Positions 1 through 58,469 of a DNA stretch of 58,469 nucleotides are shown here, one piece after another. This DNA comes from Rhizobium sp. Q54 (GTDB lineage Bacteria > Pseudomonadota > Alphaproteobacteria > UBA2966 > CAIVPW01), in the NCBI GenBank assembly GCA_945889645.1, contig CAMDCA010000008.1, positions 1 through 58,469 on the forward strand, read 5' to 3'. Made by a program: the position numbers and the translations under genes. The notes beneath the pieces are model-generated. The model was not told the DNA's origin. It was given only the letters and a program-made list of their open reading frames with translations, and ran no database searches. Position 1 is the first letter of the stretch. Each line of letters opens with the position of its first letter.

Positions 1-132
1 AAGTCCCTACTGCGCGTCGCCGCAGAACGAACCACCGAAAGCCTTTGGCAGCGAGTCGGACAGCTACTCGATCGCTTCACGCCAGCAGAGTGCGTCAACT
101 ACATCCACCACGCCGGATACGTCACAACGTGA
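1..132 (+). mobile_element. IS630-family transposase, C-terminal fragment
   Basis: The reading frame is open from base 1 and ends with TGA at 130-132. The last 43 residues include RFTPAECVNYIHHAGY, which matches the usual end of IS630-type DDE transposases (xFTPxECxNYxxxAGY). The catalytic DDE residues would lie upstream, outside the window, so I cannot tell whether the element is intact. It is followed after 12 bases by the end of eno on the other strand. No terminal inverted repeat is recognisable in those few bases. The family assignment rests on this tail alone. Confidence 0.7.
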
Positions 133-144
133 TCGCAAAATGCT

Positions 145-2371
<2,227 letters not shown>

Positions 2372-2375
2372 GCGC

Positions 2376-4049
<1,674 letters not shown>

Positions 4050-4121
4050 CTACCTACACCACCAACTGTGAACGCGGCGGACCTGCCGCTTTGCCTACTT
4101 GGCGAGCGGTACTGCGGGGCC

Positions 4122-4607
4122 TTACGGGCCGGGAGCGCCGGGCGCCGGCGCGGCCGGAGTCGCGGCAGGCGCCGGAGCCGCAGCAGGTGCCGGGGCCGGG
4201 ACGAACGGAGCCGGCTGCACCGGAACCTCGTTCGGCAACTGGGTCGGCGGCGCAGCGCCAGGAACCGTCGGAGCCGGAACGACCGGTGCCGGAGCAGGCT
4301 GAAACGGCGCGGCGGGTGCCGGAATGGTCAGCGGCGTCAGGTTGGACGCGCGATCGAGCACCGAGCCACGGTTTGTACCGCCACCCAGCACCGCCAGCAG
4401 AATGCTGGTGAACATGAATGCGCCGGCCAGGATCGCCGTCGTGCGAGTCAGCAGGTTGGCCGTGGTGCGGCCGCTCATCAGGCCCAGGCCGCCACTCGCG
4501 CCGCCGCCGCCAATGCCAAGTCCGCCGCCCTCGCTGCGCTGCATGAGGACAACGCTGATGAGGCCCAGCGCCAGCAGAACGTGAATGACCAGAATGATGG
4601 TTTGCAT
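4122..4607 (-). CDS. secG: Preprotein translocase subunit SecG with Pro/Ala-rich tail
   Basis: Small inner-membrane partner of SecYE in protein export. The start at 4607 gives MQTIILVIHVLLALGLISVV, the first of two membrane helices, followed by the conserved VLMQRSEGGGLG loop and a second helix near residues 56-75. The frame extends upstream to 4679, but those codons do not look like SecG. After residue 90 the 161-residue protein is a low-complexity tail rich in Pro, Ala and Val. E. coli SecG is about 110 residues, but such tails are frequent in alphaproteobacteria. It is the first gene of the secG-pyrG-kdsA-eno run. Confidence 0.93.
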   Translation of the reverse strand: MQTIILVIHVLLALGLISVVLMQRSEGGGLGIGGGGASGGLGLMSGRTTANLLTRTTAILAGAFMFTSILLAVLGGGTNRGSVLDRASNLTPLTIPAPAAPFQPAPAPVVPAPTVPGAAPPTQLPNEVPVQPAPFVPAPAPAAAPAPAATPAAPAPGAPGP

Positions 4608-4701
4608 GGCCGCTCGGGGCTTGTCGGAGACTCGGCGCGGCCGCCCGAGGTCAGGGCAGGCTGCGTCGTGCGGATGCACGCCCTTCGGCGCGACGCGCGG
4701 G

Positions 4702-4730
4702 GTTATAGCACAGGGACTTAAGAACGCCAG
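4702..4730 (-). promoter_or_regulatory. Candidate promoter of secG-pyrG-kdsA-eno
   Basis: Read on the minus strand there is a TATAAC -10 (4702-4707) and, 17 bases upstream, a weak CTGGCG -35 (4725-4730). Transcription would begin near 4695, leaving a leader of about 88 bases before secG. The -10 is good and the -35 is poor, so this is an inference. Confidence 0.35.
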
Positions 4731-4739
4731 CGCGCCGGT

Positions 4740-5675
4740 TCAAGCCGAAGGCGAAGGATCTCCACCGGCAACGGGCGCCCCGGGCCGCCGACGCTCCTTT
4801 GGCACGATGCGTTGCCGCAGCCACCCGGCCAGCGTCAGGCCAAGGCCGAGCAGCAAGACGATCCAGCCAGGCCGGAAGCCCGCGTCGAACGAGAGGTTGG
4901 CGCCCAGCACTTCGGTCGCGCTGATTCGCCCCGCCGAACTGATGGCGTAATAGGTCGCCTCGGCCCCCATGCTGAGGACGCCGCTGGCGAGCGACAGGAT
5001 CGTCAGCCATGCCGTCGTCATCGTGCCGCGCCACGCGTAGAGCAGCCGGTACGCCAACAGCCAGATCAGGCCGCCGGCAAGGATCTGCGCTTCGGGCGTC
5101 TGCAGCTTGGTCAGCAGCAGATAGAAATGCAGCATCGCCAGGATGCCGACCGCATAGACCATCTGGTGCAGACGCTGCCAGCGGCGGCCACCGAGGCGGC
5201 GCACCATGGCATCGGTGGAGGTCACCGCCAGCGGCACCATGGCGAGGACCGCCAGCGTGCCGACCAGCAAGTAGAACCGCAGCACGACCTCGGAGGCGAT
5301 CCTGCCGAAGTCGTAGGCCATGTATGGAACGTAGATCCACAGGTGCACCGCCGAGTATGCGAACGCGGCGATGCCGACCATGCGGCGCACAGTGACGAGC
5401 TTGGGCCACGCCAGCGCGCGGCGCAGCGGCGTGACCGCCAGCGTCAGGACGATGAAGCGGATGCCCCACAGGCCCGTCTCGTTGAGCAGCGCCTTGAGGG
5501 CGAAGCCGCCGAGCTGGTCGGTGGCGTAGGCGTACGCCAGCCACACGCCGGGCGCGGCGATCAGCGCGAACGTGACGCTTTTCAGCGGCGAAAACGTCCC
5601 GGCTTTGTCGGTGAACGGCGCCAACGCGCGGCGCCGCACCTCGGCGGGGCTAAGGGCCACGGTGTGACCCCTCAT
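4740..5675 (-). CDS. msrQ: MsrQ/YedZ-type heme-binding membrane protein
   Basis: In known systems MsrQ is the inner-membrane b-type haem protein that passes electrons to the periplasmic methionine sulfoxide reductase MsrP. The 311-residue product has about six hydrophobic segments and the ferric-reductase-like fold. Candidate haem ligands are H111 (SAVHLWIY), H170 (RLHQMVYAVG) and H183 (AMLHFYLLL). The N-terminal region is about 80 residues longer than the E. coli protein, which is about 210 residues. It begins 13 bases after tpiA on the same strand. No msrP-like gene (molybdopterin domain, Tat signal) is visible in the window, so its partner must be elsewhere or missing. Confidence 0.85.
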   Translation of the reverse strand: MRGHTVALSPAEVRRRALAPFTDKAGTFSPLKSVTFALIAAPGVWLAYAYATDQLGGFALKALLNETGLWGIRFIVLTLAVTPLRRALAWPKLVTVRRMVGIAAFAYSAVHLWIYVPYMAYDFGRIASEVVLRFYLLVGTLAVLAMVPLAVTSTDAMVRRLGGRRWQRLHQMVYAVGILAMLHFYLLLTKLQTPEAQILAGGLIWLLAYRLLYAWRGTMTTAWLTILSLASGVLSMGAEATYYAISSAGRISATEVLGANLSFDAGFRPGWIVLLLGLGLTLAGWLRQRIVPKERRRPGAPVAGGDPSPSA

Positions 5676-5688
5676 CCGCCGCCCGGAC

Positions 5689-6489
5689 TCACGCCGGAGC
5701 CCGGACGGGCGCGCTCACTTCGTCGGGCTTCGGTACCGCCTCGATGATCTTCCAGAACGAATCGATCTTGAGGCTGGCGCCGCCAACCAGCGCGCCGTTA
5801 ACGTGCGGCACGCGCAGGATGTCGTGGCAATTGTCGGCCGTGACCGAGCCGCCATAGAGAATGCGGACCGAGTAGCCGTCATAATCCAGCACTTCGAACA
5901 GTTGGTCGCGAATGTGCTGATGCACGTCGCCGATCTCTTTCAGAGTCGGCGTGCGGCCGGTGCCAATGGCCCACACCGGCTCGTAGGCGATGATGAGGTT
6001 GCCGGCGTGGCTGGTCTCCGGCATCGAGTTGAGCAGCTGGCGGGTGACGACCTCGATGGTCTTGCCAGCGTTGCGCTCGGCGTCGGTCTCGCCGATGCAC
6101 ATGATCGCGCTCATGCGCGTGCGCTGGACGGCTTCACCCTTGGCGCGCACCACTTCGTCGGTCTCGCCATGGTCGCGACGGCGCTCGGAGTGGCCGACAA
6201 TCGTGCACGCCGCGCCGAGGTTGGCGATCTGCTCAGCCGACACGTCGCCGGTATGGGCACCCATGGTCAGCGGGCTGCAGTCCTGCGCCCCGACCTTGAT
6301 CGGCGTGGCGGAGAGGAAGGCGGCGACCGACCCCAACAGGGTCAGCGGCGGGCACACCGCGACGTCCACCGGCGGGCCGTAGCGGTTCAGCATGCGCTCG
6401 GCGAGGTCGTTGGCCAGGGCATGGCCGTCGCCGTGCATGCAGTTCATCTTCCAGTTGCCCGCGATAACTGGGATCGGTGCGTTCGCCAT
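5689..6489 (-). CDS. tpiA: Triose-phosphate isomerase
   Basis: Interconverts dihydroxyacetone phosphate and glyceraldehyde 3-phosphate. The start at 6489 gives MANAPIPVIAGNWKMN; the frame stays open upstream to 6720 but without family similarity. The 266-residue protein has catalytic K14 (GNWKMN), H100 (IVGHSERR) and E170 (IAYEPVWAIGTG), plus the phosphate-binding loop near RILYGGSVTADN. The last 12 or so residues form a short non-conserved tail. Together with eno this puts two glycolytic genes within 6 kb. Confidence 0.97.
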   Translation of the reverse strand: MANAPIPVIAGNWKMNCMHGDGHALANDLAERMLNRYGPPVDVAVCPPLTLLGSVAAFLSATPIKVGAQDCSPLTMGAHTGDVSAEQIANLGAACTIVGHSERRRDHGETDEVVRAKGEAVQRTRMSAIMCIGETDAERNAGKTIEVVTRQLLNSMPETSHAGNLIIAYEPVWAIGTGRTPTLKEIGDVHQHIRDQLFEVLDYDGYSVRILYGGSVTADNCHDILRVPHVNGALVGGASLKIDSFWKIIEAVPKPDEVSAPVRAPA

Positions 6490-7056
6490 CCTCTGCTCTC
6501 TCCCTCTCGGCCCGCCGACTGGTCGCGGACGTTCGGGATCACCACCGCCTGCCACCTGCTTGGCGCGGATTTCCGCGGCGGTCTTTTCGATCGCCAGGAA
6601 CCGCAAGGCCGTCGACGGGTGTGAGCCCCCGCCAGATGAATAGCACCGGGGTCGAGGACGGCAAACCGCCGGATGAGGTCCGCGGCGTTTTCGACGTTGT
6701 AGCCAGCGCGGGCCGCACAAGACGTTGTAGCCAGCGCGGGCCGCACAATAGGTACCGACGTGTCGGCCTCGGACTCGATAGTCCTGGCCGCGGAAGCGCG
6801 CGCCCCAGGTGGCGCCCTGGATGGCTAGGCCCAGCCCGGCCGCCGCCCCCGCCCATCCGGCTACCGGAGAAACCTACCCTCATCGAGGCAGGAGACCTCT
6901 CTCTCCTGCACCCTTGACCGCGTTGGGATGCTAGATTGGGGGACGGCCGCACCCGCTTGGTTCAGCCTTGGCGTGCGGCAAACCCATTGACTTCCGCCTC
7001 AATCGGACGCACTTCGGCGCCGAAACAGGCCGAAACGAGATAGCCTTTCAAACCAA
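6490..7056. other. 567-base intergenic region between divergent tpiA and ppiD
   Basis: The only clear structure I see is a perfect 28-base tandem duplication, listed separately. Open frames on both strands exist (for example 6539-6952 minus) but they are Arg/Pro/Gly-rich, match no family I know and lack ribosome binding sites. It must contain the promoters of tpiA and of the ppiD-trpE pair, but I cannot pick convincing boxes. Confidence 0.5.
6693..6748. repeat. Perfect 28-bp tandem duplication
   Basis: Bases 6693-6720 and 6721-6748 are identical, starting GACGTTGTAGCC and ending GGCCGCACAA. The copies abut with no spacer and lie in non-coding DNA. This looks like a recent slippage or unequal-crossover event, and the copy number could vary between strains. 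Confidence 0.9.
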
Positions 7057-9033
7057 ATGCTTGAAACACTCCGCGGCGCCACGCGGTCATGGTTCGTCCG
7101 TGGCCTGCTCCTCGTCATCGCCTCCACCTTCGCCCTGTATTTCGGGTCCGGCGGCAGCATGTTCTCGAGTCTTGCCAATCGGCCGGTGGCCACGGTTGGC
7201 AGCATCGAGATCTCGCAGCAGGAATTCGCCGAACAGTACCGGCAGCGGTTCGTTGGCCTCGGCGGACAGCTAACGCCCGACCAGGCACGCCAATTCGGTC
7301 TCCCGTACAGCGTTCTGTCAGACCTCGTGGCTGGCGCGCTGGTGGATAACGCGGCACGCGATCTCGGCATCGCCGTGTCAGACGCTATCCTGGCGGCCGA
7401 CATTCGCGCCCAGGTCGGCGACGTCACCCCGGCCATGTACCAGGCGATGCTGCGCCAGCAGGGCTACTCTGTGGCAAGCTTTGAGAAGGCGCTGCGGCGC
7501 GACCTGACCCGCTCGCAGCTGAGCGCCGCGCTCGCGCCGCAGACGGCGGTACCCAAGGTGCTGGCCGACACGCTGTATAGGTACCGCGAGCAGAAGCGCA
7601 TCGTGGAGTGGGTCGCCATTCCGGCGGCGCCGGCCACCGACATTGTCGCCCCCGACGACGGGGCGCTGCAGGTCTACTACGACGCCAACACGCGCCGGTA
7701 CACGGCGCCCGAGTTCCGCGACATCACCTACGTCGCTCTGACGCCGGCCGATGTGGCGGAGACCGTGCGCGTCACCGACGCCCAGATCGCCACCGAGTAC
7801 AACGCGCGCATCGTCGAGTTCACGACGCCCGATACGCGCGGCCTGTCGCAACTGTTCTTTGCCACCGAGGCCGAGGCCGTCGCCGCCCGCAAGCGCATCG
7901 ACGACGGCGTGGCGTTCGCCGATGCAGCGCGCGCTGACGCCGTTCCGCCGGCCGCTCCTGCCGCGGCACCGCCGGCCGCACCGCAGTTGCCCGGACTGAC
8001 GTTTGCGACCCCTGCCACCGCGCCCGACACGACCAGCATCGGCATCGTGCGGCGTGAGGAGTTGGGAGCTCCCGAGCTCGCCGACATCGTGTTTGCTCTC
8101 GACCAGGGCGGCATCGCCCAGCCGATCAAGAGCGCCTTCGGCTGGCACATCTATCGCGTCAATTCGGTGCAGCGCGGCGGCACCCGGCCGCTCGCAGAGG
8201 TGCAGGAAGTTCTGCGCGCCGAGCTGGGCCACGATCAGGCCCTGACCGAGCTCTACAACCTGTCCATCACCCTAGACGATGCTTTGGCCGGCGGTGCCAG
8301 CCTCGAAGAGGCCGCGCAGAAAGTCGGCGTCGCGGCCGGCAAAGAGACCATCGACGCCCAGGGCCGTAATCGCGCCGGTGACCGCGTCACCACACTGCCG
8401 CCGTTCGCCCAGTTCGTCACCACCGCGTACCGCACTGAACGCGGCCGCGAGTCGCTGTTGATCGACGCACCCGAGGGCGGCTACTTCGTCGTCCGCGTCG
8501 ACAACGTGATCGCACCGGCCCCGTTGGCGTTCGCCGACATCAAGGAACGCCTCACGGCCGATTGGATCGCCGAGCAGCGCATCAAACGCACCGAAGCCAG
8601 CGCCACGGAGTTCCTCGACAAGGCCAAGGCCGCCGAGTTGCCAAAGGCCGCCGCCGATGCCGCCTTCGATCTGCGCGAGACGCCGCCGTTCACACGCAGC
8701 GGCAATGGCCTCGACACCGCCAACAGCCTGGCGCCGCAGTTGATCGGCCAAATGTTCACCGTCAACGCCGGCGACTACGCCATGGCTCCCTCCGCGAACG
8801 GCGGCTACGTCGTGGCACGCCTCAAGGAAGTCGTCGCGGTTGAGCCGGCCGCGGCGGAAGGAGCCGTCGCCAGCATCCGCGCCGCGGTGGCGCGCGAAAT
8901 GGCGAACGATGTGCTGACGGCGTACCAAGGCGCTCTGCGCGACAAGTACGGCATCAACATCAACCAGCGCGCCCTGGACCAGGCGTTGACGCTCGCCACC
9001 CAGAACCTGCCGACCTTCCCAACCCCGCGCTAG
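7057..9033 (+). CDS. SurA/PpiD-like peptidylprolyl isomerase, membrane-anchored
   Basis: Probable periplasmic folding chaperone held in the inner membrane by one N-terminal helix (residues 14-32, FVRGLLLVIASTFALYFG), as in PpiD. A SurA_N-like helical region spans about residues 40-190. A parvulin/rotamase-like domain follows at about 240-390, seen in RGLSQLFFATEAEA and IKSAFGWHIYRVNSVQ, interrupted by an Ala/Pro-rich loop near residues 300-325. The 658-residue length matches PpiD. The trpE start follows the stop after 2 bases, so the two are co-transcribed, an order often seen in alphaproteobacteria. Whether the domain is catalytically active is not evident from the sequence. Confidence 0.88.
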   Translation: MLETLRGATRSWFVRGLLLVIASTFALYFGSGGSMFSSLANRPVATVGSIEISQQEFAEQYRQRFVGLGGQLTPDQARQFGLPYSVLSDLVAGALVDNAARDLGIAVSDAILAADIRAQVGDVTPAMYQAMLRQQGYSVASFEKALRRDLTRSQLSAALAPQTAVPKVLADTLYRYREQKRIVEWVAIPAAPATDIVAPDDGALQVYYDANTRRYTAPEFRDITYVALTPADVAETVRVTDAQIATEYNARIVEFTTPDTRGLSQLFFATEAEAVAARKRIDDGVAFADAARADAVPPAAPAAAPPAAPQLPGLTFATPATAPDTTSIGIVRREELGAPELADIVFALDQGGIAQPIKSAFGWHIYRVNSVQRGGTRPLAEVQEVLRAELGHDQALTELYNLSITLDDALAGGASLEEAAQKVGVAAGKETIDAQGRNRAGDRVTTLPPFAQFVTTAYRTERGRESLLIDAPEGGYFVVRVDNVIAPAPLAFADIKERLTADWIAEQRIKRTEASATEFLDKAKAAELPKAAADAAFDLRETPPFTRSGNGLDTANSLAPQLIGQMFTVNAGDYAMAPSANGGYVVARLKEVVAVEPAAAEGAVASIRAAVAREMANDVLTAYQGALRDKYGININQRALDQALTLATQNLPTFPTPR

Positions 9034-9035
9034 CC

Positions 9036-10550
9036 ATGGCGTTGCATCCGGCCACCACGGCGTTCACCCGCAACTACGATCAGGGCAAGCCCCAGGTCGT
9101 GTGGACCGACCTGGTTGCCGACCTCGAGACCCCGGTCTCGGCGATGCTGAAGCTGACCGGCGGCGCGCCGAATTCGTTCCTGCTCGAATCGGTCGAGCGC
9201 GGCGCCAATCGCGGCCGCTATTCGATCGTCGGCCTACGGCCCGACGTGGTGTGGCGCTGCTTCGGCGACCGCGCCGAGATCGCACGCGATGCCGAGAACG
9301 GCACCCCGCGCTTCACCCCTGCCAAAGAAGGCGCCCTCGCCTCCTTGCGTGCGCTGGTGCGCGAATCGCGCATCGAGTTGCCGCCCGAGTTGCCGCCGAT
9401 GGCCTCCGCCCTGGTCGGCTACGCCGGCTACGACATGGTGCGGCTGGTCGAGCGCATCCCGAACAAGAACCCCGACGTGCTGGGTGTGCCGGATGGCGTC
9501 TTCGTCCGCCCCACGGTCATGGCGATCTTCGACTCGGTGAAGGACGTCGTCACGGTCGTCACTCCGGTGTGGCCGAAGTCCGGCGTGACCGCGGCCCAGG
9601 CGCTGTCGCGCGCCACCGAGCGGCTTGAGCGGGCGATGCGCGACCTGGAAAAACCGCTGCACGCCGGCACTGCGACGACCGACGTCTCGGCGCTGCCCGA
9701 GCCGACCTCGAACCGCAGCCGCGCGCAGTACCACGCGATGGTGGCCAAGGCGAAAGAGTACATCGCCGCCGGTGATGTCTTCCAGGTCGTGCCGTCGCAG
9801 CGCATGAAGGTGCCGTTCGCACTGCCGCCCTTCGCGCTGTATCGCGCCCTGCGCCGCACCAATCCGTCGCCGTTCATGTTCTTCCTCGACTTCGACGGCT
9901 TCGCCGTCGTCGGTTCGAGCCCCGAGGTGCTGGTGCGCCTGCGCGACGGCACGGTGTCGATCCGCCCGATTGCCGGCACGCGCCCGCGCGGCGCCACCCA
10001 TGCCGAGGACGAGCGCCTGGCCGAAGAGATGCTGGCCGATCCCAAGGAGCGCGCCGAGCACCTGATGCTGCTCGACTTGGGGCGCAACGACGTCGGCCGC
10101 GTCGCCAAAATCGGTTCGGTCAAAGTGACCGACAAGATGATCGTTGAGCGCTACTCCCATGTCATGCACATCGTCTCCAATGTCGATGGCCAGATCGACC
10201 CGAAGCACGACGCCATGGACGCGCTGCTGGCCGGCTTCCCGGCCGGAACGGTGTCCGGCGCACCCAAGGTGCGCGCCATGGAGATCATCGATGAGCTGGA
10301 AAGCGAGCGCCGCGGCATCTACGCCGGCGCCGTCGGATATCTCTCCGCTAACGGCAGCCTCGACACCTGCATCGCCCTGCGCACCGCGGTGGTGAAGGAC
10401 GGCGTCATGTACGTCCAAGCCGGCGGCGGCGTCGTCGCCGACTCAGACCCCGAGGCCGAGTACCAGGAAAGCTGCAACAAGGCCAAGGCCCTCCTGCGTG
10501 CCGCCGAAGAAGCCGTGCGCTTCGCGACCAGCGACGACAAGTCGCTTTAG
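9036..10550 (+). CDS. trpE: Anthranilate synthase component I
   Basis: Converts chorismate and ammonia to anthranilate, the first step of tryptophan synthesis, working with TrpG. The 504-residue product carries the N-terminal feedback-inhibition motif LLES (residues 49-52, followed by VERGANRGRYSIVG). The chorismate-binding core has PIAGTRPRG, LLDLGRNDVGRV, FPAGTVSGAPKVRAMEII and AGGGVVADSDPEAEYQE. It is linked to the upstream PpiD-like gene and lies about 3.9 kb from trpG-trpD-trpC, with a deacetylase and the copper operon between. No leader peptide or attenuator can be placed in the 2-base gap, so any tryptophan control must act on the promoter upstream of ppiD. Confidence 0.97.
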   Translation: MALHPATTAFTRNYDQGKPQVVWTDLVADLETPVSAMLKLTGGAPNSFLLESVERGANRGRYSIVGLRPDVVWRCFGDRAEIARDAENGTPRFTPAKEGALASLRALVRESRIELPPELPPMASALVGYAGYDMVRLVERIPNKNPDVLGVPDGVFVRPTVMAIFDSVKDVVTVVTPVWPKSGVTAAQALSRATERLERAMRDLEKPLHAGTATTDVSALPEPTSNRSRAQYHAMVAKAKEYIAAGDVFQVVPSQRMKVPFALPPFALYRALRRTNPSPFMFFLDFDGFAVVGSSPEVLVRLRDGTVSIRPIAGTRPRGATHAEDERLAEEMLADPKERAEHLMLLDLGRNDVGRVAKIGSVKVTDKMIVERYSHVMHIVSNVDGQIDPKHDAMDALLAGFPAGTVSGAPKVRAMEIIDELESERRGIYAGAVGYLSANGSLDTCIALRTAVVKDGVMYVQAGGGVVADSDPEAEYQESCNKAKALLRAAEEAVRFATSDDKSL

Positions 10551-10557
10551 CCCGCCA

Positions 10558-10575
10558 CGCCCCGCGCGCGGGGCG
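10558..10575. terminator. GC palindrome between convergent trpE and yibQ-like genes
   Basis: An 18-base perfect palindrome (CGCCCCGCG followed by its complement) lies in the 33-base gap between two convergent stop codons. It could form a bidirectional hairpin, but there is no T-run, so intrinsic termination is uncertain. Confidence 0.35.
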
Positions 10576-10583
10576 GCACCCCG

Positions 10584-11567
10584 CTACTGGGCGGCCTTGG
10601 CCACCAGAGACGCGGGCGCCTCCACCTCAACCAGGGCAGTGAGCGGCACGAGCACGAAGCCGCGGGCCGCCAGAGTCGGCAGCCAAGCGCGCAACACCTC
10701 GATGGTGGCGGCCTTGGGGTGGGCGATGGCAATGGCCGACCCGTCGCGCCGCGCCGTCGCCTCGAGCACGCGGATTTGGGCGCGCACGGACTCCACCGTG
10801 TCCTCGTTGTCGAGGAACACGTCGCGCGCAACGTAGGGCACGCCGGCGGCACGGCTGGTAACGCGGCCGACCGAATGGCTGGTGGTCAGCGAGTCGAGGA
10901 ACAGCAGTCCGCGCGCGGCAAGCTCCTGCATCACCACGGTCATCGCGCCGCGGTCGGCGGTGAACTTGCTGCCCATGTGATTGTTGATGCCGACGATGCC
11001 CGGCACGCGGTCCAGCGCCCCCTGCATGCGCTTGCGCAGCTCGGCCGCGGTCAGGTCCGTCGTCAGCGCATTCGGCCCCGGCGTCACCAGGTCGGGCGCC
11101 TCCTCGGGTTCCATCGGCACGTGCAGCATCAGCTCATGGCCACGCGCGCGTCCCGCCTCCGCCAGTTGCGGCAGGTTCAGGGCGTACGTCATCAGCGACA
11201 GCGTCAGCGGTCCCGGCAACTCTATGACGCGGCGCGCGTTGGGCACTTGCACGCCAAGGTCGTCGATCACCACCGCAATGCGCGGCCGGCCGTCAGCCGG
11301 CGGCGCCGCCACGGCGAACTGACGCCACGCGGGCAAAGGTTCCGCGGGCGGTAGTGCTTGAACGGGTGGAACGAACGCCGGCGCGGGAGTCATCGCCCGC
11401 GGCGCCACCGGCTCGCGGGCCATCACCGTGGCGACCACCGCCGGCGGCGTTACGTCCGAGGCGCGCTCCAACGCGCCGAGCCCGGCACCAAATCCGGCCC
11501 CGGCGCCCAGCGCCGCGGCGCCGGCGATGGCCGCGCCGATCCAGATGCGAAGTGTCTTCTGCCGCAC
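10584..11567 (-). CDS. Divergent polysaccharide deacetylase (YibQ/DUF610) family protein
   Basis: A 327-residue envelope protein with an N-terminal membrane or signal segment (residues 8-33, Ala/Gly-rich) and a Pro-rich linker to about residue 95. The deacetylase-like fold follows: PRIAVVIDDLG, ELMLHVPMEPEE, GINNHMGSKFT, GLLFLDSLTTSHSV and SAIAIAHPKAATIEVL. These are the signatures of the divergent polysaccharide deacetylase family, which shares the NodB-type fold. The natural substrate is not known, and in other bacteria the gene is often near envelope-protease genes. Here it is convergent with trpE and follows cueR after 16 bases. Confidence 0.88.
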   Translation of the reverse strand: MRQKTLRIWIGAAIAGAAALGAGAGFGAGLGALERASDVTPPAVVATVMAREPVAPRAMTPAPAFVPPVQALPPAEPLPAWRQFAVAAPPADGRPRIAVVIDDLGVQVPNARRVIELPGPLTLSLMTYALNLPQLAEAGRARGHELMLHVPMEPEEAPDLVTPGPNALTTDLTAAELRKRMQGALDRVPGIVGINNHMGSKFTADRGAMTVVMQELAARGLLFLDSLTTSHSVGRVTSRAAGVPYVARDVFLDNEDTVESVRAQIRVLEATARRDGSAIAIAHPKAATIEVLRAWLPTLAARGFVLVPLTALVEVEAPASLVAKAAQ

Positions 11568-11583
11568 GCCGGAACCTTACCGC

Positions 11584-11997
11584 CTAGCGCGAGGCGGAAC
11601 CACTCCGCAAAGGAGCGGCAAGATCGGCGAGGATCGGACAGTCGGGCCGCGAATCGCCGTGGCACGACGACGCCAGGTGCAGCAGCGTCGAGCGCATCGC
11701 CTCCAACTCTTCGACCTTGCGGTTGATGTCCTCGATGCGCGCCTGCGCCATTGCCTTGACGTCGGCACTGGCGCGCTGGCGGTCGCGGTACAACTCCAAC
11801 AGCTCGCCGACCTGGTGCACCGAGAACCCGAGCCCGCGCGCGCGGTTGACGAAGCGCAGCGTCTCGACGTCCTTGGCGCTGTAGTCGCGGTAGCCGTTCG
11901 GGCGGCGCGGCGCCTCGGCCAGCAGGCCGACGCTCTCGTAATAGCGAATGGTCTTGGCGGTCACCCCCGATTGCTGGGCGGCTTCTCCGATGTGCAT
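11584..11997 (-). CDS. cueR: Cu(I)-responsive MerR-family regulator CueR
   Basis: MerR-type activator that senses Cu(I) or Ag(I) and distorts a promoter with a long spacer. The 137-residue protein has the N-terminal winged helix-turn-helix (MHIGEAAQQSGVTAKTIRYY). C112 and C120 in SCHGDSRPDCP are eight residues apart and match the Cu(I) ligands of E. coli CueR in number and position. S77 in RQRASADV is the serine that marks sensors of monovalent metals. It starts 10 bases after copA, so the regulator is probably made from the operon it controls. A matching operator lies before copA. Confidence 0.94.
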   Translation of the reverse strand: MHIGEAAQQSGVTAKTIRYYESVGLLAEAPRRPNGYRDYSAKDVETLRFVNRARGLGFSVHQVGELLELYRDRQRASADVKAMAQARIEDINRKVEELEAMRSTLLHLASSCHGDSRPDCPILADLAAPLRSGSASR

Positions 11998-12007
11998 GGC
12001 TCCCTAC

Positions 12008-14251
<2,244 letters not shown>

Positions 14252-14257
14252 TGCCCG

Positions 14258-14288
14258 TATATGGGGCTTCCTCTTCCTGGAAGGTCAA
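14258..14288 (-). promoter_or_regulatory. CueR-type promoter and operator of copA-cueR
   Basis: On the minus strand the -35 TTGACC (14283-14288) and the -10 CATATA (14258-14263) are 19 bases apart, the elongated spacing typical of MerR-family promoters. Between them lies a dyad, ACCTTCC-N7-GGAAGCC (14265-14285), almost identical to the E. coli copA operator ACCTTCC-N7-GGAAGGT. Together with the neighbouring cueR gene this makes copper-induced activation very likely. The predicted transcription start falls at or within a base or two of the A of the copA ATG. Confidence 0.88.
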
Positions 14289-14413
14289 GGTCGGCCCCGC
14301 AGATTCCGGGGAATCCCTTGACGGCCGCCCGGCTGCGGAGTTTGTTGCAGGCACCTCCGGGGGTCGCGCCAAAGCTTCTGCGCTTCATGAGGGACAGTCC
14401 GTAAGTATTTGTT

Positions 14414-15025
14414 ATGCTGGTAATAATCGACAACTACGACAGCTTTACCTACAACCTGGTTCACTACCTCGGTGAGCTCGGCGCGGAGTCGCGCGTGCTG
14501 CGCAACGACGCGGCCACCGCCGAAGAGGTCTTGGCCCTCAACCCCAACGCCATCGTGTTATCCCCAGGCCCGTGCGATCCCGATCGCGCCGGAATCTGCA
14601 TCGACCTGGTGAAGAAGGCCACCGGCAAGGTCCCGGTCCTCGGTGTGTGCCTGGGCCACCAGACCATCGGCCAGGTGTTCGGCGGCCGCATCATCCGCGC
14701 CCCCATCGCCATGCACGGCAAGCTCAGCCGTATGCACCACCAGGGCAAAGGCCTGTTCGCCGGCCTGAAGCAGGACTTCGAGGCCACCCGCTACCACTCG
14801 CTCCTCGTCGAACGCGCCACGCTGCCCAAGGATCTCGAGATCACCGCCGAGACCAGCGACGGCCTGATCATGGGGCTGCAACACCGCGCCCACCCGATCC
14901 ACGGCGTGCAGTTCCACCCGGAAAGCATCGCCTCCGAGCAAGGCCACCTGCTGCTCGCCAACTTCCTGCGCCTCGCCGGCATGCAGGTCACCCGCGTGCC
15001 CGAGTCCGCTCCAAGAGCCGCATAG
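14414..15025 (+). CDS. trpG: Anthranilate synthase component II (glutamine amidotransferase)
   Basis: Supplies ammonia from glutamine to TrpE. The 203-residue protein starts MLVIIDNYDSFTYNL, which is canonical. The class I amidotransferase triad is C79 (GVCLGHQ), H168 and E170 (VQFHPES). Its stop codon abuts the GTG of trpD. In some bacteria the trpG product also serves aminodeoxychorismate synthase; no pabB is in this window, so a dual role cannot be judged. The 162 bases between copA and trpG must hold the trpGDC promoter, but I find no convincing boxes or tryptophan-rich leader peptide. Confidence 0.97.
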   Translation: MLVIIDNYDSFTYNLVHYLGELGAESRVLRNDAATAEEVLALNPNAIVLSPGPCDPDRAGICIDLVKKATGKVPVLGVCLGHQTIGQVFGGRIIRAPIAMHGKLSRMHHQGKGLFAGLKQDFEATRYHSLLVERATLPKDLEITAETSDGLIMGLQHRAHPIHGVQFHPESIASEQGHLLLANFLRLAGMQVTRVPESAPRAA

Positions 15026-16057
<1,032 letters not shown>

Positions 16058-16070
16058 CGCCAAGAAACCG

Positions 16071-16871
16071 ATGACGGAGAACGTCCTCACCCGCATCTGC
16101 GCCGACAAGCGCGAGCACATCCGCTTGCAGCGCAAGATCAAGCCGCCGTCCGCGATCGAGCGGGAGGCCAAAGCCGCCACGCCCGTGCGCGGCTTCGCCG
16201 CCTCGCTCGACAAGTCGATCGCCCGCACCGGCACCGGCCTGATCGCCGAAGTGAAGCGCGCCTCGCCGTCCAAGGGGGTGCTGCGCGGCGAGTTCGCCCC
16301 CGCTGACCTCGCCAAGGCCTACCAAGCCGGCGGCGCCGCATGCCTCTCCGTGCTGACCGACACGCCGTACTTCAAGGGTTCCGACGCCGACCTGGTCGCC
16401 GCTCGCAACGCGGTGATCCTGCCGGTGATCCGCAAAGACTTCATGCTCGACCCCTACCAGGTGATCGAGTCCCGCGCGCTGGGCGCCGACTGCATCCTGA
16501 TCATCATGGCCGCGCTCGACGACATGCAGGCTGCCGACATCGCGTCGGTCGCATCCGAGTGGAAGATGGACACCCTCGTTGAGGTCCACGACGAGCGTGA
16601 GCTGGAGCGCGCCGCCCAAATCGGCGGCACCCTGATCGGCATCAACAACCGCAACCTCGGCACCCTGGCGATCGACCTCGCCACCACCGAGCGCCTGGCG
16701 CCGCGCGCACCCAAGGGCGTGCCCCTGGTGTGCGAAAGCGGCATCGAGACCGCCGCCGACGTGCAGCGCATGCGCCGCTTCGGCGTGCACCGCTTCCTGG
16801 TCGGCTCCGCCCTCATGGTGCAGCCGGACGTCGCCCAGGCCGTACGCACACTTCTGGCCCCCGCTGCCTGA
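16071..16871 (+). CDS. trpC: Indole-3-glycerol-phosphate synthase
   Basis: Closes the indole ring in tryptophan synthesis. The 266-residue single-domain protein is not fused to TrpF. Motifs are AEVKRASPSKGVLR with the catalytic lysine, SVLTDTPYFKGS, VIRKDFMLDPYQV, GINNRNLGTLAIDL and VCESGIETAADVQRM. It starts 13 bases after trpD. Its stop codon TGA overlaps the ATG of a 14-codon reading frame that resembles the start of moaC. Confidence 0.97.
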   Translation: MTENVLTRICADKREHIRLQRKIKPPSAIEREAKAATPVRGFAASLDKSIARTGTGLIAEVKRASPSKGVLRGEFAPADLAKAYQAGGAACLSVLTDTPYFKGSDADLVAARNAVILPVIRKDFMLDPYQVIESRALGADCILIIMAALDDMQAADIASVASEWKMDTLVEVHDERELERAAQIGGTLIGINNRNLGTLAIDLATTERLAPRAPKGVPLVCESGIETAADVQRMRRFGVHRFLVGSALMVQPDVAQAVRTLLAPAA

Positions 16872-16915
16872 TGCGAAAGCTCACCCACCTCGACGATAAG
16901 GGCGTCGCGCCGTAG
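16871..16915 (+). pseudogene. 14-codon vestigial copy of the moaC 5' end
   Basis: The ATG at 16871 overlaps the trpC stop (TGATG) and opens a frame encoding [14 protein letters not shown] before TAG at 16913-16915. The real moaC, 17 bases further on, begins [14 protein letters not shown], so 9 of 14 residues match and the DNA is similar too. I read this as a tandem duplication of the moaC start whose first copy has acquired a stop. It might still act as a translated upstream frame that couples moaC to trpC. Confidence 0.6.
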
Positions 16916-16932
16916 GCGCGCGAAGGCAAGAT

Positions 16933-17409
16933 ATGGGACGGCTTACGCACCTGAACGACAAAGGCGAAGCCCACATGGTCGATGTGTCGGCCAAGGGCAT
17001 CACCGAGCGCATCGCTCGCGCCGGCGCCACCATCACCATGCTGCCGGAAACTCTGGCACTGATCCTGGAGGGCGGCGTCGCCAAGGGCGACGTGATCGCC
17101 ACCGCGCGCCTGGCCGGCATCATGGCCGCCAAGCGCACCCCCGACTTGATCCCGCTGTGCCATCCGCTGGCGCTGACCAAGGTGTCTGTCGAGCTGACGC
17201 CGGATCCGGCGCGCAACGCCATCGACATCGTCGCCACCTGCAAGGTGTCGGGCCAGACCGGCGTCGAGATGGAGGCGCTGACCGCCGCCTCCGTCGCCGC
17301 TCTCACCGTCTACGACATGTGCAAGGCCGTCGATCGCGGCATGACGATTTCGGGCATCCGCCTGCTGCACAAGTCCGGCGGCAAGTCGGGCGTGTGGGAC
17401 GCTCCCTAA
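16933..17409 (+). CDS. moaC: Cyclic pyranopterin monophosphate synthase
   Basis: Acts with MoaA to turn GTP into cyclic pyranopterin monophosphate, the first intermediate of molybdenum cofactor. The 158-residue length is normal. Conserved parts are [44 protein letters not shown] and [11 protein letters not shown], with D128 and K131 in the last motif. An AAGG precedes the ATG at 16933. The trpC-moaC-moeA-lexA order is typical of alphaproteobacteria. Confidence 0.96.
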
Positions 17410-17413
17410 CCCC

Positions 17414-18625
17414 GTGATCCCGGTCCCAGACGCGGTCGCACGCATTCGCGCCGCCATGAGGCCCGTGGACTCCGAAGTCGTGCCGCTCGGCCAAGCGTTC
17501 GGCCGAGTCTTGTCCGCCGACGTCGCCGCCCGCGTCAGCCAGCCTCCCGTCGATGTCTCGGCCATGGATGGCTATGCCGTGCGCGGTGAGGACGTCGGCC
17601 GGGTACCCGCCACCTTGCACCGCATCGGCGAAGCGCCGGCTGGCGCCGCCTTCAACGGCGCCGTCGGACCGGGCGAGACCGTGCGCATCTTCACCGGCGG
17701 CCCCCTGCCCGCCGGCACCGACACCGTCGTGCTGCAGGAAAACGTCGACGCCGCCGGGCAACAAGTCACCGTGCGCGAGATCACCCGCCCCGGCCGCCAC
17801 GTCCGCGCCGCCGGCCTCGATTTCCAGGCCGGCCAGATCCTCCTGCATGCCGGCCAGCGCCTGTCGGCCCGCGACGTTGGCCTCGCCGCCGCGATGAACG
17901 CACCGTCGCTGCATGTGCGGCGGCGGCCGAAAGTCGCCATCGTCAGCACCGGCAGCGAGCTGGTGGCGGCCGGCGGTCCCGTCGGCCCCAGCCGCATCGT
18001 CGATGCCAACGGCCCGGCGATGGCCGCCGTCGTCGCCAGCTTCGGCGCCGAACCGATCAGCCTCGGCATCGCGCGCGACAAGATCGCTGAACTCGAGGAA
18101 GCCGCCGACGCCGCCCGCGGCGCCGACCTGTTCATCACCATCGGCGGTGCCTCGGTCGGCGAGCACGACCTGATCCAAAAGGCGCTGGCCCCGCGCGGCC
18201 TCGCCGTCGATTTCTGGAAAGTCGCCTTGCGCCCCGGCAAGCCGCTGATGTTCGGCCACCTCGGCGCCCTGCCGGTGCTCGGCTTGCCCGGCAATCCCGT
18301 GTCAGCGCTGGTGTGCGCCCTGCTGTTCGTCCGCACGGCGATCCGCGCCCTGCTCGGCCAGCGCGCCGACGACGGCACCGTCGCCGCCGTGCTCGGCCGC
18401 GATCTCGATGCCAACGACGGCCGCCAGGATTACCTGCGCAGCCGCCTGGAGCGCCGCGCCGACGGCACCCTCGTAGCGACGCCCTTCGAGCGGCAGGACT
18501 CCAGCATGCTGGCCGCCCTCGCGGCTTCCGGATGCCTCGTCGTGCGCACCCCGCAAGCACCCGCCGAAAAGGCTGGCGCGAGCGTCCTGGTGATCCCGTT
18601 CGACCTCGGTCCCGGCGCGTTCTGA
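17414..18625 (+). CDS. moeA: Molybdopterin molybdenumtransferase
   Basis: Inserts molybdate into adenylylated molybdopterin. It uses a GTG start 4 bases after the moaC stop and encodes 403 residues. Recognisable segments are PVDVSAMDGYAVRGED, RIFTGGPLPAGTDTVVLQE and VAIVSTGSELV, then TIGGASVGEHDL in the MoCF-binding domain and VLGLPGNPVSAL near the hinge. A C-terminal domain IV of about 70 residues follows. It is the last cofactor gene before lexA. Confidence 0.96.
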   Translation: MIPVPDAVARIRAAMRPVDSEVVPLGQAFGRVLSADVAARVSQPPVDVSAMDGYAVRGEDVGRVPATLHRIGEAPAGAAFNGAVGPGETVRIFTGGPLPAGTDTVVLQENVDAAGQQVTVREITRPGRHVRAAGLDFQAGQILLHAGQRLSARDVGLAAAMNAPSLHVRRRPKVAIVSTGSELVAAGGPVGPSRIVDANGPAMAAVVASFGAEPISLGIARDKIAELEEAADAARGADLFITIGGASVGEHDLIQKALAPRGLAVDFWKVALRPGKPLMFGHLGALPVLGLPGNPVSALVCALLFVRTAIRALLGQRADDGTVAAVLGRDLDANDGRQDYLRSRLERRADGTLVATPFERQDSSMLAALAASGCLVVRTPQAPAEKAGASVLVIPFDLGPGAF

Positions 18626-18664
18626 CGCTGCGTGTGACTGCGCCGCACAGCCGCGGGAAAATTG

Positions 18665-18693
18665 TTGACCCGTTTCAGGAACCAAACTAGAAC
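18665..18693 (+). promoter_or_regulatory. lexA promoter with alphaproteobacterial SOS box
   Basis: Bases 18679-18693 read GAAC-CAAACTA-GAAC, an exact match to the alphaproteobacterial LexA box (GTTC-N7-GTTC on the other strand). A TTGACC -35 (18665-18670) and a TAGAAC -10 (18688-18693) are 17 bases apart, so the box would cover the -10. This fits autorepression of lexA. Confidence 0.8.
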
Positions 18694-18772
18694 GTGTGGT
18701 GATGTTTAGCTTTTGTTCTACTGCTTGTTGGCCCGCGCCGGGCCGCGCAGTGGAACCAGCGGAGGCGCCGGC

Positions 18773-19471
18773 ATGTTGACCCGCAAGCAGCACGAACTGC
18801 TGGTTTTCATTAACGAGCGGCTATCCGCCACCGGGGTATCGCCGTCCTTCGACGAGATGAAGGAGGCACTCAAGCTGCGCTCCAAGTCCGGCATCCATCG
18901 CCTGGTCACCGCGCTCGAAGAACGCGGCTTCATCCGCCGCCTCGCGCACCGCGCCCGTGCCCTGGAAGTCCTCAAGCTGCCCGAGTCGTCCACGCCGAGC
19001 ACGGCGCCCGCCATTACCCGCGCCTCGGTTATCCGGCCCGACTTCGCCGGCCGCCGGCCCAGCCTGCCGCCGCCGTCGTCGTCCGAGACCCGCACCCTGC
19101 CCCTCTACGGCCGCATCGCCGCCGGCACGCCGATCGAGGCACTGCGCGACCAGTCGAGCTTCGTCGAGGTGCCCACGACCCTGCTGGAGGGCGGCGAACA
19201 CTACGCCCTCGAGGTGTCCGGCGATTCGATGGTCGATGCCGGCATCTTCGACGGCGACACCGTCATCATCCAACGCACCGACGCCGCCGATAACGGCACC
19301 ATCGTCGTAGCTCTTGTAGACAATGAAGAAGTTACCCTTAAGCGCCTGCGACGTAAGGGAAACTCTGTCGCGCTGGAATCCGCCAACGAAGCCTACGAAA
19401 CCCGCATCTTCGGCCCCGACCGGGTCCAGGTGCAGGGCAAGCTCGTCGGCCTCATGCGCAAGTACAACTAG
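18773..19471 (+). CDS. lexA: LexA repressor
   Basis: Represses SOS genes and cleaves itself when RecA filaments form. The start at 18773 ([17 protein letters not shown]) is the family start; the frame runs back to 18713 without similarity. The 232-residue protein has an N-terminal winged helix (1-65), a hinge longer than that of E. coli LexA, and a C-terminal S24 peptidase domain. The cleavage site is A117-G118 in GRIAAGTP, the nucleophile S152 in GDSMVDAG and the general base K190 in VTLKR. An SOS box lies about 80 bases upstream. It converges with comEC. Confidence 0.97.
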
Positions 19472-19483
19472 CCGTCCCGGGGC

Positions 19484-21742
19484 TCATTCCGGCAGCGGTC
19501 GCGGCAATACCCACGGCCGCCGTCCGCGCGTGTCGGCAACGCTCAACACGCGGATCGTGTCGCCGTCGAACCACAGGGCATGGGCGCCCTCGCGCCAGAC
19601 GTCCAATCGGTCGATGACGACACGCGCCGGGCACGGCACGAACACTGCCACTGCGGCGACAACCACGTCGGCGGCGCGGCAGTCCTCGGCCAACGCTTCC
19701 TCGTCCTCAACCAGCGCCACCACTATTTCGCCACTGCGGTACAGGCAACCGAGGCGATCGCACCGCAGCCGCTTGTCCGCGGTGGTCGCGCCGATGGCCG
19801 GCCAGCGTCCTGCCGCCTCGATGCCATCCCGGCGTAGCCACGTATCGACCGTGAAGTTGCTGCGCGCCGACGACGCCCACATGCCGCCGTCGGCAGCGCG
19901 GACCGCCATGTAGCTGGCGTCCTCGCTGACCAACACATCCGGCCGCGGTGCCAGCCACGCGGTGGCAAGGCCAAGCGCGACGAGCGGCACACCCGCCAGC
20001 CGCCACCGCGCTTGCCACAGGCACAGCCAGATGCCGCCGACCGTCACCGCGGCGAGCCCAGCGACGGTCATGGCCGGCATCGTCACCGCGGCGCCTGGCC
20101 AGGCAGCCACCGTGCTGCCGATCTGCAGCATCCAATCGACGCCCCACCCCATCGGCACCAGGCCGAAGCGCTCGAGCCCGAACGGCATCAGGACGAAGCT
20201 CATCACCGCCCACGGCATGATCCACAGGCCGGTGATCGGCACCGCCGCGAGGTTGGCCGCCAGCGAATAGGTCGAGAACCGATCGAAGTGGTAGAGCGCG
20301 AACGGCGCCGTCGCTATGCCCGCCACCAACGTCGATAGCCCGATGCCGAACACGTACAGCGCGCCCTTGCGCACCAGGCCGGCGCCGCGGCCCCAGCGCA
20401 CGAACGGTGCGCGCAAGAACTCGTACGCCGCGATCAGCGCCACCACCGCGGCGAACGACATCTGGAAGCTCGGCCCCAGCACGCTGTCCGGCGCCACCAG
20501 GATCACCGCAGCCGCCGCCCAGCCGACCACGCGCATGGAGAACGGCCGGCGGTCGAGCAGGATCGCCACCATGGCCAGCGCCAGCATCAGGAACGAGCGC
20601 TCCGTCGGCGCGCTCGCTCCCGCCAGCAGGAAGTAGCCGAACGATCCCACCAGGGCGACCACTGCCGCCCATTTCTTGATCGGAAACCGCAGCGCCACCG
20701 GCTCGATCAGCGCCAGTCCGGCGCGCGTCACGAAAAACAGGATGCCGGCGATCAACCCAAAGTGCAGGCCCGAGATCGAGATGATGTGGGCCAGGCCGGA
20801 ATCGCGCAGCGCATTCAACGTCGCCTCGTCGATGCCAGCGCGCTCGCCGGTGGTCAGCGCCGAGGCCACCGCGCCGACCTGCCCGTCGAGCACCGCATGG
20901 ATCCGCGCCGCCAGGCGATGGCGCAACGCCGCGACGGCCTCGCTGGCGCGCGGCGCTGCTTCTTCGAGGACGATGGCGGCGCTGACCGCATAGCCGACGC
21001 CGCCGATGCGATCGAACCAAGCGTCGCGGGCGAAATCGAATGCACCCGGCGCCGCCGGCGGCGACGGCGGCAACAGCACCGCGCGCAGCGACACCCGCTG
21101 GCTCGGCGAGAGCTCGCCAGCGCGCGCCCGCACGCTCACCCGCACCCGGGAGGGGGTTGCATCGGCGGCAAGATCCTCGATGACCGGATCGCCCAGCGTC
21201 AGGCGGCGGTCGTCCGGACGCTGCTCGACCAGGACGACCCGGCCGCTAACGGTGACCGGACCGATCTCGCGCTGTAGCACAGGTGCCGCGACCATCGCGG
21301 TGCGCAGCTGTGCGGCGGTGAACCCGAGGGCCACCGCGGCCAGCGCCAGTCCAAGAATGATTCCACCCGGCCGGGCCCGCAGCGCCAGCCCAATCGCAAA
21401 CGACAGCGCCAGCGCCGTCGGTCCCATCCACGGCGACGGCTCGACGCGCAAAAGAAAGTAAGCGACCGCCCCGGCGCCCAGGGCGACTGGCAACCACAGA
21501 GCCCACCGCTCGCGCTCGGCGCGGAACGTCTCTGCCGCCGCTCTCGCAACGCGAACGACCGGTGTCAGCCGGGATAGCACCGGCTGCGCGACCCCGTGAG
21601 GCCCGCGTTGGTCCAGGTCGATGGCACCCTCCCCGTCCGGCACCGATCCAAAGCTAGGGTAGCCGGGACTGGGCAAGTCAGCGAGCGGAAGGCCAGCGGC
21701 TCCCGCGACCCACGCCGTTGCCGGTGCGACAGAATGTCGCAC
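19484..21742 (-). CDS. comEC: ComEC/Rec2-family competence membrane protein
   Basis: Inner-membrane channel that imports single-stranded DNA in naturally competent bacteria; many non-competent species also carry it. The 752-residue product has an N-terminal DUF4131-like part and a multi-helix competence domain with GLAHIISISGLHFGLIAG and STYSLAANLAAVP. The C-terminal part (about 590-752) includes GVDWMLQIGS and a soluble tail without the metal-binding residues of the metallo-beta-lactamase domain found in some ComEC proteins. The frame begins with GTG at 21742. The first 55 residues are atypical, so the start may be further in, for example GTG at 21580. Confidence 0.92.
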   Translation of the reverse strand: MRHSVAPATAWVAGAAGLPLADLPSPGYPSFGSVPDGEGAIDLDQRGPHGVAQPVLSRLTPVVRVARAAAETFRAERERWALWLPVALGAGAVAYFLLRVEPSPWMGPTALALSFAIGLALRARPGGIILGLALAAVALGFTAAQLRTAMVAAPVLQREIGPVTVSGRVVLVEQRPDDRRLTLGDPVIEDLAADATPSRVRVSVRARAGELSPSQRVSLRAVLLPPSPPAAPGAFDFARDAWFDRIGGVGYAVSAAIVLEEAAPRASEAVAALRHRLAARIHAVLDGQVGAVASALTTGERAGIDEATLNALRDSGLAHIISISGLHFGLIAGILFFVTRAGLALIEPVALRFPIKKWAAVVALVGSFGYFLLAGASAPTERSFLMLALAMVAILLDRRPFSMRVVGWAAAAVILVAPDSVLGPSFQMSFAAVVALIAAYEFLRAPFVRWGRGAGLVRKGALYVFGIGLSTLVAGIATAPFALYHFDRFSTYSLAANLAAVPITGLWIMPWAVMSFVLMPFGLERFGLVPMGWGVDWMLQIGSTVAAWPGAAVTMPAMTVAGLAAVTVGGIWLCLWQARWRLAGVPLVALGLATAWLAPRPDVLVSEDASYMAVRAADGGMWASSARSNFTVDTWLRRDGIEAAGRWPAIGATTADKRLRCDRLGCLYRSGEIVVALVEDEEALAEDCRAADVVVAAVAVFVPCPARVVIDRLDVWREGAHALWFDGDTIRVLSVADTRGRRPWVLPRPLPE
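21726..21740. promoter_or_regulatory. Inverted repeat in the comEC / PQQ dehydrogenase divergent region
   Basis: GCGACA-GAA-TGTCGC is a perfect 6-bp dyad overlapping the first codons of the long comEC frame. A second dyad, GGTCGG-TTGTT-CCGACC, lies at 21789-21805 between it and the dehydrogenase start. Either could be an operator or a leader hairpin. I see no match to a known regulator. Confidence 0.3.
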
Positions 21743-21836
21743 TTTTCATGTTCTCTACAGGAGAATCGGTGTACCGTTGCGATGCAGCGGTCGGTTGTTC
21801 CGACCTGCTGTACACAACCAAAAGGGGAGGAGCGCC

Positions 21837-23744
21837 ATGAAGATCGCAAAGACGATTTCCGCACTCCTGCTGGCGATCGGAATCGCCGGTGGGCTAGCCG
21901 GAACAGCAGTCGCGAACGACGACGTGCTGAAATTATCTAAGGACCCGGCAAACGTCGTGATGCCCAGCATCACGTACAACGGTTGGAACTACAGCACGCT
22001 CGATCAAATCAACCTGGGCAACGTCAAGGGCCTTGCGGTGGCCTGGACGATGCAGATCGGTATCCTCGACTCTCATGAGGCGTCGCCGCTGGTTGTCGGT
22101 GACACCATGTACATCGTCTCGCCGAAGCCGAACTACGTGTACGCCCTCGACCTGACCAAGGACGGCGTCATGAAGTGGGAGTTTCGTCCCACCATGGACG
22201 TCGCGCTGGCGACCGCACAGGTGTGCTGCGGCGCGCAGACCCGCGGCCTGTATTACGCCGAGGGCAAGATCTTCTATGCGACCCTCGACGGCCAGCTGAT
22301 CGGCCTCGACGCCAAGTCCGGCGAGCAGCTGTGGCGCACAGTCGGTACCGACATCGCCCGCGGCGAAGGCATGTCGGGAAACGCGCTGGTGGTCCACAAC
22401 CTGTTCATCGGCGGGAACTCCGGCGGTGAACGCGGCGCGCGCGGCAAGATGCACGCCTACGACATCAACACCGGCAAGAACCAGTGGACGATGTACAGCA
22501 TGGGCCCGAACAACGAGACCGGCGTCGGCCCGAAGTTCAAGCCCATCTACCCGAACGACAAGGTCCCCAACCCTGGGCTCGACACTTGGTGGGGCGAATC
22601 GTGGAAGACGGGTGGCGGCACCTTGTGGGGCTACTTCACTTGGGACCCCGAGACCGACCTGATCCACTACTCCACCGGCAACTGCGAGCCGGAGAACCCC
22701 GACTATCGCCGCGAGTGGGGCAAGATCGACCTCGACGCCAACAATGGCGTCAAGAGCTACTCCAACAACTGGTGCGTGTCACAGATGGCGCGCAGCGCCA
22801 CGACCGGCGAATTGGTGTGGGCCTACCAGTTCACCCCGCAAGACACGTGGGACCTCGACCAGCCGCTGATCACGCCGCTCGTCGACCTGAATATCGGCGG
22901 CCAGATGCGCAAGACGGCGATCAAGTTCTCGCGCACGGGCTTCTTCTACGTGTGGGATCGCGCCACCGGGCAGATGCTCACCGAACCGTGGATGGCCGAG
23001 TACAACGACGTCTACACCGGCGTCGACATGACGACGGGCCGGCCCAAGTACAACCTGGACAAGATCCTGTTCACGAGCCCCGAAGACCGCAAGAAGTTGA
23101 CCAACGCGGACCCGGTTGCCGAACGCGCCGGCGCCAACAAGCCCGCCGACTACACCGGCACCGAAGTGTTCTGGTGCCCGGGAACTGCCGCCCGGAACTG
23201 GGAGAACGACGCGTGGTCACCGCGCACCGGCCTCCTGTACACGCACAGCGACACGACCTGCTCGTCCTACGTGCCGTTCATGGCCGAATACAAGCCCGGT
23301 CAAGGCTACACCACGACGCGGCAATCCAGCCTCAACAGCCCCTCGAAGGGCATGGACGGCAAGCCATTGGCCGCCAACATGCTGTCGCGCCTGCAGGCCA
23401 ACAATCCGGTCACGAGCAAGACCGTGTGGAGCAAGTGGTACAACGACGCGAACCGCACGCCGGTAATGGCGACCGCGACCGACCTGCTGTTCCACGGCGA
23501 CAACGCCACCGGCAACTTGGAGGCGCTGGATGCACGCGACGGCAAGGTGGTGTGGCAGTTCCGCACCGGTTCGATGTTCAACCAGTCGCCTATCACCTAC
23601 AGCCAGGGCGGCAAGCAGTACGTAGCCATCATCGCCAGCCACCGCCCAACCAACACGGCGGTTGCAGCCAACGCGGCGGCGGACGCAGCGACGCGTTACC
23701 GCCGCATCGGCACCACGATGTACGTCTTCAAGCTGCCCGGCTAA
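21837..23744 (+). CDS. PQQ-dependent alcohol dehydrogenase with lanthanide-type active site
   Basis: Periplasmic quinoprotein that oxidises an alcohol and passes electrons to a cytochrome c. The start at 21837 follows a strong AGGGGAGGA. The 635-residue precursor has a Sec signal peptide cleaved after AVA (residue 26). It shows the eight-bladed propeller repeats and the vicinal disulfide pair C130-C131 that covers PQQ. Metal-site residues align with methanol dehydrogenases: E198 (SGGERGARG), N282 (YSTGN) and catalytic D339 in TWDLDQP. D341, two residues on, is the extra aspartate found in lanthanide-dependent XoxF/ExaF enzymes and absent from calcium MxaF. There is no C-terminal cytochrome domain. 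No cytochrome or xoxJ-like gene is adjacent, so the substrate is open. Confidence 0.9.
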   Translation: MKIAKTISALLLAIGIAGGLAGTAVANDDVLKLSKDPANVVMPSITYNGWNYSTLDQINLGNVKGLAVAWTMQIGILDSHEASPLVVGDTMYIVSPKPNYVYALDLTKDGVMKWEFRPTMDVALATAQVCCGAQTRGLYYAEGKIFYATLDGQLIGLDAKSGEQLWRTVGTDIARGEGMSGNALVVHNLFIGGNSGGERGARGKMHAYDINTGKNQWTMYSMGPNNETGVGPKFKPIYPNDKVPNPGLDTWWGESWKTGGGTLWGYFTWDPETDLIHYSTGNCEPENPDYRREWGKIDLDANNGVKSYSNNWCVSQMARSATTGELVWAYQFTPQDTWDLDQPLITPLVDLNIGGQMRKTAIKFSRTGFFYVWDRATGQMLTEPWMAEYNDVYTGVDMTTGRPKYNLDKILFTSPEDRKKLTNADPVAERAGANKPADYTGTEVFWCPGTAARNWENDAWSPRTGLLYTHSDTTCSSYVPFMAEYKPGQGYTTTRQSSLNSPSKGMDGKPLAANMLSRLQANNPVTSKTVWSKWYNDANRTPVMATATDLLFHGDNATGNLEALDARDGKVVWQFRTGSMFNQSPITYSQGGKQYVAIIASHRPTNTAVAANAAADAATRYRRIGTTMYVFKLPG

Positions 23745-23767
23745 CCGGCGCAGTCTCTCGCAACGCG

Positions 23768-23798
23768 AAGGGGGGAAGACTTTGGTCTTCCCCCCTTT
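23768..23798. terminator. Strong intrinsic terminator, probably bidirectional
   Basis: A perfect 13-bp stem (AAGGGGGGAAGAC and its complement) with a four-base loop TTTG at 23781-23784 ends in TTT. It lies between the convergent PQQ dehydrogenase and glutathione peroxidase genes and would stop transcription of the former. It may serve the other strand as well. Confidence 0.85.
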
Positions 23799-23817
23799 CG
23801 TTCGTACGCGCCGAACG

Positions 23818-24360
23818 CTAGGCCGCGAGCGCCGCTTCCACCGCGGCAAGCAGCCGCGGATCGTCGGCCGTGACGCCGGGCTCGAAGCGCGCCGCGACGC
23901 GGCCGTCGCGGCCGATCAGGAACTTCTCGAAGTTCCACAGCACGTCGGTTTCGGCCGCGGGTCCGCGGCCATGCTTGGTCAGCTTTTCCTTGAGCCCCGA
24001 CTTGACTTCATGTTCGGGTTTCGCGGCGATCAGCGCGCTATAGAGCGGGTGGCGCTTTGGCCCGAGCACCGTGATCTTCTCGAACATCGGGAACTCGACG
24101 CCGTAGTTCGTCTCGCAGAACGTCGCGATCTCGGCCTCGGTGCCCGGCTCCTGGGCGCCGAAGTCGTTGGCCGGGAAGCCCAGCACCTCCAGCCCCGCCT
24201 GCCGCTTGCCGGCATAGAGGCGCTGCAGGCCCTCGTACTGCGGCGTCAGCCCGCACTGCGACGCGACGTTGACGACCAGCAGCACCTTGCCGCGGTATTC
24301 GCCGAGGGTGGTGGCCCGCCCGTCGATGCGGCGCAGCGGGATGCCGTACAGGTCTTCCAT
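23818..24360 (-). CDS. Glutathione peroxidase family protein
   Basis: Thiol peroxidase of the GPx family, reducing hydrogen peroxide or lipid hydroperoxides. The 180-residue protein uses a peroxidatic cysteine, C36 in NVASQCGLTPQY. The rest of the catalytic tetrad is Q70 in GFPANDFGAQEPG and W142-N143 in LWNFEKFLIG. It has no signal peptide, so it is probably cytoplasmic. As a Cys-type bacterial enzyme it may use thioredoxin rather than glutathione, but the sequence does not decide this. It starts 2 bases after the pirin gene and is co-transcribed with it. Confidence 0.93.
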   Translation of the reverse strand: MEDLYGIPLRRIDGRATTLGEYRGKVLLVVNVASQCGLTPQYEGLQRLYAGKRQAGLEVLGFPANDFGAQEPGTEAEIATFCETNYGVEFPMFEKITVLGPKRHPLYSALIAAKPEHEVKSGLKEKLTKHGRGPAAETDVLWNFEKFLIGRDGRVAARFEPGVTADDPRLLAAVEAALAA

Positions 24361-24362
24361 GC

Positions 24363-25229
24363 CTACAGCCTGCCTTCGCTCTGCAACCGGTGGCGAATCT
24401 CGAGGATGCGCTGTTCCCCGGCGCGCAGGGACTCGCGGCTGGTGTGCACCGAGTAGGTGCCCAGCACAAGGTCGTGGGTGGCCGGCACCGCCGAGCCGAG
24501 CACGAACTCCGCATCGCTGTCGGCGACGAACTCGATGCCGTCTTCGGACGGCGCGAACACCACCATCTCGCCGGTCTCGATGCGCTCGGGCGTCAGCACG
24601 CTGCCCTTGCCCAGTGCCACCCAGCCCACGGTGTGGCCAGCCGGCGGCTGATAGCGCCAGCGCTCGCCCGCCTTCAACCGCACCGCCAAGTAGTTGAGCG
24701 GGCTTGGGCCATTGAGCGCACTGGTTGCGCTACCGTGGCTGCCCAGCAGCACGCTGGCGGGGCCGTCGCGTTCAATCTGCTCCGGCGCCTGGTAGATGCT
24801 CTCGACCGGACCCAACTCGTGCTCCGGCGGCAGCGCCAGCCACAACTGGAAGCCCCGCGACGGCACGCTTTCGCCCGCGCCGCCATGCCACGCACCGTGG
24901 CCCGCCTTGAACCACTCGACCCCGCCGGCCGGCAGCCGGCCGGTGGCGCCGGTGGTGTCCTCATAGCCGACGCTGCCTTCGAACAGATGCGTCACCGTGG
25001 CGATGCCGGAATGCGGGTGCAGCCCGAAGCCGGGGAACGACACCTGCGTCGTGTCGAACAAGTCGAGGAACACGAACGGCTTCAACACCTCGCCGAGGTC
25101 GCTCGGGCTCATCAGCCGGGTGATGGGTCCGTGGCTGTGGCCGTGTGTACGTTGGACGATCGTGCGGACGGGCGCCTGGATCGGCGCCCGGATCGGCGCA
25201 TGTGCTGTGCGGGCGGTGGCTTGGGTCAT
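24363..25229 (-). CDS. Pirin family protein (cupin, possible quercetinase)
   Basis: Bicupin of the pirin family; characterised members include quercetin 2,3-dioxygenase and redox-linked regulators. The 288-residue product has H71 and H73 in GLHPHSGIATVTHLFEGSV and a third ligand at H115 in FKAGHGAWHGG. In most pirins the third histidine is followed two residues later by the fourth ligand, Glu (HxE). Here that position is G117. H111 in the same loop might substitute. The N-terminal 25 residues are Ala/Pro-rich and not conserved. It pairs with the downstream peroxidase gene, which suggests a role in oxidative stress. Confidence 0.9.
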   Translation of the reverse strand: MTQATARTAHAPIRAPIQAPVRTIVQRTHGHSHGPITRLMSPSDLGEVLKPFVFLDLFDTTQVSFPGFGLHPHSGIATVTHLFEGSVGYEDTTGATGRLPAGGVEWFKAGHGAWHGGAGESVPSRGFQLWLALPPEHELGPVESIYQAPEQIERDGPASVLLGSHGSATSALNGPSPLNYLAVRLKAGERWRYQPPAGHTVGWVALGKGSVLTPERIETGEMVVFAPSEDGIEFVADSDAEFVLGSAVPATHDLVLGTYSVHTSRESLRAGEQRILEIRHRLQSEGRL

Positions 25230-25513
25230 GGGACGACCTCTCCGAAGAATGTGTAGCCTTCTGCTGGAGAAATATGGGGACCCGCCCCAGGCCGCGCCAG
25301 CGCAGGCACACGACTGCCGCTATGCACCCAGGTGTTGGCGCACGGGCCCCGCACCCCCTTGGCCCCTCCTCCGGCCCGATCGACGATGACGAATCTATGC
25401 ACAGCCTGCATTTTTTGCGTCCCGTGGCGGTACACGCAGTTGAAAACCTGCCGTGGCAGTGCGACAAACGCGGCGGCCGCTTACGTCGGCCTTAGACGAT
25501 TGAAAGGGAGCGA
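25230..25513. other. 284-base intergenic region before the HU gene
   Basis: This gap separates the pirin gene (minus) from HU (plus). I see a TTGAAA at 25440-25445 that could be a -35 for HU and a small hairpin CTGCC-GT-GGCAG at 25448-25459, but no convincing -10. Open frames here match no known family. Confidence 0.4.
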
Positions 25514-25783
25514 ATGAGCAAGACAATCCTGGCCAACGCGATTCGTGAAGCCACCGGGTGCACCATCGCGCAGGCGAAGGACGCCGTTGATGGCGTCACC
25601 ACCGCCGTACAGAAGAACCTGAAGAAGGATGGCAAGTTTGCCCTCGTCGGCTTCGGCACGTTCCATGTCAGCAAGCGCGGCAAGCGCCAGGGCCGCAACC
25701 CGCAGACGGGCGCGGCTTTGACCATCAAGGCTTCAAAGTCCGTTCGCTTCAAGGCCTCGCCCGGCCTGAAGAAGAGCATCTAA
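25514..25783 (+). CDS. HU-family DNA-binding protein
   Basis: Histone-like protein that bends and compacts DNA as a dimer. The 89-residue product has the HU/IHF fold throughout: SKTILANAIREATG, then GFGTFHVSKRGKRQGRNP with the DNA-contacting arm, then ASKSVRFKASPGLKK. AAAGGGAG sits at normal distance before the ATG. The arm reads GRNPQTGAAL, where most HU proteins have GRNPxTGExI, so HU rather than IHF is most likely. It stands alone between a gap and a decayed region. Confidence 0.94.
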   Translation: MSKTILANAIREATGCTIAQAKDAVDGVTTAVQKNLKKDGKFALVGFGTFHVSKRGKRQGRNPQTGAALTIKASKSVRFKASPGLKKSI

Positions 25784-25931
25784 GCGGGGCACATCCCGCA
25801 CGCACGTTGCCTTCCCGGAGTCGGCGCAGCCCAGCCGACCGAAGATCCGGCGCACGGCCGATCCGACAACCAGGACGACCGGGAAGGCGAGCCCCAGGGC
25901 ACATCGATGGCGCGCGCCGCGTGGCAGCGCG
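25784..25931. other. Non-coding stretch downstream of HU
   Basis: No gene, clear terminator or repeat is recognisable here. Together with the antiporter remnant at 25932-26099 and 37 further bases it makes up the 353-base gap between HU and the next intact gene. Confidence 0.4.
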
Positions 25932-26099
25932 TCAGCCCGTCGCCTCCGCCGGCAGCGCGCTGAGTTCCGTCCGGTCGAGTTCCTCCTCGACGCACCGGTA
26001 AGCGGTGTCGCCGATCGTTCCGGCAGCGCGCAGCTCATCGATCGCGCGCCGCGATGCCGCCACACGTGCATGGACGCAGAGATAGCGCGCGCGGCGCGA
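25932..26099 (-). pseudogene. C-terminal remnant of a CPA1-type Na+/H+ antiporter gene
   Basis: The last 55 codons of a minus-strand frame read like the cytoplasmic tail of bacterial CPA1 antiporters: AASRRAIDELRAAGTIGD followed by TAYRCVEEELDRTELSA. The family tail has the pattern ...R.AL..LR..G.IGD.A...VEEELD..EL. Nothing upstream in the frame resembles the ten or more membrane helices of the transporter. The upstream codons overlap the intact small gene at 26137 in the opposite direction. This is a recognisable but dead fragment left by a deletion. The assignment comes from remembered family patterns, not a search. Confidence 0.55.
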
Positions 26100-26136
26100 C
26101 GCCGCTAGCGTACCGGCAGTTTGAACCGGAGGCCGC

Positions 26137-26325
26137 ATGCAGTTCCAGAAAGGCGACATGGTCGACCTCGCCGTCACCGACCCAGCGACCAACGCCGGAC
26201 GATTCGAGGTCCTCAGCGTCACCGGCGACAAGGTGAAAATCCGCGACCGCCAATCCAAAAAGACCGGCGTCGCCGCCCCTGCCGACCTGCGTCTCTACAT
26301 GCGATTCGGCGGCAGCGGGTCCTGA
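26137..26325 (+). CDS. Small protein of unknown function (62 residues)
   Basis: Unrecognised soluble protein with a good GGAGG ribosome binding site. The sequence has the alternating pattern of a small beta-barrel: FQKGDMVDLAV, then RFEVLSVTGDKVKIRD, then KKTGVAAPADLRLYMRF. This recalls SH3-like or KOW-like folds and DUF-type proteins that begin with a xKGDxV motif, but no function follows. It ends 4 bases before the first of two duplicated membrane proteins and is probably co-transcribed with them. Confidence 0.7.
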   Translation: MQFQKGDMVDLAVTDPATNAGRFEVLSVTGDKVKIRDRQSKKTGVAAPADLRLYMRFGGSGS

Positions 26326-26329
26326 TCCC

Positions 26330-27037
26330 ATGATCGCCGCTCTTCTTGTCGCCTGCCTGGTGCTGGCCGGCGCCGCCGTGTTCGGTGCCCGGGTCGTGCC
26401 GGCCGCCGGCTCTCCGGCCGCCCGGATCACTCTGGTCGGACTTGGCGTCGCATTTCTGCTTGCGGCCGGAACGTCCGCCTTCCTGGCGCGCGTGCAGGCA
26501 CCGGCACAACTAGCCGCGACCGCACAGCCGGCCCAAAGCCCGCGCACCCAGCGCGTGATGGTCGTAGGCGACGACACCCCCGCCGGCGCGATCCGGCGGT
26601 CGGACCCGGTATTCGAGGCCGCGCTGGCCGCATTCGAAACCGAGTTCCGCCGCGCCGGCTTCGCGACCGCCGACGGCCGCACCATCTCGACCGTTGACGA
26701 GTCACTCGACGGCGCCCGCCGCCCCGACAGCGAGATCGTCCAACTCGCGCACCGCACCCAGCGCGAGCCGCTCGATGCCGTCGTTCTGTTCTCGCTGTTC
26801 GTCCGGTTGCAGTTCGCCATTGCTGCGCAGACGGCATCGAACCGCGGCACCGCGACCTTGCTGCGCGCATCAGACGCGGGCAACCTAGGCGCCTTCGAAG
26901 CAGTTTCTCCGAGCCAATGGACCCTACCCTACGACTGCGGCCGCCCCTGCTTGGTGCAGACCACCGGTGTCGAGGCGCCCCTTGTCGCCGAAACCATCGC
27001 GGGCCAGCTCGTCACCGCGCTAGACAACGCGCGCTGA
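26330..27037 (+). CDS. Membrane-anchored protein of unknown function, paralogue 1
   Basis: The 235-residue protein has two hydrophobic helices (residues 2-22 and 32-52) forming a hairpin and then a soluble domain. The domain contains VMVVGDDTPAGAIRRSDPVF, EIVQLAHRTQREPLDAVV, LFSLFVRLQF and a C-terminal CGRPC (C203, C207) before LVQTTGVEAPLVAETIAGQL. The paired cysteines suggest an oxidising, periplasmic location. The VVLFSLF beta strand and the alternation of helices and strands recall TolB_N or CsgG-like alpha/beta domains, but only loosely. The next gene is a close paralogue in tandem. I know no characterised family that fits. Confidence 0.75.
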   Translation: MIAALLVACLVLAGAAVFGARVVPAAGSPAARITLVGLGVAFLLAAGTSAFLARVQAPAQLAATAQPAQSPRTQRVMVVGDDTPAGAIRRSDPVFEAALAAFETEFRRAGFATADGRTISTVDESLDGARRPDSEIVQLAHRTQREPLDAVVLFSLFVRLQFAIAAQTASNRGTATLLRASDAGNLGAFEAVSPSQWTLPYDCGRPCLVQTTGVEAPLVAETIAGQLVTALDNAR

Positions 27038-27061
27038 CGCGCCACCTCCGAAGAGATTTCG

Positions 27062-27784
27062 ATGATCGCTACTCTTGTTGTCGGCGGCCTCCTGCTGGCC
27101 GGCGCCGCCACTGCCGGTGCCCGAGTGTTGCGTTCCCCTGCCGCGCGCATCGCGCTGTTCGGGCTCGCCGCCGCATTCCTCCTCGCCGCCGCGACGTCGG
27201 CGTTCCTGGACCGCGTCCTGGCGACGGCCCAACCAGCTGCCGCGATTCAGCCGGACCAGACCGCGCGCATCCCTCGCGTAATGGTCGTCGGCGATGATGG
27301 CCCCGAGGGATCGATCCGGCGATCGGACCCGGCCTTCGAGGCCGCACTCGCAGCATTCGAGGACGAGCTGCGCCGCAGCGGCTTCGCGGTCTCCGACGGC
27401 CGCGCGATCTCGACGATCAACGAGGCGCTCGACCGGGTGCGCCGCCCCGACACCGAAATCGTCCAGCTGGCCCGCCGCCAGCAGCGTGAACCGCTCGACG
27501 CCATCGTGGTGCTCTCGCTGTTCGTGCGCCTGGAGTTCGGGCAGGGCGGGCCAACCTTGGCGGGCCGCAGCAACACGACACTGTCAGGCCGCGGCGTCGC
27601 TACCCTGCTCCGGGCTGCGGACTCCGCCAACATCGGTGTCTTCGAGGCGATTTCTCCGACCCGCTGGCCCGTCGGGTTCGAATGTGCGCGGACCTGCCAG
27701 GTGCAGACGACCGGCGCCGAGGCGCCCCTGGTCGCCGAAGCCATTGCGGGCCAAGTCGTCACTGCCATGAGGAACGCGCGCTGA
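27062..27784 (+). CDS. Membrane-anchored protein of unknown function, paralogue 2
   Basis: The 240-residue tandem paralogue of the preceding gene is similar along its whole length. Shared landmarks are the MIA.L start with two helices (2-22, 28-49), RVMVVGDDGPEGSIRRSDP, EIVQLARRQQREPLDAIVV, LSLFVRLEF and the cysteine pair C208/C212 in ECARTCQVQTTGAEAPLVAE. Differences concentrate around residues 160-177, where this copy has an insertion of about ten residues. It lies 24 bases after paralogue 1. Retention of both frames and of the cysteines argues for function. Confidence 0.75.
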   Translation: MIATLVVGGLLLAGAATAGARVLRSPAARIALFGLAAAFLLAAATSAFLDRVLATAQPAAAIQPDQTARIPRVMVVGDDGPEGSIRRSDPAFEAALAAFEDELRRSGFAVSDGRAISTINEALDRVRRPDTEIVQLARRQQREPLDAIVVLSLFVRLEFGQGGPTLAGRSNTTLSGRGVATLLRAADSANIGVFEAISPTRWPVGFECARTCQVQTTGAEAPLVAEAIAGQVVTAMRNAR

Positions 27785-27791
27785 CGGGCGT

Positions 27792-28107
27792 CTATCGCAG
27801 CGCCGGCCACACCTGCGGCCACACCTGAGGGCAATGCTCGCCGCCCAACGGGTCGCCGGCCTTGAGGCCGGGGTCCACCGTGCGCATGGCGTGGTCGTGC
27901 ACCGTGTAGCGCGCGTCGTCGCCGGCGTAGCGCCGCGCCGCGCGTGCGGTCCGGCGTGCGGTTGCCGCCCGACGAATGCAACGTGTTGGCGTGCTGCACC
28001 GTGCAGTCTCCGGGCGCCAGGTCGAAGGTGGCGACCGGAAACGCGTCCGGCCGCGCGTCGATATCCGGCACCGGCTCGGCAAACTCCTCGGTCTCCACCG
28101 CCTTGAC
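27792..28107 (-). pseudogene. Frameshifted phytanoyl-CoA dioxygenase C-terminal remnant
   Basis: Two overlapping minus-strand frames together spell the end of a phytanoyl-CoA dioxygenase (PhyH) family enzyme. The upstream part contains VATFDLAPGDCTVQHANTLH and SSGGNRTPDRTR, which include an iron-ligand histidine and the 2-oxoglutarate arginine region. The downstream part, one frame over, contains RRYAGDDARYTVHDHAMR and DPGLKAGDPLGGEHCPQVWP. The shift falls in the GC run near 27925-27945. The N-terminal two thirds of the gene is missing and is replaced by an IS3 orfA fragment in the same frame, separated only by its TGA at 28117-28119. Confidence 0.7.
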
Positions 28108-28116
28108 CGGGCTGGA

Positions 28117-28386
28117 TCATCGCTTTGCGCTCCTGCCGGGGAGCAGACGCAGCCCGCGTTCCAAAAAATCCCGTTCCACCGGCAGCTCGCCGATCTTGGC
28201 TTGCAACTCCCTGACCTGAGCTGCATCCGCATCCGGCTCCGAACGCCGGCCACGCCGGAAGATATCCGCCGCTCCTTCGAGCAACGCCTTCTTCCATTGG
28301 TGGATCATCGTCGGGTGGACATCAAAACGGCTCGCCAGCTCGGCAACCGTCTGCTCGCCCTTCAGGGCCTCCAGCGCAACCCGCGC
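28117..28386 (-). mobile_element. IS3-family orfA remnant
   Basis: The frame reads [20 protein letters not shown] and then [20 protein letters not shown], the helix-turn-helix of IS3-group OrfA proteins, and ends with [18 protein letters not shown] before TGA. The first dozen or so residues of OrfA are missing: similarity stops at about 28386, close to the era stop codon. There is no orfB with a DDE domain. It is a decayed insertion sequence, and its loss probably accompanied truncation of the adjacent dioxygenase gene. Confidence 0.75.
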
Positions 28387-28402
28387 GGCGCCGGCGGCGC
28401 CG

Positions 28403-29416
28403 TCAGTTCTTACGGAATTCGAGGCCCATCTCGCGCCACCGCGCCGGTTCGTCGGTCCAGTTGGGGCGGACGCTCACCTGCAGGAACAGGTGGGCGGGTT
28501 GGCCGATGAGTTCGGAGATCTCTAGGCGCGCCTTGGTGCCGATGTCCTTCAGCAGGCTGCCGCCGGTGCCGAGGATGATCGGCTTGTGCGACTCGCGCAG
28601 GACGAAGATGCGCTGGTCGATGCGCACGCCTTTTTTGGGGCCGCGCTCTTGCCAGTTCTCGGTCTCCACCGTGAGGGCGTAGGGCAGTTCGTCGTGCAGG
28701 GCGAGGAACAGCTTCTCGCGCGTGATCTCGGCGGCGAGGAAGCGGATGTTGGCGTCGGCGATCTGGTCTTCCGGGTAGTGCCACGGGCCGGGCGGCATCT
28801 TGGCGACGACGTGCTTGCGCAGGTCGTCCACGCCGCTGCCGTGCAGCGCCGAGATCATGAAGATGTCGGTGAACGGCGACGCGGCGCCGGGGGCCTGGCC
28901 GCCGGGGGAGCCGAGCGGCACCTGGCTGCGCGAAGCCTGGGACAGTTCCTGCGCCAAGGTCAGCAGGACCGGCTTCTTCACCAGGTCCACCTTGTTGAGC
29001 ACGAGGATGGCTTTGCGCCGCGCCGACTGCAGGCCGCCGACGATGCGGGCCGTGTCGTCGCCCTCGGTGCCGGCGCGGCGGCGCGAGTCCACCACCACCA
29101 GCACCGCATCGGCGTCGTTCATGCCGGCCCAGGCGGCGTCCACCATGGCGGCGTCGAGCGGACGCTTGGCGGCGAAGATGCCCGGCGTGTCGTGGAAGAC
29201 GATCTGCGTCTCGCCGACCACGGAGATCCCGGTGATGCGGCTGCGCGTCGTCTGCACCTTGGGGGTGACGATCGACACCTTGGCGCCGACCAGTGCATTG
29301 ACCAGGGTGGACTTGCCGGCGTTGGGCGCGCCGAGGATGGCGACGGTGCCGTAGCGGGTGGGCGTGGCGGGCGCAGCGATGGGCGGGTCGATGGGCGGGA
29401 CGACGGGATCGTTCAT
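28403..29416 (-). CDS. era: GTPase Era
   Basis: Essential GTPase that binds the 3' end of 16S rRNA during 30S assembly. The start at 29416 overlaps the stop of the preceding small membrane protein gene (ATGA). The 337-residue product has the G1 loop [10 protein letters not shown]3 DTPG, G4 NKVD, and a C-terminal KH domain with [11 protein letters not shown] and [11 protein letters not shown]. There is a Gly/Pro/Ala-rich insert (about residues 175-190, [15 protein letters not shown]) before the G5 region and a 20-residue N-terminal extension, which make it longer than the roughly 300 residues usual for Era. Confidence 0.97.
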
Positions 29417-29652
29417 TGCACCTGTTTTCTGCGCCGGCCAAACACGTACAGCACGAGGACGAGAAGTGCGAAGCCCGCGAGGGCGAACGCGTTCCACTGC
29501 TGCGCACTGTCGAACCAGGCTTGCTTGACCGCAAGCGACGCCGCAAAGGCGAGCGAGCCGACGACAAGCTGCGCCAGCATCACGAACGACAGGACGGTGA
29601 TCGTGCGGGTGATGAGCAGAGAGCGGATGCCTGAACCAATCGGCTCAGGCAC
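29413..29652 (-). CDS. Small two-helix membrane protein between rnc and era
   Basis: Unrecognised 79-residue protein. It starts with GTG at 29652, 8 bases inside the end of rnc, and its TGA overlaps the era ATG, so it is locked into an rnc-x-era coupled unit. It has two hydrophobic segments (about 17-42 with VLSFVMLAQLVVGSLAF, and 53-71 with NAFALAGFALLVLVLYVFG) and ends in a basic tail RRRKQ that should face the cytoplasm. The overlaps on both sides argue strongly that it is translated. It may be specific to a narrow lineage. Confidence 0.7.
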   Translation of the reverse strand: MPEPIGSGIRSLLITRTITVLSFVMLAQLVVGSLAFAASLAVKQAWFDSAQQWNAFALAGFALLVLVLYVFGRRRKQVQ

Positions 29653-30349
29653 CGCGCTCGGACATTCCTACGGTCAGGAGAGCCGCTGCTGCTTCTTGTT
29701 CGGCGTTGCGCTTGGACGTGCCGCGGCCGGACGAACTGCCGATGCCCGGCACCAGCGCTTCGACCAGGAAGGTCGGAGCGTGCGGCGGGCCTTCGGTCGC
29801 CAACATGTGGTAGCTGGGCGGACCGACCTTTTTGCGGTGGGCCCACTCCTGCAGCAGCGTCTTGGGGTCCTTGTCGGCGCCGGCCTGCTCTTCGAGCAGC
29901 GGCGTCCAGAACTTCTCGACGAAGTGCCGTGCCGCATCGAGGCCGCCGTCAACGTACAGCGCGCCGATGACGGCTTCGCAGGCGTCGGCCAGGATGGCGG
30001 GCTTGGCAGCGCCGCCGGTGGCCCGTTCGCCGCGCGCCATGCGCAGGTGCTGGCCCAGGCCGAGGGCCTGGGCAACACGCGTGCAGGCTTCGCGCCGGAC
30101 CAGCGCGTTGTAGCGCAGGGCTAGCTCGCCGGCAGTGGCATTGGGGAAGCGCTCCACCAGATGGCGCGCTACCACAAGACCCAGGACGCGGTCGCCGAGG
30201 AACTCCAGCCGCTCAAAGTCGGCCATCGGCGTATTGGAGGCGGCCCCCGCACTCGGATGTGTCAGCGCCTCGATCAGCAGAGCGGGGCGCGCAAACGGAT
30301 GCTCCAGGGCAACCTGTAGGCTTGTGAGTGGTTCTGTCTTTAGGTCCAT
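29645..30349 (-). CDS. rnc: Ribonuclease III
   Basis: Double-strand-specific endonuclease for rRNA and mRNA processing. The 234-residue product has the catalytic signature ERLEFLGDRVLGLVV (residues 46-60), the second acidic cluster in DACEAVIGALYVDGG, and a C-terminal dsRNA-binding domain (about 160-228) with DPKTLLQEWAH and SKRNAEQEAAAALL. The lepB-rnc-era neighbourhood is classic. It begins 32 bases after the first listed signal peptidase gene and overlaps the next small gene by 8 bases. Confidence 0.97.
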   Translation of the reverse strand: MDLKTEPLTSLQVALEHPFARPALLIEALTHPSAGAASNTPMADFERLEFLGDRVLGLVVARHLVERFPNATAGELALRYNALVRREACTRVAQALGLGQHLRMARGERATGGAAKPAILADACEAVIGALYVDGGLDAARHFVEKFWTPLLEEQAGADKDPKTLLQEWAHRKKVGPPSYHMLATEGPPHAPTFLVEALVPGIGSSSGRGTSKRNAEQEAAAALLTVGMSERGA

Positions 30350-30381
30350 TCGACCTCGTTCCTATCCCGGAGACCGGGCAG

Positions 30382-31149
30382 CTATTGCCCGGCAACCCGG
30401 GGTCTTAGCGACGTGAATAGCCGACTGTAGCGGATCGTGCGAGGCCACTTCCAGACCTCCCAGAACCGCGCAGCACCGTTTGTGGAGAAAAACAGCAGTT
30501 CGGCGCGGCCGACGAGGTTCTCGGCTGGCACCTGGCCGACCTCACCCGTGAAGCGCGAATCGCGCGAATTGTCGCGGTTATCGCCCATCATAAAGTAGTG
30601 GCCGGGGGCTACGACGAACACCTCCGTGTCGTCTTGGACGGAGCGGTACCGATCCAGGGTGTCGTAGGCGGCGCCGTTCTGGGCAGTCTCGGCGTACACA
30701 ATGCTGTTACCGCGGCCGTCGCGGTAGACCCCGGACTGCACCTGCTGGCGCGCCAGCGGCTGTTCGTTGACGTAGACGGTGCCGTCCTTGAGCTGGATGC
30801 GGTCGCCCGGCAGGCCGACCAGGCGCTTCACGTAGTCGATCGTGTCGTCGGCCGGCAGGCGGAACACGACAATGTCGCCGCGCTGGGGTTCCGACGCCAG
30901 CACGCGGCCGGAGAACAGCGGCGCGCTGAACGGCAGCGAGAAGCGCGAATAGCCGTAGGGGAACTTGGAGACGAAGAAGTAGTCGCCGACCTCAAGCGCC
31001 GGCAGCATCGATTCCGACGGCACGCTGAACGGCTCGAACGCGAAGGTGCGGATCACCATCGCGATGAGCACCGCGTAGACGAGGGAGCGGAAGGTTTCGA
31101 GAGCCCCGGCGGTCTGCTTGGTGCGCGATTCGGGGGTGACGATAGTCAT
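30382..31149 (-). CDS. lepB: Signal peptidase I, copy proximal to rnc
   Basis: Membrane serine protease that removes signal peptides on the periplasmic side. The 255-residue protein has one N-terminal helix (about 20-38), box B VPSESMLPAL with nucleophile S47, box D DYVKRLVGLPGD with general base K108, and box E GDNRDNSRDSR. It lies 6 bases downstream of a second, full-length signal peptidase I gene with the same catalytic residues. Both look active. This copy ends with a basic tail and is nearest to rnc, the usual lepB position. Confidence 0.95.
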   Translation of the reverse strand: MTIVTPESRTKQTAGALETFRSLVYAVLIAMVIRTFAFEPFSVPSESMLPALEVGDYFFVSKFPYGYSRFSLPFSAPLFSGRVLASEPQRGDIVVFRLPADDTIDYVKRLVGLPGDRIQLKDGTVYVNEQPLARQQVQSGVYRDGRGNSIVYAETAQNGAAYDTLDRYRSVQDDTEVFVVAPGHYFMMGDNRDNSRDSRFTGEVGQVPAENLVGRAELLFFSTNGAARFWEVWKWPRTIRYSRLFTSLRPRVAGQ

Positions 31150-31155
31150 TGCGCG

Positions 31156-31899
31156 CTAAAGCCGAGGCAACGTCATCATGCGGCCGAGGCGGATCGAGGT
31201 CGGCCACTTCCAGATTTCCCAGAGGTGGGCGCTGCCGTCGACCGAGAAGAAGATCACCCCTGCCCTGCCCTCCAGGCCTTCGAACGGAATCATGCCGAAG
31301 TCGGGAAAGCGGCTGTCGTGCGAGTTGTCGCGGTTGTCGCCCATCATCATGTAGCGGCCTGCGGGCACGATGTAGACCGCGGTGTGGTCCTGCACGAGGT
31401 CGCCGCGATCGAGCGTCAGGTATGTCGTGCCGTTGGACATCGTCTCGCGGAACACGGTGGTGCCGCGCGACACTTGGCGCTGGTCGGGCGTCAGGGTCGT
31501 GGGTTCGACGGCGTCGCGCCGCACCTGGTCGTCGTTAACCCACAACGCGCCGTCGCGCACCTGGATGCGGTCGCCGGGCAGGCCGACTAGGCGCTTCACG
31601 TAGTCGGCCGGATCGGTGCCGCCGCGCTGGAAGACGATGACGTCTCCGCGCTCGGGCTCCTGGCCGAAGATGCGGCCGGACATCACCGGCGGCCCGAACG
31701 GCAGCGAATAGCGCGAATAGCCGTACGGCCACTTGGAGATGAAGAAGTAGTCGCCGACCAGCAGGGTCGGCAGCATCGACTCGGACGGCACGCTGAACGG
31801 CTCGAAGGCCAGCGTGCGGATCACCAGCGCAATGCCGACGGCGTACAGCAACGTGCGGATCGTCTCGCCGGCACCGCCGGAGTTGGTCTTGCGCGCCAT
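31156..31899 (-). CDS. lepB: Signal peptidase I, second tandem copy
   Basis: The 247-residue paralogue of the adjacent gene has the same architecture: N-terminal helix (about 14-32), VPSESMLPTL with S41, DYVKRLVGLPGD with K102 and GDNRDNSHDSR. The two copies differ most in the insert between boxes D and E (about residues 110-165), which shapes the substrate pocket. That pattern suggests different signal-peptide preferences rather than simple redundancy. It starts 15 bases after acpS. Confidence 0.95.
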   Translation of the reverse strand: MARKTNSGGAGETIRTLLYAVGIALVIRTLAFEPFSVPSESMLPTLLVGDYFFISKWPYGYSRYSLPFGPPVMSGRIFGQEPERGDVIVFQRGGTDPADYVKRLVGLPGDRIQVRDGALWVNDDQVRRDAVEPTTLTPDQRQVSRGTTVFRETMSNGTTYLTLDRGDLVQDHTAVYIVPAGRYMMMGDNRDNSHDSRFPDFGMIPFEGLEGRAGVIFFSVDGSAHLWEIWKWPTSIRLGRMMTLPRL

Positions 31900-31914
31900 G
31901 GAACTCCTTGGGGA

Positions 31915-32355
31915 CTACGCCGCTGCGGGCGTGTTGACTTGCGTGCCGTCGCGCGACGGCGAAGGAACGGACGTGATGATGACGACGGCCTGCGCCATCG
32001 GCGGTTCGTCGGTGAGCGTGATGTCGATGCGCGCCTGCATGCCGGCCGGGGTGATCTCGGCCAGGCGCGCGGCGGCGCCGCCGGTGAGCTTCATGGTCGG
32101 CCGGCCCGACGGCAAGTTGACGACGCCCATGTCGCGCCAGAACACGCCGCGGCGGAAGCCGGTGCCGAGCGCCTTAGAGCACGCTTCCTTGGCGGCGAAG
32201 CGCTTGGCGTAGGACGCGGCGGGATTGGGCTTGGCCTCGGAGCGCGCGCGCTCAAGGTCGGTGAAGATGCGCCCCAGGAAACGCTCGCCGTAGCGCTCCA
32301 GCGCGCGCTCGATGCGGCGGATGTCGATGAGGTCGGAGCCGAGACCGATCATCAT
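31915..32355 (-). CDS. acpS: Holo-[acyl-carrier-protein] synthase
   Basis: Transfers 4'-phosphopantetheine from CoA to the serine of acyl carrier protein (acpP is at 49112 in this window). The 146-residue protein has the magnesium-binding D8 in [13 protein letters not shown] and E57 in [15 protein letters not shown]. The start ATG overlaps the pdxJ stop (ATGA), giving translational coupling. The last 20 residues form a non-conserved Pro/Ser/Thr tail. The pdxJ-acpS-lepB-rnc-era order is shared with many proteobacteria. Confidence 0.95.
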
Positions 32356-33113
32356 CGCCGCGCTTCGACTCTGCTGGCGGTCGAGGCGCGCGCGCGGTCC
32401 ATCGCCGTGCGCATGCCGTGAATGGCGGCCTCAAATCCGATGAACACTGCCTCGGCGACGATGGTGTGGCCGATGTTGAGCTCGACGATGTGCGGGATGC
32501 GCGCCACCGGGCCGACGTTGGCGACGGTGAGGCCGTGGCCGGCGTGCACTTCGAGGCCGAGCGAGGCGGCGTAGGCCGACGCTTCTTCGAGGCGCTTCAG
32601 CTCCTTGGCGCGCGTGCGCTCGGACGCGTTGCAGTACTCGCCGGTGTGGAACTCCAGCGCCGGCGCGCCGGACTTCTTGGTCGCCTCGACCTGCGCCGGA
32701 TCGGGATCGACGAACAGCGCGACCTGAATGCCGGCGGCGTTCAGCTTGGCGATGCGCGGCGACAGCGCGGCGGCGGCCGACACGACATCGAGGCCGCCCT
32801 CGGTGGTCAGCTCGGCGCGGCGCTCGGGCACGATGCACACGGCGTGCGGACGGTTGGCGATGGCGATCGCCACCATCTCGTCGGTCGCCGCCATCTCCAT
32901 GTTGAGCGGCAAGTCGATCTCGGCCTTGAGGCGCTTGATGTCGTCGTCGGTGATGTGGCGGCGGTCCTCGCGCAGGTGCGCGGTGATCGAATCGCCGCCG
33001 GCACGGCCGACGATGGCAGCGGCGCGAATGGTGTCGGGCTCGCGCCCGCCGCGCGCATTGCGCAGCGTGGCGACGTGGTCGATGTTGACGCCGAGGCGGA
33101 GGTGCGTGCTCAC
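32352..33113 (-). CDS. pdxJ: Pyridoxine 5'-phosphate synthase
   Basis: Forms the ring of vitamin B6 from 1-deoxyxylulose 5-phosphate and aminoacetone 3-phosphate. Conserved segments include [45 protein letters not shown] and [15 protein letters not shown] place the start at the GTG at 33113 (STHLRLGVN), which gives 253 residues, close to the family length. An in-frame ATG at 33149 would add 12 residues without family similarity, and neither start has a good ribosome binding site. The stop overlaps acpS. Confidence 0.95.
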
Positions 33114-33267
33114 GAGAATCTTTTGGGGACCGAACCCTGGCCTAGACATATGGCGGCAGTTTGGCGCCCCACAACGGGGCGGTGGGCGATGAAGCGGGCT
33201 ACCCTAGCCCCGGCCGCACGCCGCCGCAATTCGGGGAATTCCCCAGTCAGGCCAGGGAAATAGACGC

Positions 33268-35463
33268 CTAGCCGCGCAGCCGTTCGACCGAGGCGATGGC
33301 CGGGTCGATGCGAAGCGCGGCGATGATGTTGGTGAGGTGCTTGAGGTCGGCGACCTCGACGTCAACGCGCATCTCGAAGAAGTCTGGATTGCGGTCGGTG
33401 ATCATCAGGTTGCTGATGTTGCCCTGGTTGCGGGCAATGACGGTGGCCAGGGTCGCCAGGCTGCCGGGGGCGTTGGACAGCACGGCCTTGATGCGCGCGG
33501 TGTGGCCGGCGCCGAGCTTGGCGTCCGCCTCCCAGGCGACGTCGATCCAGCGCTCGGGGCTTTCGGCGTAGGACTCGAGCGACTCGCAGTCGATGGTGTG
33601 GATGGTGATGCCCTTGCCCGCCGACTGGATGCCGACGATGCGGTCGCCGGGCAGCGGGTGGCAGCAGGCGCCGAAGTGCACCGCCATGCCGGGGATCAGG
33701 CCGCGGATGGGGATGCCCTGGTCGCCGCCCTTGGCGTCGGCGCGGCGTTTGCGCGCAGGCTTACCGGCGGCGTCGGGTTTCGGGTCGGACGCGGCGGCCG
33801 TTGTCTCGGCGCGCCTGGCTTCCTTGGTGCGCTCGGCTTCGCCGGGCAGCACGGCTTCGACCACGGCGCGGGCGGCGAGTTGGCCCTCGCCGACGGCGAC
33901 GTAGATGTCTTCGACCGACTTCTGGCGCAGCGCCCGCAGGCCCGCTTCGAGGCCGGAGTCTTTGATCTCGCCGTGGCCGACTTCGGAGAACGCTTTGGCG
34001 ACCAGCGCCTTGCCGAGCGCGGTGTACTCGGTGCGCTCCTGCTTGGCGCGGAAGCGGCGGTTGGCGGCGCGGGCGCGGCCGGTGACGACGCACGACTCCC
34101 ACGACGGCGACGGCGTCTGCGCTTCGGATCGAATGATCTCGACCTGGTCGCCGTTCTTCAGCCGCGTGCGCAGCGGCACGATGCGGCCGTTGACCTTGGC
34201 GCCAACCGTGGTGTCGCCGATGCCGGTGTGCACGGCGTAGGCGAAATCGACCGGCGTGGCGCCGCGCGGCAAGGCGATCAGGCGGCCACCGGGCGAGAAG
34301 CAGAACACCTGATCCTGGAACATCTCGAGCTTGGTGTTCTCGAGGAACTCTTCCGGACTTTCGGCGTGGTCGAGGATTTCGAGCAACTCGCGCACCCAGC
34401 GGTACTGCGTGCCATCGACGTTTTCGACGCGCTGCTTGTAGGTCCAGTGCGCGGCGACGCCGAGGTCGGCCTCGCGGTGCATCTCGGCCGAGCGGATCTG
34501 CACCTCGATGCGGTGCTTCTCGGGGCCGATGACGGTGGTGTGGATCGAGCGGTAGCCGTTCGCCTTCGGCGTCGAGATGTAATCCTTGAAGCGCGACGGC
34601 ACCATCTGGAAAGCGCCGTGCACGACGCCGAGGGTGCGGTAGCACTCCTCGCGCGTATTGACGATGATGCGGAAGGCGACGATGTCCGACAGCTGCTCGA
34701 ACGACACCGAATCGCGTTCCATCTTGGTGAAGATCGACCACGGGCGCTTCTCGCGGCCCTGCACGTCGGCCTCGATGCCGGCGGTCTGCAGCGTGTGGCG
34801 CAGCTGCGACGTGATGCGGCCGACGAGATCGCCGGAGCGCGTGCGCAGGTAGCGCAGGCGCGCCAGCACCGACTCGCGCGCGTCGGCATTGAGCTGCGCG
34901 AACGCCAGGTCTTCGAGTTGTTCCTTGAGGTCCTGCATGCCGATGCGCTCGGCAAGCGGGGCGTAGATGTCCATCGTCTCCTGGGAGATGCGGCGGCGCT
35001 TCTCGGGGTCCTTGTGGCTGCCCAGAGTCTGCATGTTGTGCAGACGGTCGGCGAGCTTCACCAGCAGCACGCGGATGTCGTTCGACATCGCCAGGAACAG
35101 CTTGCGCCAATTCTCGGCCTGGGGCTTGGCGCCCTCGGGCATCTCGAGCTGGCTGAGCTTGGTGACGCCGTCGACGAGCTTGGCCACCTCGGCGCCGAAG
35201 TCGCGCTCGACGTCGTCGAGAGTCGCCAGGGTGTCCTCGACCACGTCGTGCAGCAGCGCGGTGGCGATGCTTGCCCCGTCGAGCTTCATGTCGGCGAGGA
35301 TGCCGGCGACCTCGACCGGATGGGCGAAGTACGGGTCGCCCGACTTGCGCAGCTGCGAGCCGTGCGCCTTCATCGAGAACTGATAGGCGCGGCGCACGAG
35401 CGCCTCGGCGCCCGGGTCATACGACCGGACGCGCTCGACCAGTTCTTGCTGAAGGTTTGCCAT
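33268..35463 (-). CDS. Bifunctional (p)ppGpp synthetase/hydrolase (Rsh, RelA/SpoT)
   Basis: Makes and degrades the stringent-response alarmone. The 731-residue protein has an N-terminal HD hydrolase domain with H48 and H72-D73 (ATALLHDVVEDT), a synthetase domain (about 235-345) with SDIVAFRIIV and TPKANGYRSIHTTV, a TGS domain (about 390-450, IALPRGATPVDFAYAVHTG) and a C-terminal ACT domain (about 655-731). Because both active sites look intact it should be the single Rsh typical of alphaproteobacteria. An Ala/Lys-rich linker sits near residues 545-585. rpoZ lies just upstream on the same strand, as in E. coli rpoZ-spoT. Confidence 0.95.
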   Translation of the reverse strand: MANLQQELVERVRSYDPGAEALVRRAYQFSMKAHGSQLRKSGDPYFAHPVEVAGILADMKLDGASIATALLHDVVEDTLATLDDVERDFGAEVAKLVDGVTKLSQLEMPEGAKPQAENWRKLFLAMSNDIRVLLVKLADRLHNMQTLGSHKDPEKRRRISQETMDIYAPLAERIGMQDLKEQLEDLAFAQLNADARESVLARLRYLRTRSGDLVGRITSQLRHTLQTAGIEADVQGREKRPWSIFTKMERDSVSFEQLSDIVAFRIIVNTREECYRTLGVVHGAFQMVPSRFKDYISTPKANGYRSIHTTVIGPEKHRIEVQIRSAEMHREADLGVAAHWTYKQRVENVDGTQYRWVRELLEILDHAESPEEFLENTKLEMFQDQVFCFSPGGRLIALPRGATPVDFAYAVHTGIGDTTVGAKVNGRIVPLRTRLKNGDQVEIIRSEAQTPSPSWESCVVTGRARAANRRFRAKQERTEYTALGKALVAKAFSEVGHGEIKDSGLEAGLRALRQKSVEDIYVAVGEGQLAARAVVEAVLPGEAERTKEARRAETTAAASDPKPDAAGKPARKRRADAKGGDQGIPIRGLIPGMAVHFGACCHPLPGDRIVGIQSAGKGITIHTIDCESLESYAESPERWIDVAWEADAKLGAGHTARIKAVLSNAPGSLATLATVIARNQGNISNLMITDRNPDFFEMRVDVEVADLKHLTNIIAALRIDPAIASVERLRG

Positions 35464-35510
35464 GGGCGCTCGATTCTAGCGCGACCCGACGGCGGAGCGG
35501 AGACGACACC

Positions 35511-35549
35511 TCCACCCCACCCTCCCCCGCTACGCGGGAGAGGGGGAAA
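35511..35549. repeat. Dispersed CCCTCCCCCGC palindromic repeat, copy 1
   Basis: Lies in the 91 bases between rpoZ and rsh. The core CCTCCCCCGC is followed after TA by an imperfect complement, GCGGGAGAGGGGG, and is preceded by an ACCCCAC box. Three related copies occur in the window (40287-40323, 50257-50297, 50391-50432), all intergenic. Confidence 0.6.
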
Positions 35550-35554
35550 CTTGG

Positions 35555-35968
35555 TTACGGGCGTTCATCCTCGGCGGGGGGCTCGGCCGACTCGGCCGCC
35601 ACGGCTTCCTCGCTGCCGCCCTCTTCGCCGGGCGAGAATACTTCGACGCCTTCGGCGTCTTCGAGGTCGGACGGCGCGACCGGGTCGCCCCATTCCTTGC
35701 CGGCCATCAGGAGGGCCATGTTGTCCTCCTCGGGCTCGTCCACTTCGACGTGCTTCTGCAGGCCGCGGATCAGCAGCGAGCGCAACTCGTCGAGGTCGTG
35801 GCCATCGGCAATCTCGCGTAGAGCGACGACGGGGTTCTTGTCGTTGTCGCGCTCAACCTGCAGCGGCTCACCGGCAGAAATGGCGCGCGCACGGCGCGAC
35901 GCCAGCATGACGAGCTCGAAGCGGTTGGGGACGCGAACGACGCAATCCTCGACGGTTACCCGTGCCAT
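35555..35968 (-). CDS. rpoZ: RNA polymerase omega subunit
   Basis: Small RNA polymerase subunit that helps fold beta prime and binds ppGpp in some bacteria. The start at 35968 gives [20 protein letters not shown], the family start, followed by [11 protein letters not shown] and [13 protein letters not shown]. The frame extends upstream to 36037 without similarity. The 137-residue product has a long acidic C-terminal tail (from about residue 85, Glu/Asp-rich) compared with the 91-residue E. coli protein; acidic tails are common in alphaproteobacteria. It precedes the rsh gene. Confidence 0.95.
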
Positions 35969-36136
35969 ATGCGCGAATCTCCTGGGCGGTGTTGCGCGCG
36001 CAAGCGCGCGACGGGGTGCCCCGCAAGCCGGGGCCAAGGCCGGAAAGTTACATAATTGCGCGACGGCCGCAAGGCAAGGTGGCAGCCCAAATCGCCGCGG
36101 CCGGCTCCCCTCCCGCCGACGGCGGGCGAGGGCTCG

Positions 36137-36835
36137 CTAGTTCAGACCGGGCAGCACGAGGCCACCCCCGCCGCCCGTCGGTGCGGGGCCGGCGGCGGCT
36201 GGAGCGGCAGGTTTGGCGACCACGCCGTCTTGTTGGAGCTTGGCGATGGCGCCGATGCCGGCCGAGCGGGCGATGTCGTCGAACGTCATCCCGGTGAAGT
36301 TGGCTTCGGCGGTCCAGATGGTGGGGCCGGTGGGCAGCATGAACGAGGCGGAATAGGCTGCCGTCGGGGTCTCGACCGTGTAGGGCACCTGGCGCTGCAC
36401 CTGCACCGTGATGGTCTGCGGCTGGCCGTTGACCGTTGCGCGTTGCTGCTGGGTTTCGGTCACGGTGCGGGTCTGCTGCGAGGTCACCACTTGTTCCTTG
36501 GTGGTCCACAGCAGGACGGCGCCGTCGAGGCCGCGGGCCCGAATTTCGGCGGCAACCTCTTCGGGAGTCGGCTGGCCACGGGTGGGCGGGAACACGTCCA
36601 TGCCGGACACGGCGCGCAACCCTGCCTCGCGCAGGGTTTCGGCCATGGCGGATTCGGCGGCTTGGCGGCGGTTGAGACCGAGCGTCGGCGCCAGGACGAG
36701 CACCGAGCGCGCCTGGACCGGGCGCGTGCGATAGGCCGGATCGACAAAGCTGGTGTAGTGGATTGCGTAGATCTCTGGGCCGCAGCCGGCGAGCAGCAGC
36801 ACCAAACCGAGCCAAGCAAAAATGCGAGCAATCAC
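36137..36835 (-). CDS. Lipoprotein of unknown function
   Basis: The 232-residue product has a lipoprotein signal: a hydrophobic core (IFAWLGLVLLLAGC) with lipobox LLAGC, the modified cysteine being residue 18. It begins with GTG at 36835. The body has a VLVLAPTLGLNRRQAAESAM segment, a helix, then GLDGAVLLWTTKEQVV, and a Gln/Thr-rich stretch repeating QTxTV patterns near residues 115-145. The C-terminus ends in a Pro/Gly-rich stretch. The alpha/beta pattern is like that of DUF4136 or CsgG-type outer-membrane lipoproteins, but I cannot assign it. No obvious operon partner. Confidence 0.75.
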   Translation of the reverse strand: MIARIFAWLGLVLLLAGCGPEIYAIHYTSFVDPAYRTRPVQARSVLVLAPTLGLNRRQAAESAMAETLREAGLRAVSGMDVFPPTRGQPTPEEVAAEIRARGLDGAVLLWTTKEQVVTSQQTRTVTETQQQRATVNGQPQTITVQVQRQVPYTVETPTAAYSASFMLPTGPTIWTAEANFTGMTFDDIARSAGIGAIAKLQQDGVVAKPAAPAAAGPAPTGGGGGLVLPGLN

Positions 36836-36909
36836 CGGCGTTCCCTCGGCCGCGAGTATAGCCGAGGCGTGCCCTAGAAACGTGAAAGGCCTCCGCCGGC
36901 GCGGCGGGT

Positions 36910-37458
36910 CTACCTCGAACGCCCCACATCGCCGATCGGCAACGCCTGCGCAGCGGGCGGCAACGCGGCCACCAGGTCCTCGACGCTCTGGCGCAGCGAT
37001 GGATGCGTCCAGCCCGGCGCGACTTCGGCCAACGGCACCAGGACGAAGGCGCGCGCGTGCATGCGCGGGTGCGGCAGGGTCAAACCACCCTCGCCCGCCT
37101 CGCGTTGGACGACGTCGTCGTAGGCCAGCAGATCGAGGTCGAGGATGCGCGACGCGGGTTGGTAGTTGCGCGCATCCCGCGCGTCCCGAGTACCCTCGCC
37201 GCGGTTGCGGCCGAAGGCGAGTTCCACTCGAAGTAGCGTGGCGAGCAGATCGGCGGGCGGCTGCGCCGTCTCAACCACGGCGATTCCGTTGGTGTACCAG
37301 GGCTGATCCGAGGCCGGCTCCGGGGCGCTGGTGTACCAGCGCGAATGGCGCACGACATGAACGCCCTCCTGCTCCAACGCCTTGAGGGCGGCCTCCAGGG
37401 TCGCGCTGGGGGGGCCCCAGGGGCTGGGCAGGTTGGCGCCAAGGCCGACCAGGATCAC
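36910..37458 (-). CDS. folK: 2-amino-4-hydroxy-6-hydroxymethyldihydropteridine pyrophosphokinase
   Basis: Pyrophosphorylates the pterin precursor of folate. The 182-residue single-domain HPPK has the N-terminal VGLGANLPSP, then YTSAPEPASDQPWYTNG, and the signature RILDLDLLAYDD followed by LPHPRMHARAFVLVPLAEVAP. It is not fused to FolB or FolP, and neither gene is adjacent. It is divergent from the NYN-domain gene. Confidence 0.94.
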   Translation of the reverse strand: MILVGLGANLPSPWGPPSATLEAALKALEQEGVHVVRHSRWYTSAPEPASDQPWYTNGIAVVETAQPPADLLATLLRVELAFGRNRGEGTRDARDARNYQPASRILDLDLLAYDDVVQREAGEGGLTLPHPRMHARAFVLVPLAEVAPGWTHPSLRQSVEDLVAALPPAAQALPIGDVGRSR

Positions 37459-37628
37459 GGGTTGCCCACCGCATAGGCATCCTCAGACCAGATCACGATC
37501 CCGTGATCTAGCGCCCGGACTGGCCACCCCGGCCGTTTAGATGGGGATTTTGGGAACGGAGCTTCGGGGGCCTCCGCCGCTGCGGGTTGCCGCCGAATGC
37601 ACTCCAGCATTTTGGCCGCGAGCATTTC

Positions 37629-38267
37629 ATGCCCCTGCAAAACGTTCACCCGACACAACGCATTGGCCTCTTCATCGATGGATCGAACCTGTACGCCACC
37701 GCCCGGGCGCTGGGGTTCGACATCGATTACAAGCGGCTGCTCAAGCTGTTCTCCAGCAAGGCGACGTTGGTGCGCGCGTTCTACTACACCGCGCTCCTGG
37801 ACGAGCAGGAGTATTCGCCGATCCGGCCCCTGGTCGATCGGCTCGACTACAACGGCTACACGCTGGTGACCAAGCCGGCCAAGGAATTCACCGACGCGTC
37901 CGGCCGCCGCCGCCACAAGGGCAACATGGACATCGAGATCGCGGTGGACATGATGAGCATGGCGCCGCGCCTCGACCACGCCGTGCTGATCTCGGGCGAC
38001 GGCGACTTCCGCCGCCTGGTGGAATCCGTGCAGGCGCTGGGAGTGCGTGTGAGCGTGCTATCGACCCTGCGCACCCAGCCGTCGATGGTCGCGGATGAGT
38101 TGCGGCGCCAGGCCGACCAGTTCATCGACATCGCCGATATCGCCCCCAGCATCACGCGCGAAGCGAATTCGGATGCGGCGCCGCACAGCGACGCGCGGCC
38201 AGAGGCGCGACCCGAGTCGCGCATGGTTGCCGCGGTGGGCGAACGGATGCGGCAGACGGTTAGCTAG
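37629..38267 (+). CDS. NYN domain (LabA/DUF88) protein, putative RNase
   Basis: Member of the PIN-like NYN family, whose studied members are metal-dependent ribonucleases. The 212-residue protein from the ATG at 37629 has acidic residues at the expected places: D17 (GLFIDGSNLYATA), D101 and D107 (NMDIEIAVDMM), and D124/D126 (LISGDGDFRRLVE). A TTG at 37587 in the same frame would add 14 residues without similarity. The C-terminal 40 residues are Ala/Arg/Pro-rich and probably disordered. It is divergent from folK and convergent with the spermidine-synthase-like gene, overlapping its end by 8 bases. Confidence 0.88.
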   Translation: MPLQNVHPTQRIGLFIDGSNLYATARALGFDIDYKRLLKLFSSKATLVRAFYYTALLDEQEYSPIRPLVDRLDYNGYTLVTKPAKEFTDASGRRRHKGNMDIEIAVDMMSMAPRLDHAVLISGDGDFRRLVESVQALGVRVSVLSTLRTQPSMVADELRRQADQFIDIADIAPSITREANSDAAPHSDARPEARPESRMVAAVGERMRQTVS

Positions 38268-38940
38268 AGGGTTTCACCGCGATCCAAATCACGTGGCGCG
38301 AGCCGCCGCCGGAGCCCGCGCGCACACGAAGTTCTTCCACCGCGAATCCGGCCTTGCGCAGTCGTGGCGTGAACCGCTGCTCGGGGCCGGGAGACCACAC
38401 GGCGAACACGCCGCCTGGGCGCAACGCGCGGTGCGCGGCGTGCAGGCCTTCGATGTTGTAGAGACGATCGGTGGCGACGGTCGTTCCCTCGGGGCCTTCA
38501 TCGACGTCGAGCACGATGGCGTCGTAGGTCGCCCGCCCTGCGCGGATGCGCGCGGCGACGTCGCCTTCGAACAACTCGACGCGCGGGTCGTCCAGCGCGT
38601 TGCCGGAAACGCCGGCAAGCAGACCGCGATTCCATTCGACGACGGCGGGCACGAGCTCAGCGACTTCGATGCGCGCCTCCGGGCCGACGCCATCGAGCGC
38701 CGTACGCAAGGTGAACCCCATGCCGAGTCCGGCGATCAGTAGGCGTGGACGGGGACGGCCGGTGATCTTGGCCAGCGCCAACGTCGCCAGTTGCTCCTCG
38801 GACGCATGCGCGCGGGTGTTCATCAACTCGATGTTGCCCAAACGAATCGAGAAGGCATCGCCGCGCTGCAGCAGACGCATTTCCTCGCCGGTGCCGGGCA
38901 CCTTGGTGGCGTGAAGCAGCGTCCAGGGAGTAACGGCCAA
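38260..38940 (-). CDS. Spermidine-synthase-like Rossmann-fold protein
   Basis: Class I S-adenosylmethionine-type fold resembling spermidine synthase. Landmarks are FSIRLGNIELMNTRAHASEE, the nucleotide-binding PRLLIAGLGMGFTLRTAL, the acidic EVAELVPAVVEWNRG, and DAIVLDVDEGPEGTT. In this family many members do not make polyamines, and nothing here fixes the substrate. The start is uncertain. I use TTG at 38940 (AVTPWTLLHATKVPG), preceded by GAGG; the frame stays open to 39174 but that part overlaps the opposite-strand glycosylase gene. Product 226 residues. Confidence 0.72.
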   Translation of the reverse strand: MAVTPWTLLHATKVPGTGEEMRLLQRGDAFSIRLGNIELMNTRAHASEEQLATLALAKITGRPRPRLLIAGLGMGFTLRTALDGVGPEARIEVAELVPAVVEWNRGLLAGVSGNALDDPRVELFEGDVAARIRAGRATYDAIVLDVDEGPEGTTVATDRLYNIEGLHAAHRALRPGGVFAVWSPGPEQRFTPRLRKAGFAVEELRVRAGSGGGSRHVIWIAVKPSS

Positions 38941-39041
38941 TAGAACCTCGGGTCGGGGAATCGAGCCTGCTTTTAGCGGGGCTGGGCGCGGCACGGTACC
39001 TGCTTGTTGACGCGCCGGGTCCGGCGTGCGACGGGGCTGCG

Positions 39042-39692
39042 ATGGCAAAGGCCCTGCCACACCCCGCAATTCCGGAGCCCGGCCGCGACTGCCCGCTCTG
39101 CCCGCGGCTGGTTGCCTTTCGCCTGGAAGCGCGCGCCGCGCATCCAGATTGGTGGAACGCACCGGTCCCCTCATTTGGAACTCTCAGCGCACGCTTGCTG
39201 ATCGTCGGTTTGGCGCCGGGGATGCAAGGCGCCAACCGCACCGGGCGGCCGTTCACCGGCGACGGCGCCGGCGAGCTCCTTTACCCCAAGCTGCTGCAAC
39301 ACGGCCTGGCGCGCGGCACCTATCGCGCCGATCCGAACGACGGCCTGGAGCTGATCGACTGCCGCATCAGCAACTCGGCGCGCTGCGTGCCGCCGGAGAA
39401 CAAGCCGACGCCACTGGAGGTGCGGACCTGCACGAGCACCTACCTGAAGGACGAAATCGCGGCGATGGCAAACCTGCGCACCATCCTGGCGCTGGGGCGC
39501 ATCGCCCACGATGCAGTGTCGCGCACGCTGGGGCGCAAACCGCTGCCGGCGTTCGGCCACGGCAACGTGCACGCGCTAGACGCGGTCACGCTGGTCGATA
39601 GCTACCATTGCTCGCGCTACAACCTGAACACCGGCAGGCTGACGCCGGCGATGTTCGACGCGGCGCTGGACAAGGCGAAGGCGTCCCTGTGA
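39042..39692 (+). CDS. Family 5 uracil-DNA glycosylase (UDGb type)
   Basis: Removes uracil and perhaps other deaminated bases from DNA. The 216-residue protein has four cysteines (C17 and C20 in DCPLC, C115 in ARCVPPENKP, C130 in RTCTST) expected to hold a 4Fe-4S cluster. Motif 1 is GLAPGMQGANRTGRPFTGDG, with no Asp or Asn at the catalytic position, as in family 5. Motif 2 is YHCSRYNLNTGRL, where family 5 has HPSxxNxxTG. It overlaps the next gene through GTGA, so repair and CYTH-like genes are coupled. Confidence 0.9.
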   Translation: MAKALPHPAIPEPGRDCPLCPRLVAFRLEARAAHPDWWNAPVPSFGTLSARLLIVGLAPGMQGANRTGRPFTGDGAGELLYPKLLQHGLARGTYRADPNDGLELIDCRISNSARCVPPENKPTPLEVRTCTSTYLKDEIAAMANLRTILALGRIAHDAVSRTLGRKPLPAFGHGNVHALDAVTLVDSYHCSRYNLNTGRLTPAMFDAALDKAKASL

Positions 39693-40204
39693 CCGGGACG
39701 ATCACGCCGCAGTACACCCGCGTGGAATACGTGCGGACGTTTTTCGTGCGCACGCCGATCCGCCTAGAGGCCGCAAACGCCGCGATCATCGACGATCGCC
39801 ATTTGACCGGCACACGAGCGCGCCTGCGCAAGCTGACGCGGAGCGTCGGCGATGCGGAATGCACGCTGTGCCGGGAGCAGGACGGGGCGCGGTTCACGTC
39901 GGTCGCCGTCGCGCCTCTGAGCGCGATCGACTACGCCGCATTCGCCCATTTCGAGGCCAACATCATCCGCAAGCGCCGCCACACGGTGACGCCGGCCGAA
40001 CGCCCGGTGTTCGTTGACGTCTTCGAAGGCGCGCTGACCGGGTTGGTTCTGTGCGAAGTGACCGCCGCGACGGAGGCGGAGGTCGAGGCTGTCGTGCCGC
40101 CGCCGTGGGCAAGCGAGGAAGTGACCGGCGATCCGTTCTTCGACGGGGCGAGACTAGCGTTCACAACGCCGGAGCAACTCCGCGTGCGCCTCGCTCACTC
40201 GTAG
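39689..40204 (+). CDS. CYTH-like domain protein
   Basis: The 171-residue product has the layout of the CYTH triphosphate tunnel fold: a first strand VEYVRTFFVR, then TGTRARLRKL, a charged FEANIIRKRRHTV, and the acidic strand VFVDVFEGALTGLVLCEV, ending PWASEEVTGDPFFDGARLAF, where CYTH proteins have PxWxGxEVTxDxRYxNxxLA. The first motif lacks the standard ExExK, so catalytic ability (inorganic triphosphatase or adenylyl cyclase) is doubtful. The GTG start overlaps the glycosylase stop. Confidence 0.75.
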   Translation: MTGTITPQYTRVEYVRTFFVRTPIRLEAANAAIIDDRHLTGTRARLRKLTRSVGDAECTLCREQDGARFTSVAVAPLSAIDYAAFAHFEANIIRKRRHTVTPAERPVFVDVFEGALTGLVLCEVTAATEAEVEAVVPPPWASEEVTGDPFFDGARLAFTTPEQLRVRLAHS

Positions 40205-40286
40205 ACCATCTTCGCGGCCATGCCGCCGTCCACAACGATTCGAGTGATGGCGAGGAGCTTAGATGGGATCGAGTCTCGCACGACGA

Positions 40287-40323
40287 CCCCCACCCTACCC
40301 TCCCCCGCAAGCGGGGGAGGAAA
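40287..40323. repeat. Dispersed CCCTCCCCCGC palindromic repeat, copy 2
   Basis: The clearest copy: CCTCCCCCGC (40299-40308), AA, GCGGGGGAGG (40311-40320) is a perfect 10-bp dyad, preceded by a CCCCCACCCTA box. It lies between the convergent CYTH-like and smpB genes and might act as a terminator hairpin, though no T-run follows. Confidence 0.7.
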
Positions 40324-40362
40324 CCCAAAAAGAAAGCGGGAGAGGTCGTAGGACGCGGCTGA

Positions 40363-40830
40363 CTACTCCTTGCGGAGCAGGCGCTGCTTTTCGCGGTCCC
40401 AGTCGCGGTTCGCTTCGGTGGCGCGTTTGTCGTGGTTCTTCTTGCCGCGGGCGAGGCCGATCTCGACTTTGCAGATTCCGCGCGCGTTGAAGTACATCGA
40501 CAGCGGAACGATGGTCATGCCCTTCTCGGCCACGGCGCCGGTGAGCTTGTCGATCTGGCGGCGGTGCAGCAGCAGGCGGCGCGGGCGCTTGGGGGCGTGG
40601 CCGAAGCGCGACGCCGGGCCGTACTCGGAGATGTGGGCGTTGAGCAGGTAGAAGTCGCCCTTCTGCTCTTCGGCGAACGCCTCGGCGATCGATGCCTTGC
40701 CGACGCGCAGAGACTTCACCTCGCTGCCGGTGAGCATGATGCCGGCCTCGAACTTGTCTTCGATGAAGTAGTCGTACCGCGCCTTGCGATTCTGGGCGAC
40801 GAAGACCTGGGCGTCTTCACGCTTACTCAT
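40363..40830 (-). CDS. smpB: SsrA-binding protein SmpB
   Basis: Partner of tmRNA in rescuing stalled ribosomes. The 155-residue product has the family signatures [50 protein letters not shown] and [19 protein letters not shown], with the basic C-terminal tail [20 protein letters not shown] that enters the decoding centre. It starts 4 bases after dapA, a common pairing in alphaproteobacteria. No tmRNA gene is visible here. Confidence 0.97.
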
Positions 40831-40834
40831 GGGA

Positions 40835-41710
40835 TCAGTTCAAGACTCCGGCAGCCATCATCGCCGTGCGCACCTTCTCACGCGTGGCGTCGCTGGTGGC
40901 GACCAGCGGCAGACGCAGGTCGGCGGATCCCTTGCCGAGCAGGCTGACGCCGTACTTCACCGGCGCAGGGCTCGTTTCGAGGAACAGCGCGATGTGCAGC
41001 GGCATGAGGCGATCCTGGATCGCCAGCGCTCCCTTCCAGTCGCCCGTCAGGGTCGCGGTCTGGAAGCGCGCGCACAGGGCCGGCGCGACGTTGGCGGTCA
41101 CCGAGATGCAGCCGACACCGCCGTGGGCGTTGAAGCCCAGCGCGGTCGCGTCCTCGCCCGACAGCTGGCAGAAGTTGGTGCCGAGCATCAGGCGCGTGGC
41201 GCTGACCCGTTCGATGGCGCCGGTGGCGTCCTTGATGCCGACGATGTTCTTGAGCTTGGCCAGACGCTCCAACGTGTCCTGGCTGAGGTTCACCATCGAG
41301 CGGCCGGGGATGTTGTAGACAATGATCGGCAGGTCAACAGCGTCGTTGATCGCCTTAAAATGCTGGTACAGCCCTTCCTGGGTCGGCTTGTTGTAGTACG
41401 GCGTCACCTGCAGCGAGGCCGCCGCGCCCGCCTTCTTGGCAAAGCGCGTCAGGTCGATGGCTTCCTGGGTCGAGTTCGAACCGGTGCCGGCGATGACCGG
41501 CACGCGACCGCCCGCCGCCTCGATGCACAACTCGATGACGCGCTGGTGCTCGTCGTGGGTCAGGGTCGGCGATTCACCGGTGGTACCGCACGGCACCAGG
41601 CCGTGGGTGCCCTCGGCGATTTGCCACGCGATGAAGGCCTGGAATGCCTTTTCATCGACGGCACCGCGCTTGAACGGCGTGACCAGCGCGACGATGGAAC
41701 CTGAAAACAT
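40835..41710 (-). CDS. dapA: 4-hydroxy-tetrahydrodipicolinate synthase
   Basis: Condenses pyruvate with aspartate semialdehyde in the lysine and diaminopimelate pathway. The 291-residue TIM barrel has T43-T44 in [11 protein letters not shown]106 in TPYYNKP, Y132 in VYNIPGRS, and the Schiff-base lysine K160 in IVGIKDATG. These are the complete active-site set. Upstream, the divergent slt gene is another cell-wall gene, so both may share the 41711-41936 region. Confidence 0.97.
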
Positions 41711-41936
41711 GTGCGTTTGCTTGTTGGGGGTCTGTCGCGCTTGCGCAGCGCACGCCCTCGCGCAACTTGGTTAACGACGGCCGGACCATACCATGAGGGC
41801 TACGCAGAGCAAGCCGAACGAAGGCCCGAGCGGCCGGAAATGCGCGTCGATCACGGTCGTCGGCCTTGCCCCGCACACCGCCGCGCGTCTAGCATTCCTT
41901 TGCACTCGGGCGAGTGCGTGGCAGGGGGAGCCGCGC

Positions 41937-43922
41937 GTGGTTCGATTTTCGATCGCCGTTGTCGTGGCCGCGCTGGTGTTGGCGCGCGCGGACGCTGTTC
42001 CGTCCGCATCCGCCGCGACGATCACGCCGCAGGCGCTCTCTGCCCTCTCGCTGGCCGACGATGCGGCGTATCGCACGGCGTTCATTGCCGCCGAGATCGG
42101 CGCCTGGGATCGCGCCATTCAGCTTATCGCGACGGCCGAGAATCCGCTGCCCGCCAAGGTGCTGACGTGGATGTACCTGGCCGATCCGCGCAGCGGCGCG
42201 TCGTTCAGCAAGATCGTCGCGTTCATGGACGCCAATCCGAAATGGCCGCTGGCCGACACGCTGCGCCGCAATGCGGAAGACGCACTGGCCGGCGAGACGC
42301 TAAGCCCGCGCATGCTGGAGTGGTTCGGCAAGAACCTGCCGCGCACCGGTGCCGGCATGGTGCGCTATGCCCAGGCGCTGAAGGCCACCGGCCGCGATGC
42401 CGAAGCACTGACGTGGGCCAAGCGCGCGTGGACCACCGCGGCGTTGCCCAAGGACGCCGAGACGGGCGTGCTGGCCCAATGGGGCAAGGAATTCACCCAG
42501 GCCGACAACGAGCAGCGTCTTGATTCGCTGCTGTGGCTGCAACGGCCGAACGAAGCGAAGCGGCTGGTGTCGAAGATTCCGGTCGGACGCCGCGCGTTGG
42601 CCGAGGCGCGCATCGCCCTCATCACGCGCGCGCCGGGCGTCGATGGCGCGGTGGCGCGGGTGCCGTTCGAGCTAACCAAGGACCCGGGGTTCGTGTTCGA
42701 CCGCGCGCGTTGGCGCCGGCAGAACGGCAACATCCAGGGCGCCATCGATCTGGTGGCACCGGTGCCGGCACAGACGGCACACGAAGATCCGTGGTGGGAC
42801 GAGCGCGCCATGCTGGCGCGCCGCGCGCTGGAATCGGGCCGCATCACCGACGCGTACAGGATCGCCGCGCAGCACGGCCAGACCGACCGCGCCGACATTG
42901 CCGAGGCCGAATGGCTGGCGGGTTGGATCGCGCTGCAGTTCCTCAACGAACCGAAAGACGCCCTGGCCCACTTCACGCGCCAGCGCCAACAGGTGCGCCT
43001 GCCGGTCAGCATCGCGCGCGCCGCCTATTGGGCCGGCCGCGCCGCCGACAAGCTGCAAGACACCAACGCAGCGGATGCGTGGTACGCGGACGCCGCGCGC
43101 TTTGGCACAACGTACTACGGTCAACTGGCGCTGGAGAAGTCCGGCCGTGCGACGCTGGCGCTGCCGCCGATGGTCGTGCCGACGGACGACGAAGCAACTG
43201 CATTCCTCGGGCGCGAGCTGGTGCAGGTGACGGTCCTGCTGGCCGCGCTCGGCGAGGATGAGCGGCTGCGCCCGTTCCTGGTACGCCTCGCCGACGATGC
43301 GGCGACGCCGTCCGAGCGCGCCCTGGTGGCAGAGCTGGCCAATCGGCTCGACCGCACCGATCTCGCCGTGATGGCCGGCAAGCTGGCGGCGCAGGAAGGC
43401 GTGCTGCTGGCGGATGCGGCCTATCCCATGCTGACGCTGCGCAGTACCGCGGGCGTGGAACTTGCCCTGGTGCTCGGCCTGGTGCGCCAGGAGAGTGAAT
43501 TCTTTGCCACGGCGCGATCGAGCGCCGGCGCGTTGGGGCTGATGCAGCTGATGCCGGCGACGGCACGCCGCGTCGCCACGTCGGTGCAGGTGACGTACGA
43601 GCCGAGCCTGCTGACCCAGGACCCCGCCTACAACCTGCGTCTCGGCACGGCGCACCTCGCCGACCTGTTGGACAACTTCCGTGGCTCGTACGTTCTGGCG
43701 TTGGCCGCCTACAACGCCGGCGAGTCGCGCGCCCGCGCGTGGATCAAGCAGTATGGCGATCCGCGCGATCCGCTGGTCGATCCGGTCGATTGGGTCGAAC
43801 AGATCCCGTTCGAGGAGACGCGCAACTACGTGCAGCGCGTGATGGAGAACCTCACCGTGTACCGGCACCGCGTCGCCGGCACGGCGACGCCGGTGACCCT
43901 GTCCAAAGACCTGCGCAGGTAG
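41937..43922 (+). CDS. slt: Soluble lytic murein transglycosylase
   Basis: Periplasmic enzyme that cleaves peptidoglycan with formation of 1,6-anhydro-muramic acid. I place the start at the GTG at 41937, just after AGGGGGAG; the frame runs back to 41793 without a plausible site. The 661-residue precursor begins with a signal peptide ending near residue 26 (SASAA). A long helical superhelix with TPR-like repeats follows. The SLT domain (about 505-620) has catalytic E519 in VRQESEF, SSAGALGLMQLMPATA and LALAAYNAGESRARAW. The next gene starts 4 bases later. Confidence 0.94.
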   Translation: MVRFSIAVVVAALVLARADAVPSASAATITPQALSALSLADDAAYRTAFIAAEIGAWDRAIQLIATAENPLPAKVLTWMYLADPRSGASFSKIVAFMDANPKWPLADTLRRNAEDALAGETLSPRMLEWFGKNLPRTGAGMVRYAQALKATGRDAEALTWAKRAWTTAALPKDAETGVLAQWGKEFTQADNEQRLDSLLWLQRPNEAKRLVSKIPVGRRALAEARIALITRAPGVDGAVARVPFELTKDPGFVFDRARWRRQNGNIQGAIDLVAPVPAQTAHEDPWWDERAMLARRALESGRITDAYRIAAQHGQTDRADIAEAEWLAGWIALQFLNEPKDALAHFTRQRQQVRLPVSIARAAYWAGRAADKLQDTNAADAWYADAARFGTTYYGQLALEKSGRATLALPPMVVPTDDEATAFLGRELVQVTVLLAALGEDERLRPFLVRLADDAATPSERALVAELANRLDRTDLAVMAGKLAAQEGVLLADAAYPMLTLRSTAGVELALVLGLVRQESEFFATARSSAGALGLMQLMPATARRVATSVQVTYEPSLLTQDPAYNLRLGTAHLADLLDNFRGSYVLALAAYNAGESRARAWIKQYGDPRDPLVDPVDWVEQIPFEETRNYVQRVMENLTVYRHRVAGTATPVTLSKDLRR

Positions 43923-43926
43923 AACG

Positions 43927-44562
43927 ATGGACCGCCGCATACTGTTCCTGATGCGAACTGCTGCGAGCCTGGCCCTGCTGACCGTTGCCGCGATCGCGGC
44001 GCCTGCCCACGCGCAGGAGACGGTCGCCAGCATCTGCACCAAATACGCCGGCCAGGTGATCGGCGCGGTCCAGGGCCGCCCGCTGACGGCGACGTGCGCC
44101 AGCATCGAGGGGATCGCGGCGTTCGCCGACAAGAAGGAGCAGACGCCGCTCTACGCCCTGCGCGAATTGATGGCGACCAACGCGACGCGGCAGTTCACCC
44201 GCTGGATGACCAGCGCGCCGCTGACCGCGTGCAATCGCGTGCTGCTCACGGCGCCGCCGCACCAGCTGTGTACCGTCAACGGCGCGGCCGCCAACGTCGC
44301 GCTGCGGACCAACGGCACGGTGGACCGCATCGACCTGCAGGTGCCGGTGCGCGGCATCATCGGAGGCGAGTACCGCACCCCCGTCGGGGTCGATACCTGG
44401 TCGGTCACCGGCGAGCGGATGATGTTGGATATCCTCACGTTGTGGTTGGAGCGCATCGCGCCCGACAACGAGACCTATTGGGCCGAGCATCCTTTCTTGC
44501 GCGCCACGCTGCGGACGCCGTTCGTGCCGGAGCCGGCGCCGAAGGTAATGCCGCCGATCTAG
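43927..44562 (+). CDS. Exported protein of unknown function
   Basis: The 211-residue precursor has a Sec signal peptide ending in APAHA-QE (residue 29). The mature part has an even number of cysteines (four: near IC, TC, AC and LC) that could form two disulfides, and includes LYALRELMATNATRQFTRWM and RGIIGGEYRTPVGVDTW. I do not recognise a family. It starts 4 bases after slt and must be co-transcribed, which hints at a role in the cell wall or periplasm, but that is only context. Confidence 0.75.
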   Translation: MDRRILFLMRTAASLALLTVAAIAAPAHAQETVASICTKYAGQVIGAVQGRPLTATCASIEGIAAFADKKEQTPLYALRELMATNATRQFTRWMTSAPLTACNRVLLTAPPHQLCTVNGAAANVALRTNGTVDRIDLQVPVRGIIGGEYRTPVGVDTWSVTGERMMLDILTLWLERIAPDNETYWAEHPFLRATLRTPFVPEPAPKVMPPI

Positions 44563-44634
44563 GCTACCGCCTCGCGCATCAGGCGGATGAACCAGGCCAG
44601 CGACGCCGCCGGTCGGCCGTTCGCAACATATGCT

Positions 44635-44738
44635 GTCATTGCGAGCCGAAGGCGCCATGCCTAGGCGTGCTCCGCACGAAGCAGTCCAGACTGCTGCAAC
44701 ATCCTGGATCGCTTCGTCGCTGCGCTCCTCGCAATGAC
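44635..44738. repeat. MITE-like dispersed repeat with terminal inverted repeats
   Basis: The 104-base element starts GTCATTGCGAG (44635-44645) and ends with the exact complement CTCGCAATGAC (44728-44738). A second inner inverted pair is GAAGCAGTCCAG (44678-44689) and CTGGATCGCTTC (44704-44715). The right half reads like a repeat that I have met in many proteobacterial genomes, beginning or ending CATTGCGAGGAGCGAAGCGA. It has no coding potential and lies between two convergent genes. A palindromic, non-autonomous repeat is the best description. Confidence 0.75.
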
Positions 44739-44751
44739 CGGTATCGACCCG

Positions 44752-45228
44752 TCAGTTCGAGCGGCACGGAACGGTTTGGTTGTTGCCGAAGACGGTCGGA
44801 TCCACCGGGCGCGGAGTCTTGCTCCAGGTGATGTCTAGACCGGTGATGAAGTCGCCGCCGATTTTCTTCGCCAGCACGAGCAACTCCTGTTGCGCGCGCG
44901 GGCCGTCGACTTCCGAACCGACGGTGAAGGGCTTGGTGTGCAGGCTGGTGAAGAACGCGTCCACCAACTCAAAGCGCTGGTCGCACACCTGCTTCAGGTA
45001 CTTGCCGGCTTCGCTGACCTTGAGGCCGACGATGGCGTACTCGTATATACGCACCTTTTTGCCGTTGAGCACCGGCACGCTGAGGGTGCCAATGACGATG
45101 CTGCCGGCGCCGGCCGGCGCGGCGGCACCGCCCTTGGCGGTCGCTGTGGCGGCGCCCTTGGTCTCGGCACCAATGGCCGAACCGGCCAGAACGAAAGTGG
45201 CCAGAAAGACCGCGAGGAATCTCAGCAT
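44752..45228 (-). CDS. Exported protein of unknown function
   Basis: The start at 45228 gives a signal peptide (MLRFLAVFLATFVLAGSAIG, cleaved near residue 21). The frame continues upstream to 45309 without a better start. After an Ala/Gly/Lys-rich linker the 158-residue product has GSIVIGTLSVPVLNGKKVRI, then YAIVGLKVSEAGKYLKQV and FELVDAFFTSLHTKPF. The strand-helix order, with a membrane-proximal domain that counts residues of an 'all along' beta strand then VDAFF, is loosely like FliL or stomatin-type SPFH domains. I would not name it on that basis. It follows gmk after 40 bases. Confidence 0.7.
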   Translation of the reverse strand: MLRFLAVFLATFVLAGSAIGAETKGAATATAKGGAAAPAGAGSIVIGTLSVPVLNGKKVRIYEYAIVGLKVSEAGKYLKQVCDQRFELVDAFFTSLHTKPFTVGSEVDGPRAQQELLVLAKKIGGDFITGLDITWSKTPRPVDPTVFGNNQTVPCRSN

Positions 45229-45268
45229 GGTGCCAGCGTAGCCGCGCGATGGGCCGGGCACAAGGCGG

Positions 45269-45901
45269 CTAGCCGCCCGCGCGCAGGCCTTTGACGTAGT
45301 CCGGAACACCCAGGCGGCGGGGGCGGCGCAGGCGCTCGCCGGTCAGGATCGAACGCACCTCGTTGATGGCGCGGTCGAGGTCGTCGTTGATGACGACGTA
45401 GTCGTACTCGTGCCAGTGGTCCAGCTCGCGTCCGGCCCCTTCCATGCGCCGACGCACCACGGCGTCGGAGTCCTGGGCACGAATGGTCAGGCGCCGTTCG
45501 AGTTCACCCACCGACGGCGGCAGGATGAAGATGGTGGCGAGGTCGGCGCGGGCCGAGCGCTGGAGCTGCTGGGTGCCCTGCCAATCGATGTCGAACAGGA
45601 CGTCCTGGCCGCTGGCGAGGCGGTCTTCGACGCCCTGGGCGGGCGTGCCGTAGCAGTGACCGAACACCTCGGCGTGTTCCAGCAATTCGCCGTTGGTGAC
45701 CTGACGGTCGAACGCGGCGCGGTCGATGAAGTGATAGTCGACACCATCCACCTCGCCGCGGCGCGGCTCGCGCGTGGTGACCGAGATCGACAGCTTGAGC
45801 GCGTCGTCCGCACCGAGCAGGCGGCGCGAGATCGTCGTCTTGCCGGCGCCGGACGGCGACGACAGCACCAGCATGACGCCGCGGCGCTTGATGTCGGTCA
45901 T
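45269..45901 (-). CDS. gmk: Guanylate kinase
   Basis: Phosphorylates GMP to GDP. The 210-residue protein has the P-loop LSSPSGAGKTTISRRLL, the GMP-binding region SVTTREPRRGEVDGVDYHF, LEHAEVFGHCYGTP and VLFDIDWQGTQQL. The start codon overlaps the yicC stop by 4 bases (ATGA). yicC-gmk is a very common pair. It is the last member of the fabD-fabG-acpP-fabF-mltG-yicC-gmk run. Confidence 0.97.
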   Translation of the reverse strand: MTDIKRRGVMLVLSSPSGAGKTTISRRLLGADDALKLSISVTTREPRRGEVDGVDYHFIDRAAFDRQVTNGELLEHAEVFGHCYGTPAQGVEDRLASGQDVLFDIDWQGTQQLQRSARADLATIFILPPSVGELERRLTIRAQDSDAVVRRRMEGAGRELDHWHEYDYVVINDDLDRAINEVRSILTGERLRRPRRLGVPDYVKGLRAGG

Positions 45902-46782
45902 TCGAGGTTCTGCACTTGCTCGCGGAAGCGGTCGATGACGGCCTTGAGCGCCAGACCGGTCCGCGTGAGCTCGGCGTCGGAGGACTTGGCGCAGAGCGTA
46001 TTTGCCTCGCGCGCAAACTCCTGCGCAAGGAAATCGAGGCGGCGGCCGACGGCGCCACCGGCCGTCAGCAGCTCACGCCCCGCCTCGGCGTGGGCCGACA
46101 GGCGATCCAATTCTTCGCGCACGTCCGCCTTGATGGCGAGCACTGCGACTTCCTGCGCCAGGCGATCGGCGGACAGCGACGTCGTCTCGCCGATCATAGC
46201 GGCAATGCGCGCCTGTATGTGCTTGCGGATGGCGTCGGGCTGTGCCGCCGCGCAGTGGGCCGCGTCCGCAGACAGAGAGACAATCTCGTCGATCTGCGCG
46301 CCGAGCACGACGAACAGGCGCGCGCCTTCGCCACGCCGAGCGGTGTTCAGGCTGGCAATGGCGCGATCGAGATCCTTGAGCATCGCCGCATCGGCCTGTT
46401 CGCGCGCCGCATCCGACTCGGACGGGTCGCCGATTTCGACGACGCCCGGAATGGCGAACACGGCGTCGAGCGAGAGCGTGCCCATGCCGCCGGAGATCTC
46501 GGCCGCGGCGGCCATGACGCGGCGCACCAGTTCGTCATTGATGGTGACGGTGCGGGTGGCGCCGGCGCGGGCGTGCTGCAGTGACACCGACAGGCTGCCG
46601 CGCGAGATCGTGGCACCGGCGCGTTCGCGTACCATCGGCTCAAGGCGGTCGAAACCGTTGCCGAGGCGGCAGCGTACGTCGAGGCCGCGGCCATTGACGC
46701 TTTTGACCTCCCACATCCAGGTGGCGCCGCCCATGCCACCTTCGGCGCGGGCATAACCGGTCATACTGGCGACAGAACCCAT
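45898..46782 (-). CDS. yicC: YicC-family endoribonuclease
   Basis: Homologue of E. coli YicC, a stress-related protein reported to be an endoribonuclease. The 294-residue product has the N-terminal SMTGYARAEGG and the WEVKSVNGRGLDVRCRLG segment, and the C-terminal AVGRRLDFLAQEFAREANT followed by LCAKSSDAELTRTGLALKAV, all characteristic. Its ATG overlaps the mltG stop by one base (TGATG) and its stop overlaps gmk, so the three genes are tightly coupled. Confidence 0.95.
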   Translation of the reverse strand: MGSVASMTGYARAEGGMGGATWMWEVKSVNGRGLDVRCRLGNGFDRLEPMVRERAGATISRGSLSVSLQHARAGATRTVTINDELVRRVMAAAAEISGGMGTLSLDAVFAIPGVVEIGDPSESDAAREQADAAMLKDLDRAIASLNTARRGEGARLFVVLGAQIDEIVSLSADAAHCAAAQPDAIRKHIQARIAAMIGETTSLSADRLAQEVAVLAIKADVREELDRLSAHAEAGRELLTAGGAVGRRLDFLAQEFAREANTLCAKSSDAELTRTGLALKAVIDRFREQVQNLE

Positions 46783-47759
46783 CAGTCCCCTCGGATCGCG
46801 CGATAGCGCGCGACGTTGCGGTTGTGCTCGTCCAGCGTAGTGGCAAAGGCGTGCCCACCGGTGCCGTCAGCGACAAAATACAACTCATTGGTCGCCGCCG
46901 GGTGGAGTACCGCCACCAGGGCCGCACGGCCTGGATTAGCGATCGGTCCAGGCGGCAACGCGCGAATTCGATAGGTGTTGTAGGGCGTGTCGGTCTCCAG
47001 ATCATCGCGCGTCAGCGGCACGCCGTCGGCGCGGCCGCGCAGCTTGAGGCCATATTCGACCGTGGGATCGGACTGCAGGCGCATGCCCAGGCGCAGGCGG
47101 TTGAGGAAGACGGCGGCGATGCGCGGGCGTTCGGAAGCGACGCCGGTTTCGCGCTCGACGATGCTGGCCAGGATCACGGCCTGCTCCGGAGACTGCAGGT
47201 TGAGGCCATCGGCCCGGTCCGGCCATAGGCTGGCGAGCAGTTCGCTGTGTGCGCGTTGCATGCGCGTCACGAGGGCGGCGCGCGTGTCGCCCCACTCGTA
47301 CTGGTAGGTCTCGGGCAGCAGCATCCCCTCGGCAATGCCGATCGGCGCCGCACCCTGCAGGGCCGGCGCCTCGTCCACCAAGGCGAGGGCGCGTTCGGTG
47401 GTGAGGCCTTCCGGGATGGTCAGGCGGCGTTTGAAGGTGCGGCCTTCGATGAGCTGGCGCGCAACATTGGCGCCGGTGGTACCGGCGTCGAAGCGATATT
47501 CTCCGGCGCGCAACGCCTCGTCATTGCCGGACGCACGCACCCACAAGGCGAACAACTGATGGCTACGAATGACGCCTGACGTTTCGAGCACGCTGGCGAT
47601 GGCGTTGAGGCCGCTGCCGCGCGGCAACTGAACCGTGACGTCGGTCGTGGCGGGTCCGGGCGCTTGTACGGCGGAGATCGTCAAAGCCAAACCCGCAAGT
47701 CCCAACGCCAGCACCAGGCTGAAGGCAAGGCTAAGAAGCCTGAGCCCGGTTCGCACCAC
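46782..47759 (-). CDS. mltG: Endolytic murein transglycosylase MltG
   Basis: Inner-membrane enzyme that cuts nascent glycan strands and is thought to terminate their growth. The 325-residue protein begins with GTG at 47759 and has one N-terminal membrane helix (about 7-30), a LysM-like region (VTVQLPRGSGLNAIASVLE), and the YceG catalytic domain with E202 in ASIVERETG, RIAAVFLNRLRLGMRLQSDP and TPYNTYRIRALPPGPIANPG. It lies 62 bases after fabF and is fused in expression to yicC-gmk. Confidence 0.95.
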   Translation of the reverse strand: MVRTGLRLLSLAFSLVLALGLAGLALTISAVQAPGPATTDVTVQLPRGSGLNAIASVLETSGVIRSHQLFALWVRASGNDEALRAGEYRFDAGTTGANVARQLIEGRTFKRRLTIPEGLTTERALALVDEAPALQGAAPIGIAEGMLLPETYQYEWGDTRAALVTRMQRAHSELLASLWPDRADGLNLQSPEQAVILASIVERETGVASERPRIAAVFLNRLRLGMRLQSDPTVEYGLKLRGRADGVPLTRDDLETDTPYNTYRIRALPPGPIANPGRAALVAVLHPAATNELYFVADGTGGHAFATTLDEHNRNVARYRAIRGD

Positions 47760-47821
47760 TTAGGACTCTTGGATGGTCGCGCTTGCCACGGTGAACCGCT
47801 CCACACTTCCCCCGCAAGCGC

Positions 47822-49081
47822 TCACGGCGCCGGAGTCATCACCAGGGTCGCGTTGGTGCCGCCGAACCCGAACGAGTTCGACAGCGCGGCGCGGATGGTC
47901 CGCGCCTTGGCGCGATGCGGCACGAGGTCGAGGTCGCAGCCCTCGCTCGGATTGTCGAGATTGAGCGTCGGTGGCGCCATCTGGTTGCGCATCGCCAGGA
48001 TCGAATAGATCGCCTCGACCGCGCCGGCGGCTCCCAGGAGGTGGCCGATGGCGGACTTGGTCGAACTCATCGACACTTTGTAGGCCGACGGACCGAACAC
48101 GCGCTTCACCGCGGCGATCTCGATCTCGTCGCCGAGCGGCGTCGACGTGCCGTGGGCGTTGATGTAGTCGATCTGCTCGGGCGTCATCCCGGCGTCCTTG
48201 AGCGCCGCAAGCATGGCGCGACCTGCACCGTCGCCGGTCTCACTGGGGGCGGTGATGTGATAGGCGTCGCCGGACATGCCGTAGCCCTTCACTTCGGCGT
48301 AAATCTTGGCGCCGCGCGCCCTAGCGTGCTCGAGTTCCTCGACCACGACGACGCCGGCGCCCTCGCCCATGACGAACCCGTCGCGGTCCTTGTCCCAAGG
48401 ACGCGAGGCCTTCTTGGGCTGATCGTTGAACGCCGAGGACAGTGCGCGCGAGGCAGAGAAGCCCGCGACGCCGAGGCGGCAGATGGCGGCTTCGGCACCG
48501 CCAGCCACCATCACGTCAGCCTCGCCGCGCTGGATGATGCGCGAGGCATCACCGATCGCGTGTGCGCCGGTGGCGCACGCGGTGACGACAGAGTGATTGG
48601 GGCCTTTGAAGCCGAATTGAATGGCGACGTGGCCGGAGGCGAGGTTGATCAGCGCCGCCGGAATGAAGAACGGGCTCAAGCGCCGCGCCCCGCGTTCCTT
48701 GACCAAGATGGCGCCCGCTTCGATCGTCGAGAGGCCGCCGATGCCGGAGCCGATGAGGACGCCGGTGCGGTTGCGAGCCTGGTCATCCTGCGGCTTCCAG
48801 CCCGAGTCCTCGACCGCCTGCATTGCCGCGACCATGCCGTAGACGATGAACTCGTCCATCTTGCGGCGGTCGGAACTCGGCACCCACTTGTCGGGATCGA
48901 ACTCGCCTGCGCCGGTGCCGCGCGGCACGAAGCACGCGACCTTACAGCGCAGATCGTCGGTCTGGAATTCAGTAATGATGCGCGCGCCGGAATCACCGGC
49001 GATCAGGCGACGCCAGTTGTGCTCAAGTCCGACGCCAAGGGGCGTGATCAGCCCCATGCCGGTGATGACTGTGCGTCTCAT
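47822..49081 (-). CDS. fabF: Beta-ketoacyl-ACP synthase II
   Basis: Elongates acyl-ACP by condensation with malonyl-ACP. The 419-residue thiolase-fold protein has the catalytic triad C169 (VVTACATGAHAI), H310 (INAHGTSTPLGD) and H347 (KSAIGHLLGAAG). It follows acpP after 30 bases, the usual acpP-fabF order. Confidence 0.97.
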   Translation of the reverse strand: MRRTVITGMGLITPLGVGLEHNWRRLIAGDSGARIITEFQTDDLRCKVACFVPRGTGAGEFDPDKWVPSSDRRKMDEFIVYGMVAAMQAVEDSGWKPQDDQARNRTGVLIGSGIGGLSTIEAGAILVKERGARRLSPFFIPAALINLASGHVAIQFGFKGPNHSVVTACATGAHAIGDASRIIQRGEADVMVAGGAEAAICRLGVAGFSASRALSSAFNDQPKKASRPWDKDRDGFVMGEGAGVVVVEELEHARARGAKIYAEVKGYGMSGDAYHITAPSETGDGAGRAMLAALKDAGMTPEQIDYINAHGTSTPLGDEIEIAAVKRVFGPSAYKVSMSSTKSAIGHLLGAAGAVEAIYSILAMRNQMAPPTLNLDNPSEGCDLDLVPHRAKARTIRAALSNSFGFGGTNATLVMTPAP

Positions 49082-49111
49082 AATGCGTCCGGCAGCCGGC
49101 CGGGTGGCGCG

Positions 49112-49354
49112 CTACTTCGCCGGTTGGTTGGCGTTGATGTAGTCGATGGCGTCTTTGACGGTGAGGATCTTCTCCGCTGCCTCATCCGGAATCTCGCATC
49201 CGAACTCTTCCTCGAAGGCCATCACCAGTTCCACCGTGTCCAGGCTGTCCGCGCCGAGGTCGTCGATAAAGCTAGCGCTCTCGGAAACCTTGTCCTTCTC
49301 CACACCGAGGTGGTCGACAACGATCTCTTTCACGCGCTCGGCGATGTCTGCCAT
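49112..49354 (-). CDS. acpP: Acyl carrier protein
   Basis: Carries growing fatty acids on a 4'-phosphopantetheine arm. The 80-residue acidic protein has the modified serine S37 in [18 protein letters not shown] and the N-terminal [14 protein letters not shown]. It should be charged by the AcpS encoded at 31915. The 145 bases to fabG upstream probably hold a promoter of its own, since ACP is needed in large amounts, but I cannot place one with confidence. Confidence 0.98.
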
Positions 49355-49499
49355 GGCAATTTGTTCCTAGGGGCTGTTGATCCGGCGCTCACGCGGCGCT
49401 CTCTGGGCCCGACGCTCGCTCCCCCAGCGATCGGGTACCAGTGCGAGTAGCGAACCGCTGCCTACCATACTTTGGAGAGGGCCGCCAAGGGAGGTGGGG

Positions 49500-50237
49500 C
49501 TAAAGCATCACCATGCCGCCGTTGACGTGCAGGGTCTGGCCGGTGATGTAGGCTGCCTCGTCGCTGGCGAGGAACACCACGGCCGCCGCGACGTCGGCCG
49601 GAGTGCCGAACTTCTCTTGCGGAATCTTGGTCGCCAGCTTGGCGCGCTGCTCCTCGTTGAGGGCGGCGGTCATGGCCGTATCGATGAAGCCAGGCGCCAC
49701 GCAGTTGGCCGTAATGCCGCGGCTGGCCATCTCCTGGGCCACCGCCTTGGTCATGCCGACCAGGCCGGCCTTGGCGGCCGCATAGTTGGCCTGCCCCGGG
49801 TTGCCGATGGCGCCGACGATCGAGGTCACCGAGACGATACGGCCCCAGCGCTTCTTGGCCATTGGCTTGAGCGAGGCGCGAATGAGACGGAACGCGGCAG
49901 TTAGATCGACGTCTATCACTGCCTGCCAGTCCTCGTCCTTCATGCGCATGGTGAGGCCGTCGCGGTTGAGACCCGCGTTGTTCACTAGAATGTCGAGGCC
50001 GCCCATCGCCGCTTCGGCGCGGGGCACCAGTTCGATGGTCGAGGCCGCATCGGCGAGGTTGCACGGCAGGACGTGGACGCGGCTACCGAGTTCGGCGGCG
50101 ACCTTGTCCAACGCTTCCTGGCGCGTGCCGGAGATGGCGACGGTCGCGCCCTGGCCGTGCAGTGCTTTGGCGATGGCTGCGCCGATGCCGCCGGACGCTC
50201 CGGTGATCAATGCGCGCTTGTCGGTGAGAGAGAACAT
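49500..50237 (-). CDS. fabG: 3-oxoacyl-ACP reductase
   Basis: NADPH-dependent short-chain dehydrogenase that reduces beta-ketoacyl-ACP. The 245-residue protein has the cofactor loop TGASGGIGAAIAKAL, NNAG (86-89), and the catalytic triad S139, Y152 and K156 (VTSIVGAIGNPGQANYAAAK). The C-terminal GGMVML end is the FabG type. It lies between fabD and acpP, which makes fatty-acid synthesis, not another SDR role, certain. Confidence 0.96.
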   Translation of the reverse strand: MFSLTDKRALITGASGGIGAAIAKALHGQGATVAISGTRQEALDKVAAELGSRVHVLPCNLADAASTIELVPRAEAAMGGLDILVNNAGLNRDGLTMRMKDEDWQAVIDVDLTAAFRLIRASLKPMAKKRWGRIVSVTSIVGAIGNPGQANYAAAKAGLVGMTKAVAQEMASRGITANCVAPGFIDTAMTAALNEEQRAKLATKIPQEKFGTPADVAAAVVFLASDEAAYITGQTLHVNGGMVML

Positions 50238-50256
50238 CAGGCCAGCACCTCGGTGG

Positions 50257-50297
50257 ACCCCCTCCCCCCTTGTGGGGGAGGGCTGGGGTGGGGGGTG
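50257..50297. repeat. Dispersed CCCTCCCCCGC palindromic repeat, copy 3
   Basis: Inverted relative to copies 1 and 2: CCCTCCCCCC, then TTGTG, then GGGGGAGGGCTGGGGTGGGG. It lies with copy 4 in the 212-base gap between fabD and fabG, the two copies facing each other about 95 bases apart. Confidence 0.6.
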
Positions 50298-50390
50298 CCA
50301 CGCACGATGCTGTCGGCGTGGCGGCTCGCGGCGCCACCGAACTGCCGAACATCAACGACGTCACTGAGGCCCCGCAGATGGCCCTGCGCG

Positions 50391-50432
50391 ACCCACCACC
50401 CCTGCCCTCCCCCGCAAGGGGGGGAGGGAGAA
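50391..50432. repeat. Dispersed CCCTCCCCCGC palindromic repeat, copy 4
   Basis: Reads ACCCACCACCCCTG, then CCCTCCCCCGC, AA, and GGGGGGGAGGG. Same orientation as copies 1 and 2 and opposite to copy 3. It ends 18 bases before the fabD stop codon. Confidence 0.6.
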
Positions 50433-50449
50433 CTGTGGGTCGCGTGCGA

Positions 50450-51403
50450 TCACTTGCGGGCCTTGGCGAAGGCGTCGATGTCGGCGGCGGTTTCGATGGC
50501 AAAGGTTGCGAGGCTCGGGTCGATGCGTTTGGCAAGGCCGGTGAGAACCTTGCCGGAGCCGAGCTCGATCTGGGTATCGACGCCGCTCTTGGCAAGGAGG
50601 GCGACGCTCTCGCGCCAGCGCACGCGGCCGGTGATCTGGTCCACCAGCTGCTGCTTGATCTTGGCCGGGTCGCCCTCGACCGCGGCGGAGACGTTGGCGA
50701 CGACACGGATCGATGGTGCGCGCAGATCGACGGTGGAGAGCACATCGCGCATGTCGTCGGCGGCCGGCTTCATCAAAGGCGAATGGAAAGCCGCGGCGAC
50801 GCCAAGCCGCATGGCGCGCTTGGCGCCCGCTTCCTTGGCCAGTCCCTCGACCTGTTCGATGGCAGCGGTGTTGCCGGACAACACGACCTGACCCGGAGCG
50901 TTGTCGTTGGCGATGACACAGATGCGGTTGACAGCGCGGGCGGCGCGTTGCGCCAGCTCCTCGACCTTCTCGATGGCATCAATGCCGAGGACTGCCGTCA
51001 TGGCGCCGGCGTCGCCGGGCGCCGCCTTTTGCATGGCGCGCCCGCGTGCGCGCAGCGTAACGGCGGCGTCGGCGATCGTCAGCGCGCCGGCAGCGGCGAG
51101 CGCGGTGTATTCGCCGAGGCTGTGGCCGGCGACGAACAGCGCGTCGCGCACCGGGTCGAGCCCTGCCTCTGCCTTCAGCACGGCGAGGACCGCCATGCTG
51201 ACGGTCATTAGTGCCGGCTGGGTGACGTCGGTGCGCATCAGGTCGGCGTCGTTGCCTTCGAAGATTGTCTTGGAGAGGCGCTCTTGCAGCGCCTCGTCAA
51301 CTTCCTCGAACACCAGGCGGGCGGCGACAAAGTCGGCCGCCAATTGCCTGCCCATGCCGGGCTTCTGCGACCCCTGTCCGGGGAAAACGAGCGCGATCTT
51401 CAT
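50450..51403 (-). CDS. fabD: Malonyl-CoA-ACP transacylase
   Basis: Loads malonyl groups onto ACP. From the ATG at 51403 the protein is MKIALVFPGQGSQKPGMG and 317 residues long, matching the family start; an ATG at 51418 would add five residues. The catalytic serine is S95 in VAGHSLGEYTALAAAG and the histidine H207 in AAAFHSPLM. It is the first gene of the fatty-acid cluster. The 212 bases to fabG contain two facing copies of a palindromic repeat and may break or modulate the operon. Confidence 0.96.
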   Translation of the reverse strand: MKIALVFPGQGSQKPGMGRQLAADFVAARLVFEEVDEALQERLSKTIFEGNDADLMRTDVTQPALMTVSMAVLAVLKAEAGLDPVRDALFVAGHSLGEYTALAAAGALTIADAAVTLRARGRAMQKAAPGDAGAMTAVLGIDAIEKVEELAQRAARAVNRICVIANDNAPGQVVLSGNTAAIEQVEGLAKEAGAKRAMRLGVAAAFHSPLMKPAADDMRDVLSTVDLRAPSIRVVANVSAAVEGDPAKIKQQLVDQITGRVRWRESVALLAKSGVDTQIELGSGKVLTGLAKRIDPSLATFAIETAADIDAFAKARK

Positions 51404-51457
51404 GTGCCGCGCACTCATACTTGGCGGCGGCCCGGTGTCAAGGCTGCGCGGCTGGCT

Positions 51458-51946
51458 TCAGTGAGCCGGTGCGGCGCGGAACCGGCGCGTGGCGGGGAAG
51501 CCGATGTAGCCGAACACGACCAGGACGACGAGTTGGGCGACCGCGAACAGCGGCTCGCTCTGGGTGCGGGCCAAAGCGTTGAGCGCGGGCACTTTGTCGA
51601 AGGCCTGCGTCACCAGGACGAACACCAACAAGTATTCGCTGGCGACCATGCCGCCGGCATACACGGCGCGCCAAATTCCTCGCAGGGCGAAGGGGTAGCG
51701 GGCCGCCAGTACCGCCGCCAGAACAACGACCGCGATGGCGCCAAGAAGAATATGGGACGGCAGGAGGCCCTCGAACGGGAAGAAGAACCCCGTGACGCTG
51801 GTCAGCATGGCGGTAACCAGGAAGGTCGAGGTCCACAGCGGGTGGGTCGCAGGCCAGAAGAACGCGGCGACGGCGCCGAGGCCGCTGACGATGGCGACGA
51901 GGCTCAGAATGGTGCGGACAGCGGTGAAGGTGCCGAGATCGAGCAT
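51458..51946 (-). CDS. Membrane protein of unknown function
   Basis: The 162-residue product starts at 51946 after an AGGAG site; the frame runs back to 52042 without similarity. It has four or five membrane helices (roughly 8-34, 42-62, 66-90, 98-120 and 136-155) with the loop FFFPFEGLLPSHILLG between the second and third. The FPFxGLxPSHxLG pattern recalls a family of small uncharacterised membrane proteins often seen in proteobacteria, without known function. It lies 39 bases upstream of fabD on the same strand, in the direction of fabD transcription. Confidence 0.78.
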   Translation of the reverse strand: MLDLGTFTAVRTILSLVAIVSGLGAVAAFFWPATHPLWTSTFLVTAMLTSVTGFFFPFEGLLPSHILLGAIAVVVLAAVLAARYPFALRGIWRAVYAGGMVASEYLLVFVLVTQAFDKVPALNALARTQSEPLFAVAQLVVLVVFGYIGFPATRRFRAAPAH

Positions 51947-52080
51947 GGGACGCTCCTGCCTCGGGCTGGCCAGGAGCATACCATGGTGTTCGCAGCGATT
52001 CGGGGCAGCGCACTGGCCTTCATCAAGTCGAGGCCAAAGCACCAGTGACCGTCGGCGCTCGCCGGGCTGACGGTGCCGGG

Positions 52081-52108
52081 TTGCGCGGGCCGGGGGTTTC
52101 GCTATAGT
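52081..52108 (+). promoter_or_regulatory. Candidate promoter of rpsF-rpsR-rplI
   Basis: TTGCGC (52081-52086) and TATAGT (52103-52108) are separated by 16 bases, a good vegetative promoter. The -10 with GC-rich discriminator CCGCCG fits a stringently controlled ribosomal promoter. It predicts a leader of about 100 bases before rpsF. Confidence 0.6.
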
Positions 52109-52114
52109 CCGCCG

Positions 52115-52216
52115 CCTTCCTCCCCGGCCTCGGCCGAGGGAGGTCTCCTTGCCGGCCTAGGGACGCGTTCCGGGCCGGCTGTGGACCCTTGGTCCCAACA
52201 GCCATGAGGAGCTGAA
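52115..52216 (+). promoter_or_regulatory. Structured 5' leader of rpsF-rpsR, candidate autoregulatory element
   Basis: Three hairpins follow each other: CCTCCC/GGGAGG (52119-52143), GCCGGCC/GGCCGGC (52151-52179) and CTGTGGACC/GGTCCAACAG with a bulge (52179-52201). The last sits directly before the AGGAG site at 52206-52210. Leaders of rpsF operons in many bacteria bind the S6:S18 complex. I cannot match the specific conserved bulge, so assignment to that class is inference. Confidence 0.45.
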
Positions 52217-52720
52217 ATGCCACTCTACGAAAACGTATTTCTTGTGCGTCCCGACGTCTCGACCCAACAGGTCGAAGCGCTCGCGACCCAGTTCACCGAA
52301 ATTCTCACCGCTCAAGGTGGCAAGGTCACCAAGAACGAGCAGTGGGGCCTACGCAACCTCGCCTACCGCATCAAGAAGAACCGCAAGGCGCACTACGTGC
52401 TGTTCAACATCGACGCGCCGCCCGCCGCGGTGCTCGAGATGGAACGCAACATGCGCCTGGCGGAAGACGTGCTGCGGACCATGACGGTGCGCGTTGACGA
52501 GCTTGAGGAAGGCCCGTCGGCCATGCTGACCAACAAGGGCCGCGACGAAGGCCGTGGTGGTCGCCGTGAAGGCGGCCGCGGTGGTCGCCGCGACGGATAT
52601 GAAGGTGGCCGCGACTATGACGATCGTGGAGGCCGTGACGGCTTCGACGGTCCGCGTGGTGGCGCTGCCGCCGCCGACGTCGAAGTGCCCGACCTCACCG
52701 CGATCGAAGGAGTCGAGTAA
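52217..52720 (+). CDS. rpsF: 30S ribosomal protein bS6
   Basis: Platform protein of the small subunit that pairs with bS18. The 167-residue product has the bS6 fold in the first 100 residues ([51 protein letters not shown]). A long tail follows that is rich in Arg and Gly (RGG-type repeats between about residues 110 and 147) and then acidic. Extended charged tails occur in alphaproteobacterial bS6, but the RG repeats are striking and could bind RNA. The stop overlaps the rpsR ATG by one base. Confidence 0.97.
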
Positions 52721-52989
52721 TGAAGAGCGGCAAGGTTGGCGTAGGCGATATGGGTGGCGGCACTGGCCGCCGTCCGTTCTTCCGTCGCCGCAAGACGTGC
52801 CCGTTCACCGGAACCGGCGCACCGAAGATCGACTACAAGGACGTGCGCACCCTCGGCCGCTACATCTCCGAGCGCGGCAAGATCGTGCCGTCGCGCATCA
52901 CGGCCGTGTCGGCAAAGAAGCAGCGCCTGTTGGCCGTGGCCATCAAGCGCGCCCGCTTCCTCGCCCTCCTGCCGTACGTGTCCGAGTAA
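52720..52989 (+). CDS. rpsR: 30S ribosomal protein bS18
   Basis: Small-subunit protein that binds next to bS6. The 89-residue product has the canonical [34 protein letters not shown] and [20 protein letters not shown]. The TAATG overlap with rpsF ensures equal synthesis of the two partners. One Cys in KTCPF is conserved but the zinc-ribbon set found in some bS18 is absent. Confidence 0.98.
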
Positions 52990-53004
52990 GGGAGGACGAC
53001 TGCA

Positions 53005-53646
53005 ATGGAAGTCATCCTGTTGGAGCGCGTCGAGAAGCTTGGCCAGATGGGCCAGGTCGTCAAAGTGAAGGACGGTTTCGCACGCAACTACCTACTGCCG
53101 CAGAAGAAGGCCCTGCGCGCTACGGCCGCGAACCGCGAGCGGTTCGAGACGCAGCGCGTCGACCTGGAGAAGCAGAACGTCACCCTGCGCACATCGGCGG
53201 AGAAGAACGCCGGCGCGCTCGACGGCAAGACCTGTGTCCTGCTGCGCCAGGCGTCCGAGTCGGGCCAGTTGTATGGTTCGGTCAGCGCCCGCGACATCGC
53301 CGAGGCCGCGTCCACGCTGGGCGTGACCGTCGATCGCCGTCAGGTGTCGCTCGACCGGGCCATCAAGAACCTGGGCACACACTCGCTGCGCATCTTCCTG
53401 CACCCGGAAGTGCCGACCACCGTTCAGGTGATCGTCGCCCGGTCTGAGGAAGAGGCCGACGTCGAGAAGAAGCGCCTCGCAGGCGTCGCCGTCAGCGGCG
53501 CGGCCACCGAGGGCGGCGAAACCCCGGCGGCCGAGCAGTTCTTCGAGGAAGGTGTCGCCCCTGCGGCCGCACCCGCCGGCGAAGCTGCCGCCGAGGAAGC
53601 ACCCAAGAAAAAGAAGCGCAAGGCCAAGGCCGAGGGCGACGAGTAG
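53005..53646 (+). CDS. rplI: 50S ribosomal protein bL9
   Basis: Large-subunit protein at the base of the L1 stalk. The 213-residue product has the N-terminal [35 protein letters not shown], the long connecting helix, and the C-terminal RNA-binding domain with [13 protein letters not shown] and [18 protein letters not shown]. The last 45 residues are Ala/Glu-rich and end in a lysine cluster ([12 protein letters not shown]), longer than the 149-residue E. coli protein. A strong terminator follows. Confidence 0.97.
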
Positions 53647-53670
53647 TCCCGGTCAGCCGGAACGAATGGA

Positions 53671-53703
53671 AAAGGGCGGGACCGAGGTCCCGCCCTTTTT
53701 TTG
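53671..53703 (+). terminator. Intrinsic terminator of rpsF-rpsR-rplI
   Basis: GGGCGGGAC (53674-53682), loop CGAG, GTCCCGCCC (53687-53695), then seven T. Three A before the stem can pair with the first T. This is a classic rho-independent terminator and isolates the ribosomal operon from dnaB. Confidence 0.95.
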
Positions 53704-53880
53704 TTTTGCTCCACAGCGTGGCGTGGCGTGCGGACACGCGCCGTCGCCCGCGCACGCGTAATTGTCCCGGTTACACACAGCCTGTGCATAAAAACGATCC
53801 CCGCTGCATTGCAGCGTGGTCGCAGGGCAAAGGCAGTTGTCACACAGCACGCGCCGCGTGCGTGTGCTACCAACACGCCC

Positions 53881-55404
53881 ATGGAGAGGGGGCACTCCAA
53901 TCTAATTCCGTTCGGGCAAGCGCCCGCTACGGGCGTGGCGGCGGCGGATAGCGCTGCCTTCCGCGAACAGCCCCACAACACCGAAGCTGAGCAGGCCCTT
54001 CTAGGCGCGATCCTCGTCAACAACGACGCGGCGCTGAAGGTCTCCGGCTTCCTTACCGCCGAACACTTCTACGAGTCGGTGCACGGCAAGATCTACGAGC
54101 ACGCCATGGCGCTGATCGAGCGCGGCCAGCACGCCACGCCGGTCACGCTCAAGACCTACTTCGAACGCGATGAGGCCCTAAGCGAAGTCGGCGGCGCCAC
54201 CTACCTGGTGAAGCTGGCCGGTTCCTCCGTCGGCATCATCAACGCCGAGGACTACGGCCGCGCCATCTACGATTGCTTCCTGCGCCGCCAGTTGATCGGC
54301 ATCGGCGAGTCGATGGTCAACGTCGCCTACGACACCAAGATCGACCAGCAGCCGGTGCAGCAGATCGAGGTGGCGGAACAGTCGCTGTTCCACTTGGCCG
54401 AGGCCGGACGGCCTGAGGGAGGGTTCAAGCCCTTCCGCGACACCCTGCACGGCGCCATCTCGGCAATCGAAAGCGCCTACAAGTCGGACGCGCGCCTGAT
54501 CGGCGTATCCACCGGCCTCAGCGACCTCGACAAGGTACTGGGTGGCCTGCACCGCTCAGACCTCATCATTCTTGCGGCGCGCCCGTCGATGGGTAAGACG
54601 GCGCTGGCGACCAACATCGCGTATTACGCCGCCCAAATTCACGCCAAGTCCGCCGCCGGCGACACAGACTCGGTCGGCGGCGCAGTGGTTGGGTTCTTCT
54701 CGCTCGAGATGTCCGCCGAGCAGCTGGCGACGCGCATCCTGTCGGAGTCCACCGGACTCGACTCGGAGAAGCTGCGCCGCGGCCAGCTCAGCAACGACGA
54801 TTTTGTAAAGGTAGTCGGTGCCACCAACGAGCTTAGTCGTCTGCCGTTCTTCATTGACGATACGCCGGCGCTGTCCATCGCTGCACTACGCACGCGGGCG
54901 CGCCGGCTGAAGCGCCAGCACGGGCTCAGTCTGGTAGTGGTCGACTATCTCCAGCTACTTAGACCGGTGGGCGGAAAGTCCTCCCCCGACCACCGCGTGC
55001 AGGAGGTATCTGAGATCACCCAGTCGCTCAAGGCACTGGCCAAAGAACTGGACGTGCCCGTGCTGGCGTTGTCACAGTTGAGCCGCGCGCCGGAGCAGCG
55101 TGACGACAAGCGGCCCCTGCTTTCGGACCTGCGTGAATCGGGCTCGATCGAACAGGACGCCGACGTGGTGTTGTTCATCTACCGCGACGAGTACTACCTC
55201 CAGCGCACCGAGCCGCGCCTGGACACGCCCGAACACGACAAGTGGCGGGACGATATGGAGAAGGTGCACAACGTCGCCGAGGTCATCATCGGCAAGCAGC
55301 GTCACGGCCCAGTCGGTAAGGTGGCGTTGCAGTTCCAGCCCGAGCTCACACGGTTCTCGAACCTGGAGCGCGACGGCAAGGCGAACGGCCTGGAGCCGTT
55401 CTAG
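53881..55404 (+). CDS. dnaB: Replicative DNA helicase DnaB
   Basis: Hexameric 5'-3' helicase at the replication fork. The start at 53881 gives 507 residues; the frame is open back to 53701 but passes through the terminator, so that part is not coding. The N-terminal domain begins PHNTEAEQALLGAILVNNDA. The RecA-like domain has Walker A RPSMGKTA (234-241), FFSLEMSAEQLATRIL, Walker B LVVVDYLQLL and the arginine-finger region LSRAPEQRDDKRPLLSDLRE. No good ribosome binding site precedes the ATG, so the exact start is less sure. Confidence 0.96.
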   Translation: MERGHSNLIPFGQAPATGVAAADSAAFREQPHNTEAEQALLGAILVNNDAALKVSGFLTAEHFYESVHGKIYEHAMALIERGQHATPVTLKTYFERDEALSEVGGATYLVKLAGSSVGIINAEDYGRAIYDCFLRRQLIGIGESMVNVAYDTKIDQQPVQQIEVAEQSLFHLAEAGRPEGGFKPFRDTLHGAISAIESAYKSDARLIGVSTGLSDLDKVLGGLHRSDLIILAARPSMGKTALATNIAYYAAQIHAKSAAGDTDSVGGAVVGFFSLEMSAEQLATRILSESTGLDSEKLRRGQLSNDDFVKVVGATNELSRLPFFIDDTPALSIAALRTRARRLKRQHGLSLVVVDYLQLLRPVGGKSSPDHRVQEVSEITQSLKALAKELDVPVLALSQLSRAPEQRDDKRPLLSDLRESGSIEQDADVVLFIYRDEYYLQRTEPRLDTPEHDKWRDDMEKVHNVAEVIIGKQRHGPVGKVALQFQPELTRFSNLERDGKANGLEPF

Positions 55405-55412
55405 GAATCGGC

Positions 55413-55437
55413 CCCCGCGCGCGTGAAGCGCGCGGGG
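55413..55437 (+). terminator. Hairpin downstream of dnaB
   Basis: CCCCGCGCGC (55413-55422), loop GTGAA, GCGCGCGGGG (55428-55437) is a perfect 10-bp stem 9 bases after the dnaB stop. It is followed by ATT rather than a T-run, so it may be a weak or rho-assisted terminator. Confidence 0.5.
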
Positions 55438-55490
55438 ATTGCTGCGACCGGCGCCTTGACTTCGCGGGCGGCAAGTCGCCAGCATCTGCC

Positions 55491-55973
55491 ATGGGCCGGA
55501 TCATCGCGTTCTTGATTGCACTGGCGGGCTGCCTGCCGGGCGGCACTGCGTTGGCGCAGGCGCCCCAAAACGCGGTGGACCGCTCCATCGTCATCTTGCC
55601 CATGCTTGCGAACGAGACCGAGGTGATGGCGGTCCTGGCCGCCGCGCGGGTGTGGCCCGAGGTCGCCTACCAGGTGGCGCGCGACCCGACCATTCGCGTC
55701 GTCGATCCGCCCGTTATGCCGCGCGAATTCTATGAAGAAACGTCGGCCGTCGAGGCCGCGCAGGAGCTTGGGGCACGCTACGTGTTCATGGCGTTCGTCA
55801 GCGGCGACCACGTCTATCGATTCGACAGCGTCGTACGGGATGGCCGCACCGGCGCGGTGGTGTGGGGCCAGATCTTCTACACCGACGAATATGCAATCGT
55901 CGGCGTGGCGGGAGAAATCGGCGTCGCCTTGCGCCTGGCGATGGAACGGTTCGCCCCGCAGCCCCCGAACTAG
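55491..55973 (+). CDS. Exported TolB_N/FlgO-like protein of unknown function
   Basis: The 160-residue precursor has a signal peptide (FLIALAGCLPGGTALA-QA, cleaved near residue 22). The mature part matches the alpha/beta pattern of the TolB N-terminal/FlgO/CsgG-type domain: SIVILPMLANETEVM, then IRVVDPP, AAQELGARYVFMAFVSGD and DGRTGAVVWGQIFYTDEYAI, where related proteins have GARYVLxGSV...TGxxLWxxxYD. These domains are used in envelope proteins, but no function can be assigned. LAGC at 11-14 could be read as a lipobox, an alternative to the signal peptidase I site. It overlaps the end of the convergent pilus gene by 4 bases. Confidence 0.72.
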   Translation: MGRIIAFLIALAGCLPGGTALAQAPQNAVDRSIVILPMLANETEVMAVLAAARVWPEVAYQVARDPTIRVVDPPVMPREFYEETSAVEAAQELGARYVFMAFVSGDHVYRFDSVVRDGRTGAVVWGQIFYTDEYAIVGVAGEIGVALRLAMERFAPQPPN

Positions 55974-56920
55974 TAGCCCGTCACCGTCACGGTGATGTAG
56001 TCGGTGTAGTTGCCGGCCAGCTTTCCGGCAACGCTGCCGACGGTTATCTGCACGTCGTAGGCGACCCCCGTCGCCGTCGTAACCCCCGGAACGTGCGCGA
56101 CCTGGACGGCCTGGCTGCCAGTCAGAACCACGCCAATGCCGTTCACTGCAGCGGTGTAGGGAACCGCCGAATTGAGCGACGTGTGGCGTAGGACGGAGCG
56201 ATTGGTTGATTGCAGCTTCAGCGTGTACCCGTCGTTGCTGCGTACACGCACGGTGCCGGTCTTGAATTCGCCCGTCTCCAGGGTGCCGAAGTTCAACTCG
56301 TGCGAGTGGGCGGCGGTGTCGAACGAAGCGACGCAGCCGACGCAGACTTGCGTCGTAGCGACCGTCTTGCCACGGACCTGAATCTCGACCGAGTCGCGCT
56401 GGGTGTAGCTGGACAACGTGCCTTCGTAGAGCCGCACCACGACGGTGTCGGCGTACGTGGCGGGCGCTACCACCTGCAGCGCGGGGATCGAGACGTAGTA
56501 GCTGAGATCGTGAGTGACCAACGCCGTCGATGTGAACACCCCGGCGATCACTTCGCCGGCGGCGGCGTCGGGAACGTCTTCGAGAATGGCCGTCTGCGCC
56601 GCTGAGTTGTAGATCTGGTAACGCAACTCGGTGCCGCTGAAGATCATGCGCCGGTTGCTATAGGTCGCCGAACCGCCCTTCGAGAACGTGACGAAGTAGT
56701 TGCACGCGGCCTGGTTGTTGGGGTGACGCACCTGGAAGGCCACCGCCTTGCCGGTGTCGGTGGCGGCAAACACCGGGTACGCGCCGGCGCTGGTGAAGCT
56801 GACGTTGGCGACGTTGCGCAGGGTGATGTTGCACGCCGCAGCCGCAGGTGCTGCCCAGGCGACCAGTCCGGCAGCCAGGGTTGCGGCGCACAGCAGAAGG
56901 TGTGTGCAGGTACGGTTCAT
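55970..56920 (-). CDS. Spore coat protein U (SCPU) domain pilus subunit
   Basis: Probable secreted subunit or tip adhesin of a Csu-type (archaic) chaperone-usher pilus. The 316-residue precursor has a signal peptide ending APAAAA-C (near residue 29). Two SCPU-like domains follow: one from CNITLRNVANVSFTSAGAYP to about residue 165, and one with CVASFDTAAHSHELNFGTLE, ending SVAGKLAGNYTDYITVTVTG, the typical last strand (AGxYxDxIxVTV). Cysteines C30/C73 and C192/C195 are candidates for disulfides. Its ATG overlaps the usher stop (ATGA). The two-domain build is like CsuE-type tip proteins. Confidence 0.85.
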   Translation of the reverse strand: MNRTCTHLLLCAATLAAGLVAWAAPAAAACNITLRNVANVSFTSAGAYPVFAATDTGKAVAFQVRHPNNQAACNYFVTFSKGGSATYSNRRMIFSGTELRYQIYNSAAQTAILEDVPDAAAGEVIAGVFTSTALVTHDLSYYVSIPALQVVAPATYADTVVVRLYEGTLSSYTQRDSVEIQVRGKTVATTQVCVGCVASFDTAAHSHELNFGTLETGEFKTGTVRVRSNDGYTLKLQSTNRSVLRHTSLNSAVPYTAAVNGIGVVLTGSQAVQVAHVPGVTTATGVAYDVQITVGSVAGKLAGNYTDYITVTVTGY

Positions 56921-58321
56921 CGGGTTGCGACCACGGGGGCCTTCTCCGGCAATACAAGTGGACCAAGATCGAACTGCCCCGCAGCATCGTCCGGAATGAC
57001 GACACGAATGGGGCGGTCTGGAGCACTGAACAACTCCAGGCGATAGCGGCCGGGCTTAAGGCCTTCGACGGCAATGCGTCCGATGCGGTTGGTGAACACC
57101 AGGGCCGGCTGGAAGTCGGCGTCGTCGATTGCCACGAGCCGGCCGGCCTGCAGCGAGACCGGCGCGCCGTTGGCGTCCTCGATGGTTGCCAGCAGGAACA
57201 CGGTGGCGCCGGTGCCGACGGTCACCAGGGTGCCGCGCTTGTAGGCCGGCGCCAGGTCGAACGCACCAGCACCAACGTTGAGGCCGATCGGCAGTTGGCG
57301 GGCATCGACGGTCGCCCGCGCGGCGCGATACGGCACCAGCGACGGCAGCACGGCCGGGCCGAGCCCGTCCATGTGGGCTTGGTAGGTGCCGTCGCCGAGC
57401 GGATTCACGCCGATGTCGTAGCCGGCCAACGACGGGTGCGGCTTGAGGATGGCAAACGCCTCGGACACTGGGCGACCCACGGCCCACGCGCCATCCGCGA
57501 AGGCGACACCGCCGGCGAAGCGCAAGGCGGCCACGCTTTCGCGTTCCGCCGTCGCGCTGCGCGGGTCGGTTCCGGCGACGCCAAGGCCGACGGTGCCACG
57601 GGAGCCGGCGTACTGAAAGTCCGCGTTCAAGGCGTTGGCCTGCGGACTGCGTTCGATGGACGCGAAGCCGCCGACACCGGTCGCATCATCCTCCGGCATG
57701 AAGCGCCAATCGACTCGCGTGGCCGCGGCGCCGGCGTCGCGGCTGATCGAGACGTTCTGCCCGGATGCCGGACGAAGCGAAAAGACCACGAACGCGCTTC
57801 GCTCGCGGATCCCGGCCTGATCGATGGCGTCGTGCAGGCGCAGGGTGAGCGACGCCGCCTGGTTGAATGAATGCTGCACCTGGGCCGTGGCACCGGCGGT
57901 GTCGCGCCGGATGTCGCGGCCGAACTGGTAGTCGAGGCCCAGGCCGACGCCCAGACCAAACAGGCGCTGCCAATAGCGCGCGCCGACGTCCCACTCGACG
58001 GCGTTGATGGCGTCCGGCGCACCCACCGCGGCAAAGGTTTGGCTGGCGTAGCGCACCGTACCGATCCACACCCGCCCCGCGGTGTTGGACGGCCGACCGT
58101 CGCGGCGCTCGAACTGACCACGCACCGAGTACCCGGCTTGATCGCGCTGGTCGGTGCGATCGGCGAGCGAGAAGGCAAGGTCGGTGCGCAAGGTGCCGAG
58201 CGCGCTGGCGACCAAGGCCCCTCCCCCGGCCAGCGCAACATGCGCATCGGCCTGGAGGTTGCCCTCGACCATGACGGAGCTAGTCAGGCCGTAGCGCTGG
58301 AACAGCGACACGCCACCCTGA
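56917..58321 (-). CDS. Fimbrial outer-membrane usher, C-terminal part, truncated by an IS
   Basis: The frame encodes the C-terminal 465 or so residues of a CsuD/FimD-type usher: beta-barrel strands such as YGLTSSVMVEGNLQADAHVA and AGYSVRGQFERRDGRPS, and the C-terminal plug-like domain with GYDIGVNPLGDGTYQ and VEGLKPGRYRLELFSAP. A full usher has about 800 residues, so the N-terminal periplasmic domain and the first half of the barrel are missing. The frame runs into the end of an IS5-type element at about 58322. A GTG at 58311 is the first possible start, but a fragment without signal peptide would not be exported. The upstream half should lie beyond the element. Confidence 0.8.
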
Positions 58322-58469
58322 GAGCCGATCCAAGAAGTTGAGATTCAGCGGCAAGGGATTGGCCTGGTCAGGCGCCGGAGCATGATGCGGATCATGGCGA
58401 GGCGAACGAAGGCGACGACGGTTCTGGCGTAGCGCTCGAAGTCGCGGGCGAGGCGGCGGTTGCGGGCGA
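58322..58469 (-). mobile_element. IS5-family insertion sequence, right end
   Basis: The window ends inside this element. The terminal sequence begins GAGCCGATCCAAGAAG at 58322, similar to the GAGCCTGATCCGAAAAG ends I recall for IS1031/IS5-type elements. The bases just before it, TGA (58319-58321), would fit a TNA target duplication. It interrupts the usher gene. The other end, and hence its size and integrity, cannot be seen. Confidence 0.65.
58345..58469 (-). CDS. IS5-family transposase, C-terminal fragment
   Basis: Open from the window edge to TGA at 58345-58347, encoding 40 residues: ARNRRLARDFERYARTVVAF followed by VRLAMIRIMLRRL. This is the standard end of IS5-group DDE transposases (NRRLARDFERxxxTxxAFxxLAxIRxMLRRL). 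The remaining coding part is beyond the window. Confidence 0.85.
   Translation of the reverse strand, partial: ARNRRLARDFERYARTVVAFVRLAMIRIMLRRLTRPIPCR

Follow-up and report, generated by a model that had tools for sequence, protein, structure and literature searches.

The window, meaning the whole stretch of 58,469 nucleotides that was analysed, contains three plus-strand open reading frames encoding proteins of 62, 235 and 240 amino acids, here designated S, A and B (Table 1). As an earlier sequence-only reading of this DNA had described, they are separated by gaps of 4 and 24 bases. The same reading placed them between regions of decay on both sides, which is only half right because the HU gene on the left flank is intact; on the right, the remnant of a phytanoyl-CoA dioxygenase gene and a piece resembling IS3 OrfA were found, the latter by eye only. 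A mobile or phage origin of A and B was rejected, as no phage match was found for the feature and PHROGs gave none for A, B or S.

Table 1. Genes, protein features and flanking elements of the A/B locus (positions in the window).
Feature	Position	Strand	Description
S, 62 aa	26137-26325	+	ORF; small conserved gene, 4 bases 5' of A
A, 235 aa	26330-27037	+	ORF; two hydrophobic N-terminal segments, then a predicted CsgG/PelC/LptE-like fold domain; RRPDSE, CGRPC
B, 240 aa	27062-27784	+	ORF; architecture as in A; RRPDTE, CARTC; orthologue of a single gene in G002 C131, G003 C37 and G004 C5
Two hydrophobic segments of A	26333..26494	+	Model helices 2-22 and 29-55; pLDDT 50-60
C-x-R-x-C motif of A	26936..26950	+	Cys203-Cys207; invariant in alignments A1 and A2
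Phytanoyl-CoA dioxygenase C-terminal remnant, right flank	27784..28098	-	Pfam PhyH E=2.2e-4, profile positions 171-211 of 213
HU gene, left flank	25514-25783		Intact; ~350 bases off; Pfam E=1.1e-26
IS3 OrfA-like remnant, right flank	28117-28308		By eye only; Pfam did not confirm

Family membership and paralogy of A and B

Neither A nor B has a match in Pfam, NCBIfam, PADLOC or PHROGs. Single-sequence searches were empty for Pfam, NCBIfam, the PDB by sequence and, with A alone, the genome contigs, and a profile search of PDB sequences gave no match. Weak matches to LysE-type exporters and ATPase subunit C were confined to the hydrophobic segments, and these identities were discarded; an anti-phage defence system was rejected, PADLOC giving no match. 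Profile A1, made from nine proteins of the window's genus, reached order-level relatives, one of which led to nine loci in public genomes, including that of Pelagimonas varians; another family member is carried by a Methylobacterium aquaticum plasmid. Of the genomes sampled, profile A2 matched at least 18 of 385 in the class and at least 11 of 398 in the phylum, both counts being lower bounds since no more than six candidates were scored per genome (both draws include the window's genome, G000). The earlier statement that no family fits thus holds for curated families, but the two proteins are not orphans, as the profile finds relatives across Pseudomonadota.

The A2 alignment has 12 invariant columns, among them both cysteines and residues from the RRxDxE region, and CxxxC is present in 29 of the 32 family members. 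A and B share both the profile and the invariant residues, by which they can be assigned to an unnamed family, sporadic in Pseudomonadota and marked by RRxDxE and CxxxC. Neither this family nor the gene cluster with OmpA, DUF4384 and caspase domains discussed below was found described in those parts of the literature that the search covered.

Alignment of A with B gives 65% identity over 216 residues (E=6e-81), which bears out their tandem paralogy, and the motifs VMVVGDD, EIVQLA..REPLDA and the C-terminal CxxxC were each found in both. The protein tree places A as sister to B together with its three orthologues (support 100/99), and therefore A and B are an old duplicate pair whose duplication predates the split of the genomes carrying the B orthologues. 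In the other four genus genomes, an A orthologue was not found; A has been lost there, or was not sampled. A third, distant paralogue lies on contig 55 of the window's genome (30% identity, E=2.9e-20), and contig 1 of G004 has a further tandem pair of its own, which branches outside the A/B clade. The contig-55 paralogue (L014:4073-5405) is fast-diverging and overlaps the start of a 217-aa secreted-looking protein, whose family was not recognised.

Predicted fold and membrane topology

The AlphaFold2 model of A has a pLDDT of ~90 for most of residues 71-230 and of 50-60 for the hairpin. A Foldseek search with this model returned 71 PDB chains at E<=0.001, and the best 50 of the 71 were nearly all GNA1162, LptE, FlgT, CsgG, PelC, HpaA, DUF330 and CT253. 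The model of a full-length relative showed the same fold class, with 54 PDB chains at E<=0.001. The domain of A and B is accordingly best described as predicted to fall into the class of CsgG, PelC, LptE, FlgT and GNA1162; the TM-scores of both searches are modest (~0.3-0.4 when scaled to the length of the query and up to 0.57 for that of the target), which owes something to the hairpin or second domain present in the query, so that this is an assignment to a fold class and no proof of homology. Profile comparison by hhalign yielded a probability of 0.2% with E=0.37 against CsgG (PF03783; shuffled control 0.1%) and of 0.2% with E=0.35 against PqiC / ABC_trans_aux (PF03886), but the method is weak for this fold class, since CsgG against PqiC itself reached only 1.0%. 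Pfam matches to CsgG or PqiC were absent from A and B at E<=10, the Pfam CsgG profile had no match in the relatives at E<=1, and the CsgG family had none in the window's genome.

Hydropathy analysis revealed two N-terminal hydrophobic segments in A, B, the B orthologues, a protein of G002 (C219) and the contig-55 paralogue, and one segment in the other four genus members. The two-helix N-terminus proposed earlier for both proteins is thus upheld at the level of hydrophobic segments, the helices of A being modelled at low confidence. The single-helix paralogues begin with MR followed by hydrophobic residues, and the two-helix forms have arginine in the loop; in A, Arg21 and Arg32 flank the connecting loop, and the positive-inside rule suggests a loop-in, domain-out topology. 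The loop arginines, the N-terminal MR of the single-helix forms and the secreted-looking relatives together point to a domain located in the periplasm, in agreement with the envelope location suggested before. On reading, A and B have no lipobox cysteine. It is likely that they are inner-membrane proteins with a periplasm-facing head, in which the C-x-R-x-C pair probably forms a structural disulfide.

It is very unlikely that the domain is instead cytoplasmic, a signalling or regulatory module held by an N-in/C-in hairpin. The two-helix topology is not settled by sequence alone and the hairpin model is of low confidence, which leaves some room for such an arrangement, but the signal-peptide-like N-termini and envelope neighbours of the relatives, the arginines of the loop and the conserved cysteine pair all argue against it.

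Gene neighbourhood, linkage and selective constraint

The relatives outside the genus are mostly ~300 aa long, have signal-peptide-like N-termini and mostly possess a second C-terminal domain; some are lipoprotein-like (L041:9096-9683, L091:13305-14291). One relative, at L047:5974-6878, occupies two frames that overlap, perhaps through a frameshift in the MAG concerned. Many of the 25 non-genus loci scanned, with neighbour domains named by Pfam, hold an OmpA-type, DUF4384, caspase (C14), trypsin, SLT or small TolR-like gene, while eight (L093, L096-L099, L103, L104, L107) have none of these within the scanned stretch; as the seeds came from some of the same loci, this count describes a pattern and is no blind test. 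A cleaner test is provided by G010, G011, G173 and G293, in each of which the sole DUF4384 match lies ~2-3 kb from a gene of the family. A recurrent cluster was observed in other Pseudomonadota (L040, L041, L043-L047, L089, L090, L094), where the family gene is accompanied by OmpA, DUF4384/CsgG-like, caspase, trypsin-like or SLT genes in varying combinations. G011, an alphaproteobacterial MAG, has 19 caspase-domain matches, several of them clustered on contig 4.

It is tentatively suggested that the wider family might be the core of an undescribed envelope system comprising an OmpA-type peptidoglycan anchor, a CsgG-like DUF4384 protein, caspase-like and trypsin-like proteases and a transglycosylase; in the window's genus, the short domain would then have been separated from this system, duplicated and given a new role as a paired module anchored in the inner membrane. 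The roles of bacterial caspase homologues are poorly known, and if the cluster acts as one system, it would provide a periplasmic setting for them.

Relatives of A and B are present in all five genus genomes (G000-G004) and were not found in three other genomes of the same taxonomic family that were searched. None of the OmpA-type, DUF4384, caspase, trypsin, SLT or TolR-like neighbours was detected around the eight other genus loci scanned, and by reading, no OmpA, DUF4384 or caspase gene is present among the ORFs around A and B in the window; DUF4384 is absent from all five genus genomes, and a caspase domain occurs in one of the five (G001). As the partners of the relatives are missing in the window's genus, the role of A and B may differ from theirs.

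The ratio of non-synonymous to synonymous substitution (omega) was 0.32 between A and B (95% 0.22-0.46), 0.29-0.30 between B and its orthologues, 0.28-0.39 for A or B against the orthologues and 0.20 for S against its G004 homologue. Three-taxon arithmetic on NG86 distances assigns a branch omega of ~0.35 to A and 0.23 to B. All three genes are under purifying selection, and the selection on both copies that the sequence-only reading had supposed was confirmed by this check. It seems improbable that A and B survive as relics of an envelope system that has degenerated, still open but drifting in function after the loss of OmpA, DUF4384 and caspase partners. Such a history would be in keeping with the absence of DUF4384 from all five genus genomes and of a caspase domain from four of them, with an architecture shorter than that of the relatives, with the remnants on the right flank and with the greater distance of A than of B from the orthologues (dN to G003 0.273 vs 0.134). 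Against it stand omega values that lie at 0.22-0.40 in every comparison, none with an upper 95% bound above 0.55, and the retention of the cysteine pair in every aligned genus member and of open frames at long divergence, as had been noted for the two copies themselves.

The conserved three-gene unit proposed earlier was refuted. The B orthologues of G002, G003 and G004 are solitary, with neighbours unlike those in the window, and the S homologue of G004 (77% identity) lies on a separate contig behind an ABC-F gene, away from the A/B relatives; on this linkage, S was rejected as a third subunit. Nucleotide similarity of A to its relatives begins ~3 bases 5' of the ATG of A, which gives no sign of S in the ancestral unit. 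The window has a PQQ dehydrogenase gene near S, and in G004 a homologue of this gene lies ~1.5 kb from S; thus S seems to track that neighbourhood and not A/B; it adjoins the A/B feature but is no conserved part of it. S belongs to a small conserved family with no library match (window 26137-26325; L037:5798-5989; L038:2547-2741), which lies near PQQ dehydrogenase in two genomes and, besides the G004 homologue, includes a relative of 33% identity on contig 37 of the window's own genome.

The B orthologues of G003 and G004 are each followed by a cytochrome/thioredoxin-like gene group. A tyrosine-recombinase-like gene, recognised by eye (L015:2-898), lies beside the orthologue in G003, and a tRNA-Glu gene (L016:6456-6531) is 68 bases before that in G004. 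These two sites are possibly prone to insertion or integration, with no bearing on the window.

The paired envelope function put forward earlier stands as regards the envelope location and the selection on both copies, but the pairing is not conserved, given the lack of an A orthologue in the other genus genomes and the solitary B orthologues. Constraint on both A and B does not in itself show that they work jointly. An obligate A-B heteromer, for example an alternating ring, with S as a third component, would agree with the tandem arrangement and its short gaps, with the constraint on both copies and with the recurrence of tandem or nearby family copies elsewhere (G004 C1, L041/L090, L091, L092). 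PelC, whose fold belongs to this class, is reported to assemble into a twelve-membered ring (PMC12141448), and this is also in line with a heteromer. The solitary B orthologues and the unlinked S of G004 make the heteromer a rather doubtful proposal nevertheless, and the repeated duplication may also reflect simple divergence.

Proposed role and comparison with known systems

The reading preferred here, with a probability of roughly 55%, is that A and B are old paralogues of an uncharacterised periplasmic envelope family, anchored in the inner membrane and acting as non-enzymatic scaffold or adaptor subunits. Compared with the relatives, the genus members lack the C-terminal domain and the cleavable signal peptide, and they would be held in the inner membrane by a hairpin of two N-terminal helices or, in some paralogues, by one helix. 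The domain, presumably stabilised by the disulfide, would be displayed in the periplasm, where A and B would most likely bind another envelope component, by analogy with solved members of the fold. The adaptor role is the best guess because the characterised proteins of this fold serve envelope machines as scaffolds or channels.

What looked like an orphan pair can thereby be defined as a family, by its predicted fold, its invariant residues and, among the relatives, a neighbourhood that recurs. None of the sources searched describes the family, but its kind, an envelope adaptor of familiar fold, is already known, and A and B taken alone make a modest case, being such an adaptor with an unusual form of membrane anchoring.

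CsgG is the curli secretion pore. A and B resemble it in predicted fold (Foldseek E ~5e-5 and 8e-5 for the two models) and in their likely periplasmic location, but differ in having no significant sequence or profile similarity to PF03783 and no lipobox cysteine. PelC, LptE and GNA1162 are outer-membrane lipoproteins; like A and B, they are short single-domain proteins of this Foldseek fold class, and they aid an envelope machine, as is proposed for A and B, which have instead of a lipobox the N-terminal hairpin and the C-x-R-x-C pair. FlgT, a flagellar H-ring protein, is longer and multi-domain; it was matched by Foldseek with E=3.6e-5 by the model of A and 2.3e-5 by that of the full-length relative, and no flagellar genes were recognised next to A and B. 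A further comparison is with the secreted relatives from Pelagimonas varians, Methylobacterium aquaticum and marine Rhodospirillaceae, which by profile are true homologues (E down to ~1e-80) and have RRxDxE and CxxxC in common with A and B. Those proteins are ~300 aa long, carry the second C-terminal domain, are apparently secreted and are often encoded in OmpA-DUF4384-caspase clusters, whereas A and B are short, appear to be membrane-anchored and lie outside such clusters.
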